A DNA stretch of 64,000 nt from Hyphomicrobiales bacterium (GTDB lineage: Bacteria; Pseudomonadota; Alphaproteobacteria; Rhizobiales; Aestuariivirgaceae): positions 1 through 64,000 of the forward strand of contig JANYHE010000115.1 of assembly GCA_025359215.1 (NCBI GenBank). Reading direction: 5' to 3'. Position 1 is the stretch's first letter. Each line of letters starts with the position of its first letter. This document shows, in pieces, positions 1-64,000 of the stretch. The notes under the pieces were generated by a model. The model was not told where the DNA came from. It worked only from the letters and a program-made list of their open reading frames with translations, and did not search any database. Made by a program: the position numbers and the translations under genes.

Positions 1-603
1 AAAGGCCATATCATGCACACCGCCTTTGCGGTGCATCCACGCGGCCCAAAGTTTTTTTGAGGCGTCGTCTTCCGTATATTCGGTGACACGAAAACCCATA
101 TCATTGTAAAAATTTACTGATTCATCAACGCTTGGCGAGAAGCAATTGAAGTGATCAATGCGTAACGGTTTCACGCCTTTGTACAATGCATATTTCTGCT
201 GAATATTCGGCAACTTATCCATGCTGGCATAAAATTCCAGTGGAATGCCGTGAAGATCGCTGGTGAGAAGTGTGCGGCCTTGATGAGGGCGTGTCACCCA
301 CTGAGTCTTGCGGCCCTTGACTTCAAACCAAATCTTGGCCTTGTCTAAATCCTGTTCTGCATAAACTTTAAAGCCCAAAACGCGAGCATTTGGCGTCTCG
401 CCTTTGGTCAAAATAATGCAATGATGGCCACGCTCTTCCAAGGCGCGGAAATAGAGTTGGGTTGACGATTCTTTCGTCAGTTGTAATCCCAAAGTGTCAA
501 CATAAAATGCCTTCGACTTTGCCAGATCAGTGACCACAAGTTCAATGTGGCTCAGGCGCACAATGTTGAAATCAGGATAGAGGTTGGACTGTGGAACGGG
601 CAT
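1..603 (-). CDS. hpaD: HpaD, 3,4-dihydroxyphenylacetate 2,3-dioxygenase (C-terminus outside the window)
   Basis: Extradiol ring-cleavage dioxygenase of the vicinal-oxygen-chelate fold, which opens homoprotocatechuate to 5-carboxymethyl-2-hydroxymuconate semialdehyde. About 201 N-terminal residues are visible, reading off the left edge. The first VOC module begins with RLSHIELVVTDL, which carries the family pattern; the second starts at about residue 157 with RIDHFNCFSPSVD, where the metal-binding His is expected. The last visible residues are GGVHDMAF. The start lies 3 bases after the stop of hpaE, so the gene is the third of an hpaF-hpaE-hpaD operon. Family assignment rests on the N-terminal half and the pathway neighbours. 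Confidence 0.85.
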   Translation of the reverse strand, partial: MPVPQSNLYPDFNIVRLSHIELVVTDLAKSKAFYVDTLGLQLTKESSTQLYFRALEERGHHCIILTKGETPNARVLGFKVYAEQDLDKAKIWFEVKGRKTQWVTRPHQGRTLLTSDLHGIPLEFYASMDKLPNIQQKYALYKGVKPLRIDHFNCFSPSVDESVNFYNDMGFRVTEYTEDDASKKLWAAWMHRKGGVHDMAF

Positions 604-606
604 GGA

Positions 607-2121
607 TCAGCCTCCCAGTTTTTGAATGCTGTGTTGGGTAGTGGCGAAAGCCACATTTTTGGTTTCCATATAAAAATCAAAAGACCAATCGCCGCCATCG
701 CGGCCAATGCCTGAATTTTTAACGCCACCAAAAGGCGTTGGCAAATGGCGCACATTTTCTGAATTCACCCAAATCATGCCCGCTTGCAAGTGCTCGCTGA
801 AACGAAATGCGCGAGTAACATCTGAAGTCCAGACATAGCCTGTCAAACCATATTGCACATCATTGGCAAGCGCCAAAGCTTCCGCCTCATCCTTGAACGG
901 AATGGCCGTTAACACAGGCCCAAAGATTTCTTCTTGAGCGATGCGCATTTTATTGTTGGCGTTAGTAAACAGTGTTGGGGAAACATAACACCCGCCGCCG
1001 GGGCCATCAAATTTGGTTCCACCGGCTGCAAGTGTTGCACCCTCGCTTTGGCCAATCGCTATATATTCCAGAACCTTCTTTTCGTGAACGGGATGGATCA
1101 GTGGGCCGACGACCGTTGCAGGGTCCAAAGGGTGGCCCACTTTGATGCGTTTGGCTTTATCGGCCACCATGTTGCAAAATTTTTCATAAATCGAGGCTTC
1201 CACCAAAAGCCGCGATGACGATGTGCAGCGCTCGCCATTGAGCGAATATATCATAAACACTGCAGCATCAGCAGCGCGGTCCAAATCGGCATCGGCAAAA
1301 ACCACAACCGGATTTTTGCCGCCCAATTCGAAATGCACGCGCTTTAACGTGTCAGCACCTTGTTTCATGATCATGCTGCCTGTGCGGCTTTCGCCCACAA
1401 AGCCAATGGCTTTAATATCAGGGTGCTCGGTCAATGCTTTGCCAGCCTCTTCGCCCAAGCCATTTACCAAATTCCACACGCCCTTGGGCAAGCCTGCTTC
1501 TTCGGCAATTTCAACCAACAGGCGCGCGGTCAAAGGTGAAAATTCCGCAGGCTTATGCACCACGGTGCAGCCCGCCGCCAAGGCCGGTGCGATTTTCCAT
1601 GTCGATAACATGAAAGGCGTGTTCCACGGCGTGATCACGCCGACGGGGCCAATGGGGTAACGCGATGTGATATTCGTTTGTCCGGCCGCTTGTATGGCTT
1701 TTCCGTCGCGTGCGCGGGGCGCTTGGTCAGCGAAGAAGCGGAAATTTTCAGCACCGCGCAAGGCTGCCTTGGCCATAAATTTCAACGCTTGGCCTGTGTC
1801 CATGCATTCGACAAAGGCAATTTCCTCAGCGCGGGCAACGATGGCATCGGCAATCTTGTGGAGCACCGCTTTGCGCTTATCGCCCGCCATCGCGGCCCAA
1901 GCGGGAAATGCAGCTTTGGCGGCCTTTGCAGCGCGATCAATATCAGCAGCCTTGCCTTTTGCAACCTTAGCCAGCGGTTTCAAATCGACCGGTGAGATGA
2001 TTTCAAAGGTTGCGCTGTCAGCCGCTGAGCAAGTTTCGCCATTGATGTGATTGAGCACGCCAGCGTCACGAAACCGGGCCAGATAGCCTTCAGATTTTTT
2101 TACGTTTTCGATTAAAGACAT
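607..2121 (-). CDS. hpaE: HpaE, 5-carboxymethyl-2-hydroxymuconate semialdehyde dehydrogenase
   Basis: NAD-dependent aldehyde dehydrogenase, 504 residues, normal for the family. It oxidises the HpaD product to the corresponding acid. Visible active-site elements are Asn167 in TPWNTPF, Glu265 in FELGGKNP and the nucleophile Cys299 in NGERCTSSS. A start 12 codons further upstream is open, but the ATG used here has GAGGGAC just in front of it and gives the usual N-terminus. It sits 10 bases after hpaF and 3 bases before hpaD. The neighbouring extradiol dioxygenase and isomerase distinguish it from general aldehyde dehydrogenases. Confidence 0.9.
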   Translation of the reverse strand: MSLIENVKKSEGYLARFRDAGVLNHINGETCSAADSATFEIISPVDLKPLAKVAKGKAADIDRAAKAAKAAFPAWAAMAGDKRKAVLHKIADAIVARAEEIAFVECMDTGQALKFMAKAALRGAENFRFFADQAPRARDGKAIQAAGQTNITSRYPIGPVGVITPWNTPFMLSTWKIAPALAAGCTVVHKPAEFSPLTARLLVEIAEEAGLPKGVWNLVNGLGEEAGKALTEHPDIKAIGFVGESRTGSMIMKQGADTLKRVHFELGGKNPVVVFADADLDRAADAAVFMIYSLNGERCTSSSRLLVEASIYEKFCNMVADKAKRIKVGHPLDPATVVGPLIHPVHEKKVLEYIAIGQSEGATLAAGGTKFDGPGGGCYVSPTLFTNANNKMRIAQEEIFGPVLTAIPFKDEAEALALANDVQYGLTGYVWTSDVTRAFRFSEHLQAGMIWVNSENVRHLPTPFGGVKNSGIGRDGGDWSFDFYMETKNVAFATTQHSIQKLGG

Positions 2122-2131
2122 CGTCCCTCGC

Positions 2132-2512
2132 TCAGCGCAACCGCGCGTGCATCGCATTTTTTTTCCAACTTAAATCCGCATCAATTTCCTGGATTTCGAA
2201 ACTCAATGCAAAGTGCGGCGTTTCAAATAGCGTGTTCAATTTCTCGCTCACTGCTTTAAAAATATCGTCACCCGCTTGTTTCAAGGCCGCAACACTGCGC
2301 CCCTTGCCAACACGGAATATCATATCGATAAAAGCATTTTCGGGCAGCATATCAGCCACCGCATAATGTTCAGTTGCCAATGCTCGAACACGCACCGCTC
2401 CGAGTTCAAACAGCCCTGACTGCAGGATAGCCGAATGTACCCATCTACACAGGTCATCCATATCAATCTTGTTATTGAGGTTTGCAGAATATTGAATGCT
2501 AAAATGTGGCAA
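2132..2512 (-). CDS. hpaF: HpaF, 5-carboxymethyl-2-hydroxymuconate delta-isomerase
   Basis: Tautomerase-superfamily isomerase of 126 residues that moves the double bond of 5-carboxymethyl-2-hydroxymuconate in the homoprotocatechuate pathway. The protein starts PHFSIQYS after the initiator, so Pro becomes the N-terminal catalytic proline of this superfamily. That fixes the start even though it is a TTG codon; GAGG lies about 7 bases upstream. The stretch GKGRSVAALKQAGD and the C-terminal LSFEIQEID match the family as I know it. First gene of the operon with hpaE and hpaD, divergent from hpaR. Confidence 0.88.
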   Translation of the reverse strand: MPHFSIQYSANLNNKIDMDDLCRWVHSAILQSGLFELGAVRVRALATEHYAVADMLPENAFIDMIFRVGKGRSVAALKQAGDDIFKAVSEKLNTLFETPHFALSFEIQEIDADLSWKKNAMHARLR

Positions 2513-2533
2513 CGCAGTACCTCATTGGTTTGA

Positions 2534-2545
2534 TTAACATGTTAA
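2534..2545. promoter_or_regulatory. Candidate HpaR operator (perfect 12-bp palindrome)
   Basis: TTAACATGTTAA is a perfect palindrome in the 115-bp gap between the divergent hpaF and hpaR starts, 22 bp upstream of hpaF. MarR-family repressors usually bind such palindromes in the divergent promoter they share with the catabolic operon. The function is inferred from position and symmetry. Confidence 0.55.
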
Positions 2546-2627
2546 CTAGTTTCAATCTGAACGTCAAGATGGTCTCTGGTGTTTGCTATGAGTTGCGCAA
2601 GGCATTATTTTCTTTCATAGAAACGAC

Positions 2628-3065
2628 ATGCAAGATTCTTCCAAACCACGCCAGACACGACGTTCGCTGCCGATGGCATTGCTGCGTGCCCGCGAAAGCG
2701 TGATGGAAGAGTTTCGTCCGATGCTCAATCGCCATGACGTAACGGAGCAACAATGGCGGGTGATCCGCGTTGTGGCCGAAGCTGGCGAGTTGGATGCAAC
2801 CGAGGTTTCACTGCGTGCCTCAATTTTAGCGCCCAGTTTGACGCGCATGATCAAAACACTTGAAGAGCGGAAATTTATCAAACGCAAAAAAGACAAAAGT
2901 GACGGCCGCCGCGTGATCTTGCAGATTGCGCCAAGTGGATTGAATCTTATTCAAGACGTGAGCCCCGAAAGTTCTGCAATTTATCATTCTCTCGAACAAA
3001 AATTTGGCATAGAGAAGTTGAACGCCTTGCTGGATTTGCTTGACGAACTTATCGCTGGAAAATAA
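2628..3065 (+). CDS. hpaR: HpaR, MarR-family repressor of homoprotocatechuate degradation
   Basis: Winged-helix MarR-type regulator of 145 residues. The recognition region runs from about residue 58 (EVSLRASILAPSLTRMIKTL) into a basic wing, KRKKDKSDGRRVILQI, typical of MarR proteins. The N-terminal RSLPMALLRARESVMEEFRPML segment matches HpaR regulators as I know them. Such proteins repress the meta-cleavage operon and are released by the aromatic substrate. The gene is divergent from hpaFED with a palindrome between them. The ribosome-binding site is weak, so the start is less certain than the product. Confidence 0.82.
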   Translation: MQDSSKPRQTRRSLPMALLRARESVMEEFRPMLNRHDVTEQQWRVIRVVAEAGELDATEVSLRASILAPSLTRMIKTLEERKFIKRKKDKSDGRRVILQIAPSGLNLIQDVSPESSAIYHSLEQKFGIEKLNALLDLLDELIAGK

Positions 3066-3156
3066 TTGAACGCCGTAACTACCCGTTTGGGCGGGCACAA
3101 AGACATAATTGCGGTCAAAATAGAACAGCGCATTTCCGTCAAACCTTTGTCGAATA

Positions 3157-3383
3157 TCAAACACTTGGCCACCCATGTTGATCATGGTCGCTTATGCGTT
3201 GATCGACTAAATCATCCATTATCTTGAGAGTCCCATACGATCGGCACCTTTCAAAACTTGCAAGCGCTCTTCTTCCTGCGCCTCTGCATAAATCAAATCG
3301 TAAAGCGCGTGGCGACTCCCAAATTCAGTGCCAGTCGCGTCCCACAGCAACTTCATAATTTTAAAGCGCTCCACATGGCCCCG
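3157..3383 (-). pseudogene. Relic of hpaB, 4-hydroxyphenylacetate 3-monooxygenase (C-terminal fragment, frameshifted)
   Basis: Two short reading frames on the minus strand join into a stretch that resembles the C-terminal end of the flavin-dependent monooxygenase HpaB. One frame reads HVERFKIMKLLWDATGTEF followed by GSRHALYDLIYA, ending in a stop at about 3219. The next frame continues with KIMDDLVDQRISDHDQHGW. A single-base loss near 3225-3232 separates them. The N-terminal 85-90 percent of the enzyme is missing and is replaced by an IS21-type istA fragment. HpaB makes the substrate of HpaD, so the relic suggests the cluster once carried the upper step too. Assigned from recall of the family, not from an alignment. 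Confidence 0.6.
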
Positions 3384-3544
3384 TCATTTGATCCGCGCTC
3401 ATATTGGAACTCTGTCGCACCATTGCGCAAAATCTTGCGCACCGTATTGCGCGATACATTCAGATCACAGCTGATCTCACGGATCGACAGATGCCTGATA
3501 AAATGTTCCCGTCGAACCAGTGCAATTGTGTCCACACTCTTCAT
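3353..3544 (-). pseudogene. IS21-family IstA transposase, N-terminal remnant
   Basis: About 50 N-terminal residues of an IS21-type transposase remain: a helix-turn-helix region containing SIREISCDLNVSRNTVRKIL followed by RNGATEFQYER. After that point the match is lost and the frame runs into the hpaB relic and stops. A full IstA has about 500 residues and is followed by istB; neither is present. The start follows the family N-terminus (MKSVDTIALVRREHF). It marks an insertion that deleted most of hpaB and was itself deleted later. Confidence 0.75.
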
Positions 3545-3832
3545 CCCAACACCGCCTGCTCCATCCAAAAGCAGGCAGTTTGGCAACAACACGGTTGGTC
3601 ATTTTTGGATGCCGATTCCCGAGTCTAATGGGTCAAAATTGCACGCCGGAACACATGCGTAAGTGGTCATTGAGAAATGACGCAGGCACCACAACACAAA
3701 GCACACACACTTTTCGATCGGCGGCAGGCCACCTGCACCCCTCACTATGGTACCAAAGCCAACACCTCTCGACAAGGCGTCAAACATGCAACATTCTATC
3801 ACTGCATCTGATACAGAATATCGGGCGGGCCA
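3545..3832. other. Non-coding gap upstream of the istA remnant
   Basis: No gene is seen here. The part next to istA should contain what is left of the IS21 left end. A TGTGTTCCGGCGTGCAATTT-like stretch on the minus strand near 3635-3655 is a possible terminal repeat, but no partner end or target duplication was found. Confidence 0.35.
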
Positions 3833-4804
3833 CTAGCCTGGCCGATAGACCCGGTTGGCTTCGGGATCATCGATATCGAAGGGCAACGCCAGAAGTTCTT
3901 TCCACAACGCATCTGAAATCGACCAATTGGCCCAGTCGATAGTTTGTTGCACGCGTTCGGGCGTTGACACGCCACAGATGGTCGATGCAACAAGTGGCGA
4001 TCGCATGGAGAATTGCAATGCGGCTGCACCGACAGGTACGCCGTAATTCCCGCACAGTGTTTCGATAGCTTTAACGCGGGAGACAATGCTGTCATCTGCT
4101 GGCTTGTAAGCAAACAGCGGCTGGTGAACCGCACCCTTGGCCAAAATGCCACTGGCATAGGGTGCCGCATTGATGACGGCCATGCCACGAGATTTAGCCA
4201 GATTGAACATATCGGTCCCGTTGCGATTGAGCAGCGTGTAGCGGTTATGACTAATGATAGCATCGAAATCCCAGTCGCGCATCAACGGCATCATGATATC
4301 AGTGCGGCCGGCTGCGAGCCCAACAGTTTGGGCAAGGCCTTGCTCTTTCAACCGGAACAACACTTCCAATGCACCACCCTTTTTGGTGACATCCTTAAGA
4401 TCCGTGGCATATTCAGGATCATGAAGGTGTAGCAGGGGAATAGTCGAAACGTTAAGAGCTTTGAGGCTTTCTTCGAGTGAACGCTGGGCGCGATCTCCAT
4501 CAAAGAGACTCGTACTCATATCGCGATCAAGTTTCGACGAGATAACGAAACCCTTTGGCAAGTCCCCACGCGCCTTGATAACAGCGCCAATCCGCTCCTC
4601 ACTGCGACCTGCCCCGTAGTTGCGCGACGTATCGAGAAAGCCGATAGGACTATCGAAAATCGCATTTAATGTGGAGCGAGCACGTTCCTCGCCAACGGCA
4701 TAGCCGTAAGTTAGAGGCATGTCGCCCAACGCACTTGTGCCGAAGCAAATTGCTGGAATCGAAAGGCCAGAACGGCCAACAGTGGTTTTGGTGAATGGTG
4801 ACAT
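3833..4804 (-). CDS. Aldo/keto reductase, D-threo-aldose (L-fucose) 1-dehydrogenase-like
   Basis: NAD(P)-dependent oxidoreductase with the TIM-barrel aldo/keto reductase fold, 323 residues from the ATG that follows AGAGGGA. The catalytic tetrad is visible: Asp58 and Tyr63 in FLDTSRNYG, Lys91 in SSKLDRD and His128 in LLHLHDPEY. The sequence style is that of the D-threo-aldose 1-dehydrogenase/L-fucose dehydrogenase branch, which oxidises the sugar at C1 to a lactone. That fits the lactonase and dehydratase further along the region. It lies 51 bp after the fusion gene and is probably the last gene of the first sugar operon. The exact substrate cannot be read from the sequence. Confidence 0.75.
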   Translation of the reverse strand: MSPFTKTTVGRSGLSIPAICFGTSALGDMPLTYGYAVGEERARSTLNAIFDSPIGFLDTSRNYGAGRSEERIGAVIKARGDLPKGFVISSKLDRDMSTSLFDGDRAQRSLEESLKALNVSTIPLLHLHDPEYATDLKDVTKKGGALEVLFRLKEQGLAQTVGLAAGRTDIMMPLMRDWDFDAIISHNRYTLLNRNGTDMFNLAKSRGMAVINAAPYASGILAKGAVHQPLFAYKPADDSIVSRVKAIETLCGNYGVPVGAAALQFSMRSPLVASTICGVSTPERVQQTIDWANWSISDALWKELLALPFDIDDPEANRVYRPG

Positions 4805-4855
4805 GGGTCCCTCTTTTCCATTCAAATTCTAATTGCACAAAAAACAGCTATTCTC

Positions 4856-6859
4856 TCAATCCTCGAGATTTAAAGACAGCACTTCTTTGGCGGTTAGCTT
4901 TATGCCCAATGCCGGAAGAGTTGTAGCGATTTCTCCTGGGCTTCGTGGCCCCACAAGTGCAAGGGAGGGGAAGCTTTGTGCCAGCACCCATGCCGTGGCG
5001 ATGTTATGGGTTGAAACACCATAATGTTTGGCAAGTTTTTCGGCGCGGGCGCGGCGTTCAGCATTGTCGATGCTGCCGAAACACGTTTCTGGGCTGGTGT
5101 CTGCCGGCAAGCGGTTGCGCAAAGTTTCCGGCAAGAAATAGCCCCGGGCTTGTGATGACCAACTGATATGCGTGGTATTGCTTTGGCGCAGGAAGCCCAG
5201 CATCTCCGGCGTGTTGGAGGTGACGCATCCCGCCCATACCGGCTTTTCCATGACCGCAAGTGATAGATTGTTGTTGAGCATGGTCAGAGGCTTTAGGCCT
5301 TTGGCGGCGGCATAAGCGTTGGCTTCTTTGAACCTTGCCACTGACCAATTCGATCCACCAAAGGCCCCAATGCGGCCTGCACTATGAAGGCGGTTCAGTG
5401 CATCGACAAATTCGCCCACAGGCACATTCAAGTTATCGCGGTGCATGATATAAATCGGCGCGTGGTCAAGGCCTAAGCGTTCCAACGATATATCCAATTG
5501 GGCCGCAATTGCGCGCGGTGTGCAGTAAGGCGTATGTGCACCTTTGACGATGGTTATGATGTCTTTGGCAACGCCGCGATTGGCAATCCATTGGCCCAAG
5601 ACTTTTTCATGATTGCCGCCGCCATAGACAAAGCCCGTATCAAAGGCGTTGCCACCGGCTTCCATCCATGCGTCCCAGACCAATGCACCGGAGGCAACAT
5701 CATCCTTGTTATCACACCCGATAACCAACTGGCTGATGGGCTCAATAAGATCAGCGATTTTGATCTTCGGAATCTTCGGCAACTCAGCGGGCAACACCGA
5801 AGGAGTTCTGCGATTCGATTTACGATCTTCGGTGAAACTCACGTAACCGAGTTCGGCGCGCCAGCGATCCAGAACTGAATTGTTGCCAATGCTATCAGCC
5901 CAGCTCATTGCAGGATAAGGGGCCTGTTTGAGACCGGCCGCGATGGAGCGGCTGGCAAGCTCCGCCTCAAAAGAAAACAGCATGTAGGGATTCTTGATTT
6001 CCTCAATGCGGCTTTCGCCCGCGACTGTTACAATGATTTTGGAATCCGAAGGTCCAGCATTTCGACCGGGAACCCAAGGATCAACAACTTCAATAGTTCC
6101 CTTTTCACCATAGATGATGGCATTGTTATCCATCGTGCGCGCAACAGCGCAGGCGATTTCGGCGGTGAAGCCGCCCGCAAAGGTCAAAAGCCCATAGGCC
6201 ACTTCGTCAACACCGGTCTGACCCATAAGGCCTGTGCCTTTGACGGCAACGGGTTCGGCAATGGGCAGGCCCTGCGCCGCGCCGGCAATTAATCGTGCAA
6301 GTGAAACAGGATAGCCGCCGACATCGAGGATTCCACCACCGCCGAGGCTACGGTCATAAAGCCGCGAGCTGGAGCTGGGCTTCGACGTAAACCCGAAGCT
6401 GGTCTTGATGTGCAACACCTTGCCGATTTCACCTGCGGCGACAATCTCCGACACCCGCGCAATCTGCGGATGGCAGCGATACATATAGGCTTCCATGAAA
6501 AACGTGCCGCATTGCTCGGCCACTTCTGTAACGGCCACAACTTCCGCCGCATTCATGCCCGCTGGCTTTTCAACCAAAACCGCTTTGCCAGCCCGCATGG
6601 CTTTGATCGCCCATTCGGCATGCCAGGGATGCGGCGTTGAAATATAGATCGCATCAATTTCAGAATCTGCAATCAACGCCTCATAGGTAGTGTGGCGCTT
6701 TTCCAGCTTAACACCGTTTCGTTCACCAAAACTTTTGCGGCGCTCCTCACTCCGACTAGCAATTGCGCCGAGCACACCCGCTTGCGCTTGCGCCAATCCA
6801 TCAGCAAAATTTTGAGCAATATTGCCCGGTCCTAAAATTCCCCAACGCGTGCGGTTCAT
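4856..6859 (-). CDS. Two-domain oxidoreductase: Gfo/Idh/MocA dehydrogenase fused to an aldo/keto reductase
   Basis: A 667-residue fusion. Residues 1 to about 330 form a Gfo/Idh/MocA-type dehydrogenase: Rossmann motif GILGPGNIA at 7-15 and the substrate-site EKP at 97-99. From about residue 345 a second complete aldo/keto reductase follows, with Asp and Tyr in FDTGFVYGG, Lys in IVKGAH and His in YIMHRDN. Both halves therefore look catalytically competent. The chosen ATG has GGAG six bases upstream. It lies 18 bp after the ABC ATPase gene in the same operon. A two-step or oxidation/reduction conversion of the imported sugar is plausible; substrate unknown. Confidence 0.8.
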   Translation of the reverse strand: MNRTRWGILGPGNIAQNFADGLAQAQAGVLGAIASRSEERRKSFGERNGVKLEKRHTTYEALIADSEIDAIYISTPHPWHAEWAIKAMRAGKAVLVEKPAGMNAAEVVAVTEVAEQCGTFFMEAYMYRCHPQIARVSEIVAAGEIGKVLHIKTSFGFTSKPSSSSRLYDRSLGGGGILDVGGYPVSLARLIAGAAQGLPIAEPVAVKGTGLMGQTGVDEVAYGLLTFAGGFTAEIACAVARTMDNNAIIYGEKGTIEVVDPWVPGRNAGPSDSKIIVTVAGESRIEEIKNPYMLFSFEAELASRSIAAGLKQAPYPAMSWADSIGNNSVLDRWRAELGYVSFTEDRKSNRRTPSVLPAELPKIPKIKIADLIEPISQLVIGCDNKDDVASGALVWDAWMEAGGNAFDTGFVYGGGNHEKVLGQWIANRGVAKDIITIVKGAHTPYCTPRAIAAQLDISLERLGLDHAPIYIMHRDNLNVPVGEFVDALNRLHSAGRIGAFGGSNWSVARFKEANAYAAAKGLKPLTMLNNNLSLAVMEKPVWAGCVTSNTPEMLGFLRQSNTTHISWSSQARGYFLPETLRNRLPADTSPETCFGSIDNAERRARAEKLAKHYGVSTHNIATAWVLAQSFPSLALVGPRSPGEIATTLPALGIKLTAKEVLSLNLED

Positions 6860-6877
6860 CACCTTCTCCATTTCAAA

Positions 6878-7960
6878 TTATCTGACGCGCTGGCCATTTG
6901 CATCAAAGAGCAAGGCTTTAGCGGGATCAATGTGGGCATCAAATTTTTGGCCGGACTTCAGGCCCCTGCCCTCTTGCGTGGCCACGGTAATTAAATCACC
7001 GCTGCCATTACCAGCGTAAACAAATGACTCACCGCCTAAATGTTCAACGAGTTCAACATTCAGTTTAAATTTCATCTTACCAGTGGTGTTGAAATGCTGC
7101 GGCCGCAAGCCAACTGTAACACTGTCACCAACAGGAACGGAAGAATTTTTGGTTGCAAATGTCACCTTTGCATCTTGATAGCCAGGCAGTACAACAGTGA
7201 GGCCTGACTTCGAAACGCCGTCAACAACACCCTTGATGAAATTAATTTTGGGTGAGCCGATGAAGCCTGCGACGAACATATTATCGGGATTATCATAGAC
7301 ATCGAGGGGCGATCCCACTTGGCTGATCAATCCGTTGCGCATAACCACAATTTTATCAGCCAGAGTCATCGCTTCCACCTGATCATGCGTCACATAAATC
7401 ACCGTGGCAGCGAGAGACTTGTGCAGCCGCGCAAGTTCAATGCGCATATGCACGCGAAGTTCGGCATCCAGATTTGAAAGCGGCTCGTCAAACAAAAACA
7501 CTTCCGGCTTGCGCACAATGGCGCGGCCAATAGCAACACGTTGGCGTTGGCCCCCAGAGAGTTCACCTGGCCTGCGATCCATGAGTGCACCCAATTCCAA
7601 AGTTTGGGCGGCGGCATCCACTTGTTTAATAATTTCATTTTTGGGAACACCAGCAAAGCGCAAAGCAAAACCCATGTTTTCACGGACGGTGAGATGTGGA
7701 TAAAGCGCGTAAGATTGAAACACCATGGCAATGCCGCGTTTAGAAGGTTCAACCTCATTCATCCGCTTGCCGCCAATTTCCAGATCGCCTGCCGTGATTT
7801 TTTCAAGGCCAGCGATCATACGCAGCAATGTCGACTTGCCGCATCCGGATGGTCCCACGAAAACAACAAACTCTTTTGGCTTGACCTCGAGACTCACGTC
7901 TTTGATCACTTCAAGAACGCCATAAGTTTTGCGCACATTGCTCAGTTTTAGGCCCGTCAT
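6878..7960 (-). CDS. CUT1 sugar ABC importer, ATP-binding subunit (UgpC/MsmK type)
   Basis: ATPase of a carbohydrate uptake transporter, 360 residues with a C-terminal TOBE/OB regulatory part from about residue 240. Walker [10 protein letters not shown] lies at 36-44, the signature LSGGQ at 134-138, Walker B VFLFDEP at about 154-160 and the switch His at 192 in VTHDQVEAM. It energises the two permeases immediately upstream, overlapping the inner one by 4 bases (translational coupling). The subunit type serves many sugars, so it does not identify the substrate. Confidence 0.9.
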   Translation of the reverse strand: MTGLKLSNVRKTYGVLEVIKDVSLEVKPKEFVVFVGPSGCGKSTLLRMIAGLEKITAGDLEIGGKRMNEVEPSKRGIAMVFQSYALYPHLTVRENMGFALRFAGVPKNEIIKQVDAAAQTLELGALMDRRPGELSGGQRQRVAIGRAIVRKPEVFLFDEPLSNLDAELRVHMRIELARLHKSLAATVIYVTHDQVEAMTLADKIVVMRNGLISQVGSPLDVYDNPDNMFVAGFIGSPKINFIKGVVDGVSKSGLTVVLPGYQDAKVTFATKNSSVPVGDSVTVGLRPQHFNTTGKMKFKLNVELVEHLGGESFVYAGNGSGDLITVATQEGRGLKSGQKFDAHIDPAKALLFDANGQRVR

Positions 7961-8766
7961 TTCAATGATCCTAAAAGTCCTTGGACAAATTGTCGTTGCA
8001 GAATGAAGAAGATGAGGAGCGTGGGCAGCGTCGCCAAGGTGGTTGCCACCATCACCACGCCATAATCGGGCACGTAGGCAGACAGCAGCGAAGCAACGGC
8101 CAATGTGATGGTTTTCATTTCATTGGTCTGCAGCACGATCAGCGGCCAGAGATAGTTGTTCCAACTGGCCATGAAGGTTATGATGGTGGCGGCCGCGTAA
8201 GTGGAACGCATTACGGGCATGTAGACAAAAAGGAAGATCTGCCATTCCCTCAGACCATCGACACGTGCTGCATCGCGCAGCTCCATTGGGAATGATTTTG
8301 ATGCCTGCCGGAAATAGAAGATCACGAAGATTGACGCCACCGTCGGCAGGATCACCGCCGTGTGTGTGTTGATCAGATGAAGCTGAGCCATGGTGACAAA
8401 GAGCGGAATCATCAACGCGGCAAAAGGCACGCTCAACATGGCCAGCAGGCCAGCAAAGACACGCTCGCTGAATTTCGATTTGAAAATCTCAAACCCATAG
8501 CCGGCGAGTGAAGCGACGATGAGCGTGAGGATGGTAGAGATCACCGCAATCTTGGTGGAATTGTAGAACAGCTGGACCAGATCGACCTGTTGGGTCAGCT
8601 TGACGATGTTGTCGAACAAAGCGTGGCCTGGGGTGGTCTTACCGCTCAAGATGTCAGAAGAAATGTTGGTCGCACCCACGATCAGCCACAGAAAGGGAAA
8701 GACCGAGACGAATGCAGCGATGCTCAGTAGCGTATAGACCATTATCCGGTGAAGTTGCCTGTTCAC
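7957..8766 (-). CDS. CUT1 sugar ABC importer, permease subunit (MalG-like)
   Basis: Inner-membrane permease of 269 residues with about six membrane segments, beginning with a helix at 10-32 (VYTLLSIAAFVSVFPFLWL). The cytoplasmic coupling motif is visible as ELRDAARVDGLREWQIFLFVYMP (split here only in description), the EAA loop of the MalG group. It overlaps the ATPase gene by 4 bases at its end and the second permease gene by 4 bases at its start, so all three are translated as a block. Confidence 0.88.
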   Translation of the reverse strand: MNRQLHRIMVYTLLSIAAFVSVFPFLWLIVGATNISSDILSGKTTPGHALFDNIVKLTQQVDLVQLFYNSTKIAVISTILTLIVASLAGYGFEIFKSKFSERVFAGLLAMLSVPFAALMIPLFVTMAQLHLINTHTAVILPTVASIFVIFYFRQASKSFPMELRDAARVDGLREWQIFLFVYMPVMRSTYAAATIITFMASWNNYLWPLIVLQTNEMKTITLAVASLLSAYVPDYGVVMVATTLATLPTLLIFFILQRQFVQGLLGSLK

Positions 8767-9644
8767 GGCCGCCGCCTGTCGCGCGCAGCAACGAACTGGA
8801 AGAAGCTCAGGATCATGACCAGTACCACGATGACATAGGACACGGTGGCTGCATAGCCGAAGCTCGGCATAAATTTGAAGGAAAGCTGATAGATATAAAG
8901 CGAAAGTGTCATTGTTGCGTTTGCCGGACCACCCAAGGTGATGTTATTGACCTCGTCAAAGAGCTGAAGCGTCCCAATGGTCGACGTGACGGTGGTGAAC
9001 AGCACCACCGGTATCAGGGCCGGCAGGGTGATTTTCTGAAACTGCGCCCAGCGCGGGATTCCATCAATGCGGGCGGCTTCATAGATCGAAGGCTCAATAT
9101 TCTGCAGCGCGGCCAAAAAGAAAATCATGTTGTAACCGGTCCAGCGCCATGTGATGGCGAGGATGATCAAAACCTTCGCCCAGAACGTGTCGCTAAGCCA
9201 TGGGATCGGCTGATCCAGAATGTGCAGTGCTTCGAGAAAGCGGTTGACCACGCCGTCATACGCGAACATCGATTTGAATAGCACGGAATAGGCCACTAGC
9301 GAGGTGACGCAGGGCAAAAAGATCGCAGTGCGGAAAAGCGCACGACCTTTCAGGCTAGGGTCATTCAGCGCCACAGCCAGTAGCATAGCCAGCGCAATCA
9401 TGATCGGCACTTGCACGACGAGCAACGTCAGCGTGTTGAGAAGCGCTTTCTGAAAGACCGCATCCTGCGTCAATCGCCACATATTGGCGAAGCCGCCAAA
9501 GGAAAAGTTCATGCCTTTGCCCACCTGCAAGCTCATCCAGAGGGACGACAGGATGGGATAGACCATGAAGAAGGTGAGCAGCATCAAAGCTGGCCCTGTG
9601 AAAAGCCAACCTGTGAGCGTGGTTTTACCTGAAGATTGCGCCAT
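8763..9644 (-). CDS. CUT1 sugar ABC importer, permease subunit (MalF-like)
   Basis: Inner-membrane permease of 293 residues with about six membrane helices. The EAA coupling loop reads IYEAARIDGIPRWAQF near residue 195. A GTG one codon upstream could also start translation; the ATG is preferred because it gives the usual N-terminus. It is separated from the substrate-binding-protein gene by a 130-bp gap holding three hairpins, and it overlaps the next permease gene by 4 bases. Confidence 0.87.
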   Translation of the reverse strand: MAQSSGKTTLTGWLFTGPALMLLTFFMVYPILSSLWMSLQVGKGMNFSFGGFANMWRLTQDAVFQKALLNTLTLLVVQVPIMIALAMLLAVALNDPSLKGRALFRTAIFLPCVTSLVAYSVLFKSMFAYDGVVNRFLEALHILDQPIPWLSDTFWAKVLIILAITWRWTGYNMIFFLAALQNIEPSIYEAARIDGIPRWAQFQKITLPALIPVVLFTTVTSTIGTLQLFDEVNNITLGGPANATMTLSLYIYQLSFKFMPSFGYAATVSYVIVVLVMILSFFQFVAARDRRRP

Positions 9645-9664
9645 CACGTGAACTCAAAAAGGGC

Positions 9665-9768
9665 GGGGCCACGCGGCTTTCACCGCGCAGCCCCAGAGCG
9701 TTTTGACTTTTCTCCGAAAAGTCAAAATCACCCTGGTTTTATGTTGGATCAACTTTTGCAAGTTGATC
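9665..9768. repeat. Three consecutive hairpins between binding-protein and permease genes
   Basis: Three inverted repeats lie in a row: a GC-rich stem at 9665-9694 (GGGGC...GCCCC with CGCGG/CCGCG inside), a perfect 12-bp stem at 9701-9727 (TTTTGACTTTTC, 3-base loop, complement), and a 9-bp stem at 9747-9768 (GATCAACTT/AAGTTGATC). Structures at this place usually protect the binding-protein mRNA or cut down read-through to the permeases, giving an excess of binding protein. They may also be copies of a dispersed palindromic element. Confidence 0.7.
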
Positions 9769-9776
9769 GGGGAGGA

Positions 9777-11056
9777 TCACTGCATCTGTTGCTTCAACTG
9801 CGCATCAATGGCTTTGATGGCATCATCGACTGAACCGCCCTTGGCAAGACCAGCAATTTGAGCATTAACTGCCGCATCGGCTTCATTGGTGAAGGTGCCA
9901 AAATTGACAGGCGGAATTTGAGCAAGCCAATTGCTGAAATTCAACCAAACTGGTTCTCCGCCAAAAAAGGCGTCACTGGCTTTAAACGCATCACCTTCAC
10001 GTGCAGGCAGGTAGGTTCCAAATGCGCCCTGACCAACCAAGATCTTTTGGTAGAAGTCTTGGTCCTTGCCCCACACTTGAGCGAGGAAATCAATCGCGGT
10101 GGCTTTGTTTTGAGATGAAGATAATACGTACCAGCTAGAACCGCCAAGGTTGGAGGCATTGGTAGCACCCTTCACACCGTCGATACGAGGCGTTGGGGCA
10201 ACGGCCCATTTGCCGGATTGACCGGCGACAGACTTGATGGTGCCCACGATCCAAACAACAGTAACGGTAGCGGCAATTTCGCCTGAGGTGAAGCCACCAG
10301 TATATTCAGCCCAGCCAGAGACTGGCTTATAGATGCCCGATTGCAAAAGCTTGGCATATTCTGTTAGCGCGGCTTTGAAGGTTGGGCTGTTGATGTCAGA
10401 TTTGCCATCTGGTGTGAAAAACCATCCACCAACGGATTGCAGCATGATGCGAAATATACCATCGTCATTGAGGTCAAGATCCAGCATCTTGTGGCCGGTT
10501 TTGGCTTCAACGGCCTTACCGATTTCAATCAATTTATCCCAAGTGATGTTGTTCAGATCTTCGGCTTTGTAGCCAGCTTGCGTAACATAGTCTGAACGAT
10601 AAAAGAGACCTGAATCGCCAGAGTCGAATGGCAATGAATAAGTTTTACCATTCACAGTGGACAGTGCCACTTGTATGGCGCAAAGTTTTTATAATCGATT
10701 GCACCGGTGTCTGAAAGTGGCTCGAATGCTGCGGTGAAGGATTGCAGATATTTTTGTGCGCCGTAATCCTCAATCAACACGATGTCTGGCAAACCATCAG
10801 TGGTGCCGGAAGCCAATTGTGCTTGCAGTTTCTGCTCCAAATCCGCTTTGGCAAAATCAACAACGTTAATGGTGAAATCTGGATGTAACTTTGTATAGCG
10901 CGCTGCGGCTTCTTTCATCGTCGCGCCGTTGAATTCTTTATCCCAGCACCAAACGGTGACAGTTGTTGCTGCTTGGGCCGCACCGGCCGCCAAGAAACTA
11001 AAACCAACAAGAGCAGCGCCAAGAACACTGCGCCGATTAAACGCATTCATCTTCAT
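9777..11056 (-). pseudogene. CUT1 sugar-binding protein, split by a one-base frameshift
   Basis: Periplasmic sugar-binding protein of an ABC importer. The N-terminal 128 or so residues start with a twin-arginine-like signal peptide (NRRSVLGAALVGFSFL, cleavage near AQA-AT) followed by TTVTVWCWDKEF. At about 10670 the frame is lost, and the rest of the protein (ALSTVNGKTYSLPFDSGDSG onward) continues in another frame to the stop. Adding one base there (AAGTGG to AAGGTGG) restores 426 residues, a normal length. No other damage is seen, so this is either a very recent pseudogene or a sequence error. First gene of the operon, 90 bp after lacI. Confidence 0.8.
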
Positions 11057-11136
11057 ATCTTCCTCCCTTTTAACGGCCAGTTTGCTCTGGCCTTGGGCGA
11101 AGCCTATTCAAAAAAAAGAAACCGCGCAAGAGTTTT

Positions 11137-11150
11137 AGTAAATATTTACT
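11137..11150. promoter_or_regulatory. Operator copy 1 for the LacI-type regulator
   Basis: AGTAAATATTTACT, a perfect 14-bp palindrome 81 bp upstream of the sugar-binding-protein gene. The identical 14 bases occur upstream of the regulator gene itself. The site overlaps the stop codon of the regulator gene. LacI-type operators are palindromes of about this size; here the centre is AT rather than the common CG. Confidence 0.72.
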
Positions 11151-12174
11151 CGGCACCGATTTTACGCTGCGGCTTACGGGTGCTGCTGCGCCAAACAATC
11201 TGCGAACCCAAGATGACCCGCTTGACGATCTTGCGCCCGGCAACGCGCTCCAACAGCAGATCAACCGCCGTCTCTCCAATTTCCTCTGCTGGCAGACGCA
11301 CAGTGGACAGCGGCGGATGAAGGAACTGAGCAACAGAAATATCGTTGAAGCTGGCGACGGCCACATCTTCACCAATCTTCAGCCCAAGCTCGTGCAACGC
11401 ACGATAAGCGCCCACAGCCATGTTATCATTGGCGGTTACGATGACATCCGGGCGCTTGGTGCCGCTCATCAGTTTGCGCGCCAGATCATAGCCGCTTTCT
11501 TCAGTGTTCAGGCCGATTAAGCAAATGTTCGGATCAAAGTTTCCATGTCTCTTTGCCCATTCGATATAGGTGCGACAGCGAACTTCTTCAAACTCTCCGC
11601 GACCTCTGCTGCTAGGCCAACCCATAAAAGCAATGCGGCGATAATCCAGCGACTTCAAGGCGTTCAACAACTTTAAAGTGGCCAAGGCAAAGTCGTTTTG
11701 AACGCTGTCAAACTCGTCAGAAACAGGATTAAAATCAGCGAAAACGAGATGGCGGCTATGTTGGATCAACCACTCCAAACCGGGTTCGTCATAATTCCCA
11801 ACAACAATCACACCAGAGGCATTGCGAAGAACGGATGGATTGGGCGACGGGTTTGTGTTGTAGAACTTCGTGATTTCGATGCCGTGGCTGTGGCAACGAC
11901 GCTCTACGCCAAGTCGAAGGCCCACATAGTAGGGGTCAACCAGTTCCTGATCCGGGCTGAGAAAATGAACCAGCGCAATTTTGCGCAATTTTGGCTCTGC
12001 TTTTCGGTTTCTGTTCCTCGGCGTCTCGTAATTTAGAACCTCGGCCTTCTCAATGATAGCGCGTCGTGTTTCTACGCCAACTGAAAGCGTCGGGTCAAAA
12101 TTCAAAACGCGAGAAACTGTCCCACTTGAAACTCCGACTGCTTTTGCGATTTCTCTTAAGGTGACCATGCTCAT
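11146..12174 (-). CDS. LacI-family transcriptional regulator of the first sugar operon
   Basis: Repressor of 342 residues. The N-terminal helix-turn-helix reads VTLREIAKAVGVSSGTVSRVL, the LacI signature, followed by a hinge and a periplasmic-binding-protein-like sensor domain to the end (DVIVTANDNMAVGAYRAL, VASFNDISVAQFLHPPLSTV). It is transcribed in the same direction as, and just upstream of, the ABC operon. Identical palindromes lie about 73 bp upstream of its start and at its stop codon in front of the operon, which suggests control of both itself and the operon. Start is either of two ATGs two codons apart; neither has a strong ribosome-binding site. Confidence 0.88.
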   Translation of the reverse strand: MSMVTLREIAKAVGVSSGTVSRVLNFDPTLSVGVETRRAIIEKAEVLNYETPRNRNRKAEPKLRKIALVHFLSPDQELVDPYYVGLRLGVERRCHSHGIEITKFYNTNPSPNPSVLRNASGVIVVGNYDEPGLEWLIQHSRHLVFADFNPVSDEFDSVQNDFALATLKLLNALKSLDYRRIAFMGWPSSRGRGEFEEVRCRTYIEWAKRHGNFDPNICLIGLNTEESGYDLARKLMSGTKRPDVIVTANDNMAVGAYRALHELGLKIGEDVAVASFNDISVAQFLHPPLSTVRLPAEEIGETAVDLLLERVAGRKIVKRVILGSQIVWRSSTRKPQRKIGAE

Positions 12175-12246
12175 TCAATAGCAAATTGTTCGGAAAATAC
12201 CCAATTTGAACCGCGATCCTTTCTAGCTAGTCTAAAACATCTTACA

Positions 12247-12260
12247 AGTAAATATTTACT
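12247..12260. promoter_or_regulatory. Operator copy 2 for the LacI-type regulator
   Basis: AGTAAATATTTACT again, identical in all 14 bases to the copy in front of the ABC operon, and 73 bp upstream of the regulator start. The position fits autoregulation. Finding the same perfect palindrome at both promoters of one regulon is the evidence. Confidence 0.72.
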
Positions 12261-12448
12261 AGATTTCCAAGCGAGTCAGACCACAAAACTGGATCGGCTA
12301 ATTGTGGGCGCCAGATCCGGATCAGAGGGATGATGCGCAAAGGCGTACTGCCAAACTACCAGCTGTTTCGCGACAGACTCTGTTTTTCTGACTCTAATTT
12401 AACGGTGCATCTACTCTCGGCCATAGAGCAACAGCATAGCGATGATGA

Positions 12449-12833
12449 CTACTCCATAGATAATCTGGCGGCCAAATTCTGGTATCCGGGATTACAAATC
12501 CCGTTGCGAGCTATCGCATGGCAGGGGATGCAGAATCCTGCGGTGAAAATCCGCCCGTGTAAACCACCATCAAACCTTGGGCGACAGCATTGGTGGCAAG
12601 GGTTACGATCATAGAGGGAATGCGCAGATAGGCCACGCCAAAGCCATTGACCAACCCGATTGCCACGCCACACAAAATGCCAAATGGAATCGCCATAGTG
12701 GTACATTGGCTTTGCCCGTCAAGGGCGAGGAATTTGAGCTTGTGGCAAATATGGCTGTGGCCTGCCTCGCAGGCTGGGCACTCGCCGCAATGAACCCGCC
12801 ACGACCATATCGCCCATGGCTAGACCTTTAACT
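12449..12833 (-). pseudogene. Relic of a CUT2 (RbsC/RhaP-like) sugar permease
   Basis: A membrane stretch characteristic of ribose/rhamnose-type ABC permeases survives: FGILCGVAIGLVNGFGVAYL, then RIPSMIVTLATNAVAQGLMV and VYTGGFSPQDSASPAM. An in-frame stop follows at about 12511, after which the frame still reads LATGFVIPG. Both the first transmembrane part and the C-terminal half are lost. It lies directly behind the truncated dehydrogenase, with which it seems to have been joined by deletion. This class is different from the two intact CUT1 importers on either side. Confidence 0.7.
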
Positions 12834-13051
12834 CAAACATCCAATTCTGCAATCGTACCCGACATTTCATGGCAGATGATGCGCTCCATCCCCATCCGCG
12901 CGTCCATGTCACCGTGAAGGACATGCATGTCCGTACCACAGATTCCGCAATTGGCCACTGTGATGGCAACCTCATCTTTACTTGGCATTTTTGCTGCCAG
13001 CTCAACGACTTCGAAGGTTCGATTTCTACGATAGATTGCTGCTCTGTTCAT
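12833..13051 (-). pseudogene. Zinc-dependent alcohol dehydrogenase, truncated after about 70 residues
   Basis: N-terminal piece of a medium-chain dehydrogenase (sorbitol/threonine dehydrogenase-like). VANCGICGTDMHVLHGD carries the catalytic-zinc Cys of this family. The next conserved motif, normally GHE, reads CHE here. The frame ends after about 72 residues where about 340 are expected, with no NAD-binding domain. A good ribosome-binding site (AAGGGAT) remains. It lies between the mutarotase relic and the permease relic, so it was probably a sugar or polyol dehydrogenase of the same catabolic set. Confidence 0.72.
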
Positions 13052-13087
13052 GTCTATCCCTTGTCCTTGTGATGTGCTTGGTTGACA

Positions 13088-13423
13088 TTAATCGAGATGG
13101 AAAATTTCCGGCATCATGCTCCACCATTCACCTTTCGCAGCAGAAGCCAGTGGCATTTGGCAGGCGTCAGTCAGCTCAAGCCAGCGTTTCGTAACGGGCA
13201 GCGCAGCCAGCTTCGCCATGTCCGTTGCAAAATCAGAGCCCGCATATTCCCAACAGCCAAAGAGAAAGTTTTCAGGTTCGCGCAACTAGATCGAGTAGTT
13301 CTGGATATGCAGTGCCGAAAGGGCCGCATCCATATCGGGCCAAGGCTCGGCATGCAGTTTTTTGTAAAGCTCTAGCTTTTCTGGCCTCACATTAATCATC
13401 ATGCCCGTGCGTTGGCGTTTCAT
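13088..13423 (-). pseudogene. L-rhamnose mutarotase-like protein (RhaM/RhaU family) with an internal amber codon
   Basis: 111 codons, matching the small dimeric mutarotase family that interconverts sugar anomers (YiiL/RhaM). The recognisable parts are [46 protein letters not shown] and the C-terminal KGEWWSMMPEIFHLD. A TAG codon at 13286-13288 interrupts the reading frame at the position after NYSI, where a phenylalanine-like codon would be expected. The ATG overlaps the stop of the upstream ATPase gene by 4 bases, so the gene once was translationally coupled to the transporter. One substitution would restore it. Confidence 0.8.
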
Positions 13424-14475
13424 CTGATCCGCTCGCCGCCTTCAGCAAACAGCCGCACCGCGCCGGGTTCAAAACATAGCTTCACGCGGTTGCCGATTTG
13501 AGGCAATGCGCCCCGCCATTCCGCCACAATCTTCTCGCCTGAATCTGTCGTCGTATAGAGGTATGCTGTTGCGCCCAATGCTTCGATAACATTGACGGTA
13601 GCCTCGATTTTAACACCGTTGGATGCCGCCAAATGCTCAGGGCGAATACCAAGTTGCAGGGTTTGCCCTCGCACAAGCCCGCTCGCAACCGGGGCCACAA
13701 ATTCAGTGCCCGCCACTTTTATCTGGCGCGCATCAGTGACAACGCCCGACAGAAAATTCATGCGCGGAGAACCAATGAAGCCTGCAACAAAGGCATTGAC
13801 CGGATCATTATAAAGTTCCAGCGGCTTACCCACTTGTTCCACCCTGCCGCCACGCAAAACGACAATACGATCTGCCATGGTCATCGCTTCAACCTGATCA
13901 TGGGTGACATAGATCATCGTGCTGCCCAGAACCTTATGCAGCTGGCCAATTTCTACCCGCATCTGCACGCGCAATTCGGCATCAAGATTGCTGAGCGGTT
14001 CATCGAACAAAAACACCTTGGGGTCACGCACGATGGCTCTGCCGATGGCCACGCGCTGCCGCTGGCCGCCTGAAAGTTGGGCTGGCTTTCGAGCCAGTAA
14101 ATCCTCAAGGCGCAGGATCTTCGCGGCGCTGGCGAGCTTTTCAGTGATCTCAGGTTTTGGTCTGCGGGCCACGCGCAATCCAAAAGTCATATTATCAGCA
14201 ACAGTCATATGCGGGTAGAGTGCATAGGATTGGAACACCATGGCAATGCCGCGGTCAGCGGCGCGTTCCCCCGTCACGTCAGCATCGCCTATTTCGATTT
14301 TGCCGCTGCTCACTTCTTCCAGCCCCGCGATCATGCGCAAGAGAGTCGATTTACCACATCCGGAAGGGCCAACGAAAACCGTGAATTCACCGTGTTCAAT
14401 TGCTAAGTTCACATCATGAACCACTTGGGTGGTGCCAAAACTCTTGTTTATGTTTTTGAGTTCAACGCGTGCCAT
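13420..14475 (-). CDS. Second CUT1 sugar ABC importer, ATP-binding subunit (UgpC/MsmK type)
   Basis: ATPase of 351 residues with Walker [10 protein letters not shown] at 36-44, signature LSGGQ at 134-138, Walker B VFLFDEP near 154-160 and switch His192, and a C-terminal TOBE domain. It is a clear paralogue of the ATPase of the first importer but diverges in the C-terminal half. It follows the permease gene after 3 bases and overlaps the mutarotase relic by 4 bases. Confidence 0.9.
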
Positions 14476-14478
14476 GTA

Positions 14479-15309
14479 TTATCCCTTTACTGCGCCACTG
14501 GTCATCCCGCTCAAGATGAAGCGCTGGCCAGCAAGATAGACAATCAGAACCGGCACGATCGTCAACAGAATGTCAGCCGAGACAAGATTCCAACTTTGTT
14601 TGTATTGCCCAAAGAAATTATAGACCGCGAGAGTCATCGGCCAATTCTCGCTGCTGTTCAAATAATAGAGTGGCATGATGAAGTCGTTCCAGGTGTTAAG
14701 AAAACTGAGGATGAAAGTTGTCACCAGAACTGGAGTCAAAAGAGGCATGATCACCCTGAAGAAAGTCTGGAATGGCCCACAGCCATCAATTGTTGCGGCG
14801 TCATCCAATTCACGCGGGATTGATTCAACGAATCCATAAATCAGAAAAATTGCGAATGGGATTTGCAAGGTGGCATATAAAATGATGATGCCCGGCTTGG
14901 TGTTGATGAGATGGGTGAGTTGCATGATCTTCGTCAGCGTGAAGAAGTTAATCGGCAGGGCGATGCCCATGATCAGAAAGAAATAGATGGCTCGGTTTAG
15001 CCGTGAGCGGTGGCGCGACAGCACAAATGCGGCAAGGGCGGCAAAGAGGGTGGCGAGTGCCGCCGAAACGCCAGCATAGAGCACACTGTTGAAAAAGCTT
15101 GTAACTAGCTTTCCTTTCTCGATTACGATTACGAAATTCTCAAGATGCAATTCGCTTGGAAGGCCTGGTCCCATGGCGGCAGACTCAGCCTCAGACTTTA
15201 GGGCATTGACGCAGACCAGATAGACCGGAGTCAAAGTGATCAGGCTGGCGAAGATTGCAGCCAGATGTCCGGCGGCGAAAGTGACCTTCTTGCTTTTAAC
15301 TACAGCCAT
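14479..15309 (-). CDS. Second CUT1 importer, permease subunit (MalG-like)
   Basis: Inner-membrane permease, 276 residues, about six membrane helices. The EAA coupling loop is IPRELDDAATIDGCGPFQTF near residue 165. It ends 3 bases before the ATPase gene and starts 3 bases after the other permease, so the four transporter genes form one transcription unit. Substrate specificity is inferred only from the adjacent sugar-acid enzymes. Confidence 0.88.
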   Translation of the reverse strand: MAVVKSKKVTFAAGHLAAIFASLITLTPVYLVCVNALKSEAESAAMGPGLPSELHLENFVIVIEKGKLVTSFFNSVLYAGVSAALATLFAALAAFVLSRHRSRLNRAIYFFLIMGIALPINFFTLTKIMQLTHLINTKPGIIILYATLQIPFAIFLIYGFVESIPRELDDAATIDGCGPFQTFFRVIMPLLTPVLVTTFILSFLNTWNDFIMPLYYLNSSENWPMTLAVYNFFGQYKQSWNLVSADILLTIVPVLIVYLAGQRFILSGMTSGAVKG

Positions 15310-15312
15310 GGT

Positions 15313-16191
15313 TCAGACTCGCGCAGGGGGGCGTTCGAGTAGTCGAATAACGCCATAGCCAACGAAAAGGAGGATGACAAAAAGAACACTCGAAAGGGCT
15401 GTGCCCAAGCCATACTGGCCTTCCGAAAAGGCCTTAAATATTCCGGTCTGGGCAACTTCGCTGGCATAGCCTGGCCCACCGTTTGTAGTGGCATAGACAA
15501 TGTCGAAGACCCGCAGTCCATAAAGCACATTCAAAACGGTGACGACCATAATGGCGGGCATCAGCATTGGCAGAGTGATGAACCGGAAACGTGCCAGAGC
15601 CCCTGCACCGTCGACTTCGGCAGCCTCGTAATATTCCTTGGGAATCGTCTGCAACCCAGCCAGCAGGATGACCATGATGTAGCCCACCCCTTTCCACGTA
15701 TCGATGACCATAACTGAGAACAACGCCAGATGTGGGTCTGTCAGCCAATGCTGCGTCAGAACATCAAGGCCCACGGCACGCAAAGTGACGTTCAACAAAC
15801 CATGCGAGGGATGAAGGATTGAGCGAAAGATTAGACCGACAACCAGCATCGGCAAAACCACCGGCACATAGATCAACGCGCGATAAAAATTGACAAAGCT
15901 TTTGACGCCCTTGTCCAGCAACAGGGCCAAGGCAAGGCCGAACACAGTCTTCAAAACGATGGTCACCCCGGTGAAGATGAAGGTGTTCCAGAAATATGCG
16001 AAGTAATTTTCATCAACGGAAAATAGCTTCCTAAAGTTTTTCAGACCGACGAAGTTGACTTCATCCGAATAGCTGCTCCAGTCCGTGAAGGCATAGACTA
16101 TGCCACCAAGGCTCGGCAGAATGAAGAACGCCGTGTAAAGGACCAAGGCAGGCCAGGTAAAAAGCTGTGGATAGCGAGCGTTTAACTGCAT
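15313..16191 (-). CDS. Second CUT1 importer, permease subunit (MalF-like)
   Basis: Inner-membrane permease, 292 residues, with a first helix at about 12-32 and the EAA loop IPKEYYEAAEVDGAGALARF near residue 185. It lies between the binding-protein gene, from which it is separated by a gap with a strong hairpin, and the MalG-like permease gene 3 bases downstream. Confidence 0.88.
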   Translation of the reverse strand: MQLNARYPQLFTWPALVLYTAFFILPSLGGIVYAFTDWSSYSDEVNFVGLKNFRKLFSVDENYFAYFWNTFIFTGVTIVLKTVFGLALALLLDKGVKSFVNFYRALIYVPVVLPMLVVGLIFRSILHPSHGLLNVTLRAVGLDVLTQHWLTDPHLALFSVMVIDTWKGVGYIMVILLAGLQTIPKEYYEAAEVDGAGALARFRFITLPMLMPAIMVVTVLNVLYGLRVFDIVYATTNGGPGYASEVAQTGIFKAFSEGQYGLGTALSSVLFVILLFVGYGVIRLLERPPARV

Positions 16192-16209
16192 TAGGATTTC
16201 TCAGTGATG

Positions 16210-16241
16210 GCAGGTCCCAATCCAGAAGGATCGGGACCTGC
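16210..16241. repeat. Hairpin between binding-protein and permease genes of the second importer
   Basis: GCAGGTCCC pairs with GGGACCTGC, extended by ATCC/GGAT around a short loop. No T-run follows. It occupies the same place as the hairpins of the first importer operon and probably stabilises the binding-protein transcript or limits read-through. Confidence 0.7.
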
Positions 16242-16274
16242 TCGTGTCATGTCAATTGTTTGGCAAGTAGAAGG

Positions 16275-17573
16275 TTACTTATTCCAAGCCGGATCTTTTG
16301 CAGCATCGGCGAAATCGGCGCGGCGCTTGTCAAGATTCTTTAACACGTCTTCCGGCGTCTGAGCACCAGTGAACATGGCAGTGATATCTTTGCCAATATC
16401 CATCCATTGCGAGTTCACGTAGTTGATCTGGGTTTGATAAACAACACCACGCGCATCCTTATGGGCATCCATGAAGGCTTGCAGATCAGGCGAAAACTTT
16501 GCCTTCACACCCGGGAAAGGTAGCGTGAAGAACTGTGGTTCGCCGTCCAGGTAGGTTTGCAGGTTTTCAGGCTTCGTCAAGAAATCCAAATATTGTTTAG
16601 CCTCAGCAACATGTTTGGAACCTGAATAGATGAAGTGGGTTGGGCCAGCAGGATTGATGTTGAGGAGTTGGTTGTCTGCCAACGGCATGACGAATGCACC
16701 AAAGTCATCAGCGCTGATATTGGGGTAATCTTTGTGTAAGTCCTGCGGGAAAGCGCTTTGCGCCATGAACATTGCAATCTTGCCATCCGACATGGCCTTT
16801 GTACGATCGGCAAAGGTATCAGACAGAGCATTTTCGCCAAAGAAACCAAGATCAAACATTTCCTTGAGCTCTGTCAGGTCTGTCAACATGGTCTTATCGT
16901 CGGCAAACTTTTCTTTGTTGGTGTTGAGTTTGTCAGCAAGACCAGGGGAAGCCTGTTCATAACGCGGTCCCAACTCGGGGAACCAAAGCACATGATGCCA
17001 ACCATCTGAGATGGGCTCATAAAGCGGCTGAACTCCGCCATCCTTCAACTTTTGGCAAAGTGCTTTAAATTCTGCATACGTCTTAGGTGGTTCAAGGCCA
17101 AATTTTTTAAATGTCGCCTTGTTGTAATTCACAACCCAAACATAACCGAGCGTATCCCAATAGGTGAGGCCGTAAAGCTTGCCGTTCACCGTCGATTGCG
17201 CAGCTACCAATGGATCTTCTTGCTTGGCCCAAGCCTCGCCTGAAAGATCAACAGCGTTCTTCTCAACATTATAATTCAATGTCAGATCGGTGACGCCACT
17301 TTGACCACCAAAAATGTCGGTTGCCTCGCCAGAGTTCAGCTTTGTCTTCAACACATTGGTGTATTGATCGGAAGGTACGATCTGGAAGTCGATGGCAATG
17401 CCTGTTTGCTCTTCGAACTTCTTGGCCAGTTCCTTTTCTGGCGCTTTCACCCAGTTGGAATCAGCGAGATAGGTTAGTGTGACCTTATCTGCGGCAAAAC
17501 CCGGCGAAACGCCAAACATAGTGGCAGTCAGCGCGATAGCACTCACCGCATTCAACAACATTAGCTTTTTCAT
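16275..17573 (-). CDS. Second CUT1 importer, sugar-binding protein
   Basis: Secreted extracellular solute-binding protein of 432 residues. The ATG used here is preceded by GGAGG at an ideal distance and opens a Sec signal peptide (MKKLMLLNAVSAIALTATMF, cleavage near GFAA-DK). The mature part starts KVTLTYLADSNWVKAPEKEL, the usual beginning of family-1 binding proteins. Unlike its counterpart in the first importer it is intact. It starts 32 bp after the dehydratase gene and is followed by both permeases and the ATPase. Confidence 0.88.
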   Translation of the reverse strand: MKKLMLLNAVSAIALTATMFGVSPGFAADKVTLTYLADSNWVKAPEKELAKKFEEQTGIAIDFQIVPSDQYTNVLKTKLNSGEATDIFGGQSGVTDLTLNYNVEKNAVDLSGEAWAKQEDPLVAAQSTVNGKLYGLTYWDTLGYVWVVNYNKATFKKFGLEPPKTYAEFKALCQKLKDGGVQPLYEPISDGWHHVLWFPELGPRYEQASPGLADKLNTNKEKFADDKTMLTDLTELKEMFDLGFFGENALSDTFADRTKAMSDGKIAMFMAQSAFPQDLHKDYPNISADDFGAFVMPLADNQLLNINPAGPTHFIYSGSKHVAEAKQYLDFLTKPENLQTYLDGEPQFFTLPFPGVKAKFSPDLQAFMDAHKDARGVVYQTQINYVNSQWMDIGKDITAMFTGAQTPEDVLKNLDKRRADFADAAKDPAWNK

Positions 17574-17605
17574 TTTTGAATCCTCCATGGTGGGTTGTGT
17601 TGGCT

Positions 17606-18769
17606 TCATCCGCGAGCAGCCATCGGCTTGGGGCTGTTTGCAACTCGGGGGTTGAAGGGTGCAGCGCCCAGTTTGTCGCTGGGCAAAACATCGGGTCGCG
17701 ACCATTCCCGGCGCGCCGTTTCGGATAGAACAAGGCCGTGGCCGGGGTGGTCAGGCAGATAGGCCCAGCCGTCACGAATCTCGATGGGCTGATCGACAAG
17801 ATGATCGAAATTCTGGAACGAATATTCCAGCCATTCCACTTCAGGAAGTGCGCAGGCCATATGGATGCCTACTTCGAGGAAGGTGTTGCCCAGCGAGACC
17901 GGCACGCCAAGTTCTGCCGCAAGCCAGCCGGTGCGCATCACATCGGTCACCTGACCATGTACGTTCAGAATATCGGTGCCGCCCGCCAGCATTAATTGGC
18001 GTTTGCCGGCGGCATCGAGATATTCGCCAGAATTGATCATGGTCCAGGGTGTGCAATTGCGCAAAAGGCGCAGACCTTCAAAATCCAACCGCAGGATCGG
18101 GTCTTCCACCCAAAGCAGGCTGAACCCCGCCTTATGAATAGCATCGATCTTGACCAAAGCCTCCTTGGCGCCCCAAGCCTCGTTGGCGTCGACCATGAAT
18201 TGTGCATCCGGCCCTACGGCCTTTATAACCAATTCCAGTCGGTGGAGATCCCAAGCGAAATCAGGGTTGCCGACCTTGATCTTGAATGTGTTGTAGCCGA
18301 TAGAGCGAGCGTGGCCAAAGAACTCAACGAAATCAGCATCGCTCAAGTGATAATCGAGGCCGGACGCATAGGCGCGGACTTTGTTGCAACAGCCTCCGAG
18401 AAGCGTTCCCAGCGGCATGCCCACCTGCTTGGCCGCAAGATCCCAAAGGGCAACCTGGAGCGCTTCGTGAAACGGCAGGCTATAGGGACGCTGATTGCCT
18501 CCGCGTGGGCGGCTAATACGATGGACCAAAGCCAATGGCGATTGGCCAACAAGGTCCGGCCAAACTTCACTCTCAAAGACACGGGTGATTTCCGCGTTAG
18601 ACGGCAAGGGCACAAAAAGAGTTTGTGCAAAACCCAGACCGCTTCTCCCTTTTTCATCAAACAGCTCAATTGCCGCAACATTTGCGTCTTCAGCGCGGAC
18701 TTGGCTATCACCAATTATGCGATCCCTTGCAAACTGGAAACGCGTAATGATGAATGATGAAATCCTCAT
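17606..18769 (-). CDS. Enolase-superfamily sugar-acid dehydratase (mandelate racemase/muconate lactonizing type)
   Basis: 387-residue member of the mandelate racemase/muconate lactonizing group. The catalytic KxK is visible in TFKIKVG (about 165-171), and the metal ligands are Asp in MVDANEAW, Glu in WVEDPI and Glu in NSGEYL. Such enzymes abstract the proton alpha to a carboxylate and usually dehydrate aldonic or aldaric acids. First gene of the second sugar operon and divergent from a GntR regulator with a lactonase behind it. The order oxidation, lactone hydrolysis, dehydration is that of non-phosphorylating L-fucose/L-rhamnose pathways. It is shorter than classical L-fuconate dehydratase (about 440), so the exact acid is open. 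Confidence 0.75.
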   Translation of the reverse strand: MRISSFIITRFQFARDRIIGDSQVRAEDANVAAIELFDEKGRSGLGFAQTLFVPLPSNAEITRVFESEVWPDLVGQSPLALVHRISRPRGGNQRPYSLPFHEALQVALWDLAAKQVGMPLGTLLGGCCNKVRAYASGLDYHLSDADFVEFFGHARSIGYNTFKIKVGNPDFAWDLHRLELVIKAVGPDAQFMVDANEAWGAKEALVKIDAIHKAGFSLLWVEDPILRLDFEGLRLLRNCTPWTMINSGEYLDAAGKRQLMLAGGTDILNVHGQVTDVMRTGWLAAELGVPVSLGNTFLEVGIHMACALPEVEWLEYSFQNFDHLVDQPIEIRDGWAYLPDHPGHGLVLSETARREWSRPDVLPSDKLGAAPFNPRVANSPKPMAARG

Positions 18770-18792
18770 GTTGACCTACTATAAAAATTGTT

Positions 18793-18802
18793 TGATATAT
18801 CA
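18793..18802. promoter_or_regulatory. Candidate GntR operator
   Basis: TGATATATCA, a perfect 10-bp palindrome in the 77-bp gap between the divergent dehydratase and GntR genes. GntR regulators of the FCD type commonly bind short AT-rich palindromes in such gaps. Function inferred from place and symmetry only. Confidence 0.45.
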
Positions 18803-18846
18803 TCATGAACGGATGATTAAGCTAGAGTCAATAGGGAGAGCCGCAG

Positions 18847-19536
18847 TTGGCCAGTAAAATTCCACGAAAAACTGCTGAGGAAGCAGGCAGCGGCAGCCGC
18901 TTGAGCGATTTGGCCTATACCCGCATCCTCGAAATCCTGTTCAATCGAAAACTACCGGCAGGCTCATTTGTGTCACAAACCGAACTGGTCGAACTGACCG
19001 GAGTGCCAGTAGGGCCATTGCGCGATGCATTGCGCGTGCTGGAGGCCGAAGGCGTATTGAAGATACATCCGCGAACCGGCATACAATTCGTTAAGCCCGG
19101 ATTTGAGCTAACGCGATCAAGCTTTCAGTTTCGCGGGATCATTGAATCGGCTGCTGTCGCGATTTTTGTCGAAATCGCCTTAGAGGCTGAAATCGCGGCC
19201 CTCGCCCAGAGCCACGCCAACATCATAACCGAAGTCGAGCGTGATGGGCTAACCGTGGGTCTAGTTGAACAAATTGAAGCCTTAGAACAAGCACTGCATG
19301 GCACGATCGTGGCGAGCCTTAACAATCCACTTGTTGATGCTGCCTATCGCCGTATCCACAATTATTTGAGGCTGCTCCGGCTTGATCGCCGCATCACCAA
19401 GCCTCTGGCTCTTCGCACTTTGCAGGAGCACATGGCCATCATTGAAGCTTGTCAACGGCGCGACCCAGCTGCAGCTGTGACTGCATTGCAGGCTCATTTC
19501 TCTGCGGCGCTGCAAAGAAACCTGGGGCTTTATTAG
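18847..19536 (+). CDS. GntR-family regulator, FCD (FadR) subfamily
   Basis: 229 residues. The winged helix occupies about 20-85, with PAGSFVSQTELVELTGVPVG and PLRDALRVLEAEGVL as the GntR recognition region; the C-terminal FCD ligand domain follows. The reading starts at TTG after GGGAGAG; no better ATG exists in front of the DNA-binding domain. Divergent from the dehydratase operon and upstream of the lactonase gene, so it most likely controls both in response to a pathway sugar acid. Confidence 0.83.
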   Translation: MASKIPRKTAEEAGSGSRLSDLAYTRILEILFNRKLPAGSFVSQTELVELTGVPVGPLRDALRVLEAEGVLKIHPRTGIQFVKPGFELTRSSFQFRGIIESAAVAIFVEIALEAEIAALAQSHANIITEVERDGLTVGLVEQIEALEQALHGTIVASLNNPLVDAAYRRIHNYLRLLRLDRRITKPLALRTLQEHMAIIEACQRRDPAAAVTALQAHFSAALQRNLGLY

Positions 19537-19568
19537 CGAGACCCGCACCGAAAGGGACATCCGGCGGA

Positions 19569-20402
19569 ATGATACAATTTATTGATACGCATCAGCATCT
19601 GATCTTGCGTGACCATTTTGGCTATGACTGGACCGAGGCGATCGATGGATTGGCTGGTCGTGCATTTTCCTTTCGTGAGCGGGGCATGGAAGCGACCGCA
19701 GAAATATCGGGCGCTTTATTCATGGAGTCAGGTGTTAACGACAAAGACTACAAGGCAGAAGCGCGTTTAGTTGCAGGTTGGGTTAAGAAAGGCCACCTTC
19801 TTGGACAAGTTGCCTCGTGCCGCCCCGAAGAAGAGGGCTTGGCTGAGTATCTCGATGAATGTGCAGGGCTTGGCGTCAAAGGCTTTCGCCGCATCCTTCA
19901 CGTCAAACACGATGGCCTTTCACAGACGACGACTTTTCAACAAAATCTGCGAGAGCTTGGGCAGCGTGGTTTACCTTTTGATCTGTGTCTTAGGGACGAT
20001 CAGCATGAGATCAGTGCCGCAATTCTGCGAGCCTGCCCATCGCAGCAATTCATCCTCGACCATTGTGGCAATCCCAACATTGCAGGTGACGGCTTTGAAG
20101 TATGGTCGAAGGGTGTTGAGAGACTGGCAAAATTCCCGCATCTTGCCATCAAACTGTCAGGAATCCCAGTGAAAGCGCGCAGCGATCAGCAAAACGATGC
20201 TGGGCTACACCCTTATATGGAGCGTGTGGCAGAACTTTTCGGGCCTGACCGCGTGGTCTGGGGCGGCGACTGGCCAGTGTGCACAATTGCAGGAGGGCTG
20301 CGCAATTGGATTGATATCAGCAAACGCTTTTTAACCAAACTGAGCGTTGATGAAGCAAAGAAAATTACCCAAACCAATGCTGTGCGGCATTATCAAATTT
20401 GA
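19569..20402 (+). CDS. Amidohydrolase-2 family lactonase (L-fucono/L-rhamnono-lactonase-like)
   Basis: 277-residue TIM-barrel hydrolase. The metal-site HxH is in FIDTHQHLI near the N-terminus, a further conserved His in FILDHCGNPN, and the C-terminal Asp in VWGGDWPVC is typical of the fuconolactonase group (COG3618). It opens the 1,4- or 1,5-lactone formed by sugar 1-dehydrogenation. An upstream extension is open but overlaps the GntR gene; the chosen ATG gives the family N-terminus. It follows GntR by about 30 bp. Together with the aldo/keto reductase and the dehydratase it gives three successive steps of a non-phosphorylating deoxysugar route. Confidence 0.78.
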   Translation: MIQFIDTHQHLILRDHFGYDWTEAIDGLAGRAFSFRERGMEATAEISGALFMESGVNDKDYKAEARLVAGWVKKGHLLGQVASCRPEEEGLAEYLDECAGLGVKGFRRILHVKHDGLSQTTTFQQNLRELGQRGLPFDLCLRDDQHEISAAILRACPSQQFILDHCGNPNIAGDGFEVWSKGVERLAKFPHLAIKLSGIPVKARSDQQNDAGLHPYMERVAELFGPDRVVWGGDWPVCTIAGGLRNWIDISKRFLTKLSVDEAKKITQTNAVRHYQI

Positions 20403-20404
20403 AC

Positions 20405-20775
20405 CTTCGTCAGCCGTCCAGCTTTACGGCGGCCAAAAGCAACTTGTCATCTCTCATTGCCACACTGGGCATGAATTTTGTGCTCCGTGGCATCATACTG
20501 ACCTAAACTGAGGGGAAGTCTATTTCACTTGGGGGCCGACTTCAGGCGATGGATATCTTCTGCCGGTCTGGCTTCGGTATTTGTGGGGGGCACACCGACC
20601 TAGGGCGGCATCGAAACTGTTCATGGCGGTACTATTGGCGCACTAACAGTTTCATTTATCCCAACAGGTATTTTGAGGGCGGGGCTCAGTGGCTTCTATG
20701 GTCAGTTCTTTAACCGACTGATCATTTTTCTCTCACTGCAAGGAAATAGATGGAACCAAATTAGATGTCGGTAAG
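20405..20775 (+). pseudogene. Second relic of a CUT2 (RbsC/RhaQ-like) sugar permease
   Basis: Two pieces of a ribose/rhamnose-type permease remain on the plus strand. One reads SSLIATLGMNFVLRGIILT, a stop codon, then TEGKSISL. The other, in a different frame, reads ASVFVGGTPT, a stop, GGIETVHGGTIGALTVSFIP and TGILRAGLSGFYGQFFNRL before the normal C-terminal stop. The middle, about 100 residues, is missing. It covers some of the same region as the relic at 12.5-12.8 kb, so the two were different permeases, as in transporters with paired permeases such as RhaPQ. Confidence 0.65.
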
Positions 20776-21395
20776 TAGTCGATAGCCCAAATTCATTTCC
20801 CCTGCCCTTGAAAAAAGCTGAGGTAGATTTGAAGTAAGGATGTCGTTTCGCCCTACAGACTGGTTTCAGATAGGGATTGCTGTGGGTTTATCGAACAGAG
20901 AGATAAAGTATTTTTTGAAATTCAAATCACAAGGGCTTGGAGAATAGGACTGACCGTTTTTCAATAATAATTCACTGCGGTACACGCAACTCGCAGTGTC
21001 TTACTGCACACATTGCGAACACGACGGTCACAACGTTATTGATTTATTTTAATTTTCACTCCTATCCATCATGGGGACGATTTTGTGCAATCAGCCACAT
21101 TTGCAAGTTATTGCAGCTATTTGCGTGCATTGTTTTTATTGCGGAAGTTCACGCCGCTACTGACAGAGGCACGCGGTCCAACATCCGTTGCTGCACACAT
21201 TTTGCACACGAGAACTCAAACGCTCGATGATTTCTGCACTGCCCACAAATTGAGAGAGTGGGCCAGACAAGTACTGTCATGCCCGTTTTATCCCGCCATT
21301 TCCAATTGCAGAGCCTACAAGTTTTTCCGATATGTGATGTCCTATTAGCTTTTGAAGAATGCCTTGTTCTCACTCTTCACCAAGAGGTTTGCGAT
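20776..21395. other. Intergenic, no gene recognised
   Basis: About 620 bp without a supportable gene. Short open frames exist on both strands but none has a ribosome-binding site, a plausible protein composition or a recognisable family. It separates the sugar region from the integrase region and may include the far end of the integrated element. Confidence 0.5.
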
Positions 21396-21692
21396 ATGAA
21401 AGACGTCAACTCTCAAAGACCAAACGCGATCGTGCAGCGCTCAATCCAGCAGACAATTCGGAAATGTGAACTTCGGAAGATAGTGCCTCTTGCCGACACC
21501 ACCATCTATCAAATGGAACAACGCGGAGAGTTTCCGAAACGATTCAACTTGTCACCGCGCTGCGTGGTATGGAGTTTAATTGAAGTCGAAGACTGGGTAG
21601 AGTCACGTCGTCAAGATTCAATAATTTCTGAAACCAAGCGGCCGCCATTTCCTGATGTACGCCAACGCAAATTTCGTCCGGTACGAACATGA
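21396..21692 (+). CDS. AlpA-like phage/island transcriptional regulator
   Basis: 98 residues. The motif LRKIVPLADTTIYQMEQRGEF followed by PKRFNLSPRCVVWSLIEVEDWV is the AlpA/MerR-like excisionase fold (the first stretch is described here at its limit; residues about 31-75). AGAGG lies nine bases before the ATG. AlpA proteins activate integrase or excision genes of P4-type elements. It points towards the integrase, which is on the opposite strand 48 bp away, so the pair is convergent. Confidence 0.7.
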   Translation: MKDVNSQRPNAIVQRSIQQTIRKCELRKIVPLADTTIYQMEQRGEFPKRFNLSPRCVVWSLIEVEDWVESRRQDSIISETKRPPFPDVRQRKFRPVRT

Positions 21693-21739
21693 TATCAAAT
21701 TCGCCAGAAGAATATTCGGGCATGCGCAGCCCATACAGA

Positions 21740-22995
21740 CTAATTACAATTTGAGACGAGCATTTGCATTGATGGTGGGTAGAGTGTGGGACTATGATTT
21801 TTGCCCGCAATCCAAGCGTCAATGATGTCGGCCCATTCTTGCATCATATGCCGACGTTGCTGCTCGTATTCGGCTTTGTTGTAGACACCACGGGATGAAC
21901 GACCCTCCTCATGGGCAAGGCACTTTTCAATCCAATCACGATTGAAACCCAATTCGTTCAGAAGCGTCGATCCGGTACGACGCAGATCGTGAACTGTGAA
22001 TGGCTCAAGTGGAAGTGCTTTTTGCTTTGCGCTAACGGCTATCGCCGACGTTATTCTGTTAAAGGTCGCGCGAGACATGGGTGCATCGGCGTCGTAACGT
22101 GACGGTAGGAGATACCTTGAATTTCCAGCGCATGTTTTGAGCGCAATCAGAATGTCGAGTGCTTGCTGCGAAAGATACACATTGTGTGCCTTGGATCGCT
22201 TCATTCGTTCTTTCGGAATGGACCAAACTGCGTTTTCGAAATCAACTTCGCTCCAAACTGCATCTTGGAGTTCGCTCTTTCTCACCATCGTGAGTAGAAT
22301 AAGCTTCAGGCCAATACGAATGGTTGGCAGCGTGGCAACATGTTCAAGAAGCTGAAACATGATGCGAATTTCGGGTGCAGACAGGGCACGGTCTTTTGGC
22401 TGAAATGTTGCAATGGAGGCAGGGCCAACTTCATCAGCAGGGTTGGCAACTTTTTGTCCATGAAGGATTGCATAAGCAAATATCTGTTTGACAATATCCC
22501 GCACATGAATGGCTGTGACAGGAGCACCCCTATCTTTCACCTTCGCGCAGAGCTGCCGTAGTCATCTGGTGTAATCTCGGTAAGCAGGCGCTGCTTCCAG
22601 AACGGCAAAATATCACGATCAAAAATCGATTTCCGCATGGAACGCGTGCTGTCTGCCATCGTAGCATCTTTGAGCCACAACTGCCCTAAAGCACCAAAGC
22701 TATGCTCGATCAGCTGTTTCCTTCTGTCGCGCTGTTTTTCAAGCGCAGGGGACTCCCCTTCGGCCACCATCTTCCGTGCTGCTGCACAGCGTTCCCGGGC
22801 TATTGAGAGCGTCATTCCATCATCACCGTAACGACCAATCGTAAGCGTCTCTCGACGACCGTTGAGACGGTAGTCATAGCGGAAAGTGACCTGCCCCGTG
22901 TTTGTGACAAAGGCATACATACCGTCGCGATCCGCGATCTTGTAGGATTTGTCCTTTAATTTCAGCTTTTTAAGCGCCAGATCAGTCAGCATCGG
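21740..22995 (-). pseudogene. P4-type tyrosine integrase, interrupted by a one-base frameshift
   Basis: Site-specific recombinase next to guaA. The N-terminal part (LTDLALKKLKLKDKSYKIAD, then GRYGDDGMTLSIARE) is the P4-integrase arm-binding domain. The frame breaks near 22560 and continues as KDRGAPVTAIHVRDIVKQIF. Catalytic residues all remain: Arg in LTMVRKSEL, His-x-x-Arg in VHDLRRTGS, His in LAHEEGR and Tyr in GVYNKAEY. Restoring one C (GATGACTACGG to GATGACCTACGG) gives about 418 residues. The start could also lie 10 codons upstream. Either a recently inactivated integrase or a sequencing slip. Confidence 0.78.
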
Positions 22996-23039
22996 CAGTG
23001 CCTCATCAACCAAAGAATTCGCCATTCCCTGATCAATTC

Positions 23040-23193
23040 TACCGTCAAACAATATACCGTCAACTACTAAATATTAAACAATTAAAACAATTAGTTATGT
23101 GTATATTTGTAGCCTTTCTTGAAAAATATGCCTGACGGTACGTTGATTTTCAAAGGTCTAGCGAATGCACGGTACCGTCAATTTTACCGTCAA
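23040..23193. repeat. Five TACCGTCA repeats between the integrase and guaA
   Basis: TACCGTCAA occurs directly repeated at 23040-23048, 23055-23063, 23173-23181 and 23185-23193, and TACCGTCA inverted at 23133-23140. They form two close pairs (15 and 12 bp apart) around one inverted copy in AT-rich DNA. Short repeats of this kind beside an integrase are typical arm-type binding sites of an attachment region. Alternatively they could be regulator sites controlling the integrase. Confidence 0.6.
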
Positions 23194-23307
23194 AAAAATC
23201 CGCGTACAGTCGATAGTTAGCAATAGCTGCCACCGTATAAATTATTTAATATCAATATCTTAAGATAATATTCAAATAGATGCCGATTGATCTAAAATAC
23301 AATATAA

Positions 23308-24858
23308 TTATTCCCACTCGATGGTGCCCGGTGGTTTGCTGGTCACGTCATAAACCACCCGGTTGATGCCCTTAACTTCATTGATAATGCGGGTGGCTGC
23401 GCGGCCTAGGAAGTTCATATCGAAGGGAAAGAAATCAGCCGTCATTCCGTCGACAGATGTGACAGCACGCAAGGCTAACACCCGGTCATAAGTGCGGCCA
23501 TCACCCATCACGCCCACCGTTTGCACAGGGAGCAGCACTGAAAACGCCTGCCAAATTTTATCGTAAAGTCCCGCTTTGCGAATTTCATCAATATAAATCG
23601 CATCAGCTTTTTGCAAAATCAAAAGCTTCTCGCGAGTCACGCCGCCTGGCAATCGGATTGCTAAACCGGGTCCCGGGAACGGATGTCGACCAATGAAATG
23701 TGCAGGCAAACCAAGCTCTTGTCCTAATTTTCTCACTTCATCTTTGAAGAGTTCGCGCAAGGGCTCAACCAGCTTCATCTTCATCCGATCAGGAAGCCCG
23801 CCCACATTATGGTGGCTCTTGATGGTAACGGATGGCCCCCCTGTAAATGAAACACTTTCGATCACATCAGGATACAACGTGCCCTGCGCAAGAAAATCAG
23901 CCCCGCCGAGTTTGGCCGCTTCGCGTTCGAACACTTCGATGAACAAACGTCCAATGGTTTTGCGTTTGGTTTCGGGATCAACTTCGCCTTCCAAAGCCGT
24001 GATAAATTCCTCCGAGGCATCCACATGCACCAATTGCAAATTATAATGTTCGCGGAACATTTGAACCACATCGGCCGCTTCATTCATCCGCATCAACCCA
24101 TGGTCCACCAAAACGCAAGTGAGTTGGTCTCCTACCGCCTCATGGATCAGCAATGCGGCAACTGATGAATCAACCCCGCCTGAAAGACCACACAGCACCC
24201 TGCCCCTGCCCACTTGAGCGCGAATGCGGGTCACTGCCTCAGCGCGGAATGCGGCCATGGTCCAATCAGGTTTGCAGCCTGCAATCTTCAAAACAAAATT
24301 CTGAATAAGCTTGGCCCCATCTGGCGTGTGATGAACTTCAGGATGGAACATGGTGGTGTAAATGCGCTGTGCTTCGTTGGAAGCAATGGCGAATGGGGCA
24401 TTTTCTGATGACGCCTTTACAGTAAAACCAGCGGGCAGCTCCGTCACGCGGTCGCCATGGCTCATCCACACAGGATGCCGCTCACCCACAGTCCACAAAC
24501 CATCGAACAAGGCCGATGGCGCTTTGATATCAATATCAGCCCGGCCAAATTCCGCCGCATGGCCCCCTTCAACCACACCGCCAAGCTGCACAGCGGTGGT
24601 TTGCTGGCCATAACAAATCGCCATAATGGGAAGGCCAGAATCAAAAATGGATTGTGGAGCACGGGGGCTGCCATCACGCGTCACTGAATCCGGCCCGCCG
24701 GAAAGAATAACCGCCTTTGGCTTCATGCGGACGAAAGCAGCCTCCGCCTTTTGAAAAGGCACCACCTCAGAATAAACCCCCATCTCTCGCACGCGCCGCG
24801 CGATGAGTTGTGTAACCTGAGACCCGAAATCGATAATTAGAACCTGATCATGTTGCAT
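23308..24858 (-). CDS. guaA: GMP synthase (glutamine-hydrolysing)
   Basis: Final step of guanine nucleotide synthesis: XMP plus glutamine and ATP to GMP. 516 residues, normal length. The N-terminal class-I glutamine amidotransferase has its nucleophile Cys in [10 protein letters not shown] and His in [10 protein letters not shown]. The ATP-pyrophosphatase P-loop is [13 protein letters not shown], and the C-terminus ends GTIEWE as in all GuaA proteins. The 3' end is a known integration target for genomic islands, and an integrase lies just downstream here. Confidence 0.97.
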
Positions 24859-24907
24859 GACGGGCGATTAAGGGAAATGATAGGAATCTGCAAGAAGGAC
24901 AATGCCG

Positions 24908-25297
24908 ATGCCAAAAATGACAATTGACGCAATATCCGTGACCAGCAGCGACATGGCCAGATCAGTAAAGTTCTATACATTGCTGGGTTTTGAGTTCCCT
25001 AAATTTGAACCTAACGAAGATCATATAGAACCCATCACCAAAGATGGCGATGTGCGCTTAATGATTGATGAAGCAAAATTTATGAAGTCTATGACAGGAG
25101 TATCACCAAAACCTCCAACGCACTCCTCCTTCGCGATGAAATGCGAAACTGCCGCCGAAGTAGATAATTGCATCACCAGCGTCAAGGCTGCGGGCTTCAC
25201 TGTGATCAAAGAACCATGGGACGCATTCTGGGGCCAGCGTTATGCGATTGCAGCTGATCCAGATGGCTACAAGGTTGATATTTTCGCGTGGATTTAG
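24908..25297 (+). CDS. VOC (glyoxalase/bleomycin-resistance fold) family protein
   Basis: 129-residue single-domain vicinal-oxygen-chelate protein: [20 protein letters not shown] at the start and [16 protein letters not shown] at the end are the paired beta-alpha-beta modules. Substrate and reaction are not predictable; relatives include antibiotic-binding proteins and small dioxygenases. Two ATGs six bases apart are possible; the second is preferred because AGAAGGA is then 8 bases away. Divergent from guaA and overlapping the end of mntH by 4 bases in the convergent sense. Confidence 0.72.
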
Positions 25298-26619
25298 CCA
25301 AACGCCAAATCCCACAATAACTTCACATTCAGACCAATAACAACGATGGCCACCAACCACGAAATGGCGGTCAACCACAGCGGTGAAACCAAATCGCCCA
25401 TTTTTGCTCTATTCGCTGTGAACATCACCAATGGCACCACGGCGAAAGGCAATTGAAAAGCCAAAATCACCTGACTAAAAATCAGCAAAAATCCTGTGCC
25501 GCTGGTGCCATAAATAATGGTCACCGCAGCAGCAGGAACAATGGCAACACCACGTGTAATTAACCTGCGCATCCAAGCGGGCAAACGAATGTTGAGGAAC
25601 CCTTCCATCACAATCTGGCCCGCCAGTGTGGCTGTCACCGTCGAGTTCAAGCCACAACACAACAACGCAATGGCAAAAAGTTTGGGTGCGAGCAAAGACC
25701 CAACCAAGGGCGCCAGCATTTTGTGGGCGTCGCCAATTTCTGCCACGGTGGTGTTGCCTGATTTATGAAATGTGGCCGCTGCCAATATCAGAATGGAGGC
25801 ATTCACCAGAAGTGCAAAACACAAAGCAAATGTGGAATCAAATGTAGCAAAGCGTAAGGCTGATTTTTTCTCAGCGAGGCTTTCGCCAAAATCGCGCGTC
25901 TGCACAATGCCAGAATGCAGATAAAGATTATGCGGCATAACCGTGGCACCAATAATCCCCAGCGCCAAATAAAGCATGTTCTTATTGTGCAACACATCAG
26001 TGGTGGGCGCAAAACCGCGCAACACGCCGCCCCAATCAGGATCAGCCAAAGCGATTTGAAACATGAAACAGGCGAAGATCACAGCCAGCAGCGCAATGAC
26101 AAAGGCTTCAACCCAGCGAAAGCCCAGCCGCTGCAACAACAGAATGATAAACACATCCAGCGCGGTGATAATCACGCCAATTTCCAATGGAATGCCGAAC
26201 AGCAAGTTCAGCCCGATGGCCGTGCCCACAACTTCAGCCACATCTGTGGCGATGATAGCAATTTCGGCAAATATCCACAGCATAAAAGCCACAGGTTTTG
26301 GAAAAGCATCGCGGCAGGCTTGTGCCAAATCACGACCTGAGGCGATAGCAAGACGGGCGCACAACGACTGCAAAATAATCGCCATAATGTTCGAAAGCAA
26401 CGCCACAAACAAAAGCGCATAACCAAATTGCGCACCACCGGCAATTGCCGTAGCCCAATTGCCCGGGTCCATATAACCCACAGATACGAGGAATCCGGGG
26501 CCCACAAATGCCAGCGCACGTTTAAAAATTGATCCGGAACGCAAGACCGGAACCGTGCGAAACACATCCATCAACGATGCCTCGCCTCGTCCTTGCCGCC
26601 AGTTTTTGATCTGGTTCAT
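25294..26619 (-). CDS. mntH: MntH, Nramp-family manganese/divalent metal transporter
   Basis: Proton-coupled Mn(II)/Fe(II) importer, 441 residues, about 11 membrane helices. The two metal-site motifs are present: DPGN in helix 1 ([16 protein letters not shown]) and MPH in helix 6 ([13 protein letters not shown]). Divergent from an MntR-type repressor with an inverted repeat in the 50-bp gap, so uptake is expected to be shut off at high manganese. Confidence 0.93.
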
Positions 26620-26628
26620 TTAGAAAGT

Positions 26629-26642
26629 TTAGCATAGGCTAA
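26629..26642. promoter_or_regulatory. Candidate MntR box between mntH and mntR
   Basis: TTAGC-ATAG-GCTAA is an inverted repeat 9 bp upstream of mntH. A similar half (ATAGGCTAA) follows at about 26653-26661, just before mntR. Position between the divergent regulator and transporter and the partial duplication support an operator. Confidence 0.6.
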
Positions 26643-26669
26643 CTTATATGCAATAGGCTAAGATATGTT

Positions 26670-27119
26670 ATGGCGTTAGGAAATAGAAAAGGAACAAATG
26701 CAAAGCTGCGTTCCGCAGCCTTCAAGCGTGTGCGTGCAGATCATTCAGCCGAACTGGCAGGCGATTATGTTGAAATGATCGCTGATCTCATTGACGATCA
26801 TGGCGAAGCGCGCTGCACCGACATTGCCATGCGCCTTGGCGTTGCCAATGCCACAGTGGTGAAAACGCTCAAGCGCCTCACTGATCAAGGGCTCGTCACG
26901 CAAGAGCCTTACCGAGCCATTTTTCTAACAGGTGAAGGGTGGAAACTTGCGGAAGACGGCAAACGAAAACACCAGATCGTTGAACAGTTTTTGCTCGCTT
27001 TGGGTGTCCCCGCTGATACAGCAAAAATTGACGCTGAAGGCATAGAACACCATGTCAGCGCAGACACGCTGAAGGCCATGGCGAAATTTGTCTCGCGCAA
27101 TCCATTTCACTCCCGGTAA
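26670..27119 (+). CDS. mntR: MntR, DtxR-family manganese-responsive repressor
   Basis: 149 residues. Winged helix at about 30-85 (DIAMRLGVANATVVKTLKRL) and a dimerisation/metal domain with KRKHQIVEQFLLALGV and AEGIEHHVS, the typical metal-ligand His/Glu motif of the MntR/DtxR family. It lacks a C-terminal SH3 domain, as MntR does. It senses Mn(II) and represses the divergent mntH. The start has no strong ribosome-binding site, but the N-terminus agrees with alphaproteobacterial MntR. Confidence 0.88.
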   Translation: MALGNRKGTNAKLRSAAFKRVRADHSAELAGDYVEMIADLIDDHGEARCTDIAMRLGVANATVVKTLKRLTDQGLVTQEPYRAIFLTGEGWKLAEDGKRKHQIVEQFLLALGVPADTAKIDAEGIEHHVSADTLKAMAKFVSRNPFHSR

Positions 27120-27150
27120 CGAATAAACCGACTAAGGAGAAATAATTTCT

Positions 27151-28692
27151 GTGGTTCAAATCGTATGGTTCAAGCGCGACTTAAGGACGATTGACCATGA
27201 ACCGCTGGCATTGGCTGCTAATAATGGTCCCTTAATTCCTCTCTATATTGTTGAGCCCGAATATTGGGCGGGCCCCGATGTGTCAGCGCGGCAATGGTCG
27301 GCCATCAGGCCAGCGCTGGAGGAATTGAACCAACGACTCACAAAATTAGGTTCTCCGCTCATCATTCGTGTTGGAAATGCTGTCGAAATCTTTTCAGAAA
27401 TCCATGCTTCGCATGGCATCACTTCAATTTTTGCCCATGAAGAAACCGGCAACGCTTTCACCTTCACACGTGACAAGGCCGTAAAAGTCCTTTGCCGCAG
27501 CCATCACATCAAGTTCATTGAACGCCGCCAGTTTGGAGTCTTTCGCGCACTGGAAACCCGAGATGCTTGGGCAGCATTGCACAATCAACACATGGCCAAA
27601 GAATTGATCCCAGAGCCCGCAAAATTAGACACTGTATCAGGACTTAAAACTCAGAGCCTCCCCACAGCACAAGATCTCGGCTTAGGCGCAGATGGGTGTG
27701 CAAACCCGCAAAGCGGATCAAGGCAAAATGCGCTGACACTCATGAATAGTTTTTTCGGTGGCCGTGGCGCTGATTACCGACGCGCCATGTCAAGACCGCT
27801 TGAGGGAAGGCTGGCCTGCTCAAGGCTTTCAGTTGCTCTCTCGACTGGGGCAATTTCCATGCGGGAAACGCTGCAGCGCTGCTACCACGAACGTAGACAA
27901 CTGGCGCAGAGCGCCGAGCAAGAAAGAGCCGTGCCCCTCACCGCGGTTGATAGTTTGGTGGCACGGTTGCACTGGCATTGCCACTTCATTCAAAAACTGG
28001 AGAGTGAACCAGAATTGGAATGGCGTGCCCAACATCCCATCCACGAGGCGGCCCGAAATATTGGCCCACAACCCGACTCGCTGTTAGAAGCATGGGCCAC
28101 CGGTCACACTGGCCTGCCCTTTGTTGATGCCTGTATGCGCTCGCTCATTGCTACAGGGTGGCTGAACTTTCGAATGCGGGCCATGGTGCAATCGGTGGCC
28201 AGCTATCACTTGGCGTTGAATTGGCGCGCTTCCGGCGAAAGGCTTGCGCGCCTATTTACGGATTACGAGCCCGGCATTCACTGGTCGCAAGTGCAAATGC
28301 AATCGGGTCAAACGGGAATAAATATACCGCGCATTTATAACCCGGTGAAGCAAGGTTACGACCAAGATCCTGACGGAACTTTTACACGCCTGTGGCTGCC
28401 CGAACTGGCCAAGGTGCCGCGGCGATTTCTACAAGAGCCTTGGTTGCTAGATGCAAACGCGCTGGCTGCAGCGGGAGTAAACATAGGCGCTGATTATCCT
28501 GTACGCGTCGTCGACCACATAGAAGCGGCTCGCGCAGCAAAAATAAAACTGACGGCTATCCGTGCCGAAGCAGGTTACAAAACTGAAGCCACTGGCGTTT
28601 TTATTCGCCATGGCAGCCGCAAGCGCCCCACTTCAAATCAGAAGTCTAAAGCCAAAAAAGCCGAAACCAAGCAATTGACTTTTGATCTTTAG
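27151..28692 (+). CDS. Cryptochrome/photolyase family flavoprotein
   Basis: 513 residues, GTG start with AAGGAG about 11 bases upstream. The N-terminal photolyase alpha/beta domain starts VQIVWFKRDLRTIDH, which is diagnostic of the family. The C-terminal FAD-binding helical domain shows RLHWHCHFIQKLE, TGLPFVDACMRSLIATGWLN and WSQVQMQSGQTGIN. Members repair UV dimers with blue light or act as photoreceptors; the HWHCHF signature belongs to a bacterial subgroup whose role I cannot fix. The C-terminus adds a basic tail (RKRPTSNQKSKAKKAETK). It follows mntR by 31 bp. Confidence 0.87.
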   Translation: MVQIVWFKRDLRTIDHEPLALAANNGPLIPLYIVEPEYWAGPDVSARQWSAIRPALEELNQRLTKLGSPLIIRVGNAVEIFSEIHASHGITSIFAHEETGNAFTFTRDKAVKVLCRSHHIKFIERRQFGVFRALETRDAWAALHNQHMAKELIPEPAKLDTVSGLKTQSLPTAQDLGLGADGCANPQSGSRQNALTLMNSFFGGRGADYRRAMSRPLEGRLACSRLSVALSTGAISMRETLQRCYHERRQLAQSAEQERAVPLTAVDSLVARLHWHCHFIQKLESEPELEWRAQHPIHEAARNIGPQPDSLLEAWATGHTGLPFVDACMRSLIATGWLNFRMRAMVQSVASYHLALNWRASGERLARLFTDYEPGIHWSQVQMQSGQTGINIPRIYNPVKQGYDQDPDGTFTRLWLPELAKVPRRFLQEPWLLDANALAAAGVNIGADYPVRVVDHIEAARAAKIKLTAIRAEAGYKTEATGVFIRHGSRKRPTSNQKSKAKKAETKQLTFDL

Positions 28693-28700
28693 TTGAAAGC

Positions 28701-29990
28701 TCAAACGCCGCGCTGCATCACGGCCACAAAGAACCCATCTGTGCCATGTTGGGCTGGCGTCATCAACAGTGTGTTCGATGATCCATCAGCTGAATTTGGT
28801 GCCTCACCACCAATGAAATTCTTCCATTGCTCAGTATAAGGAATAATTTTGAAGTTACGATGCGAAGCCAAGAAGGCTTTCACTTGCACGGTGTTTTCTT
28901 CCGGTAGAACTGAACAGGTGATATAAACCAAGCGACCACCGGCTTTCACCAATTGCGATCCCTGCTCTAACACTTCACGCTGGTCTTTTTGGCGTTGCTC
29001 CAATTGCTTGGGCTGCAAGCGCCATTTGGCATCAGGCTTCCTGCGCCAAGCTCCTGAGCCTGAACACGGCGCATCAATCAGCACGCAATCAAAGCCACCA
29101 AAACTCTTGAGTCTGTCACCCTCATCAGCGGCCACAACTTCAATGCAAGTGGCGCCAGATCGATTGATCCGATCAAATATCGGGCGAAGACGATGCTTGT
29201 CTTGATCATGCGCAATCAATTGACCTTTGTTTTTCATCAAAGCAGCCAAGGCCAAAGTTTTGCCACCGGCACCGGCACATAAATCAATGGCCGATTCACC
29301 AGCTTGCACTCCTGAAAGAGCAGCCGCAATTTGCGAGGCCGCATCCTGCACTTCAAACCAACCCATGCCATGCGCAGGTTCAACTTCAACATTGATATTA
29401 CGCGTATCAGCGGAAGGTTGTTCAATGCGCACGCACAAAGGCGAAAGCGGTCCCGCCTTTGCATTGTGCTTGGCAAAGGCTTCCAACAACTGCGCGCGCG
29501 AGGCTTTCAGCGTGTTCACACGCAAATCAATCGGCGCACGCTCGGCCAGAGCAGCACCTTCAATCGCCACGCGATCACCAAAAACCTCGGTGAGCGAAGG
29601 CAATAGCCACTCCGGAAAGTCACCTTTAATATGAGCGGGCAAATCATCACGGAGATCACGTTCAAGCGCTGCTTTTTCTTTAGCTGAAAGCGCACCCGGT
29701 CCGAATTGCTCCGTACACAGAGTTTCAATTTCGGAAGCACCCATGTTCCACACATCACGAAGCGCACCCAACACCAAAGCGCGAGGGCGTCCGTCACCCA
29801 TGCGTGAAGCTGCCGTCTCACGCCTGCGCAAAACATCATAAACCATCGTTCCAATGGCATGCCGATCAGTCGATCCGGCAAAGCGATGCGCCTTGCCCCA
29901 ATCTTTCAAGGCTTCAGAGGCAGGACGATGTTGAGTGAACACATCGGTGAGAATTTCAATTGCCGCAGCAACGCGGCCAGCCATACGCAT
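28701..29990 (-). CDS. RsmB/NOP-family RNA cytosine-C5 methyltransferase
   Basis: 429-residue SAM-dependent m5C methyltransferase, probably acting on 16S rRNA. An N-terminal NusB-like RNA-binding part (to about 140) is followed by the Rossmann fold with DLCAGAGGKTLALAAL. The two catalytic Cys are in LIDAPCSGSGAW and YITCSVLPEEN. It is the third gene of guaB-MAPEG-rsmB, 3 bases after the previous stop. RsmB is the best-known family member, but alphaproteobacteria carry several paralogues, so the exact target is not certain. Confidence 0.85.
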   Translation of the reverse strand: MRMAGRVAAAIEILTDVFTQHRPASEALKDWGKAHRFAGSTDRHAIGTMVYDVLRRRETAASRMGDGRPRALVLGALRDVWNMGASEIETLCTEQFGPGALSAKEKAALERDLRDDLPAHIKGDFPEWLLPSLTEVFGDRVAIEGAALAERAPIDLRVNTLKASRAQLLEAFAKHNAKAGPLSPLCVRIEQPSADTRNINVEVEPAHGMGWFEVQDAASQIAAALSGVQAGESAIDLCAGAGGKTLALAALMKNKGQLIAHDQDKHRLRPIFDRINRSGATCIEVVAADEGDRLKSFGGFDCVLIDAPCSGSGAWRRKPDAKWRLQPKQLEQRQKDQREVLEQGSQLVKAGGRLVYITCSVLPEENTVQVKAFLASHRNFKIIPYTEQWKNFIGGEAPNSADGSSNTLLMTPAQHGTDGFFVAVMQRGV

Positions 29991-29993
29991 AAA

Positions 29994-30419
29994 TTATCCA
30001 ATCACAAAAAGTCGAACTGCAAACCATGCCCACATCGCAAAAACGCAAGCAAAAGAAGCTAAAAATACACGCATACGCAACGGAACGCTATTTGAGCCCG
30101 TATGCACGATGCTGTGTAGAACCCGTGCTACAAGAAATCCCCAAGATAAGCCAACGCAAATCCAATCGACCTTAGCCGTTACCAAAAGCAAGCCGCAAAC
30201 GGCATACCAAATGGTGGGCAACTCAAATTGATTGGTGAAATTATTGCCCAACTTGCGCACGTCATCAGGCCACGCGCCACTGTTCAATGCGACTGCATTC
30301 AGCTTGGTTTCTCTGCTCACCACCGAGCGATAACGGGCAATCACCGTGCGCGTTCCAACAATAGTAATCAGTGCAACGTGCAAAAACAAAGGCAGCAACA
30401 ACCATTTCTCAAGTGTCAT
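29994..30419 (-). CDS. MAPEG-family membrane protein
   Basis: 141-residue protein with four membrane helices (for example LLPLFLHVALITIVGT and LASFACVFAMWAWFAV). The motif NNFTNQFELPTIWYAVCGLL is the conserved MAPEG loop, and RVLHSIVHTGSN follows, as in membrane-associated eicosanoid/glutathione-metabolism relatives. Function in bacteria is unclear. One base separates it from guaB and three from rsmB, so it is cotranscribed with housekeeping genes. Confidence 0.85.
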   Translation of the reverse strand: MTLEKWLLLPLFLHVALITIVGTRTVIARYRSVVSRETKLNAVALNSGAWPDDVRKLGNNFTNQFELPTIWYAVCGLLLVTAKVDWICVGLSWGFLVARVLHSIVHTGSNSVPLRMRVFLASFACVFAMWAWFAVRLFVIG

Positions 30420-30420
30420 A

Positions 30421-32013
<1,593 letters not shown>

Positions 32014-32021
32014 TTATGCTC

Positions 32022-32645
32022 TCACAGGGGTATCAGCTGCGAGGCCATTTTGTCATTAACATCATCACTTTCAGCCAAGCCTTTATTCACCCCAGCACGA
32101 TCCTCAGCACTACGATTCTGGCTCATTTTGCGCTTTCCTTCGAGTTTGGAAATGACCATGCGAATGCCGACGATGCCCTTGAGCTGTGACTGAATATAAG
32201 GTTCAGGCGCATCGCTCACGGCCCAAGGTTCGAGCCTTGGCTGCTCATGAAGGTTGGTCAATTTGTTCACAACATCAAGTAATCGGGCAGTGTCTTCAAA
32301 AAATTCAATCGCGCCATAAGCGTGCACGGTTATATAATTCCAAGTTGGCACCACTTTGCCTGTGTCCCGTTTGGTTTGATACCACGAAGGCGTAACATAG
32401 GCATCCGGCCCCATAAAAATCGCTAATGCATCGCCGATGGCTTTTGTGTTCCATTGCGAGTTGGCCCGCGCCAAATGGCCATAAAGAACGCCATGCGCAG
32501 CTTCCGTCTCATCCAAAAAAAGCGGCAAAGGTGTTGCCATTAATCCTTCGGATGTGGACGTAATAAAATTTGCCAACCGCGCATTTCGGATGTGTTCGAA
32601 AATCAATCTAATGTCATCTTCCCGAAAGGCTGGCGGACTATACAT
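32022..32645 (-). CDS. PaiB-type FMN-binding negative transcriptional regulator
   Basis: 207 residues with the FMN-binding split-barrel fold: MYSPPAFREDDIRLIFEHIR at the N-terminus, TPLPLFLD, GHLARANSQW and VPTWNYITVHAYG are the PaiB hallmarks. PaiB in Bacillus acts with PaiA on sporulation and degradative enzymes; in Gram-negatives the role is unknown, and reduced-flavin or haem handling has been suggested for the fold. Stands alone, downstream of the large permease/GGDEF/EAL gene. Confidence 0.85.
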   Translation of the reverse strand: MYSPPAFREDDIRLIFEHIRNARLANFITSTSEGLMATPLPLFLDETEAAHGVLYGHLARANSQWNTKAIGDALAIFMGPDAYVTPSWYQTKRDTGKVVPTWNYITVHAYGAIEFFEDTARLLDVVNKLTNLHEQPRLEPWAVSDAPEPYIQSQLKGIVGIRMVISKLEGKRKMSQNRSAEDRAGVNKGLAESDDVNDKMASQLIPL

Positions 32646-32786
32646 TTTTTAGGTTCCTACCTTAAGCGACCAACGATACGAAACGGAAAGTTACCAGAAC
32701 TTCGTAACATTAAGAGTGACAGCCGGAGCAAAACAATCAATTTTTTATATCTCTGCTTCAACAAAAACAATTTCAAGCTGCGGCGC

Positions 32787-35700
32787 TTATGCAGTCAATT
32801 TTGCGAATATAGGGATATCAATCTTCGCGGTTCTCTTTTGTTTTCTCTTCTCAACCCCGTTATGTGTTGCTGTGACATTCAATTCGCTTGTGACGTCGGC
32901 GTAACTAGAAATCGGCGCAGGCTTGCCAAATAGATAGCCCTGAAATTCAAAACATCCCTCATCGACCAAAAATTCGCTTTCACTCTGAGTTTCAACTCCT
33001 TCTGCAATAACGGGTATGTTGAACGAGTTTCCCAGTGCAATAATGGCGCGCACAATTGCGGCGGATTTGGAGTTGACATCGGCACCTGACACAAAACTTC
33101 TATCAATTTTGATTTTGTCGAAGGGAAAGGATTGCAATGAAGACAATGACGAATAGCCAATGCCAAAATCATCCATCGCAATTTTAACGCCAAGCGCTTT
33201 GATGCGTCGCAAAATCGAAAGCGCGGTGAGATGATCTTTTATCAAAACCCCTTCAGTGATTTCCAGTTCAAGTCTCGAAGCAGCCAATCCAGTTTCCAAA
33301 AGAATTGAATGCACAAGGCCAACAACATCTCCATGTTGAAACTGAACAGGCGAAAGGTTGACTGCAATTGTCAGGGGAGTCGACCATTTCGCAGCTTCAC
33401 GGCAAGCTGAACGCAGAACCCATTCGCCAATTGCACCAATCAGACCATTTTGTTCAGCCAATACGATAAAAGTTTGCGGTGATACAAATCCACGTGTCGG
33501 ATGATGCCAGCGCAGTAATGCTTCAAAGCCAAATATTTTTCCGCATGAATCTGTTTGTGGTTGATAGTGCAAAGACAATTCTTCTTTGGCAATCGCAGAA
33601 CGCAAATCAGCGGTTAATGCATGTGAATCACGGACATGAACATCCATTTCCGGTTCGAACAACCGCAAATCCATGCGACCTTCCGCCTTGGCACGATAAA
33701 GCGCCGTATCGGCATTGCAAATCAGCGTATGAACGTCGGGGCCATCTTTTGGAAAAATGGCAATGCCAACACTTAACCCGATCCGCAATTGATGTTCGTC
33801 CAGTACAAAAAGCTCAGCTACTGTTGTCAGTAAGCGTTGACCAAGCCTTTCAACATCGACTTGCGCTGACAGCTTCGAAACGAGAATAAATTCATCTCCG
33901 CCCATACGAGCAAGATAATTATCGCCCGCTTCACGCTGCAATCGATGCGCAAGCTCACAAAGAAGCTCATCTCCTATGCCATGTCCGTATACATCGTTGA
34001 CCTCTTTGAAGTTATCAGCATCGAGGCAAAATACAGAAAACCTTTCGTTTTGGACAACTGAATGATCAAATACCTCTGTGATGTGCTTATTGAAAGCAAA
34101 GCGATTTGGCAGCCTTGTCAAAGCATCATGATGGGCCAAATATGTCATGTTTTCATATGAAGCGGTGAGCTCATTTCGAGCTCTGGAAAGATGTTTTCGG
34201 GCTTCGTTGAGGCCAAGTGCTGCGATGGCCACTTCATCCTGAAGCAGGTTGAAACTTTGTGCCATTTCACCTAGCTCGTCATTCGAGTAGATCAATACCG
34301 GTGAAATATTCACCGAAGTAGCGGCTGACTCAATTTCGCCTTTGCCAAGCGCAGTCATAGCACACGAAAAATCCCGCAAGGTTTCTGAAGTCAGTCGCTT
34401 TGCTGCACTGCTAACCTCTGTGGCAACATGTGCGATAATACCAGGCATCACCAAGCCAACGGTAATCGTAAGCAAAGCCACAACGACGAAAATATCTTCC
34501 AGGGCGGCAAGTAAAGCGGTGTGTTCTTTTGGTACGTTTCCTACAGCTAGAACATAACCTGCACCGTCAAGCACCAAAACAAGCAACATGGCACCTGTCA
34601 ATTTGAGATGGAGTGTCTGCGTAAAGGCCGGAAGCCCCTGTAGGCGTCTATCCTCAATTTTTCGCCAAGCGAAAAGTGCCGCCCCAGAATAGGCCATCGC
34701 AAGGCCGATGAGCACGGTTGGAAGTCCAAACTGTTGAAAGCCAAGTATCGCAGACAAGAGCCACACCATCGAGGCAAAAAGACCAAGTCCAATTGTGCCG
34801 CGCGGAGCACGGTAGGGACGATGGGCATTTGGTAAATCCCGCCGTAAAAGCCAGGCCGCCACGTTTGGTAAACAGACGGCGATAAGATAGGTAAAATTGG
34901 CGGCCGCAATCAGCCAGATCGGATCACCCATGAGCAGGAATATGATCGCAAAGGTAGCTGTGAGAAGTGTAGCTGCCCATGGACAATCAGTCTTTGAACG
35001 CCACGCCAAAAAGCGGGGTAAGAGGCCATCTTCACTGAGTTGTGATAACGAACGAGCGGCACCAGCGAGGGGTTGCATAGTGCCATGAAACATATTGAGC
35101 ATCATGAACCAAATTGCAGCGGCCTTTCCGAAACCACCAAACAATGGGGCAAAAACCGGACCAAGCGAAACCGCAAGATCTTTGCCCAGCGGTTCCGGGC
35201 CGAGCACACCCAGCCAAACTATCGGAATAATTATAAAATAAACACCCGCCATAGCGGCACTTGCCAGCATAGCGCGGGGCACGTTGCGATTGGGATCGAT
35301 GGTTTCTCCAACGTGGCAGGTGGCGGCTTCAAAAGCAGGAGCGGCAAAGCCAATTATATACAAGCCAGCCATAACTGACGTGAGATCGCCGAACCAACCT
35401 GTGAAAGGCGAAATCAACTTAAAATTCGTGGCCTGGTGCCAATCAACACTACCGGTGAATATAGGCACTATTGAGGAAATTAGAGCCAATAAAGCCGAAA
35501 CACCCGCAACCGGTATCATCAACCGCGTAACCCACTTGATGCCGCATAAATTCACACCCGTGAAAAGCAACACCAAAGCACAGGCCACCGCTTCAACAGG
35601 AAGTTCAGGCAAATACCACTGTTGAATGGCCGAAGCAGATAGGAGTGCAGTTAAGCCGCAGGTCGGCACCCACCCCCACCAATAGCATGTTCCAGCCAAG

Positions 35701-36014
35701 CAGGAGAGAACTGCACTGTATGGTCGAAAAGCTTCCGAGCATGCCGCAGCAATGCCACCAACGCGGTTAGGCCACATGAGAACGAGTTCGGTCCACGCGG
35801 GAGCAGCAGCCCAACTCAACAGCACACCAATAATCAGCAGTGGTACAGCGGCACTTCCCTGACCTAAAATATTACCTTGCCCAACAAACAACGCAGCAAT
35901 CAGGAAAAGACTTTGATTGCTTCCACCCATTGCTAAGGCAGTCGTCCCAACCCATCCCATTGATCGGTAGTGGGGTGAAGTCGAATCTTTATTAACAAGA
36001 CGATTAGGGCTCAC
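32787..36014 (-). CDS. Amino-acid permease (APC family) fused to GGDEF and EAL domains
   Basis: 1075 residues in one frame. Residues 18-450 form a complete APC-type amino-acid/polyamine transporter of about 12 helices (GWVGTTALAMGGSNQSLFLI at the start, FAAPAFEAATCHVGET in the middle). Two further helices lie at about 472-492 and 505-530, then a HAMP-like linker and short coiled coil to 625. A diguanylate cyclase domain follows with intact GGDEF at 705-709 but no clear RxxD inhibitory site. The EAL phosphodiesterase shows EALLRW at 831, DDFGIGYSSL at 948 and EGVET at 1005. The arrangement suggests substrate transport or binding linked to c-di-GMP turnover at the membrane. Confidence 0.88.
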   Translation of the reverse strand: MSPNRLVNKDSTSPHYRSMGWVGTTALAMGGSNQSLFLIAALFVGQGNILGQGSAAVPLLIIGVLLSWAAAPAWTELVLMWPNRVGGIAAACSEAFRPYSAVLSCLAGTCYWWGWVPTCGLTALLSASAIQQWYLPELPVEAVACALVLLFTGVNLCGIKWVTRLMIPVAGVSALLALISSIVPIFTGSVDWHQATNFKLISPFTGWFGDLTSVMAGLYIIGFAAPAFEAATCHVGETIDPNRNVPRAMLASAAMAGVYFIIIPIVWLGVLGPEPLGKDLAVSLGPVFAPLFGGFGKAAAIWFMMLNMFHGTMQPLAGAARSLSQLSEDGLLPRFLAWRSKTDCPWAATLLTATFAIIFLLMGDPIWLIAAANFTYLIAVCLPNVAAWLLRRDLPNAHRPYRAPRGTIGLGLFASMVWLLSAILGFQQFGLPTVLIGLAMAYSGAALFAWRKIEDRRLQGLPAFTQTLHLKLTGAMLLVLVLDGAGYVLAVGNVPKEHTALLAALEDIFVVVALLTITVGLVMPGIIAHVATEVSSAAKRLTSETLRDFSCAMTALGKGEIESAATSVNISPVLIYSNDELGEMAQSFNLLQDEVAIAALGLNEARKHLSRARNELTASYENMTYLAHHDALTRLPNRFAFNKHITEVFDHSVVQNERFSVFCLDADNFKEVNDVYGHGIGDELLCELAHRLQREAGDNYLARMGGDEFILVSKLSAQVDVERLGQRLLTTVAELFVLDEHQLRIGLSVGIAIFPKDGPDVHTLICNADTALYRAKAEGRMDLRLFEPEMDVHVRDSHALTADLRSAIAKEELSLHYQPQTDSCGKIFGFEALLRWHHPTRGFVSPQTFIVLAEQNGLIGAIGEWVLRSACREAAKWSTPLTIAVNLSPVQFQHGDVVGLVHSILLETGLAASRLELEITEGVLIKDHLTALSILRRIKALGVKIAMDDFGIGYSSLSSLQSFPFDKIKIDRSFVSGADVNSKSAAIVRAIIALGNSFNIPVIAEGVETQSESEFLVDEGCFEFQGYLFGKPAPISSYADVTSELNVTATHNGVEKRKQKRTAKIDIPIFAKLTA

Positions 36015-36163
36015 AGGTGCTATCCATTGTTTTTAACAAGGACAGTATCTCGAGGTAGTATTGCGGTCGCTTAAAATTTTGCTTACAAGTTTAGATATTC
36101 CGCATATCTTCATATGCTTTTGATATAAAGCAAAGGGAAGTGGCTCTCCGACAATGGGGGTGA

Positions 36164-36868
36164 CTATTCCATTCCGCCTCTAAACCCCGTCGCCAACATA
36201 AACAGCTCGGCTGAATCGTCCCTGCTCGACATCGGCTTCACGTGGCGCACGGTGCGGAAGTCTTTCTTCAGTGAAGTCAACAACGCGCCCTCTGTGCCCC
36301 CGCGCAGAACCTTAGCGAGATAAGTACCACCCGGTTTTAAAATCGATTTGGCAAAAACATAGCCTGTCTCAACCAAAGCAATAATATTGATGTGGTCCGT
36401 CTGCTTATGTCCCGTCGCGTGGGTGGCCATATCAGACAGCACGCAATCAGCCTGCTCACCACCAAGGGCTGCAATTAAAACCGCAGGAGCATCTTCATCA
36501 TAAAAGTCTTTCTTGAAAATCGTGACCGATGGAATGGGGTCCATCGAATGCATGTCGATGGCCACCACTTTGCCTTTGCCTTCTTCAGCTTTCACGCGTT
36601 TAGAGGCCACTTGGCACCAGCCACCTGGAGCAGCACCCAAATCCACCACGCGATAGCCGGGCTTCAAGATTTCATATTTGTCGTCAATCTCAATGAGCTT
36701 AAAAGCCGAGCGCGAGCGATAGCCCAGCTTCTTGGCTTCATGCACATAAGGATCGTTGAGTTGCCGTTCGAGCCAGATTTTTTGGCTGACGGTTTTGCTT
36801 TTACTGGTCTTCACCCGCACTTTTAGGCTGTTGCCGCTGGGTTTTGATCCACTGCCGGGCCTGCTCAT
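36164..36868 (-). CDS. rlmE: RlmE (FtsJ), 23S rRNA 2'-O-ribose methyltransferase
   Basis: 234-residue SAM-dependent methyltransferase that modifies U2552 of 23S rRNA. The SAM motif is VVDLGAAPGGWCQVASKRV; the catalytic Lys and Asp are in RSRSAFKLIEID and CVLSDMA, and the later Lys in YLAKVLRGG. A basic N-terminal extension of about 30 residues precedes the fold. It overlaps the end of the ppx gene by 4 bases, a coupled pair common in alphaproteobacteria. Confidence 0.95.
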   Translation of the reverse strand: MSRPGSGSKPSGNSLKVRVKTSKSKTVSQKIWLERQLNDPYVHEAKKLGYRSRSAFKLIEIDDKYEILKPGYRVVDLGAAPGGWCQVASKRVKAEEGKGKVVAIDMHSMDPIPSVTIFKKDFYDEDAPAVLIAALGGEQADCVLSDMATHATGHKQTDHINIIALVETGYVFAKSILKPGGTYLAKVLRGGTEGALLTSLKKDFRTVRHVKPMSSRDDSAELFMLATGFRGGME

Positions 36869-37929
36869 TGTCGCCGTCCCATCAATCCGTCTTTCATCAT
36901 CATTTGCATTAAAATTCCTTCGCGCAAGCCTCGGTCTGCCACGCGAATGCGTTGCGCCGGAAATGCGATGCGTATTTCTTCAAGTATAGCACACCCTGCC
37001 AAAACAAGATCAGCCCTTTCGCGGCCGATGCAGCCATTCTGCGTGCGCTCTTCATAAGTCATAGCCAAAAGCTGAGCTGTCACCGCCCCTGCCCCTTCAC
37101 TGTCCAACCAACTGCCATCTACCTTTGATCGGTCATAGTGGCGCAAACCCATGTGAACCCCTGCAATCGTGGTCACAGTGCCAGAGGTGCCCAAAAGATG
37201 AGATGGCACAGGTGAAGCACCAACTTTGGCTGAAACCTCCGCTACGAAAGGCTGCAACAAGGTTTTCACGTGGTCGCGCATGGCGGCAAATGTATCGTCC
37301 GAAACGTCACGCCCGCCATTGAGGCGCTCGGACAAGGTAACCACGCCAGCGGCGAGAGAAGTCCACGCTTGCAAAACAAAACCTGCACCCTCGCGCTGCA
37401 TCCACATCACTTCAGTGGAGCCTCCGCCAATATCAAAAATAACAGCACTTTCCGCCAAATGATCAATCAAAGGCTCGGCCCCCGAGGCTGCCAATCGCGC
37501 TTCCGTCTCGCGATCGATGATTTCTAGCACAAGCCCAGTTTCTTCGGTCACGCGCGAAATAAATTCAGCACCATTGATAGCCAGCCTGCAAGCTTCGGTT
37601 GCAATAAGGCGGCGCGGCCCCACCTTGTGCCATTTCAACTTATTGGAACACACCCGTAAAGCTTCGATTGTTCGGCGCATCGCCGCTTCATTCAATTGGC
37701 CAGAAATACCGAGGCCTTCTCCCAACCGAACAATGCGCGAAAACGCATCCACGACATCCAAGCCATAGTCCGACGGCCGCGCAATCAGCAAACGGCAGTT
37801 ATTTGTGCCCAAATCGAGCGCGCCATAAGGGGCTTCAAGCAACGCGGCGGAATCCCCGCGGCGTTGTCGATTGGCACCCTTTCCAGCGCGGCCTTTGCGA
37901 GGTTTCACCCCGTCATTGGTCGCGTCCAC
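36865..37929 (-). CDS. Ppx/GppA-family phosphatase (exopolyphosphatase or pppGpp phosphohydrolase)
   Basis: 354 residues with the sugar-kinase/Hsp70-like fold of Ppx/GppA: phosphate loop 1 in ALDLGTNNCRLLIA near residue 36 and loop 2 in VIFDIGGGSTEVMW near 165. A lysine/arginine-rich leader of about 25 residues precedes it. The protein lacks the long C-terminal domain of E. coli Ppx, which is usual in alphaproteobacteria. Overlaps rlmE by 4 bases. Confidence 0.9.
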   Translation of the reverse strand: MDATNDGVKPRKGRAGKGANRQRRGDSAALLEAPYGALDLGTNNCRLLIARPSDYGLDVVDAFSRIVRLGEGLGISGQLNEAAMRRTIEALRVCSNKLKWHKVGPRRLIATEACRLAINGAEFISRVTEETGLVLEIIDRETEARLAASGAEPLIDHLAESAVIFDIGGGSTEVMWMQREGAGFVLQAWTSLAAGVVTLSERLNGGRDVSDDTFAAMRDHVKTLLQPFVAEVSAKVGASPVPSHLLGTSGTVTTIAGVHMGLRHYDRSKVDGSWLDSEGAGAVTAQLLAMTYEERTQNGCIGRERADLVLAGCAILEEIRIAFPAQRIRVADRGLREGILMQMMMKDGLMGRRQ

Positions 37930-38131
37930 GTTACTTTCCTTTTGAATGACCTTCAGTTCAACAGTGAAATCTCACTGGATCCAAATGGCCATTCCCAAAC
38001 ATTGCGTTGCCCTCACTCTAACAGGTTCGGGGCCCCCGTAAAGAATTATGACTCAAAGACAATTGCTGCGCCGCTGTTAACCTAGAATTGAGGGAATTGG
38101 CCTTTAAACAAGCCTTGAGGTTAGGGGCGGC

Positions 38132-39007
38132 ATGCGTACGTTTGGCAAAACATGGTTTAAACAAGGGTCATTGATCTCCGATTACGGCGACAATTTCGGC
38201 CAAGGTGTGCGCCAGCAGAAGCAGGCCATTGCCCTTGAGGCAGCCAAAGTGGATGCAGAACTGGCGTCCAAAGCTAAATCCGAATTCATCGCCAATATGA
38301 GCCATGAGCTGCGAACACCGCTCAATGCGATTATCGGATTTTCCGATATGCTTTCGACCAAAATCGTCACTCACCCCGATAAAGTCGTTCAATATGCCGC
38401 TTACATTCAGCAAGCGGCAGAACATCTTCTCGCTTTGATCAACGGAATTCTTGATGTTTCAAAGATTCAAGCCGGAAAACTCAGTGTCGATCCTGAACCA
38501 ATCACATTGGAAACCGTGCTCAGTCCGTGCTTGCTGATAACTGAGTCCAAAGCCAAAGAAAAAAATCTCAGCATCGAGTCACACGTGAATGATCGCTTGC
38601 CCTTGCTGCTCGCTGATCCGCTGCGCTTGAAACAAATTCTCATCAACCTGCTCAGCAATGCCACCAAATTCACGCCCGAATGGGGCCGCATCCGTGTCGA
38701 TGCAAATGTGAAGTCGGAAGATTTTGCCGCCATCAGCGTCACAGATTCCGGCCCCGGCATGAGCCCCGAAGAAATTGATACAGCCATGAGCCCTTTTGGC
38801 CAGGTTGAATCAGGCTTCAACAAACGCCACGAAGGCACCGGCCTTGGTTTGCCAATTGCCTTTGCGTTGGCCAGGTTGCACGGCGGCGATTTGACAATTC
38901 ATTCAACCAAAGGGGCTGGCACACGCGTGACAGTCATCATCCCCTTGGCCACCACCAGCAAACTTGCCAACTTTACACCAACACCAACCAGTTTAAGTCT
39001 CCAATAA
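38132..39007 (+). CDS. Soluble sensor histidine kinase (HisKA-HATPase), no sensor domain
   Basis: 291 residues. The phosphoacceptor H-box [13 protein letters not shown] places His58; the ATPase domain has the N-box NLLSNATKF near 173, G1 in DSGPGMS and G2 in GTGLGLPIA. There is no membrane helix and no PAS or other input domain ahead of the H-box, only about 45 residues of mostly charged sequence. Relatives in this group are similar to the cytosolic kinase part of PleC/DivJ-like proteins. No response regulator is nearby. It ends 12 bp before the HerA-type gene and is probably cotranscribed with it. Confidence 0.85.
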
Positions 39008-39019
39008 AGGCTCCCCCAA

Positions 39020-40984
39020 ATGACGACGGCCGCATTCAACCCCATCGCACATGACTTCCGCGCCAAGATCGTTGCCGAAGATGCCGAGCGCATGGGCCGA
39101 ATTGTGGCCGTGACGGGCGCCCACGCGATTATTTTGCTCGATGCTGTTGATGGCCATTTCGATGCCAGCCACCGCGGGGCAGAAATTGGAACTTTGATGA
39201 AGGTCGAAACTACGAGCTCTGTTACACTTGCTTTGATTTCCGCGCTCAGTTCTCCCATGCCAACCCACAGCTCGACCGAAAAAGAACTACGCATTGTCGA
39301 AGTTGAATTTATTGGTGAGTTGCCCAAAGATGAAATGGGCATTGCACAATCCTTCCGCCGCGGCGTTTCGAGCTATCCATCATTGGGTGATGTGGTCTAC
39401 CGCGCCAACCGCACTGAATTGGCCATGGCCTATGCTTGCGATGCAGATACGGCAGTGCGTGTGGGCCACATTCAACAAGACCCCACCATTCCAGCCATGA
39501 TTAAAGTGGATGAAATGTTGGGCAAGCATTTTGCCATTCTGGGCACAACCGGCACAGGCAAATCCTGCACAGTGGCGCTTATTTTGCGCCGCATTCTTGA
39601 TAAAAATCCGCAAGCCCACATCCTGCTGCTGGATGTGCACCGCGAATATGCACAGTCTTTCAAAGGCATGTCAGAAATCATAACACCCGATAATATGGCC
39701 TTGCCATTTTGGTTGTTGAACTTTGACGAAGCTGTAGAGATTCTGATCGGCCAGCATGCTGGCCGCGAAACTGATATTGAAGTGCTGCGCGAAATCATTC
39801 CCATCGCTAAAGCAAGATATATGGGCAATATGCGCCGTGATAAAAGCGGCGCATTGGTGCGCGGCCGCGATGCGCTGGTGGATAACAATATCGGCGTTGA
39901 CACTCCCATTCCCTACCGCACGTCTGATCTTACAGGCGTGCTTGAAGAATATATCGGCAAACTTGAACTGCGCGGCGAACTCGCACCCTATAAGCGCATC
40001 AAAGCCCGCATCGAAGCCGTATCGCGTGATCCGCGTTATGCGTTCATGTTTGGCTCGCTTACTGTGCAAGATAACATGGCCCAAGTTTTGGCAAGACTGT
40101 TCCGCATTCCGGTGAATGGCAAACCGATTGCTATTCTTGAACTCGGCGGCTTGCCATCAGAAATCATTAACGTGGTTGTGTCCGTGCTCGCTCGCCTTGC
40201 TTTCGATTTTGGCGTGTGGAGTGCAGGCAAAGTGCCCATCACATTCGTGTGCGAAGAAGCCCACAGATATGTTCCGAATGATAAAACCACAGGCTTTGAG
40301 CCCACTAAGCGCGCCATCAGCCGCATTGCCAAAGAAGGCCGTAAATATGGCGTATCGCTCTGCATCGTAACCCAACGCCCTGCAGAACTTGACCCAACGA
40401 TCCTCTCGCAATGCAACACCATTTTCTCCATGCGCCTCACCAATGAGCGCGACCAGGAAATTCTCCGTGCCGGCATTTCCGATGCTGCTGCATCGCTTTT
40501 AGAATTCATGCCAACCATGGGCGCAGGCGAAGCCATCACCTTTGGTGAAGGCGTGGCATTGCCCACGCGCATTAAGTTTGATCTTCTGCCCGCCAATGAA
40601 TTGCCGCGCAGCAACACGGCCAGCTTCACCAAAAATTGGGCGAAAGACTTGCCCGATGATACATTCTTGCAAGAGGTTGTCAGCCGGTGGCGCGCGCAAA
40701 CTTATAATCCCGATAGCGCAGGCTATTCCATTGATGAAACTGCAGCCACCGCTGAAGTTGCAGCGCCCCATTCACCAATTGCCGCACCACCGGTGATGCA
40801 ACCACGCCCCACCATCCGCCGCGATAGCTTCATCAACCCACCCGGCGGCGTATCTGCAGCCCAGCCGCAACCCTCAAGCTTCAGCCGCATGCCCCCTATC
40901 ACCCCGGAAATGCCAGTCCCCGTTCCCACCCCACCCACTCAACAGCCAAGCCTGGCTAGTTTGATCAAACAGTTCCGAAGCTAA
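39020..40984 (+). CDS. HerA-type hexameric ATPase (DUF87 helicase-like)
   Basis: 654 residues. The N-terminal beta-barrel (HAS-barrel-like, 1-150) precedes Walker A GTTGTGKS at 185-192; Walker B ITFVCEEAHRY lies near 405-415, and the C-terminal Arg-rich AISRIAKEGRKYGVSLCIVT region is the FtsK/HerA sensor. The last 90 residues are proline-rich and probably disordered. HerA proteins translocate DNA, in archaea together with the nuclease NurA; no NurA is seen here. It follows the histidine kinase with 12 bp between. Confidence 0.87.
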   Translation: MTTAAFNPIAHDFRAKIVAEDAERMGRIVAVTGAHAIILLDAVDGHFDASHRGAEIGTLMKVETTSSVTLALISALSSPMPTHSSTEKELRIVEVEFIGELPKDEMGIAQSFRRGVSSYPSLGDVVYRANRTELAMAYACDADTAVRVGHIQQDPTIPAMIKVDEMLGKHFAILGTTGTGKSCTVALILRRILDKNPQAHILLLDVHREYAQSFKGMSEIITPDNMALPFWLLNFDEAVEILIGQHAGRETDIEVLREIIPIAKARYMGNMRRDKSGALVRGRDALVDNNIGVDTPIPYRTSDLTGVLEEYIGKLELRGELAPYKRIKARIEAVSRDPRYAFMFGSLTVQDNMAQVLARLFRIPVNGKPIAILELGGLPSEIINVVVSVLARLAFDFGVWSAGKVPITFVCEEAHRYVPNDKTTGFEPTKRAISRIAKEGRKYGVSLCIVTQRPAELDPTILSQCNTIFSMRLTNERDQEILRAGISDAAASLLEFMPTMGAGEAITFGEGVALPTRIKFDLLPANELPRSNTASFTKNWAKDLPDDTFLQEVVSRWRAQTYNPDSAGYSIDETAATAEVAAPHSPIAAPPVMQPRPTIRRDSFINPPGGVSAAQPQPSSFSRMPPITPEMPVPVPTPPTQQPSLASLIKQFRS

Positions 40985-41032
40985 AGCCTTGCGTAGCAGC
41001 ATGGCGACAGCTATCACTCGCTAAATCCCGCT

Positions 41033-41106
41033 TGGGGGATCGGCTAACGGTAGGCCCTCAGACTCTGACTCTGATTGTCTAGGTTCGAATCCTAGTCCCC
41101 CAGCCA
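41033..41106 (+). tRNA. tRNA-Gln (anticodon CUG)
   Basis: 74-base cloverleaf with encoded CCA. Acceptor stem TGGGGGA/TCCCCCA, D stem GGCT/GGCC, anticodon stem TCAGA/TCTGA around the loop CTCTGAC (anticodon CTG), and T arm CTAGG-TTCGAAT-CCTAG. The anticodon reads CAG glutamine codons. Confidence 0.95.
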
Positions 41107-41234
41107 ATGATTTCAATAACTGTATGGCTAGGATCTTTTCAAGCTCAAAAGGAATCGTGAGAAGTGCCCCAAGTCGTATAAATTGGAGACTGTCGCCGTC
41201 GGCGCAACAATATGCGAGTGCAACACGCAGGAAA

Positions 41235-43811
41235 TCAGTTCAATTTCTTTTTTGCCATGGTGTCCATTAGTTTTGTGCGTGCGGATTTGGCGTCATCTAC
41301 AAGCTTGCTTTCCTTGCCCACGGCATGAGCTGTGGCGGCTTTGCCATAAGCAGCTAGCGCTAAATCATTACTGCCAAGATCAGCATAAAGATCACCCATC
41401 AATTTCAACGCCAGAATATTGCTGCTATCAAGCTTCACCGCCGTTTCAAGCGCCTCTAAAGCCTTAGGCTTATCGCCTTTCATCAAAAGTGCTTCGCCGC
41501 GCAAGGCAAAGATGGCGGCAGAGTCAGGCTTTCCGGTCAGCGAAGCGAGTGCTGCATCCGCTTGCCCAGACGCAAGTTGCGAGCGCACCAATTGGCCGAG
41601 CAAGGGCAAGTCATTGGGCATCAATTTCACAGCCTTTTCCAAATCAGCACGTGCTGCAGCATTGTTGCCTTGGGCTTGCATGGCCTTGCTGTGCAGCAAC
41701 ACCAGTTGGCCACTCTCAGGTTCGTCTTTCAGCAATTGGTCAATGATGGGCAGGGCAACCATAGTTTGCCCCAGTGCCACTTGTGCTCCAGCCTTGACGC
41801 GGAGCACATCAGGATATTGCCTTCCGCCTGAAAGAATTGCTTCTGCTTCCTTCAACGCATTCTTTGCGTCGCCGCCGAGCAACAAGGCCTCGGCATGCAC
41901 TTGCCGTGATGGCGGGTTTGTTGGCAATATTTTAAGCAGCTCCTCGGAATCTGCTAATGCGCCAACGCTCACACCGGCTGCAAGATAGGCGCGCGCCCGG
42001 GCCAATAGCGCTGCTGGTCTATTCGGATTCACTGAATTTAAAGTGATCGCAGCTGTCATCAGGCCGACTGCCTTGGAGGCATCCCCTGTGTTGATCGCGA
42101 TATAGGCGGCAAGCAAATTGTTGAATGGATCATCAAGCTTGATCGCTTGCGCTTTTTTGAGAGCTCCTTCTGCCTCAACGGTGCGACCGAGTCCGCAATA
42201 GGCCAAACCTAAATGTTGCCAAGCGCTGACATCGGTAGGAGCGATGGCTGCCCATTTTTCGGCAATTGGCAGTGCTCCTGCATAATCTCGCAATGACAAC
42301 AGGAACGAGGCTTTCATGATCAAAGGACGAGGAGAATTTGGTTGCAACGCCGTTAGTGCATCAATGTCGGCAAACGTCGCAGTTTGATTATCCAATTTGC
42401 GGTTGACGACTGCCCTGAAGAACAAGGCATCCTCGTTTTTTGGGTCAAGTTCGAGAGCTGCCGTGAAATCCGCCAATGCGCCAATTGAGTCTGCATCGGT
42501 GCTGCCGTTCTTGATCTTTCCACGGCTGATGAGCGCCTTCACGTTTTTGGGCTCGATGGCAAGAATGCGGTCGACGTCAGCCAGCATGGGTCGGAGTTTC
42601 AGTTTCGCCTCAAGCAGACCGATTTGTTCTTGTTTGTCGCTGGTCATCGACAACAGTTCTTCACAGGCTTTAAGGCCTGTTTCATCGTCACCGCCGTGAC
42701 ATGCGGCTTGAAGCTTCGCGGGCTTGTCTATTTTGTCCTGCAGCGCTTGGCGCAATGCTTTGGTCTTTTCTTGGCGCACCTTGTCCTGAGCAGAGGGGAC
42801 AGGTGCCGCTATAGCCTTGTCATACCAGTCTAAGGCACCTTTCGCGTTATTCTGTGCCTCGGCAAGTTTGCCACTTTCGATCAACGCTTCCGTCAAAGTC
42901 TTGTCGAGGGCGAGGGCTGCATCGAATTCCTTCTGTGCGTCCGCGAGTTTGCCTTCTGCCGCAAGCACCAGACCGTTGGTAAAATGCGCCCGCGCTGATT
43001 TCGCATCTGCCGCCAATGCCGCGTCCACGGCTATTCGCGCCTCGGGCAGTTCGTTCCGCTCTGTATGGACTCGAGCTCGAAGCGACAAGGCCCAAGCATT
43101 ATGGGGTTCTGTCACAATGATCTTGTCGAGATCAGTCATGGCGGCCTGGGCGTTGCCCTGCCAGTATGAGATCAAAGCGCGATTGCCAAGCGCAAATGCC
43201 ATGTCAGGTGCCAATGAGAGCGCAGCGTTGGTTCGATCTACAGCTTTGTCATAGCGACCAAGATAAAAGTTGACGATGCCTGAAAGGGCAAGCGCCGTAG
43301 GATCTTTTTCATTCAATGCCAGCGCCCAGAACAACTCCTTGTCTGCATCTTCAAATTTTTCTTGAGAGTTGAGTGCAAAAGCTAGATTCAGAGCTGGCTG
43401 AGGCTCGACATTGTTGAGCGCCTTGGCCGCCCGGAAATCAGTCTCGGCGGCAGCATAGTCGCCCGCGAAATAGTAATGCTTTCCACGCTCCAGATGCAGA
43501 TTGTAAGCGAGCTTGGCTTCCCTGTCCTCGTCGCCTTTGATCAGATCATAGGCAGCGTTCAGGTCCTTCAGCGCAAGGTCGCCTTTGTTCTGTCGCCCAT
43601 ACGCCAAGGCCCGGTTGTAAAGCGCCGAGGCCTGCGTATGGGTATTGCCTTTGGATTTCTCAAATTCAGTGGTGCAGCCCTTGATTATAGTATCGGGCTG
43701 TTTGCCACCGCAGTCATTAATGTCTTTTTTGGAAGCAGCTGAAAATGAAGGTTGAGCCAATAGAAAAAAGCTCAGTCCCAAAAAGGCGAAACGATTATAA
43801 AAACCTGCCAT
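41235..43811 (-). CDS. Large secreted tetratricopeptide-repeat protein
   Basis: 858 residues from the ATG that has GGAG six bases upstream. A Sec signal peptide (NRFAFLGLSFFLLAQPSFSA) is followed by an array of TPR repeats to the end, such as ALYNRALAYGRQNKGDLALK, ALSLRARVHTERNELPEARI and LALKLMGDLYADLGSNDLAL. TPR arrays are protein-binding scaffolds; the repeats are Ala/Leu-rich. No catalytic domain is seen. Probably periplasmic or outer-membrane associated. Its partner is unknown; the gene stands alone between the tRNA and an LprI-like gene. Confidence 0.82.
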   Translation of the reverse strand: MAGFYNRFAFLGLSFFLLAQPSFSAASKKDINDCGGKQPDTIIKGCTTEFEKSKGNTHTQASALYNRALAYGRQNKGDLALKDLNAAYDLIKGDEDREAKLAYNLHLERGKHYYFAGDYAAAETDFRAAKALNNVEPQPALNLAFALNSQEKFEDADKELFWALALNEKDPTALALSGIVNFYLGRYDKAVDRTNAALSLAPDMAFALGNRALISYWQGNAQAAMTDLDKIIVTEPHNAWALSLRARVHTERNELPEARIAVDAALAADAKSARAHFTNGLVLAAEGKLADAQKEFDAALALDKTLTEALIESGKLAEAQNNAKGALDWYDKAIAAPVPSAQDKVRQEKTKALRQALQDKIDKPAKLQAACHGGDDETGLKACEELLSMTSDKQEQIGLLEAKLKLRPMLADVDRILAIEPKNVKALISRGKIKNGSTDADSIGALADFTAALELDPKNEDALFFRAVVNRKLDNQTATFADIDALTALQPNSPRPLIMKASFLLSLRDYAGALPIAEKWAAIAPTDVSAWQHLGLAYCGLGRTVEAEGALKKAQAIKLDDPFNNLLAAYIAINTGDASKAVGLMTAAITLNSVNPNRPAALLARARAYLAAGVSVGALADSEELLKILPTNPPSRQVHAEALLLGGDAKNALKEAEAILSGGRQYPDVLRVKAGAQVALGQTMVALPIIDQLLKDEPESGQLVLLHSKAMQAQGNNAAARADLEKAVKLMPNDLPLLGQLVRSQLASGQADAALASLTGKPDSAAIFALRGEALLMKGDKPKALEALETAVKLDSSNILALKLMGDLYADLGSNDLALAAYGKAATAHAVGKESKLVDDAKSARTKLMDTMAKKKLN

Positions 43812-44002
43812 AGCAAACTCCAAGAAATGAGTTCGCCCCCACGCAACAAGCTATCAAAGTTGCAATCGATTTTCAATCCACGTTTGCTGCGAGCAAAACG
43901 GAACAGTCCTCCTGTTCAGAATTGGTTCAGGTTGGGCGCTATAAAAAAATTTCCGACCAAACAGTATAGCTTCCAAACCACGAATATTTCCGGAGCAAAC
44001 CC

Positions 44003-44683
44003 ATGTCACGCATCACGGTTGCCTTTTTTGTTTTAGCTTTCGCTTCCACTTTGCCAAAAATTGCATTTTCTGAAGATGCAGTCGATACACCATCTGATGA
44101 GGAAATTGCGATTCAAGATGCGGCAACAATAAAGCAGTGCCTCGATGTTGTTGACGCTAAGATGGAACAAGAAAATGCGCGCAGGCAAAAAGAATCAGAG
44201 AACGGGGCATCGGGACCTGTTGGACCTGATGTGGTGAAGAGTGAGCAGAAGACCGGCGCTGAAACTTATCTTGAAGTTGTTGCAAAGAATAAGCCAAAAT
44301 TTGCATCCGAAAACTGCATCGGCATCGTCGCAGATGGGTGTTTGGAAAATGACACCGGCGGGACACTTGGGATGATGGTTTGCTATGGCCGAGAGAGTGA
44401 GGTCTGGGACGCACGGTTAAACGCGAGCTACCGCGAACAAACCTCCCCAAACTTGAAGAAACCGGCGGATGAAGCAGTGGCAAAACATTTGCAGGCCATT
44501 CAAAAGGCGTGGATTCCTTGGCGGGACGCCACCTGCGAAGTGATTTATGCCGAAGGAATTCCACTCTATGGCGAGGACGCCAAAGTCGAGAGTGTCTATT
44601 GCGACATGGTGTTAACCGCGCGCCAAGCGTTGTCGGTGGAAGGTAAAATGATCATGTCCTTTGACGCGCCGTCCGGTCAATAG
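44003..44683 (+). CDS. Secreted LprI-type (DUF1311) protein
   Basis: 226 residues with an N-terminal signal peptide (VAFFVLAFASTLPKIAFS). The C-terminal 110 residues show the LprI pattern: MVCYGRESEVWDARLNASYR, then HLQAIQKAWIPWRDATC with paired Cys. LprI proteins inhibit lysozyme in mycobacteria; in proteobacteria the role is untested. The middle (about 50-75) is a low-complexity linker. GGAG is eight bases before the ATG. Divergent from the TPR gene. Confidence 0.78.
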   Translation: MSRITVAFFVLAFASTLPKIAFSEDAVDTPSDEEIAIQDAATIKQCLDVVDAKMEQENARRQKESENGASGPVGPDVVKSEQKTGAETYLEVVAKNKPKFASENCIGIVADGCLENDTGGTLGMMVCYGRESEVWDARLNASYREQTSPNLKKPADEAVAKHLQAIQKAWIPWRDATCEVIYAEGIPLYGEDAKVESVYCDMVLTARQALSVEGKMIMSFDAPSGQ

Positions 44684-44771
44684 CGTTCGCTGAACTTGCA
44701 AATAAATAGTGGTATGAGTGGTCTCATTTTGACGCTCGCCAATACACGCAAGATCTTCGACATGCCAAATC

Positions 44772-45101
44772 TCATTCATTCGAAGCTTGCGTTTCGCGTT
44801 CATCTTCGCAGGCTTTTTTGGAATCGAAGATTAAATATTCCTTGCCACTCTCACCTTCACTGCAGCTGCGAGCGGGAACATCAGTAGACGTGTTTGATTT
44901 CGGTTTGAGATCACAGTGAAAACGTTTTGATTTTATGTCACTGAACAATGGCCCAACAATTTTTGCACATTTGGTTTGCGATGGCTCTTCACGCCAATTG
45001 AAAGCATATTTTCCTTTCAGCACATCAAGCCCCCCCGCATGCGCTGAAACCGATAGAAAGAACACAGTGAGTGCAGATACGCCGTAGGTTTTCCGAAGCA
45101 T
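44772..45101 (-). CDS. Small secreted protein of unknown function
   Basis: 109 residues with a clear signal peptide (SALTVFFLSVSAHA, cleavage before GGLDVLKGKY). The mature part has four Cys, which could form two disulphides, as expected for a periplasmic protein: KCAKIVGPLF, FHCDLKP, SCSEGESGKE and KACEDERE. I do not recognise the family. Convergent with the LprI-like gene, 90 bp apart. Confidence 0.6.
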   Translation of the reverse strand: MLRKTYGVSALTVFFLSVSAHAGGLDVLKGKYAFNWREEPSQTKCAKIVGPLFSDIKSKRFHCDLKPKSNTSTDVPARSCSEGESGKEYLIFDSKKACEDERETQASNE

Positions 45102-45257
45102 CGCAAATCTCCTTGGTCACAAAAGCCCGATTCATCTGAACACATTTTTGCAAGAAAATAAAGCGGGCTCCTGCCAACTTATTTCAACACAAGGCACCCC
45201 GTTGCCCTTCGCCAAATCTTCCCATAAGCTTTCCTCAAACAACGGGAGACACACGCC

Positions 45258-46538
45258 ATGACAACCGAACGCAAACTAGGTTTTGACACACTCCAAATTC
45301 ACGCAGGCACAGCGCCCGACACGGCAACGGGTGCGCGGCAAGTTCCGATTTATCAAACCACCGCTTATGTGTTCCGCGATAGTGAGCACGCGGCGAAATT
45401 ATTTAACTTGCAGGAAGTGGGTTATATTTATTCGCGCCTTACCAACCCCACAGTTTCAGCTTTAGCCAATCGCATCTGCGCGCTTGAAGGTGGCGCTGGG
45501 GCCATTTGCTGCTCATCAGGCCATGCCGCACAAATCATGGCGCTGTTCCCGCTGATGGGACCCGGTAAAAACGTGGTGGCCTCCACAAGGCTTTATGGCG
45601 GCACCATCACACAATTCAGCCAAACGATTAAGCGCTTCGGCTGGTCGGCCACCTTTGTGGATTTTGATGATCTTGATGCCGTGAAATCCGCCATTGACGA
45701 CAACACACGGGCCGTGTTCTGCGAATCTATCGCCAACCCCGGCGGCTATATCACTGACTTGGACGCCATCTCGAAAATTTCAGACGCAGCCCAAATTCCG
45801 CTGATCGTCGATAACACCTCAGCCACGCCATATTTGTGCAACCCCATTGCACATGGGGCCACTTTGGTGGTGCATTCCACCACGAAATATCTCACCGGTA
45901 ATGGCACTGTCACGGGTGGCTGCGTGGTGGATTCCGGCAAATTTGATTGGGCCAAATCCGGTAAGTTCCCGTCGCTCTCGGAGCCCGAACCCGCTTATCA
46001 TGGCTTGGTGTTTTACCCCACCTTGGGCGCCATGGCCTTCACCTTCCATTCCATCGCCATTGGACTTCGTGACCTCGGCATGACCATGAATCCGCAAGGC
46101 GCGCACTACACCTTGATGGGCATTGAAACGCTATCCTTGCGCATGGAGCGCCATGTTGAAAACGCTATCAAGGTGGCAGAATGGCTGGAGAAAGACCCGC
46201 GCGTTGAATATGTGACTTACGCCGGATTGAAATCATCGCCCTACTTCAAACGCGTCGCAAAAATCTGCCCCAAGGGTGCAGGTGCATTGTTTACGTTTGC
46301 ATTGAAGAGCGGTTATGATGGCTGCGTGAAGCTCGTCGATAACGTGAAACTGTTCAGCCACGTGGCAAACTTGGGCGACACCAGATCGCTCATCATCCAC
46401 TCAGCCTCCACCACCCACCGCCAACTTTCGCCGGAGCAACTCAAAGCCGCAGGCGCTTCACCAAACGTAGTGCGCCTGTCGATTGGTATTGAAGATGTGA
46501 GCGATATTATCGCGGATCTGGATGAGGCGATTGGGTGA
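45258..46538 (+). CDS. O-acetylhomoserine sulfhydrylase (MetY-type, PLP enzyme)
   Basis: 426 residues of the Cys/Met-metabolism PLP family; converts O-acetylhomoserine and sulfide to homocysteine. The N-terminus FDTLQIHAGTAPDTATGARQ is the MetY beginning. The PLP lysine is in HSTTKYLTGNGTV at about 208, and the cofactor Asp in PLIVDNTSATP. I found no SAM-II riboswitch consensus in the leader. The leader holds one inverted repeat (AGCCCG at 45124, CGGGCT at 45164). The next gene starts 7 bases after its stop. Confidence 0.9.
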   Translation: MTTERKLGFDTLQIHAGTAPDTATGARQVPIYQTTAYVFRDSEHAAKLFNLQEVGYIYSRLTNPTVSALANRICALEGGAGAICCSSGHAAQIMALFPLMGPGKNVVASTRLYGGTITQFSQTIKRFGWSATFVDFDDLDAVKSAIDDNTRAVFCESIANPGGYITDLDAISKISDAAQIPLIVDNTSATPYLCNPIAHGATLVVHSTTKYLTGNGTVTGGCVVDSGKFDWAKSGKFPSLSEPEPAYHGLVFYPTLGAMAFTFHSIAIGLRDLGMTMNPQGAHYTLMGIETLSLRMERHVENAIKVAEWLEKDPRVEYVTYAGLKSSPYFKRVAKICPKGAGALFTFALKSGYDGCVKLVDNVKLFSHVANLGDTRSLIIHSASTTHRQLSPEQLKAAGASPNVVRLSIGIEDVSDIIADLDEAIG

Positions 46539-46545
46539 GGGAGAA

Positions 46546-47256
46546 ATGGTCGACAAGTCTTTGTCTGAAACCTACCTCCACTATACTAACGCGATGGGAC
46601 AAGAGCTTGGCGAAACCTACCTTCATATACGCAATAAAATTTTTGAGATCGCTTGTGTTTGGGATCAATATGAAACGCTCTTTTCAAAAATAGAAAGGGT
46701 CGAATTATTAAACCAGTCATGCGGACTCCTAACATTAAATATTCAAAGGACATTTCTTGAACACGTCCTGATGGGTATGTGCCGTCTTACTGATCCTCCT
46801 AAGTCTGCTAATCGTGAAAATTTAACTTTAAACAGGCTCCCTAAACTCGTCAAAACAAGTATCTCAACAAAACTAAATGCTCTCATAGATAAAGCAAAAA
46901 TATCCACCGACTTTTGTCGTGATTGGAGAAATAGACGAATAGCGCACAACGACCTCGATCTAAGTTTGAATGAAAAAGCAAAACCACTAGAGGCCGCAAG
47001 CAGGATAAAAGTAACACACGCGATAAAATGTATTTTTAACGTTGTCGCTTTCCTCGAGTTGGAATACTGCGAAACAGAATTATGGCTAATTGCGACAGGT
47101 AATGACTCAGCTATTTCCTTGCTCTTCGATATTTTTGACGGCGCTAGAAAACAGGAAGAAGATCATGCCAATGCTTCAAAAAATGGAATTTTTGCAGCTG
47201 ATGGTTACCCGAGTTGGTTATATGACGACATGAATTTTGGCCTGCGTTACAAATAA
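46546..47256 (+). CDS. Hypothetical protein with a HEPN/AbiU2-like RX5H motif
   Basis: 236 residues from the ATG preceded by GAGGGAGAA. Mostly helical, with FLEHVLMGMCRLTDPPKS and DWRNRRIAHNDLDLSLN. The second contains Arg-x5-His in a run typical of HEPN ribonucleases, and its general layout reminds me of the AbiU2 branch seen in abortive-infection proteins. The base composition is clearly more AT-rich than metY in front of it, and it sits between metY and the VapBC toxin pair, which suggests acquired DNA. Function unproven; a catalytic HEPN site is inferred from one motif. Confidence 0.5.
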   Translation: MVDKSLSETYLHYTNAMGQELGETYLHIRNKIFEIACVWDQYETLFSKIERVELLNQSCGLLTLNIQRTFLEHVLMGMCRLTDPPKSANRENLTLNRLPKLVKTSISTKLNALIDKAKISTDFCRDWRNRRIAHNDLDLSLNEKAKPLEAASRIKVTHAIKCIFNVVAFLELEYCETELWLIATGNDSAISLLFDIFDGARKQEEDHANASKNGIFAADGYPSWLYDDMNFGLRYK

Positions 47257-47328
47257 TCTAACGGATTACGGTGAATTTCGGTGGATCACAGTGCCATTGC
47301 ATTCAATTAACGACAAATCTACTGCACG

Positions 47329-47727
47329 TCACACCGTCCAATCTTCAATCAACAAGTCTTTCGCCTGTCTAAATGCCTTATCACTGGTCACCAGCATCGC
47401 TTCAACACTCATTGCGTGGCTGGCAATCAGCATATCGTTTGGCGATAGAGTCTTCCCTCGCTTTTCCAAATTGGCGCGTAAGGTTCCATAATGTTGCGCG
47501 GCAATACCATCCCAAGACAAAGTTTCCACGCGGAGTAGAAACTCATTGACGGCTATGCGAAGTTGCTTTGCTTCAGGTCGTCGCGCCAGTCCAAAAAGCA
47601 ATTCACCTTCAGTTATCGCAGAAATACAAAGTGAGGACATGAGCACAGCAAGCAGGCGCTTAGTCACTTTCGGTTGGCGGCGCAGAAAATGGCTCACAGT
47701 GTTCGTATCGAGCATATAGAGGCTCAC
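47329..47727 (-). CDS. vapC: VapC toxin (PIN-domain ribonuclease)
   Basis: 132-residue PIN domain, a Mg-dependent RNase. The acidic residues expected for the active site are Asp7 in YMLDTNTVSHFL, Glu in ITEGELLFGL, Asp in LSPNDMLIASHA and Asp in VTSDKAF. It overlaps the antitoxin gene by 4 bases. Orientation is antitoxin first, as in VapBC pairs. VapC toxins cut tRNA or rRNA; the target here is unknown. Confidence 0.9.
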   Translation of the reverse strand: MSLYMLDTNTVSHFLRRQPKVTKRLLAVLMSSLCISAITEGELLFGLARRPEAKQLRIAVNEFLLRVETLSWDGIAAQHYGTLRANLEKRGKTLSPNDMLIASHAMSVEAMLVTSDKAFRQAKDLLIEDWTV

Positions 47728-47984
47728 TCGCTGTAGCCTTCAAATGGATCCCGCGTTTCAGGCGCTTGGCTGCGCTCTTTCGCATCCAAAAAATCTTCTG
47801 GCACATTGGCACCTTTGAGCGCTTCAAAAAATCCATCCCACGATGCTGGGCGGCGCGATAGAATGACGTCTCCAGTTTCGGCGTCCTGACGGATAAAAAC
47901 TTCTTTCTCAACGAAGCGAAAAGCAGCAGGCAAACGCACCGCTTGGCTGCGACCATTGGTAAATAATTTTGCAACTTGGCTCAC
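47724..47984 (-). CDS. vapB: VapB antitoxin
   Basis: 86 residues from a GTG start with GGAGG seven bases upstream; the longer open frame in front has no such site. The N-terminal AbrB-type DNA-binding part reads VAKLFTNGRSQAVRLPAAFR, characteristic of VapB, and the C-terminal acidic tail (ETRDPFEGYSE) should wrap the toxin. Cotranscribed with vapC (4-base overlap) under an inverted repeat just upstream. Confidence 0.88.
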   Translation of the reverse strand: MSQVAKLFTNGRSQAVRLPAAFRFVEKEVFIRQDAETGDVILSRRPASWDGFFEALKGANVPEDFLDAKERSQAPETRDPFEGYSE

Positions 47985-48012
47985 AATAAAACCTCCATGA
48001 TAGATATCATAG

Positions 48013-48034
48013 TATATGCCATTTTTGGCATATA
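48013..48034. promoter_or_regulatory. VapBC autoregulatory operator candidate
   Basis: TATATGCC-N6-GGCATATA, a perfect 8-bp inverted repeat 28 bp upstream of the vapB start and directly after the stop of the flavoprotein gene. AbrB-type antitoxins bind such repeats and repress their own operon. Confidence 0.7.
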
Positions 48035-49216
48035 TCAAGATCTATGCAAACTCTGCCCCGCAGCAAACCCGCTCGCCCACGCCCATTGGAAATTATAGCC
48101 GCCTAACCAACCGGTTACGTCCACTGCCTCACCTATCACATAAAGGCCTTTGACCCTATTGGCTTCCATGGTTTTGGAGGAGAGATCATCCGTGTTTACC
48201 CCACCCACCATCACCTCGGCCTTGGCATAGCCTTCGGTTCCAGCAGGAATGATGGTCCAATTTTTTAAGCGTTCGGCCAATTGCATAATCGCTTCGCCCG
48301 AAAACTTTTCCATTGTCACATCATTAGCCAATGCTTGCGCCAAGCGCTGCGGCACCAATTCACTGAGGATCGTTTTCAGCTCGGCTTTGGGCCGCGTATG
48401 TTTGCGCTGTTTCAAATGCTCCGCCACATCAATATTAGGAACCATGTTGATGCTGAGCGTATCGCCCGTTTCCAAATAGGATGACGCTTGCAAAATGGCT
48501 GGGCCAGAAAGGCCGCGATGCGTGAACAGAATATTTTCAGCAAATTTCATTTTACCCGCATAAGTAATGGCAGGCAGCGAGACTCCCGAAAGATCAGTAT
48601 AAAATTGCAGCGCCTCAACAGGGGCACGAAGCGGCACAAGACCGGGCTTATGCTGCACCAAGCGCAAGCCAAATTTCTTGGCCACGTCTAATGAAAAACC
48701 CGTGGCCCCCATTTTTGGGATCGAGAGACCACCCGTTGCCAACACTAAACTAGCACTTTCAAAATTACCCTGTGAAGTCTCCACCACAAAGCGATCTGAT
48801 TTTTGTACATCAGAAATTTTAGCGTTGAGAATAATCTGCACACCAACTGCAGCGCATTCATCCAACAGCATTTTAACAATCTGCTTGGCCGAACCATCGC
48901 AGAACAACTGCCCTAAAGTTTTCTCATGCCATGCAATGCCATGCTTGGCGATGAACGTCATAAAATCCGCGGGCGCATAACGGCTCAAAGCCGAGCGCGC
49001 GAAATGCGGGTTTTGCGAAATGAAGTTGGCAGGCGTGGTGCCACTATTGGTAAAGTTACAGCGCCCACCACCAGAGATTAAAATCTTGGCACCAGCTTGA
49101 GCATTATGATCAAGCACAACAACGCGAAGACCGCGCCCGCCCGCCGTGATTGCAGCCATAAGCCCTGCGGCCCCAGCACCGATGACAATGACATCAACGA
49201 TGCTGGGAGAAGACAT
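48035..49216 (-). CDS. NAD(P)/FAD-dependent oxidoreductase (HI0933/BaiN family)
   Basis: 393-residue flavoprotein. The FAD-binding Rossmann motif IVIGAGAAGLMAAITAGGRG lies near the N-terminus, followed by the family-specific SGGGRCNFTNSG, and the C-terminal FAD motif VIGEAVDVTGWLGGYNFQWA. Members include the bile-acid reductase BaiN, but most have no known substrate. Its ATG overlaps the stop of hupE by one base. Confidence 0.88.
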   Translation of the reverse strand: MSSPSIVDVIVIGAGAAGLMAAITAGGRGLRVVVLDHNAQAGAKILISGGGRCNFTNSGTTPANFISQNPHFARSALSRYAPADFMTFIAKHGIAWHEKTLGQLFCDGSAKQIVKMLLDECAAVGVQIILNAKISDVQKSDRFVVETSQGNFESASLVLATGGLSIPKMGATGFSLDVAKKFGLRLVQHKPGLVPLRAPVEALQFYTDLSGVSLPAITYAGKMKFAENILFTHRGLSGPAILQASSYLETGDTLSINMVPNIDVAEHLKQRKHTRPKAELKTILSELVPQRLAQALANDVTMEKFSGEAIMQLAERLKNWTIIPAGTEGYAKAEVMVGGVNTDDLSSKTMEANRVKGLYVIGEAVDVTGWLGGYNFQWAWASGFAAGQSLHRS

Positions 49217-49737
49217 TAGGCTTGTGGCAGAGCCTTAACGGCCATCAACGAACCGATAACAAGGCCTGCGCCATGCAGCGCAGCCGTCGCAGCCATAAAG
49301 CCAAGCGCATAAGTGAAGCCTGCTGCATCATGCGGCATTTCCATGCCATGGGCAAACCCATGGAACACGGCAAAGAAACCGCACAACGCCATAGCTGCAT
49401 AAAGTGAAGCATTCCAGCGCAGCACAGCCACACCCGCCAACACCACAACCGAAGTCATAATGCCAATTTCAACAAATGGCAGCGGCATTGCTGCCATGCC
49501 CCAAGCCCCACCCGCAGCCATCATGGCAACGAATGTAGCTGGCACTGCATAACGCGCCCGTCCACCCAGCGTCGCGGCAAAAAAGCCAACGGCCACCATC
49601 GCAATAATATGATCAACGCCTGAAAATGGGTGCATAAAACCAGGCACAAAACCCATGGCACCATGGCCCGGATGAGCCTCAGCCAACCCCGTCATGCTCG
49701 CCAAAACCAATACCACCAATAAAATTCTTTTTGTCAT
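49216..49737 (-). CDS. HupE/UreJ-family membrane protein
   Basis: 173 residues from the ATG with AAGGAG six bases upstream. Signal-like first helix (RILLVVLVLASMTGLAEAHP), then the HupE signature HPGHGAMGFVPGFMHPFSGV and DHIIAMVAVGFFAATLGG, with about six helices. HupE/UreJ proteins bring in nickel or cobalt, often with hydrogenase or urease genes; neither is in view. The His-rich HPGHG at the mature N-terminus fits metal capture. Confidence 0.85.
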   Translation of the reverse strand: MTKRILLVVLVLASMTGLAEAHPGHGAMGFVPGFMHPFSGVDHIIAMVAVGFFAATLGGRARYAVPATFVAMMAAGGAWGMAAMPLPFVEIGIMTSVVVLAGVAVLRWNASLYAAMALCGFFAVFHGFAHGMEMPHDAAGFTYALGFMAATAALHGAGLVIGSLMAVKALPQA

Positions 49738-49862
49738 TTGCTGCTCCTTTGCTCTTGCCGCGCCACAATTGTGCTCGCGTTGTGACAATTCATCGATAGC
49801 ATATTGCATCATGCCGTCCAGTCAAATGAACCGCCACATAATGAATGAGAAACGGCACCTGA

Positions 49863-50705
49863 TCAAAGAACTGTGCGCACATGCCAAAGTTCTGGAAATA
49901 ACTCCACATCCAGCATTTTTCGCAGGTAACTCACACCACCCGTTCCACCTGTGCCGCGTTTAAAGCCGATGACGCGCTCCACTGTGGTCACGTGATTAAA
50001 GCGCCAACGCCGGAAGTAATCTTCGAAGTCCACCAACTTTTCAGCAAGCTCATAAAGCTGCCAATATTTTTCCGGCGCTTCATAGACCTGTCGCCACGCC
50101 TCCACCACGCCCTCTGAAGCAACATGCGAGCTGGAAACGTCGCGAGTCAAAACTTCTTGCGGAACCGCAATGCCGCTACGGTTCACCAGTCGCAAGGCTT
50201 CATCATAAAGACTAGGTACCTGCAATTCAGCCATTAGCAAGGCGTGAATTTCAGTGCGGTGCGCATGCGGTCGCAGCATGGCATGGTTGCGGTTGCCCAA
50301 CATAAATTCAATCTTGCGATATTGCCAAGATTGAAAACCCGATGATTTTCCCAGCGCATTGCGAAACTGAGTATATTCACTGGGCGTCATCGTGCGCAGC
50401 ACATCCCAAGCCCCAGTGAGTTGATCAAAAATCCGCGCCACACGGGCCAGCATTTTAAACGCAGGTTCCAATTTTCCAGCAGCAATGGCCACGCGCGCTG
50501 CCGTAATTTCATGCACCGCCAAACGCATCCATAGTTCTGAGGTTTGATGCTGAATAATAAACAGCATTTCATCATGCGCGGTTGTTAGCAGTTTTTGTGC
50601 ACCAAGAATTTCATCAATGTGCAGATAGTCACCATAAGACATGCGCCCGTCAAATTCCATCTGGGCCCCTTCTTTGGAAGGATCATAAGGAGGTGTGGAA
50701 TTCAC
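49863..50705 (-). CDS. kynA: Tryptophan 2,3-dioxygenase
   Basis: First step of the kynurenine pathway, tryptophan to N-formylkynurenine. 280 residues, GTG start. Haem enzyme: conserved [51 protein letters not shown] and the C-terminal haem region [20 protein letters not shown]. It follows the amidase gene by 16 bp on the same strand. No kynureninase or arylformamidase is in the window. Confidence 0.95.
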
Positions 50706-50721
50706 GAGCTTTATACCTTTT

Positions 50722-52131
50722 TTAATGAAATCCGGTTGGCTTCACCTTGCGGAATGCGGTTGCCCCTTCAAAAGCTGCACAAATGCGCAGAACGCGAGCA
50801 TCTTCAAACATGCGGCCCACCACGTGCAGGCCCACAGGCAGGCCCGCTTTGGTGAAACCGCATGGCACACTGGCGGCGGGCTGCTGCGTGAGATTGAAGG
50901 GATAAGTGAACGGCGTCCAATTCACCCATTTGCCCTTTGCATCTGGGTCTGCTGGTTGCAGCTTGCCGGCGTCAAATGCTGGGATTGGTAATGTAGGGGT
51001 GATCAACGCATCATAGGGTTCCATAAACTGTCGCATCTGGCTGCCCAAAGCGCCGCGCAATTTGTTGGCTTCTAACATATCATCAACGGTGATGGATTTT
51101 GATTGTTCAAGCACATCTGCCAAAGCTGGTTCCAGCATGGCAAGCTTCTCTGGAGGCAAACCACCCAAGGCCGCTTTCGCTCCGCTCCACCATAGAATTC
51201 TGAAAATAATTGCGGGGTCTCCAAAGCCTGGATCGATCTCCACAATTTTTGCGCCCTGCTCGCGCAACACGTGGACCGCGTCTTGCACCAGTTTTGCCAC
51301 CTCAGGGTTCACATCGACATAACCAAGTGTTGGCGAATAGGCGATTGTCATGCCCTTCACACCTTTGCCAAGCTTGGCAGTGTAATCCATCTTATCATAA
51401 GGCAAGCTCATCCAATCCCGAGAGTCAGGTTTTGCCAGCTCATTCATCATCAAAGCGGCATCTTCAACGTTGCGCGTCATGGGGCCGATATGGGCCACCG
51501 TTCCGAATGGAGAGAGCGGCCAAGCGGGCACACGGCCATAAGAAGGTTTCAGACCAAACGTGCCCGTGAACCCCGCCGGAATGCGAATGCTGCCACCGCC
51601 ATCCGTACCCATTGCTAAGGGGCCATAACCCGCCGCCAGCGCCGCCGCTGAGCCACCCGATGAGCCCCCGGGCGTCCTCGTTAAATCCCATGGATTGCGG
51701 GTGACCCCCGTCAAAGGTGAGTCGGTCACACCCTTCCAGCCAAACTCTGGCGTAGTGGTCATTCCTAAAAACACCGCACCAGCCTCACGCAATCTCGCCA
51801 CACTTGGCGCATCATTCACCCATTTTTGGGTGGGATCGACCGTTTTGGAACCTCTTAACGTGGGCCAACCCTTGACCAGCAGAATGTCTTTGATCAGCGC
51901 TGGAACACCATCCAACGGCCCTAGCGCTTCATCCTTTTTCCAGCGCTTTTCGCTCTCACGGGCCTGCTTTAATGTAGCTTTTTCATCAACTAAGCACATG
52001 GCGTTGAGCGCACGATCATGCCGTGAAATTTGCGCCAAACAGGTTTTTGCCACCTCCACAGGAGAGACCCTGCCTTTGGCATAAAGATTGGCCAGCTTTG
52101 TGGCACTCATCCAGTTCAAATCATTGGTCAT
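50722..52131 (-). CDS. Amidase-signature family hydrolase
   Basis: 469 residues with the Ser-cisSer-Lys triad visible: Lys81 in ALIKDILLV, the Gly/Ser loop [12 protein letters not shown] at about 153-164, and the nucleophile Ser181 in [11 protein letters not shown]. It cleaves a carboxylic amide; substrate unknown. It is directly upstream of and probably cotranscribed with kynA, so a role on N-formyl or indole amide compounds is possible but not shown. Confidence 0.87.
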
Positions 52132-52314
52132 TCACAACAAGTCCCCAATTTCGGCCCAATTCCATGGAACTTTTATCATAATCCGCCGTTAAAAACACAT
52201 CCAAGAAAAACAGCAAGATAAACGGCAGATGAACGGCGCATTCAGGTTGAGTTCCAAAATCCCCCGCTAATCTCTGTTCAAGATCGAAATTAACAAGACG
52301 GAAGGCGAAACAAA

Positions 52315-52482
52315 ATGATCCGCACAACATTGATAGCTCTGGCCATCGCAGCAACTGCGGCAACGGCAATTGCCAACACTGAAGCTCCTTCGCTCAGAGT
52401 GAAAAACATATTCGCAACAGCCAAGCCATTGGTCATTCAACAATGCGCGGTGGAAGATTGCTCTGATACGCCGACCTCATAA
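52315..52482 (+). CDS. Tiny secreted protein with C-terminal CX4C, copy 1
   Basis: 55 residues starting at ATG with GGAAGGCG upstream. The first 20 form a Sec signal peptide (RTTLIALAIAATAATAIA, cleavage near AIAN). The short mature chain ends in IQQCAVEDCSDTPTS with two Cys four residues apart. It is below the size usually annotated. A second gene of the same plan follows 380 bp downstream, on the same strand. Family not recognised. Confidence 0.5.
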   Translation: MIRTTLIALAIAATAATAIANTEAPSLRVKNIFATAKPLVIQQCAVEDCSDTPTS

Positions 52483-52523
52483 GATAGATCGATCTGGTTC
52501 CGCCCCCACCAGCTCGGTTTATA

Positions 52524-52675
52524 GGAACCGGGGCAAACTCGATCTTCGAACGCACCCCACCCCGCGCCCAAGATTTCGAGCTAGCTCCGGTTCCAAATTA
52601 TTTCCCAAGCTAACGGTCCCCTGCAAGTTTCCGCTAGCCCCTTCAAAACCCCGGTTCCCCACCGGGGTTTTTTTT
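52524..52675 (+). ncRNA. Candidate structured small RNA with its own terminator
   Basis: A compact chain of stems. GGAACCGG at 52524 pairs with CCGGTTCC at 52587, enclosing CTCGATCTT at 52538 paired with AAGATTTCGAG at 52570 (two-base bulge) around a C-rich loop. A second hairpin is GCTAACGG at 52609 with CCGCTAGC at 52631. A strong intrinsic terminator ends it. No protein is supported here. The C-rich loop (CACCCCACCCCGCGCCC) could pair with Shine-Dalgarno sequences, as in several rhizobial small RNAs, but I cannot assign a known family. Confidence 0.55.
52648..52675 (+). terminator. Intrinsic terminator
   Basis: ACCCCGGT, five-base loop, ACCGGGGT, then a run of eight T. The T-run on the plus strand is much longer than the one read in the opposite direction, so it ends a plus-strand transcript, either the structured RNA or the small secreted-protein gene before it. 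Confidence 0.85.
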
Positions 52676-52861
52676 GGGGAACAGTTTGCGGGGTCCACAG
52701 TTATATAAATACAAAGTACACGCACATGTTTTGAAGCAAGCTGACCACCTGCAACTTCAGCTACCTAAACCGAATATGAACAACGCGTTCAGGCCCAGTT
52801 CCGCTCCGAAAGTGCAAGTTACCATCAAGTTCAATGCAGTACCTCACAGGGAGTGAGAAAA

Positions 52862-53044
52862 ATGAAAACCATCATCAGCGTCATCATCCTCACTATCGCG
52901 TTTCTATCGGCAGGCGCTTTCGCACAGCAACCAGCCGCAAGCCAAAAACTCAACATCACCGTGGTTTACAAAAACCAAGCTTGGCCGGTGAAAGGTCAAA
53001 TCGCCATCGACACATGCAGCTTCAACCGCTGCACCGAAATTTAA
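52862..53044 (+). CDS. Tiny secreted protein with C-terminal CX4C, copy 2
   Basis: 60 residues from ATG after GGGAG. Signal peptide at the start (KTIISVIILTIAFLSAGAFA, cleavage before QQPAAS), short mature part with NITVVYKNQAWPVKGQIAI and a C-terminus DTCSFNRCTEI with Cys-x4-Cys. Same plan as the 55-residue protein upstream of the candidate RNA, though the sequences are otherwise unlike. Family not recognised. Confidence 0.5.
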   Translation: MKTIISVIILTIAFLSAGAFAQQPAASQKLNITVVYKNQAWPVKGQIAIDTCSFNRCTEI

Positions 53045-53132
53045 GTTTCATCTCGAATGAGGTGAATATCGCAACAGTGTAACCGGGTTTGATAACGCCC
53101 CCTCGCAAATCCGTTTGCACTGTTGCATTTTC

Positions 53133-54470
53133 TTAAAATGAAACCCCTCGCGGAATAAGCCCATGCTCAAAGGCTTGTTGCTCCAAGCCTGCTCTAAAAT
53201 CCGGATGGGCAATCGAGATCAGTGCCAAAGCCCTCTCCGCCACTGATTTTCCTTTCAAGCACACCAAGCCAAATTCAGTGACCACATACATCACGTCCGA
53301 GCGCGGTGTGGTGACAACATTGCCCGCCGTGAGATTAAGAACAATGCGGCTGCGGCGCTCGCCCTTTTTATCATAAGTTGAAGCCAGACAAATAAATGAC
53401 TTGCCATTTTTGGAAGCATAGGCCCCGCGCACAAATTGCAGTTGCCCACCCGTTCCGCTGATGTGGCGATGCCCATCCGTTTCAGAAGCCGCCTGCCCCT
53501 GCAAATCAATTTGCGTGGTGTTGTTGATCGACACCACGTTATTGTTCTGCATAATAATGTGCGGTGAGTTGGTATAGTCCACAGGCCAACATTCAAAATC
53601 AGAATTGCAGTTCAGCGTCTCATAAAGTTCAGCCGAGCCCAGTGCAAAAGTGTAAGCGATTTTGCCCGGATTTAGATTTTTATGCTCCCCCGTAATGCGC
53701 CCCGCCTTATAAAGCGCACCAATGCCATCAGTCATCATCTCGGTGTGCACACCGAGATTTTTAGCACCGCTTTCCAACAGCAAAGTGCACACCGCATTAG
53801 GCATTCCACCAATGCCAATTTGCAAGCAATCACCATCATTTATTTCGGCTGTAATCAGCCGAGCCACAGCGCGATCAATATCATTGGGCGGCGGGTTCGG
53901 CAATTCAGTGGGCAACTGCGCGTCACCTTCAATGATGTAATCCACTTCGCTGAAGTGAACGCCGTTGTCCGTGCCAAAAACATAAGGATTATTCTCAGTC
54001 ACTTCGACAATCACAATCCGCGCCCGCTCCAGCACCGCGCGGTGCCAAAGGTTCGCAGCACTGAAGTTAAAAAATCCGTTATCATCCATCGGGCAACATT
54101 TAAATATGACGACATCGACAGGTGCCAAAAACCGACGATAATAATCCGGAACCTCACCCAAATTCAGCGGCAAATAATTGCAGCGCCCAGCATCATGCTT
54201 CTTGCGGTCGTAGCCAGAGAAATGCCAACTGAACCAATGGAAATGCGCGCCCTCAGGATCCGCATCCAAAACCGCCCGCGGCTTCATCGAAAGACAATTG
54301 CGAATTTTCACATTGGAAAGTTCAGAAGCCCGCGCCGCCAGTGCTTTGTCAAACACATCCGGCTGACACAGCGAAACACCATAATCCAACCAGTCACCAG
54401 ACTTCACCATAGCCGCCGCTTGAGCCGCTGAAATGTGTTGAGCTGGCGCTGACGCACTGCGCTTAATCAT
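53133..54470 (-). CDS. Acetyl-CoA hydrolase/CoA-transferase family (4-hydroxybutyrate CoA-transferase-like)
   Basis: 445 residues from the ATG with GGGAGAG upstream. Family-I CoA-transferase fold: CPMDDNGFFNFSAANLWH, EVTENNPYVFGTDNGVHFSE and LQIGIGGMPNAVCTLLLESG are the conserved parts, with VRGAYASKNGKSFICL near the C-terminus. It moves CoA between acetyl-CoA and a short-chain carboxylate, or hydrolyses acetyl-CoA. It stands alone on the minus strand. Confidence 0.85.
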   Translation of the reverse strand: MIKRSASAPAQHISAAQAAAMVKSGDWLDYGVSLCQPDVFDKALAARASELSNVKIRNCLSMKPRAVLDADPEGAHFHWFSWHFSGYDRKKHDAGRCNYLPLNLGEVPDYYRRFLAPVDVVIFKCCPMDDNGFFNFSAANLWHRAVLERARIVIVEVTENNPYVFGTDNGVHFSEVDYIIEGDAQLPTELPNPPPNDIDRAVARLITAEINDGDCLQIGIGGMPNAVCTLLLESGAKNLGVHTEMMTDGIGALYKAGRITGEHKNLNPGKIAYTFALGSAELYETLNCNSDFECWPVDYTNSPHIIMQNNNVVSINNTTQIDLQGQAASETDGHRHISGTGGQLQFVRGAYASKNGKSFICLASTYDKKGERRSRIVLNLTAGNVVTTPRSDVMYVVTEFGLVCLKGKSVAERALALISIAHPDFRAGLEQQAFEHGLIPRGVSF

Positions 54471-54569
54471 AAATCTCTCCCGTGCCACTTATGCAATGCG
54501 GCTTGAGTGCATGATGGCAAGATTTTTGGAGAGAGGCAAATCTATATCAGGATCACTAAACACACAAAA

Positions 54570-55314
54570 TCAGATTTTCACTTTCCAATATTCTAAAGCT
54601 GCCAAAACTTCTTCGCGGGGATAGAATTCACCAGCGTTTTCCAAGTCTCTTCTAATCGATTTAATGCGGTTGTCAGCGGAAACCAATACATCGCCAGAAA
54701 AAGGCAAAGTTTCAAGTGGCCTATTCAATTGAACAATACATGGCCAACTGAGTGGATACGCATCCCAATCATCCCAATTCTTTACTTTTTGAGCCGTGGA
54801 AAGAACAGAATCGTGTTCACATATCCAACCGTAAAGCAAAGAAGCACATACACTAACATCAGCTTCACCTCAGGCATGACATCGGTGAAAGCTTTCAAAG
54901 GGGTTGGCAGTAGAACCATATTGCCAACGCAAGAAAAATATTTTCGATCTTGAACGATGGCATTTCTTTGTTGGTATGAGGGATCGTCTAGCCCCAAATG
55001 TGACAGTACGACCAGTTGGGTCGATCATCAGAGCGCAACCCAAGCGCCAAAGTTAAAGCTCTGTTGGCGTGGGTATTTCCTTCAAATTTATGAACACTGG
55101 CCTTTGTAATGCGGTTAGTATTCATCTGAGGCTCAGACCAATTGCTTTTATAGAAATAAGTTCGCCTCGCATGTTCTGGAAACCAAACTGGCAAATATCG
55201 AAATGTTTCAGGCGCTACCCATCGCGCTGTTCTTTCTATCAACAGCATAATCTCACGAAGGCTCAGCTCCTGTCTGAGAACCTCCAACCCATCAGGAAAT
55301 TCGGCTTTGATCAT
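54570..55314 (-). pseudogene. Broken gene of unknown function next to higBA, three frames
   Basis: Three successive frames on the minus strand join into a protein of about 247 residues. The first gives RTARWVAPETFRYLPVWFPE and ends WSYCHIWG; the second continues GLDDPSYQQRNAIVQDRKYF and SCVGNMVLLPTPLKAFTDV; the third runs from CASLLYGWICEHDSVLSTAQ to the stop. One-base losses near 54990 and 54860 separate them. The conserved-looking CHIW, CVGN and CEHD groups suggest an HNH-like metal or nuclease fold, but I do not recognise the family. It starts 10 bp after higA, as though cotranscribed with the toxin-antitoxin pair. Confidence 0.5.
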
Positions 55315-55324
55315 TGATGTTTTC

Positions 55325-55654
55325 TTAAGCCGCCCTCGGCTTGATCGCATCCAGTTTTTTCCCTAACACGCGTCGTTCGACGCGAATGTCATGTTCCATT
55401 TGCAGGCGCAGAAAGAATCCTGCCGACATGCGGAAATAGCGCGTCAACCGCAAATCGGTGTCTGCAGTCACTGAGCGTTTACCCAACACGATTTCATTGA
55501 TGCGGCGTGGCGGCACATCCAAGGCACGGGCTAGCGCGTTTTGCGAAAGCGCAAGTGGCTTTAAAAACTCCTCCAACAGAATTTCACCCACGGTGGGAAT
55601 GGCTAATAAATCCGCCCTCTTAGTGATAGTCGATGATTTCAATGTTTTCAGCAT
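55325..55654 (-). CDS. higA: HigA antitoxin (XRE-type)
   Basis: 109 residues with a helix-turn-helix (PLALSQNALARALDVPPRRI, then NEIVLGKRSVTADTDLRLTR), the HigA signature. It is both antitoxin and operon repressor. The start is inside the toxin gene (about 35 bases overlap); an ATG two codons earlier is also possible. Gene order toxin then antitoxin is the normal HigBA order. Confidence 0.88.
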   Translation of the reverse strand: MLKTLKSSTITKRADLLAIPTVGEILLEEFLKPLALSQNALARALDVPPRRINEIVLGKRSVTADTDLRLTRYFRMSAGFFLRLQMEHDIRVERRVLGKKLDAIKPRAA

Positions 55655-55901
55655 ATCCATTCTCCCATTTAAAGCAGATGCGCCATTGCTGGTTGATCCT
55701 GATTGACCACCAGCCTTTGCGATCACCTTTTAACATTTCCAGCCGATTGCCCGGCGGCTCTTTCAAATCTTCAATCGTTTCAGCAGCCTCAATCATAAAC
55801 AATTTTCGCAAAGCCGCGTTTTGAATATCAGAAGGGATGCGCCGCGCCCTCTGGCCACGCCAAATCAGCGCAGTATCACGATCTCCAAAACTTCTGATCA
55901 T
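55620..55901 (-). CDS. higB: HigB toxin (RelE/ParE superfamily)
   Basis: 93-residue ribosome-dependent mRNA interferase. MIRSFGDRDTALIWRGQRAR at the start, LEMLKGDRKGWWSIRINQQW and RICFKWENGYAENIEIIDYH at the end are characteristic of HigB. It overlaps higA and is preceded by two tandem palindromes. Confidence 0.9.
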   Translation of the reverse strand: MIRSFGDRDTALIWRGQRARRIPSDIQNAALRKLFMIEAAETIEDLKEPPGNRLEMLKGDRKGWWSIRINQQWRICFKWENGYAENIEIIDYH

Positions 55902-55909
55902 TATACGTT

Positions 55910-55945
55910 TATAACGCTACGCATTATATAACGCAAGGCGTTATA
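55910..55945. promoter_or_regulatory. HigBA operator, two tandem palindromes
   Basis: TATAACGC-TAC-GCATTATA at 55910-55928 and TATAACGC-AAG-GCGTTATA at 55927-55945: two 19-bp palindromes, the second perfect and the first with one mismatch, sharing two bases. They lie 9 bp upstream of higB. HigA-type repressors commonly bind paired sites like this. Confidence 0.75.
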
Positions 55946-56014
55946 AAAACGGAATGTCCCAAAAGCTCTTACCGTGTTATAATATGGGACCTTAAAATCT
56001 TCGGAGTTTTAAAA

Positions 56015-56911
56015 TTGTCACCCCAAGAAATTTTAAATGAACTGACTGCGATGGAGCGCAACAATATTCTCGATGAAGACAAGGTCAGAAATTTATTGGC
56101 GACACTGAACGGTCAATTGGCCGAATTGCCAGTTATTGAAATATTTTCTTTAGTTCATAACTCGCGCAACATTGAAGAAGATGAAGCCTACTGGGCTTGC
56201 ATCCGCCATTTGCATGTGCGTCCAAATCTCGAAGTATTTGAACTCTGCAGGACATGGGCAAATGATGATTCATTTGATAAGCGACAAGCGGCGGCGGATG
56301 TTTTATCACAGCTGGGATACGCAAAAAAATATCCTTACGCATCAAAATCGATACCAATCATCTCCAAACTCTTAGATGATAGCGTTGTAGAAGTTATATG
56401 CTCTGCGCTTTATGCATGTGGGCATTTGAAAATTTGTGAAACCTCAATCATCGCAAGGTTTACAAATCACGCCGACAATTCGATCCGCCACGCAGTCGTT
56501 CGTGCTTTAAGTTCTAGGACTGATCCAATTTCATTAACTGCATTGATAACGCTTTCCCGCGACTCTGATTACGATGTGCGCAATTGGGCAACGTTCGAAT
56601 TAGGAACAATATCAGAAGTTAATACACAAGAGATTCGTGACGCTTTGCTTGAAAGACTATCCGAAGACGATCACGAAATTAGGGGTGAAGCTCTAATTGG
56701 GTTGGCAAAACGAGCAGATTTGCGGGTATTACAGCCACTCATCAAAGAACTTTCCGGAGAGTTTCACGGCGCATGGTGCATTGAAGCCGCACATGAAATA
56801 AAAAATACAGAATTGAAGCCGCTTTTGGTGAGCTTAAAGAACCGACTTTCTTTTGAAGACCTAAACGCTTTTGGCAACGAGTTAGACGAAGCAATCGCCG
56901 CAAACCCCTAA
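56015..56911 (+). CDS. HEAT-repeat protein
   Basis: 298 residues from a TTG start with GGAG eight to nine bases upstream. Helical HEAT repeats fill the protein: SIPIISKLLDDSVVEVICSA, RHAVVRALSSRTDPISLTAL, YDVRNWATFELGTISEV and EIRGEALIGLAKRADLRVL. Such proteins bind other proteins or DNA (for example, AlkD-like or phycobilin lyase folds), but no catalytic signature is seen. Divergent from higBA. Composition is more AT-rich than carB behind it. Confidence 0.75.
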   Translation: MSPQEILNELTAMERNNILDEDKVRNLLATLNGQLAELPVIEIFSLVHNSRNIEEDEAYWACIRHLHVRPNLEVFELCRTWANDDSFDKRQAAADVLSQLGYAKKYPYASKSIPIISKLLDDSVVEVICSALYACGHLKICETSIIARFTNHADNSIRHAVVRALSSRTDPISLTALITLSRDSDYDVRNWATFELGTISEVNTQEIRDALLERLSEDDHEIRGEALIGLAKRADLRVLQPLIKELSGEFHGAWCIEAAHEIKNTELKPLLVSLKNRLSFEDLNAFGNELDEAIAANP

Positions 56912-57000
56912 TTTTTCCGCACTGCACAAAAATCTATCCACAGGGGTTGGAATCGTCGGCCGTTCTGTGTAGGACACCGTGAAATCAGGGTTCCCCACAC

Positions 57001-60000
57001 ATGCCAAAACGCACCGACATTAAATCCATCCTCATCATTGGGGCGGGACCGATTATTATCGGCCAAGCTTGCGAATTTGATTATTCCGGCACCCAAGCTG
57101 TTAAAGCGCTGAAGGAAGAAGGCTACCGCGTTATTCTGGTGAACTCCAACCCGGCCACCATTATGACCGATCCGGATTTGGCCGATGCCACTTATATTGA
57201 GCCGATTACGCCGGAAGTTGTGGCTAAAATTATTGAGCGTGAACGCCCCGACGCACTGCTGCCCACCATGGGCGGGCAGACGGCTTTGAACACGGCGCTT
57301 TCGCTTAACAAAATGGGTGTGTTGGAAAAATTTGGCGTGGAATTGATCGGTGCCAAAGCTGAAGCCATTGACATGGCCGAAGACCGCGAATTGTTCCGCG
57401 AAGCTATGAAGCGCATTGGGCTGGAAACACCGCGCTCGCGCTTGGCCAATGCCTCGGTGGCAAAAGACGCTGATAAAGCCGCCTACACTGAAGGTCGCGC
57501 CAGTGCCGCTGATGCTGACGCTTTCGAAAAAACCTGGGCTGAAGGCGAGGCTGGCCGCCAGAAAAATTATCGCAACCGCGCCATGGTAGAAGCCTTTGAG
57601 GCGATGTTGGACGTGGGCCTGCCCTGCATTATCCGTCCCTCGTTCACGCTTGGCGGCACCGGCGGTGGCATTGCTTATAATCGCGACGAATTTTTGAACA
57701 TTGTCGAGCAAGGCTTGGATGCCTCGCCCACTGCCGAAGTGTTGATCGAAGAGTCTGTTCTGGGTTGGAAAGAATATGAAATGGAAGTGGTGCGCGACAC
57801 CGCAGACAATTGCATCATCATCTGTTCGATCGAAAACATTGACCCGATGGGTGTTCACACGGGGGACTCGATCACAGTGGCCCCTGCCCTCACGCTGACC
57901 GATAAAGAATATCAAATCATGCGCAATGCATCGATTGCCGTGCTGCGTGAGATTGGTATTGAGACTGGCGGCTCCAACGTGCAGTTCGGGGTGAACCCTG
58001 CTGATGGCAGATTGGTGGTGATTGAAATGAATCCGCGCGTGTCGCGTTCATCCGCACTCGCATCGAAAGCCACTGGATTTCCGATTGCCAAAATCGCAGC
58101 AAAATTAGCTGTGGGTTATACACTCGATGAATTGGCTAATGATATTACGGGTGGTGCAACCCCTGCATCATTCGAGCCTACCATCGATTATGTGGTTGTG
58201 AAAATTCCACGCTTTGCGTTCGAAAAATTCCCCGGTTCGAAGCCTTACCTCACCACTGCTATGAAGTCGGTTGGTGAAGTCATGGCCATTGGCCGCACCT
58301 TTCAAGAATCGATGCAAAAAGCCTTGCGCGGCCTTGAAACGGGGCTCTCAGGCTTTGATGAAGTTGAGATCGAGGGCATTGGCGAAGGCGATGATCGCAA
58401 CGCCATTCGCGCTGCGCTTGGCCAACCCACACCAGACCGCTTATTAAAAATTGCACAAGCCTTTAGGCATGGTGCAACCGTCGATCAAATCTTCGCATCT
58501 TGCAAATATGAGCCATGGTTCTTGCGCCAAATTCAAGAGTTGGTGGAAACCGAAAAGCGAATCCAAAACAAGGGCTTGCCTAATGATGCTCAGAATCTAC
58601 GCAAACTCAAAGCCATGGGCTTTTCGGATAAGCGTTTAGGATTTCTCGCTGGCATAAAAGAAGAAAAAGTTCTGAAGCACCGCACCAAACTAAAGGTGCA
58701 TCCGGTTTTCAAACGCATCGACACCTGCGCAGCTGAATTCGCCTCACCCACGGCTTATATGTACTCGACTTACGAAACGGGTCTTGCAGGTAATGATGGC
58801 AATGAAGCCCACCCATCAGACCGTCAAAAGATCATCATTCTCGGCGGCGGGCCGAACCGCATTGGCCAAGGCATTGAGTTTGATTATTGCTGCTGCCATG
58901 CCTGCTTTGCGCTGCATGATGCCGGCTATGAATCGATCATGGTGAATTGCAATCCCGAAACTGTATCCACCGATTATGACACTTCGGATCGCTTGTATTT
59001 TGAGCCGCTGACAGCCGAAGATGTTCTCGAAATTATTCGCGTTGAAAAAACCAATGGCACCCTTAAAGGTGTGATCGTGCAATTCGGCGGGCAGACTCCG
59101 TTGAAGCTGGCCAACGCACTGGAAGAAGCAGGAGTTCCCATCCTCGGCACCACGCCAGATGCCATTGATTTGGCTGAAGATCGCGAACGTTTCTCCAAAC
59201 TTGTGAAGAAACTGAAGCTCAAGCAACCTGAAAACGGCATGGCTTATTCAGGTGCCGAAGCTAAAAAAATCGCCAAGCGCATCGGTTATCCCGTTGTCAT
59301 CCGCCCCTCCTATGTGCTGGGTGGCCGCGCCATGGAAATTGTAAAGGATGATGCTGGCCTGCAACGCTACATCACCGAGGCTGTTGTGGTATCAGGTGAC
59401 TCGCCTGTGCTTATAGATTCTTACCTTAGCAACGCCATCGAAGTGGACGTGGATGCGATATGCGATGGCAAGGATGTGTTCATCGCAGGCGTGATGGAAC
59501 ACATTGAAGAAGCCGGCATTCACTCTGGTGACTCGGCCTGCTCACTGCCGCCCTATTCGCTCAAAGCCCCGATCATTGCTGAGCTTGAAGCCCAAGCCAA
59601 AAAGCTGGCATTGGCGCTCAATGTAGTGGGTCTGATGAATGTGCAATTCGCCATTAAAGATGATGAAGTTTACATTCTCGAAGTGAACCCGCGCGCGTCC
59701 CGCACTGTGCCCTTTGTGGCCAAGGTTATAGGCGAACCTGTTGCCAAAATCGCCGCGCGCGTTATGGCTGGTGAAAGCGTTGCCAGCTTCAAGTTGAAGA
59801 CTAAGAAGTTGAACCATGTTGCTGTTAAAGAAGCAGTTTTCCCGTTCAACCGTTTCCCGGGGGTTGATGTTCTCCTCGGGCCAGAAATGCGCTCCACCGG
59901 TGAGGTTATGGGCCTCGATAAATCATATGACATGGCTTTCGCCAAAGCCCAGTTGGGCGCTGGCAACCGCATGCCTTTAAGCGGCACTGTGTTTGTTTCG

Positions 60001-60375
60001 GTGAAAGAAGCTGATCGCGCGCGCGCTTTACCTTCTGTTAAAAAACTTGTCGAAATGGGTTTCAATATAAAAGCCACCGCAGGGAACCATAGCTTCTTTG
60101 AAAGCAAAGGTGTGCCTTCCACCAAAATCAATAAAGTGCTGGAAGGTCGCCCACATGTGGTGGATGCGATCAAGAATGGTGAAATTCAACTTGTGCTCAA
60201 CACCACTGAAACCCGTTCATCTGAGTCTGATGGCAAATCCATCCGCCAAACAGCGGTGATGCAAAAGGTGCCTTATTTTACCACCATGCCCGGCATCATC
60301 AGCGCCACTAAGGCCATCGCCGCCAACAAGGCGGGTGCCATCGTGGTTCGGCCGTTGCAAGACTATTTCAAGTAA
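57001..60375 (+). CDS. carB: Carbamoyl-phosphate synthase large subunit
   Basis: 1124 residues; makes carbamoyl phosphate from ammonia, bicarbonate and two ATP for arginine and pyrimidine synthesis. Two homologous ATP-grasp halves: the first begins [20 protein letters not shown], the second [19 protein letters not shown] at about 613. The C-terminal allosteric/MGS-like domain carries [19 protein letters not shown]. It is about 50 residues longer than E. coli CarB, with an insert near 150-190, as common in alphaproteobacteria. The small subunit gene carA is not in the window. Confidence 0.98.
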
Positions 60376-60424
60376 ACACGCCACACTTGAATTTTCCTTC
60401 AATCTGGGCCATCTTCACACCAAG

Positions 60425-60464
60425 ACCCGACTGCATTCGCTTAAAAGCGATGGTCGGGTGTAAT
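60425..60464 (+). terminator. Intrinsic terminator after carB
   Basis: ACCCGAC at 60425 pairs with GTCGGGT at 60453, with TCGCTT/AAGCGA stacked inside and ATTTTT following. It ends the carB transcript 50 bp after the stop; greA begins 40 bp further on. Confidence 0.75.
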
Positions 60465-60504
60465 TTTTCATATTGAATGAATCTAAGGAACGGAACGACA
60501 AGCC

Positions 60505-60978
60505 ATGGAAAAAGTGCCGATGACCGAAGAAGGCTACAACACAATGGTCAACGAAGTGAAATTCATGAAGTCGGAAGAGCGCCCGCGCATCATCCGCGCC
60601 ATTGAAGAAGCACGCGCTCATGGCGATTTGTCTGAAAATGCTGAATATCACTCTGCCAAAGAAGCCCAAGGCTGGAATGAAACTCGCATCAGTGAGCACG
60701 AAGACAGGTTAAGCCGCGCCGAAGTGATTGACCCAGCAAAACTCTCTGGCGACACAGTAATGTTCGGCGCAAAACTCACGCTGATCGATGAAGACAGCGA
60801 AGCCGAAGTGAAATATCAAATCGTGGGCGATTTTGAAGCCGATGTTAAAAAAGGCAAAATCTCGATTTCGTCCCCCATTGCCCGTGCGCTGATCGGCAAG
60901 AAAAAGGGAGACAGCGTGGAAGTGAACACTCCCGGCGGTGGCCGCTCTTATGAAATTGTAAAAGTGGCTTGGAAGTAA
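60505..60978 (+). CDS. greA: Transcription elongation factor GreA
   Basis: 157 residues, normal length. N-terminal coiled coil ([20 protein letters not shown] and [20 protein letters not shown], the tip that enters the RNA polymerase channel with its acidic residues), then the C-terminal FKBP-like domain with [11 protein letters not shown] at the end. Frees backtracked RNA polymerase by stimulating transcript cleavage. Convergent with the glutathione peroxidase gene, 4 bp apart. Confidence 0.97.
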
Positions 60979-60982
60979 GGCG

Positions 60983-61522
60983 CTACTTCAGCGCCGCTTC
61001 CAGTGCTTTTCCGATCTTCGGGCCATCAGGCTTTGTCGCAGTTGAAAACCAGTCAATAAACTTGCCATCGCGACCAAACAAATATTTGTGGAAATTCCAT
61101 TTGGGTGAACCCAGCATTCCCGCGTGCTCGCCTGCCCATTTATAAACTGGAATGGCCGTCGAGCCGCTCACGCTAGATTTATCTGCCAACGGGAAAGTGA
61201 CACCGTAATTCAGTTTGCAAAATGTAGCGATTTCTTTCGCAGTGCCGGGTTCTTGTCCGCCGAAATCATTCGAAGGCACACCGACAATCACAAGGCCCTT
61301 ATCTTTGTTGGCTTCCCACACAGCCTCAAGCCCTTCATATTGCGGGGTGTAGCCACATTCCGATGCGGTGTTCACCAGCAAAACCACTTTGCCTTTGAAC
61401 TGTTCAAGCGGCATGGGCTTTCCATCATTGCCGGTGAGCGTGAAATCATAAAGTGTCTGCTCTGCAGCCATGGCGGGAACTCCGGTGAAAAGGACGAGTG
61501 CGAGTGATATGATTTTGAACAT
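60983..61522 (-). CDS. Secreted glutathione-peroxidase family protein
   Basis: 179 residues from the ATG that opens a Sec signal peptide (FKIISLALVLFTGVPAMA, cleavage near AMAA-EQ); periplasmic. The catalytic Cys is in VNTASECGYTPQYEGLE (Cys type, not selenocysteine), Gln in PSNDFGGQEPG and Trp in SPKWNFHKYLF. It reduces peroxides with thioredoxin or glutathione. Last gene of the lrp-benE-hydrolase operon, 31 bp after the hydrolase stop. Confidence 0.9.
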   Translation of the reverse strand: MFKIISLALVLFTGVPAMAAEQTLYDFTLTGNDGKPMPLEQFKGKVVLLVNTASECGYTPQYEGLEAVWEANKDKGLVIVGVPSNDFGGQEPGTAKEIATFCKLNYGVTFPLADKSSVSGSTAIPVYKWAGEHAGMLGSPKWNFHKYLFGRDGKFIDWFSTATKPDGPKIGKALEAALK

Positions 61523-61553
61523 AATGCTATAACGCAGCAATTGCGAGCAAGGA

Positions 61554-62123
61554 TCACGCCGTAAGTTTTGATAAAAACCCAGCAAATCGCATCATGCCTT
61601 CTGGCCATGGGCCATGGCCGGATGTGTGATCAATATGCCCCGCTTCCCCCGCCTCCACCAAGTGTGAACCCCAAGCCAGCGCCAGCGAAGCAGAATCCTC
61701 CATAGTTGAATGTGGGTCATTACTAGTGGCCACCAACAGCGAAGGAAACGGCAGCGGATCACGGGGCACAACGGCAAACAATGGGTCAATGCCGTGAAGG
61801 CCGCGCAATGCAGTCTCACTGGGCGGCACCACCAAATAAGCCCCTTTAATTTTTTCAACCACGCCGCGGGTTCGCAGCGCCGCAATTGCATGCGCCACCA
61901 ATGAAGCCCCCACGGAATGCGCCACAAACACAACAGGTTTTTCCGCCGCAGCCACGGTTTCAACAAGCGCATCAATCGCTACGGGCAATGAACCATGCAG
62001 CCAATCAGTCTGCTCCACCAACCGCGCCGCAGAGAGTTTAGAAATCAGCCGCGTCTGCCAATGATCAACCCCCGCCCCCATATGGCCAGCGACAACAAGA
62101 ATTGTGGTTTCTGAGGATTTCAT
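61554..62123 (-). CDS. Alpha/beta hydrolase, RBBP9/YdeN family
   Basis: 189 residues from the ATG that overlaps the benE stop by 4 bases. Nucleophile Ser in VAHSVGASLVAHAI, Asp in TSNDPHSTME and His in GEAGHIDHTSGHGPWP complete a serine-hydrolase triad. YdeN/RBBP9 proteins are small serine hydrolases with few known substrates. Its translation is coupled to benE. Confidence 0.87.
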   Translation of the reverse strand: MKSSETTILVVAGHMGAGVDHWQTRLISKLSAARLVEQTDWLHGSLPVAIDALVETVAAAEKPVVFVAHSVGASLVAHAIAALRTRGVVEKIKGAYLVVPPSETALRGLHGIDPLFAVVPRDPLPFPSLLVATSNDPHSTMEDSASLALAWGSHLVEAGEAGHIDHTSGHGPWPEGMMRFAGFLSKLTA

Positions 62124-63280
62124 ATTTTCACCATGGCTTTTTTCACCCCCCAAATCACCAACCCTGCAACCAGGCCCCAGAAGGCGGAGCCCACGCCGAA
62201 CATTGTAACGCCAGAAGCCGTCACTAGAAATGTCACCATGGCCGCTTCAATGTCGGCCAGATCTTTCACCATGGCGCTCATCCCGCTCATGAGTGGTGCG
62301 AAAAGGGCAAGGCCAGCGATGGCCGCCACCAGTTCTTTGGGTAAAGCGCCCAGTATGGTCACAAAGCTCATCGCGGCTAATCCCACTAAAACATAAATCA
62401 CAAAATACGGATAAGCGATTTTCCAGCGTTGCGTAGGATCAGGGTGGGCATCCGGCCCTGTCACCAGCGAAGCTGTAATGGCAGCCATGTTCACAGCGTG
62501 GCCGCCAAAGGGTGCAGAAATCATTGATCCCAACCCCGTCACAACCAAAGCGCCGCTCACGGGTGGCGCATAACCGCTGGCGCGCATCACAGCAAAGCCG
62601 GGCAGGTTTTGCGAGGCCATAGTGACCAAATAAAGCGGAACCCCCAAACCCAGCATCACAGGCCATTGAAATTGTGGCACATCAAATGTGAGGGCCGTCA
62701 CACCCAATGCGCAACACCCCGCCCCCATGCTGCCACTGAAACCAGCCAGCGCCAAACCCAACACCACAATCACAGGCACGGCATACATCGGATAAATCAT
62801 CCGTACACTGAAGAAAGCACCAACCAGCGGCAGCACCAACCATGGCGCGGAAATGGCCGCAGGTGGAACTTTTAGAACATAATTCACCAGCACGCCTGCC
62901 AGCATTGCAGCCGCAATGGCCGGAGGCATTTTTTCAATGGCGCGCTCCAAGGGCCGCACCAATCCGGTGACAACCATCAAAGCGCCCGCAAAAACGAATG
63001 AACCAAGCGCTGCTTGAAATGATACACCGTGCGCACTGCCCACAATCAGCGCAGCACCGGGTGTGGACCACGCGGTCAGCATTGGCATTTTGTAACGCAC
63101 ACTAAGCACCAGCGTTGTGGCCGCCATCATGAAACATAAAATCGCAGCCATTGACGCTTGCTGCGCCAGATTGGCACCCACGGATTGGGCCGCCTGCATC
63201 AAAACCAAAATGGTCGATGCAAATCCAATCACAACGGCGGCAGCAGCGGCAGCCGTGAGAGAGATCCAATGAGATTTCAT
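62120..63280 (-). CDS. BenE-family aromatic/benzoate-type proton symporter
   Basis: 386 residues, about 12 membrane helices. The start used overlaps the lrp stop by 4 bases; the longer frame upstream runs through lrp and is not used. Family sequences include LSVRYKMPMLTAWSTPGAAL and SAPFGGHAVNMAAITASLVT. BenE proteins import benzoate with protons; Lrp linkage leaves amino acids or other carboxylates possible. Confidence 0.85.
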   Translation of the reverse strand: MKSHWISLTAAAAAAVVIGFASTILVLMQAAQSVGANLAQQASMAAILCFMMAATTLVLSVRYKMPMLTAWSTPGAALIVGSAHGVSFQAALGSFVFAGALMVVTGLVRPLERAIEKMPPAIAAAMLAGVLVNYVLKVPPAAISAPWLVLPLVGAFFSVRMIYPMYAVPVIVVLGLALAGFSGSMGAGCCALGVTALTFDVPQFQWPVMLGLGVPLYLVTMASQNLPGFAVMRASGYAPPVSGALVVTGLGSMISAPFGGHAVNMAAITASLVTGPDAHPDPTQRWKIAYPYFVIYVLVGLAAMSFVTILGALPKELVAAIAGLALFAPLMSGMSAMVKDLADIEAAMVTFLVTASGVTMFGVGSAFWGLVAGLVIWGVKKAMVKI

Positions 63281-63750
63281 ACCAGCGGAACTCCCGGTTC
63301 GTTCTTCGCCACATGCAAGATCAACGAGGTTTTCACACTTTCCACATTGGGTGCTTTTGAAAGTGCACCGAGCACGAAGCTTTGAATCGATTGCAAATCG
63401 CGCCCCGCGCATTTCAACATAAAATCAGCAACCCCCGAAACCGCATAGCATTCGCGCACAATGGGCCAGCCCGCCACACGGCGTTCAAATTCTTTCATCT
63501 CATGTTCGGCCTGACTTTTAAGACCGACAAGCGCCACCACTTGCGCCCCATAACCCAGCTTCTCACCATCCAGCTGCGCACGGTATCCGGTAATGAACCC
63601 CGCCTTTTCCAGCGCCTGCACACGGCGCAGTGTGGGTGGCGGTGAAAGCCCAATCCGAGAAGAAAGCTCCACATTGGAAACCCGCCCTTCACGTTGCAGT
63701 TCTTTCAGAATTTTCCAGTCGAGCGTGTCGAGATCATCAGCAGTGTTCAT
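63277..63750 (-). CDS. Lrp/AsnC-family transcriptional regulator
   Basis: 157 residues. The helix-turn-helix is LDWKILKELQREGRVSNVEL and SSRIGLSPPPTLRRVQALEK; the C-terminal RAM/ligand domain follows with CYAVSGVADFMLKCAG. It is the first gene of the four-gene unit lrp-benE-hydrolase-gpx and overlaps benE by 4 bases. It probably controls this unit in response to an amino acid or similar ligand. Confidence 0.9.
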   Translation of the reverse strand: MNTADDLDTLDWKILKELQREGRVSNVELSSRIGLSPPPTLRRVQALEKAGFITGYRAQLDGEKLGYGAQVVALVGLKSQAEHEMKEFERRVAGWPIVRECYAVSGVADFMLKCAGRDLQSIQSFVLGALSKAPNVESVKTSLILHVAKNEPGVPLV

Positions 63751-63837
63751 GAACTGCTTATAGCAATAAAATTTCGTGATTCCACGATTGCATTTTTGCT
63801 GTTAGATTTCGCTTGGGGGCTAAAATGAGGATCGAAT

Positions 63838-64000
63838 ATGCGCATCGCAACTTTCTCTTTTTTTGCCACCCTCATGCTGCTTCCTTCCCATGCTAATTCT
63901 GAGCAGGCAGATGTGCACCAATGTGATCTTTTGGCGTCAACGCCGCTTGACGCGCAAAGACCAGCAAATGTGCCTGGAGTTGTCGGCAAAGATCTGAATG
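63838..64000 (+). CDS. Secreted protein, N-terminal part only (possibly SEL1-repeat type)
   Basis: 54 residues up to the right edge. GAGG lies upstream of the ATG. A Sec signal peptide (RIATFSFFATLMLLPSHANS) is followed by VHQCDLLASTPLDAQRPANV. That post-signal sequence resembles the start of secreted SEL1-repeat proteins, which often begin with a Cys-Asp-x-Leu-Ala stretch. The diagnostic repeats are outside the window, so this is a guess. Confidence 0.45.
   Translation, partial: MRIATFSFFATLMLLPSHANSEQADVHQCDLLASTPLDAQRPANVPGVVGKDLN

Follow-up and report, generated by a model that had tools for sequence, protein, structure and literature searches.

We lean towards reading the protein encoded at 32787..36014, on the minus strand of the window (the whole 64,000-nucleotide stretch analysed), as a one-chain membrane receptor derived from an APC-fold transporter, in which ligand binding would be converted into a c-di-GMP output. 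The open frame and its Pfam matches give 1075 residues comprising a permease, two further transmembrane helices, a HAMP-like linker, a GGDEF domain and an EAL domain. A transporter fold and a signalling output share one chain, as in a transceptor, in which a ligand would also change the activity of the output. By sequence comparison, residues 1–620 are a discrete module, 58–79% identical to the query in records labelled as six phyla. As judged from the alignments, this module forms a family whose outputs are of several kinds, a point that the sequence-only reading had missed.

The 1075-codon frame (36014..32787, minus strand) starts with GTG, and the plus-strand reading of 32787–36014 was stop-rich in the ORF check, which sets the coding strand as the minus strand; all features of the protein lie on it. 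AA_permease_2 matched residues 20–420 (34755..35957) with an E-value of 2.8e-36 and 125.8 bits, above the gathering cut-off of 27. HAMP matched residues 572–594 with an E-value of 1.5e-4 and 22.4 bits, below the cut-off of 25, within a HAMP-like linker of about residues 531–600 (34215..34424) also seen in slices of the relatives. The GGDEF domain (residues 627–781, 33672..34136) and the EAL domain (residues 803–1032, 32919..33608) gave E-values of 8.7e-39 and 1.3e-70, respectively. The sensory module, residues 1–620, covers 34155..36014 and was delimited from the relatives' alignments as the unit shared with other outputs. The single frame holding all these parts, as first proposed, was confirmed by the ORF, Pfam and AlphaFold2 results.

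The output half closely matched ordinary GGDEF-EAL proteins (5m3c, 4rnh MorA, MucR), from which the query differs in its input half. The GGDEF motif lies at residues 705–709 and the EAL motif at 831–833. Across 21 related GGDEF-EAL rows, which represent 18 proteins because L039, L040 and L042 are the same as L044, L048 and L050, GGDEF was intact in all but L051, which has GSDEF. The EAL check used eleven positions, which we took to be the active-site residues, and all eleven were invariant in the 21 rows. Judged from these residues, the active sites of a bifunctional GGDEF-EAL enzyme appear to be kept, in agreement with the earlier claim of two intact motifs. The claimed lack of RxxD also held: the query shows A..N at this site, the arginine position (−9) being alanine, and arginine occurred in none of the 21 rows. 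When the 68 further genomes of the family to which the window belongs were scanned, every match listed (E ≤ 1e-100) started at residue 571 or later, and therefore just the output half was met there. Five frames of 576–800 aa in this family (L009–L013) carry a GGDEF-EAL part 49–53% identical to that of the query, without a permease match.

Residues 1–620 were modelled by AlphaFold2 on a 37-row alignment with a pLDDT of 82.9 and a pTM of 0.81. The model breaks TM1 at residues 33–34 and TM6 at residue 225, and places helices beyond the permease at 468–492, 499–557 and then 580–619. The whole-protein model was poorer (pLDDT 69.0, pTM 0.42), with an unreliable domain arrangement and no TM1 or TM6 break, the score at those sites being below 50; it served solely to judge helix continuity. 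In Foldseek against the PDB, the 1–620 model matched APC/LAT carriers at 16–21% identity: BasC (E-value 6.7e-13, TM-score 0.78 by target), y+LAT2, AdiC and LAT1. The permease half is thus predicted to adopt a LeuT-type fold in which TM1 and TM6 are broken. The positive-inside rule was satisfied, with one to five K/R in the six cytosolic loops and none or one in the seven opposite loops. Inside the TM1 break motif GGSNQ (residues 30–34, 35913..35927), Gly30, Gly31, Asn33 and Gln34 were unchanged across the 37 rows, as was the TM3 motif YWWGW (residues 111–115, 35670..35684). TM6 and the loop after it (residues 217–237, GLYIIGFAAPAFE...E, 35304..35366) were marked out from the alignment, the model and the conservation profile.

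Behind the permease, TM13 (residues 468–492) and TM14 with its cytosolic extension (residues 499–557), together at 34344..34613, showed conservation values of 0.83 and 0.79, respectively. TM14 ran unbroken as a single helix to residue 557 in both models. The hairpin between the two helices is of about six residues in the 1–620 model and is variable (conservation 0.39), so the permease is the sole candidate for a periplasmic sensor. Of 30 C-terminal slices taken from the relatives, some of which start within HAMP, 17 exceeded the Pfam cut-off for HAMP. The earlier suggestion that the two extra helices serve as a coupling element gains support from the model and the conservation, since they are conserved, joined by a short variable hairpin, and would lead into HAMP.

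The whole architecture recurred at 49–70% identity in 17 aligned relatives; alignment A2 has 18 rows, without L078 and L086. A species-genome scan with residues 1–620 found 45 loci, 44 at 58–79% identity (L043–L086) and a weak linker match, L087. The 44 loci comprised 18 with GGDEF-EAL (L043–L051, L056, L066, L070, L075, L077, L078, which is cut inside GGDEF, L079, L080 and L086, which also has GAF), two with PAS-GGDEF-HD-GYP (L064, L073), 22 with a kinase (L052–L055, L057, L058, L060–L063, L065, L067–L069, L071, L072, L074, L076, L081, L083–L085), and two at contig ends (L059, L082) whose output was not readable. A signalling output was present in all 42 loci with a readable output. The 22 kinase-type loci had HATPase_c in 22, HisKA in 20 and a receiver in 17; L063 was absent from automatic gene picking and the neighbour counts, and its kinase was read from Pfam. 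A further kinase-type member, L107, was the sole match in plasmid records and lies on a complete 1.09 Mb Paraburkholderia replicon typed non-mobilizable. L073 contains no literal GGDEF or GGEEF motif. The 37-row alignment (A1) omits L049, L059, L071, L075, L081, L082, L084 and L085, which are cut, broken or partial, as well as L087 (a 32% match in the linker alone) and L039–L042. The lowest pairwise identity among its rows was 55%. On a quick module tree the three output classes needed four changes (minimum 2; shuffled mean 13.9), but the well-supported branches force just two, for kinase or GGDEF-EAL.

The suspicion that the fusion is an assembly artefact was not borne out. The architecture recurs in relatives, and among the records with the same fusion are some whose titles do not mark them as MAGs, from Hansschlegelia quercus, Methylocapsa palsarum and Mesorhizobium, which rules the artefact out. 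The Mesorhizobium WSM3859 match (L075) came in two pieces (residues 4–107 and 92–1068), perhaps through a shifted frame, and this gene may be broken. Record titles spanned Pseudomonadota, Myxococcota, Armatimonadota, Verrucomicrobiota, Chloroflexota and Actinomycetota; all records outside Pseudomonadota are MAGs, so binning errors are possible there. In L084, titled a Klebsiella pneumoniae MAG, the module and the kinase lie in two overlapping frames, and the title could stem from faulty binning. Viral cargo was rejected, as the viral scan with the module gave no relative. The module occurred in 4 of 396 other genomes of the order and in 1 of 384 other genomes of the class (G756, in pieces). 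The family was sharply bounded: across 398 genomes of the phylum, the next-best permease scored 94.6 bits against 1116.7 bits for the query, and this permease is the TMAO-permease locus of the window genome itself.

The conservation pattern bears on what the permease half does. In the 21 GGDEF-EAL rows, identity to the query was 63–81% for the permease, 51–77% for TM13–TM14, 44–71% for HAMP, 24–48% for the signalling helix, 32–59% for GGDEF and 29–72% for EAL, and the permease exceeded both GGDEF and EAL in all 21 rows (18 proteins). By helix, in a profile without the near-copies L074 and L078, TM1, TM3, TM6, TM8 and TM10 were the most conserved (0.85–0.87), followed by TM2 and TM13 (0.83), and TM4, TM5, TM9 and TM11 the least (0.63–0.72); the loop at residues 81–100 (0.88) equalled any segment. 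In LeuT folds, TM1, TM3, TM6, TM8 and TM10 line the substrate path. A permease that acts as a membrane anchor or localiser alone is the default reading and has no specific support. An anchor would not require 63–81% identity in the permease against 32–59% in GGDEF, nor a conservation peak in the core helices. We rejected this possibility, which had been named as an outcome that would undo the proposal, as very improbable on these two comparisons. Because conservation exceeded that of GGDEF and EAL throughout and peaked in the core helices, the permease half is probably a ligand-binding input. The sensing role first proposed for it is supported by this pattern and by the same module sitting on unlike outputs, as far as sequence comparison can carry it.

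Such an input may still transport or may only bind, as Ks-Amt5 does, and some of its motifs bear on this. The TM1 G-S-G, which we take to be the amino-acid binding motif of APC permeases, was replaced by G-S-N in 36 of the 37 rows and by G-I-N in L073. Ala174, which aligns with the TM5 lysine of LAT-type carriers, was A, G, V or T across the rows. A true transceptor would import its solute, and its transport cycle, beyond binding alone, would set c-di-GMP. The missing TM5 lysine argues against this reading, which we regard as unlikely. The APC fold, the broken TM1 and TM6 of the model and the conserved core helices would suit it; the nearest named family, TMAO permease, represented by L090, also lacks the TM1 G-S-G, so the missing motif need not mean loss of transport. 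By analogy, CbrA both transports and signals (PMC7096432). Against it, no free-standing (unfused) member was found in the species-genome, order, class or phylum (398 genomes) scans, which suits a dedicated receptor. As this importer family was found here solely fused to signalling parts, the protein probably represents a transporter that has been turned into a receptor.

In the receptor that we favour, a small organic solute, perhaps a methylated amine, would occupy the cavity at the centre of the permease. The resulting conformational change would pass to TM13–TM14, which run into HAMP and the signalling helix, and the GGDEF/EAL balance would be reset, altering the c-di-GMP level, with EAL breakdown expected as the main regulated activity. 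The reverse direction was also considered, in which the permease is a functional transporter gated by the cytosolic GGDEF-EAL half or, where the module carries a kinase, by the phosphorelay. LapD and similar receptors, in which HAMP is coupled to a degenerate GGDEF-EAL pair, signal inside-out and could serve as a precedent. Unlike in LapD, however, the checked GGDEF and EAL residues are conserved here, and the same module bears histidine kinases, which normally signal outward from the sensor. Inside-out control is therefore quite improbable. One point against the favoured receptor mechanism is the behaviour of CbrA, its nearest characterised analogue: the activities of the purified kinase were unaffected by the transported ligand (PMC7096432).

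The direction of the output was approached through conservation and neighbouring genes. Conservation was higher in EAL than in GGDEF for 20 of 21 rows, two module versions end in HD-GYP, and some kinase versions have REC-HD-GYP (L053, L072) or REC-EAL (L057, L107) adjoining or one gene off. On these grounds the regulated activity may be mainly c-di-GMP breakdown by EAL. This sequence-based suggestion is weak, because c-di-GMP genes were not enriched beside kinase-type loci (3 of 37 adjacent vs. 5 of 146 other genes, p = 0.20) and GGDEF is also intact. Across all loci the counts were 3 of 76 vs. 11 of 310 (p = 0.54), again without enrichment. A rule that kinase-type loci adjoin c-di-GMP genes failed statistically on the former comparison. 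The two Paraburkholderia loci, L057 (6085–13696) and L107 (6166–13543), share the order kinase-REC, module-kinase-REC, REC-EAL and REC. Upstream of the module gene in L077 (1397–4123) and L078 (2578–5328), one protein carries PAS, GGDEF and EAL followed by the ATPase domain of a histidine kinase, assigned by Pfam and our own models in L077 and by our own models in L078.

The ligand was first taken to be an amino acid or polyamine, from the Pfam label. The NCBIfam scores did not bear this out: the nearest family of the query module was TMAO permease (NF053774) at 132.9 bits, short of the cut-off of 690 and matched only over profile positions 147–476, and the best amino-acid family reached 65.1 bits. 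TMAO permease was closest in all four module rows tested (113–145 bits; next best 57–72), and the TM1 G-S-N likewise does not support the amino-acid assignment. L090, the TMAO permease of the window's genome (819.6 bits), has CNWFAWSP in TM3 compared with CYWWGWVP in the module. A TMAO permease above the cut-off was present in 4 of 6 module genomes vs. 30 of 199 order genomes, a comparison that includes three module genomes in the latter and ignores kinship. Six genomes of genus g43 have a TMAO permease, and just one (G176) has the module. These hints, suggestive at most, make a methylated amine the best guess. No receptor role is described for the TMAO permease family. The broader proposal, a widespread, horizontally moved receptor class with a TMAO-permease-like APC input, swappable one- and two-component outputs largely on c-di-GMP, and a methylated amine as the signal, is a tentative one that we consider doubtful as a whole.

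Between rlmE and guaB of the window, labels that come from the reading frames, lie the fusion and a PaiB-like gene for an FMN-binding protein (32022–32645, minus strand; FMN_bind_2, 195.7 bits). The same-genus rlmE comparison matched 35 of 37 genomes and gave loci for 12, the window's own included. In three of the 11 others (L109, L118, L119), rlmE is directly followed by guaB without the fusion or the PaiB-like gene; the remaining eight have neither the fusion nor guaB within 1.5 kb. The fusion was absent from the 36 other genomes of the genus, some of which are incomplete. The three direct rlmE-guaB junctions and this absence suggest, from gene order, that the gene was gained in this lineage, loss being the alternative. 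Composition differed mildly from the six neighbours, with a GC of 0.484 (neighbours 0.484–0.550) and a GC3 of 0.437 (0.470–0.587). Recurrent neighbours naming a ligand were not found; besides signalling genes, only two families recurred, each at three of the 45 loci, the window counted among them. Further along the window, a frame of 291 aa that contains the ATPase domain of a histidine kinase (38132–39007, plus strand) adjoins a putative HerA-type ATPase frame (39020–40984).

The same idea is known with other folds and linkers. The SLC5-STAC histidine kinases (CbrA, CrbS, MxtR, RpuS) likewise hold a whole secondary transporter and a signalling output in one chain, and CbrA transports histidine (PMC7096432, PMC13022988, PMC7918813). 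The query differs in having AA_permease_2, with no SLC5 among its Pfam matches (E ≤ 1), and two extra helices with HAMP, apparently in place of STAC. STAC was likewise not among its Pfam matches, although Pfam may hold no STAC model, and HAMP was found instead. These kinases end in a kinase and the query in GGDEF-EAL, though 22 relatives of the query also end in kinases. In the ammonium sensor kinase Ks-Amt5 (PMC5764959), a transporter fold likewise serves as the receptor part of a chain that also contains the kinase, but Ks-Amt5 differs by its Amt fold, its direct coupling without HAMP, its kinase output and its binding without transport. In the 5TMR or S-component-type receptors, a membrane fold related to transport is attached to various outputs, including GGDEF and EAL (PMC11109136); theirs is another fold than that of the module and not a secondary transporter. 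The S-component fold is named the first prokaryotic transceptors in PMC11109136, where CbrA is not counted owing to the soluble domain that bridges it. PMC13022988 calls CbrA 'a rare transceptor' and transporter-based receptors rare in bacteria. Two surveys that cover c-di-GMP proteins (PMC9756655, PMC5845226) use neither permease nor transporter as a word in their main texts. Among the matches listed from open-licence literature, which covers few subscription journals, there was no description of a fusion between an APC permease and either GGDEF/EAL or a kinase; this input fold and range of outputs are apparently undescribed.

One 620-residue module joined to c-di-GMP enzymes or to kinases amounts to a natural output swap on a constant input. 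For the question of how signalling domains are driven by transport folds, TM13–TM14–HAMP offers a concrete candidate for the coupling path. The protein would also add a class of input to c-di-GMP signalling, because permease, symporter and transceptor are words absent from the main text of the review of c-di-GMP stimuli (PMC8846402). If the broader, doubtful proposal were true, bacteria would sense a methylated amine in their surroundings by means of a receptor shaped like a transporter, whose outputs can be exchanged.
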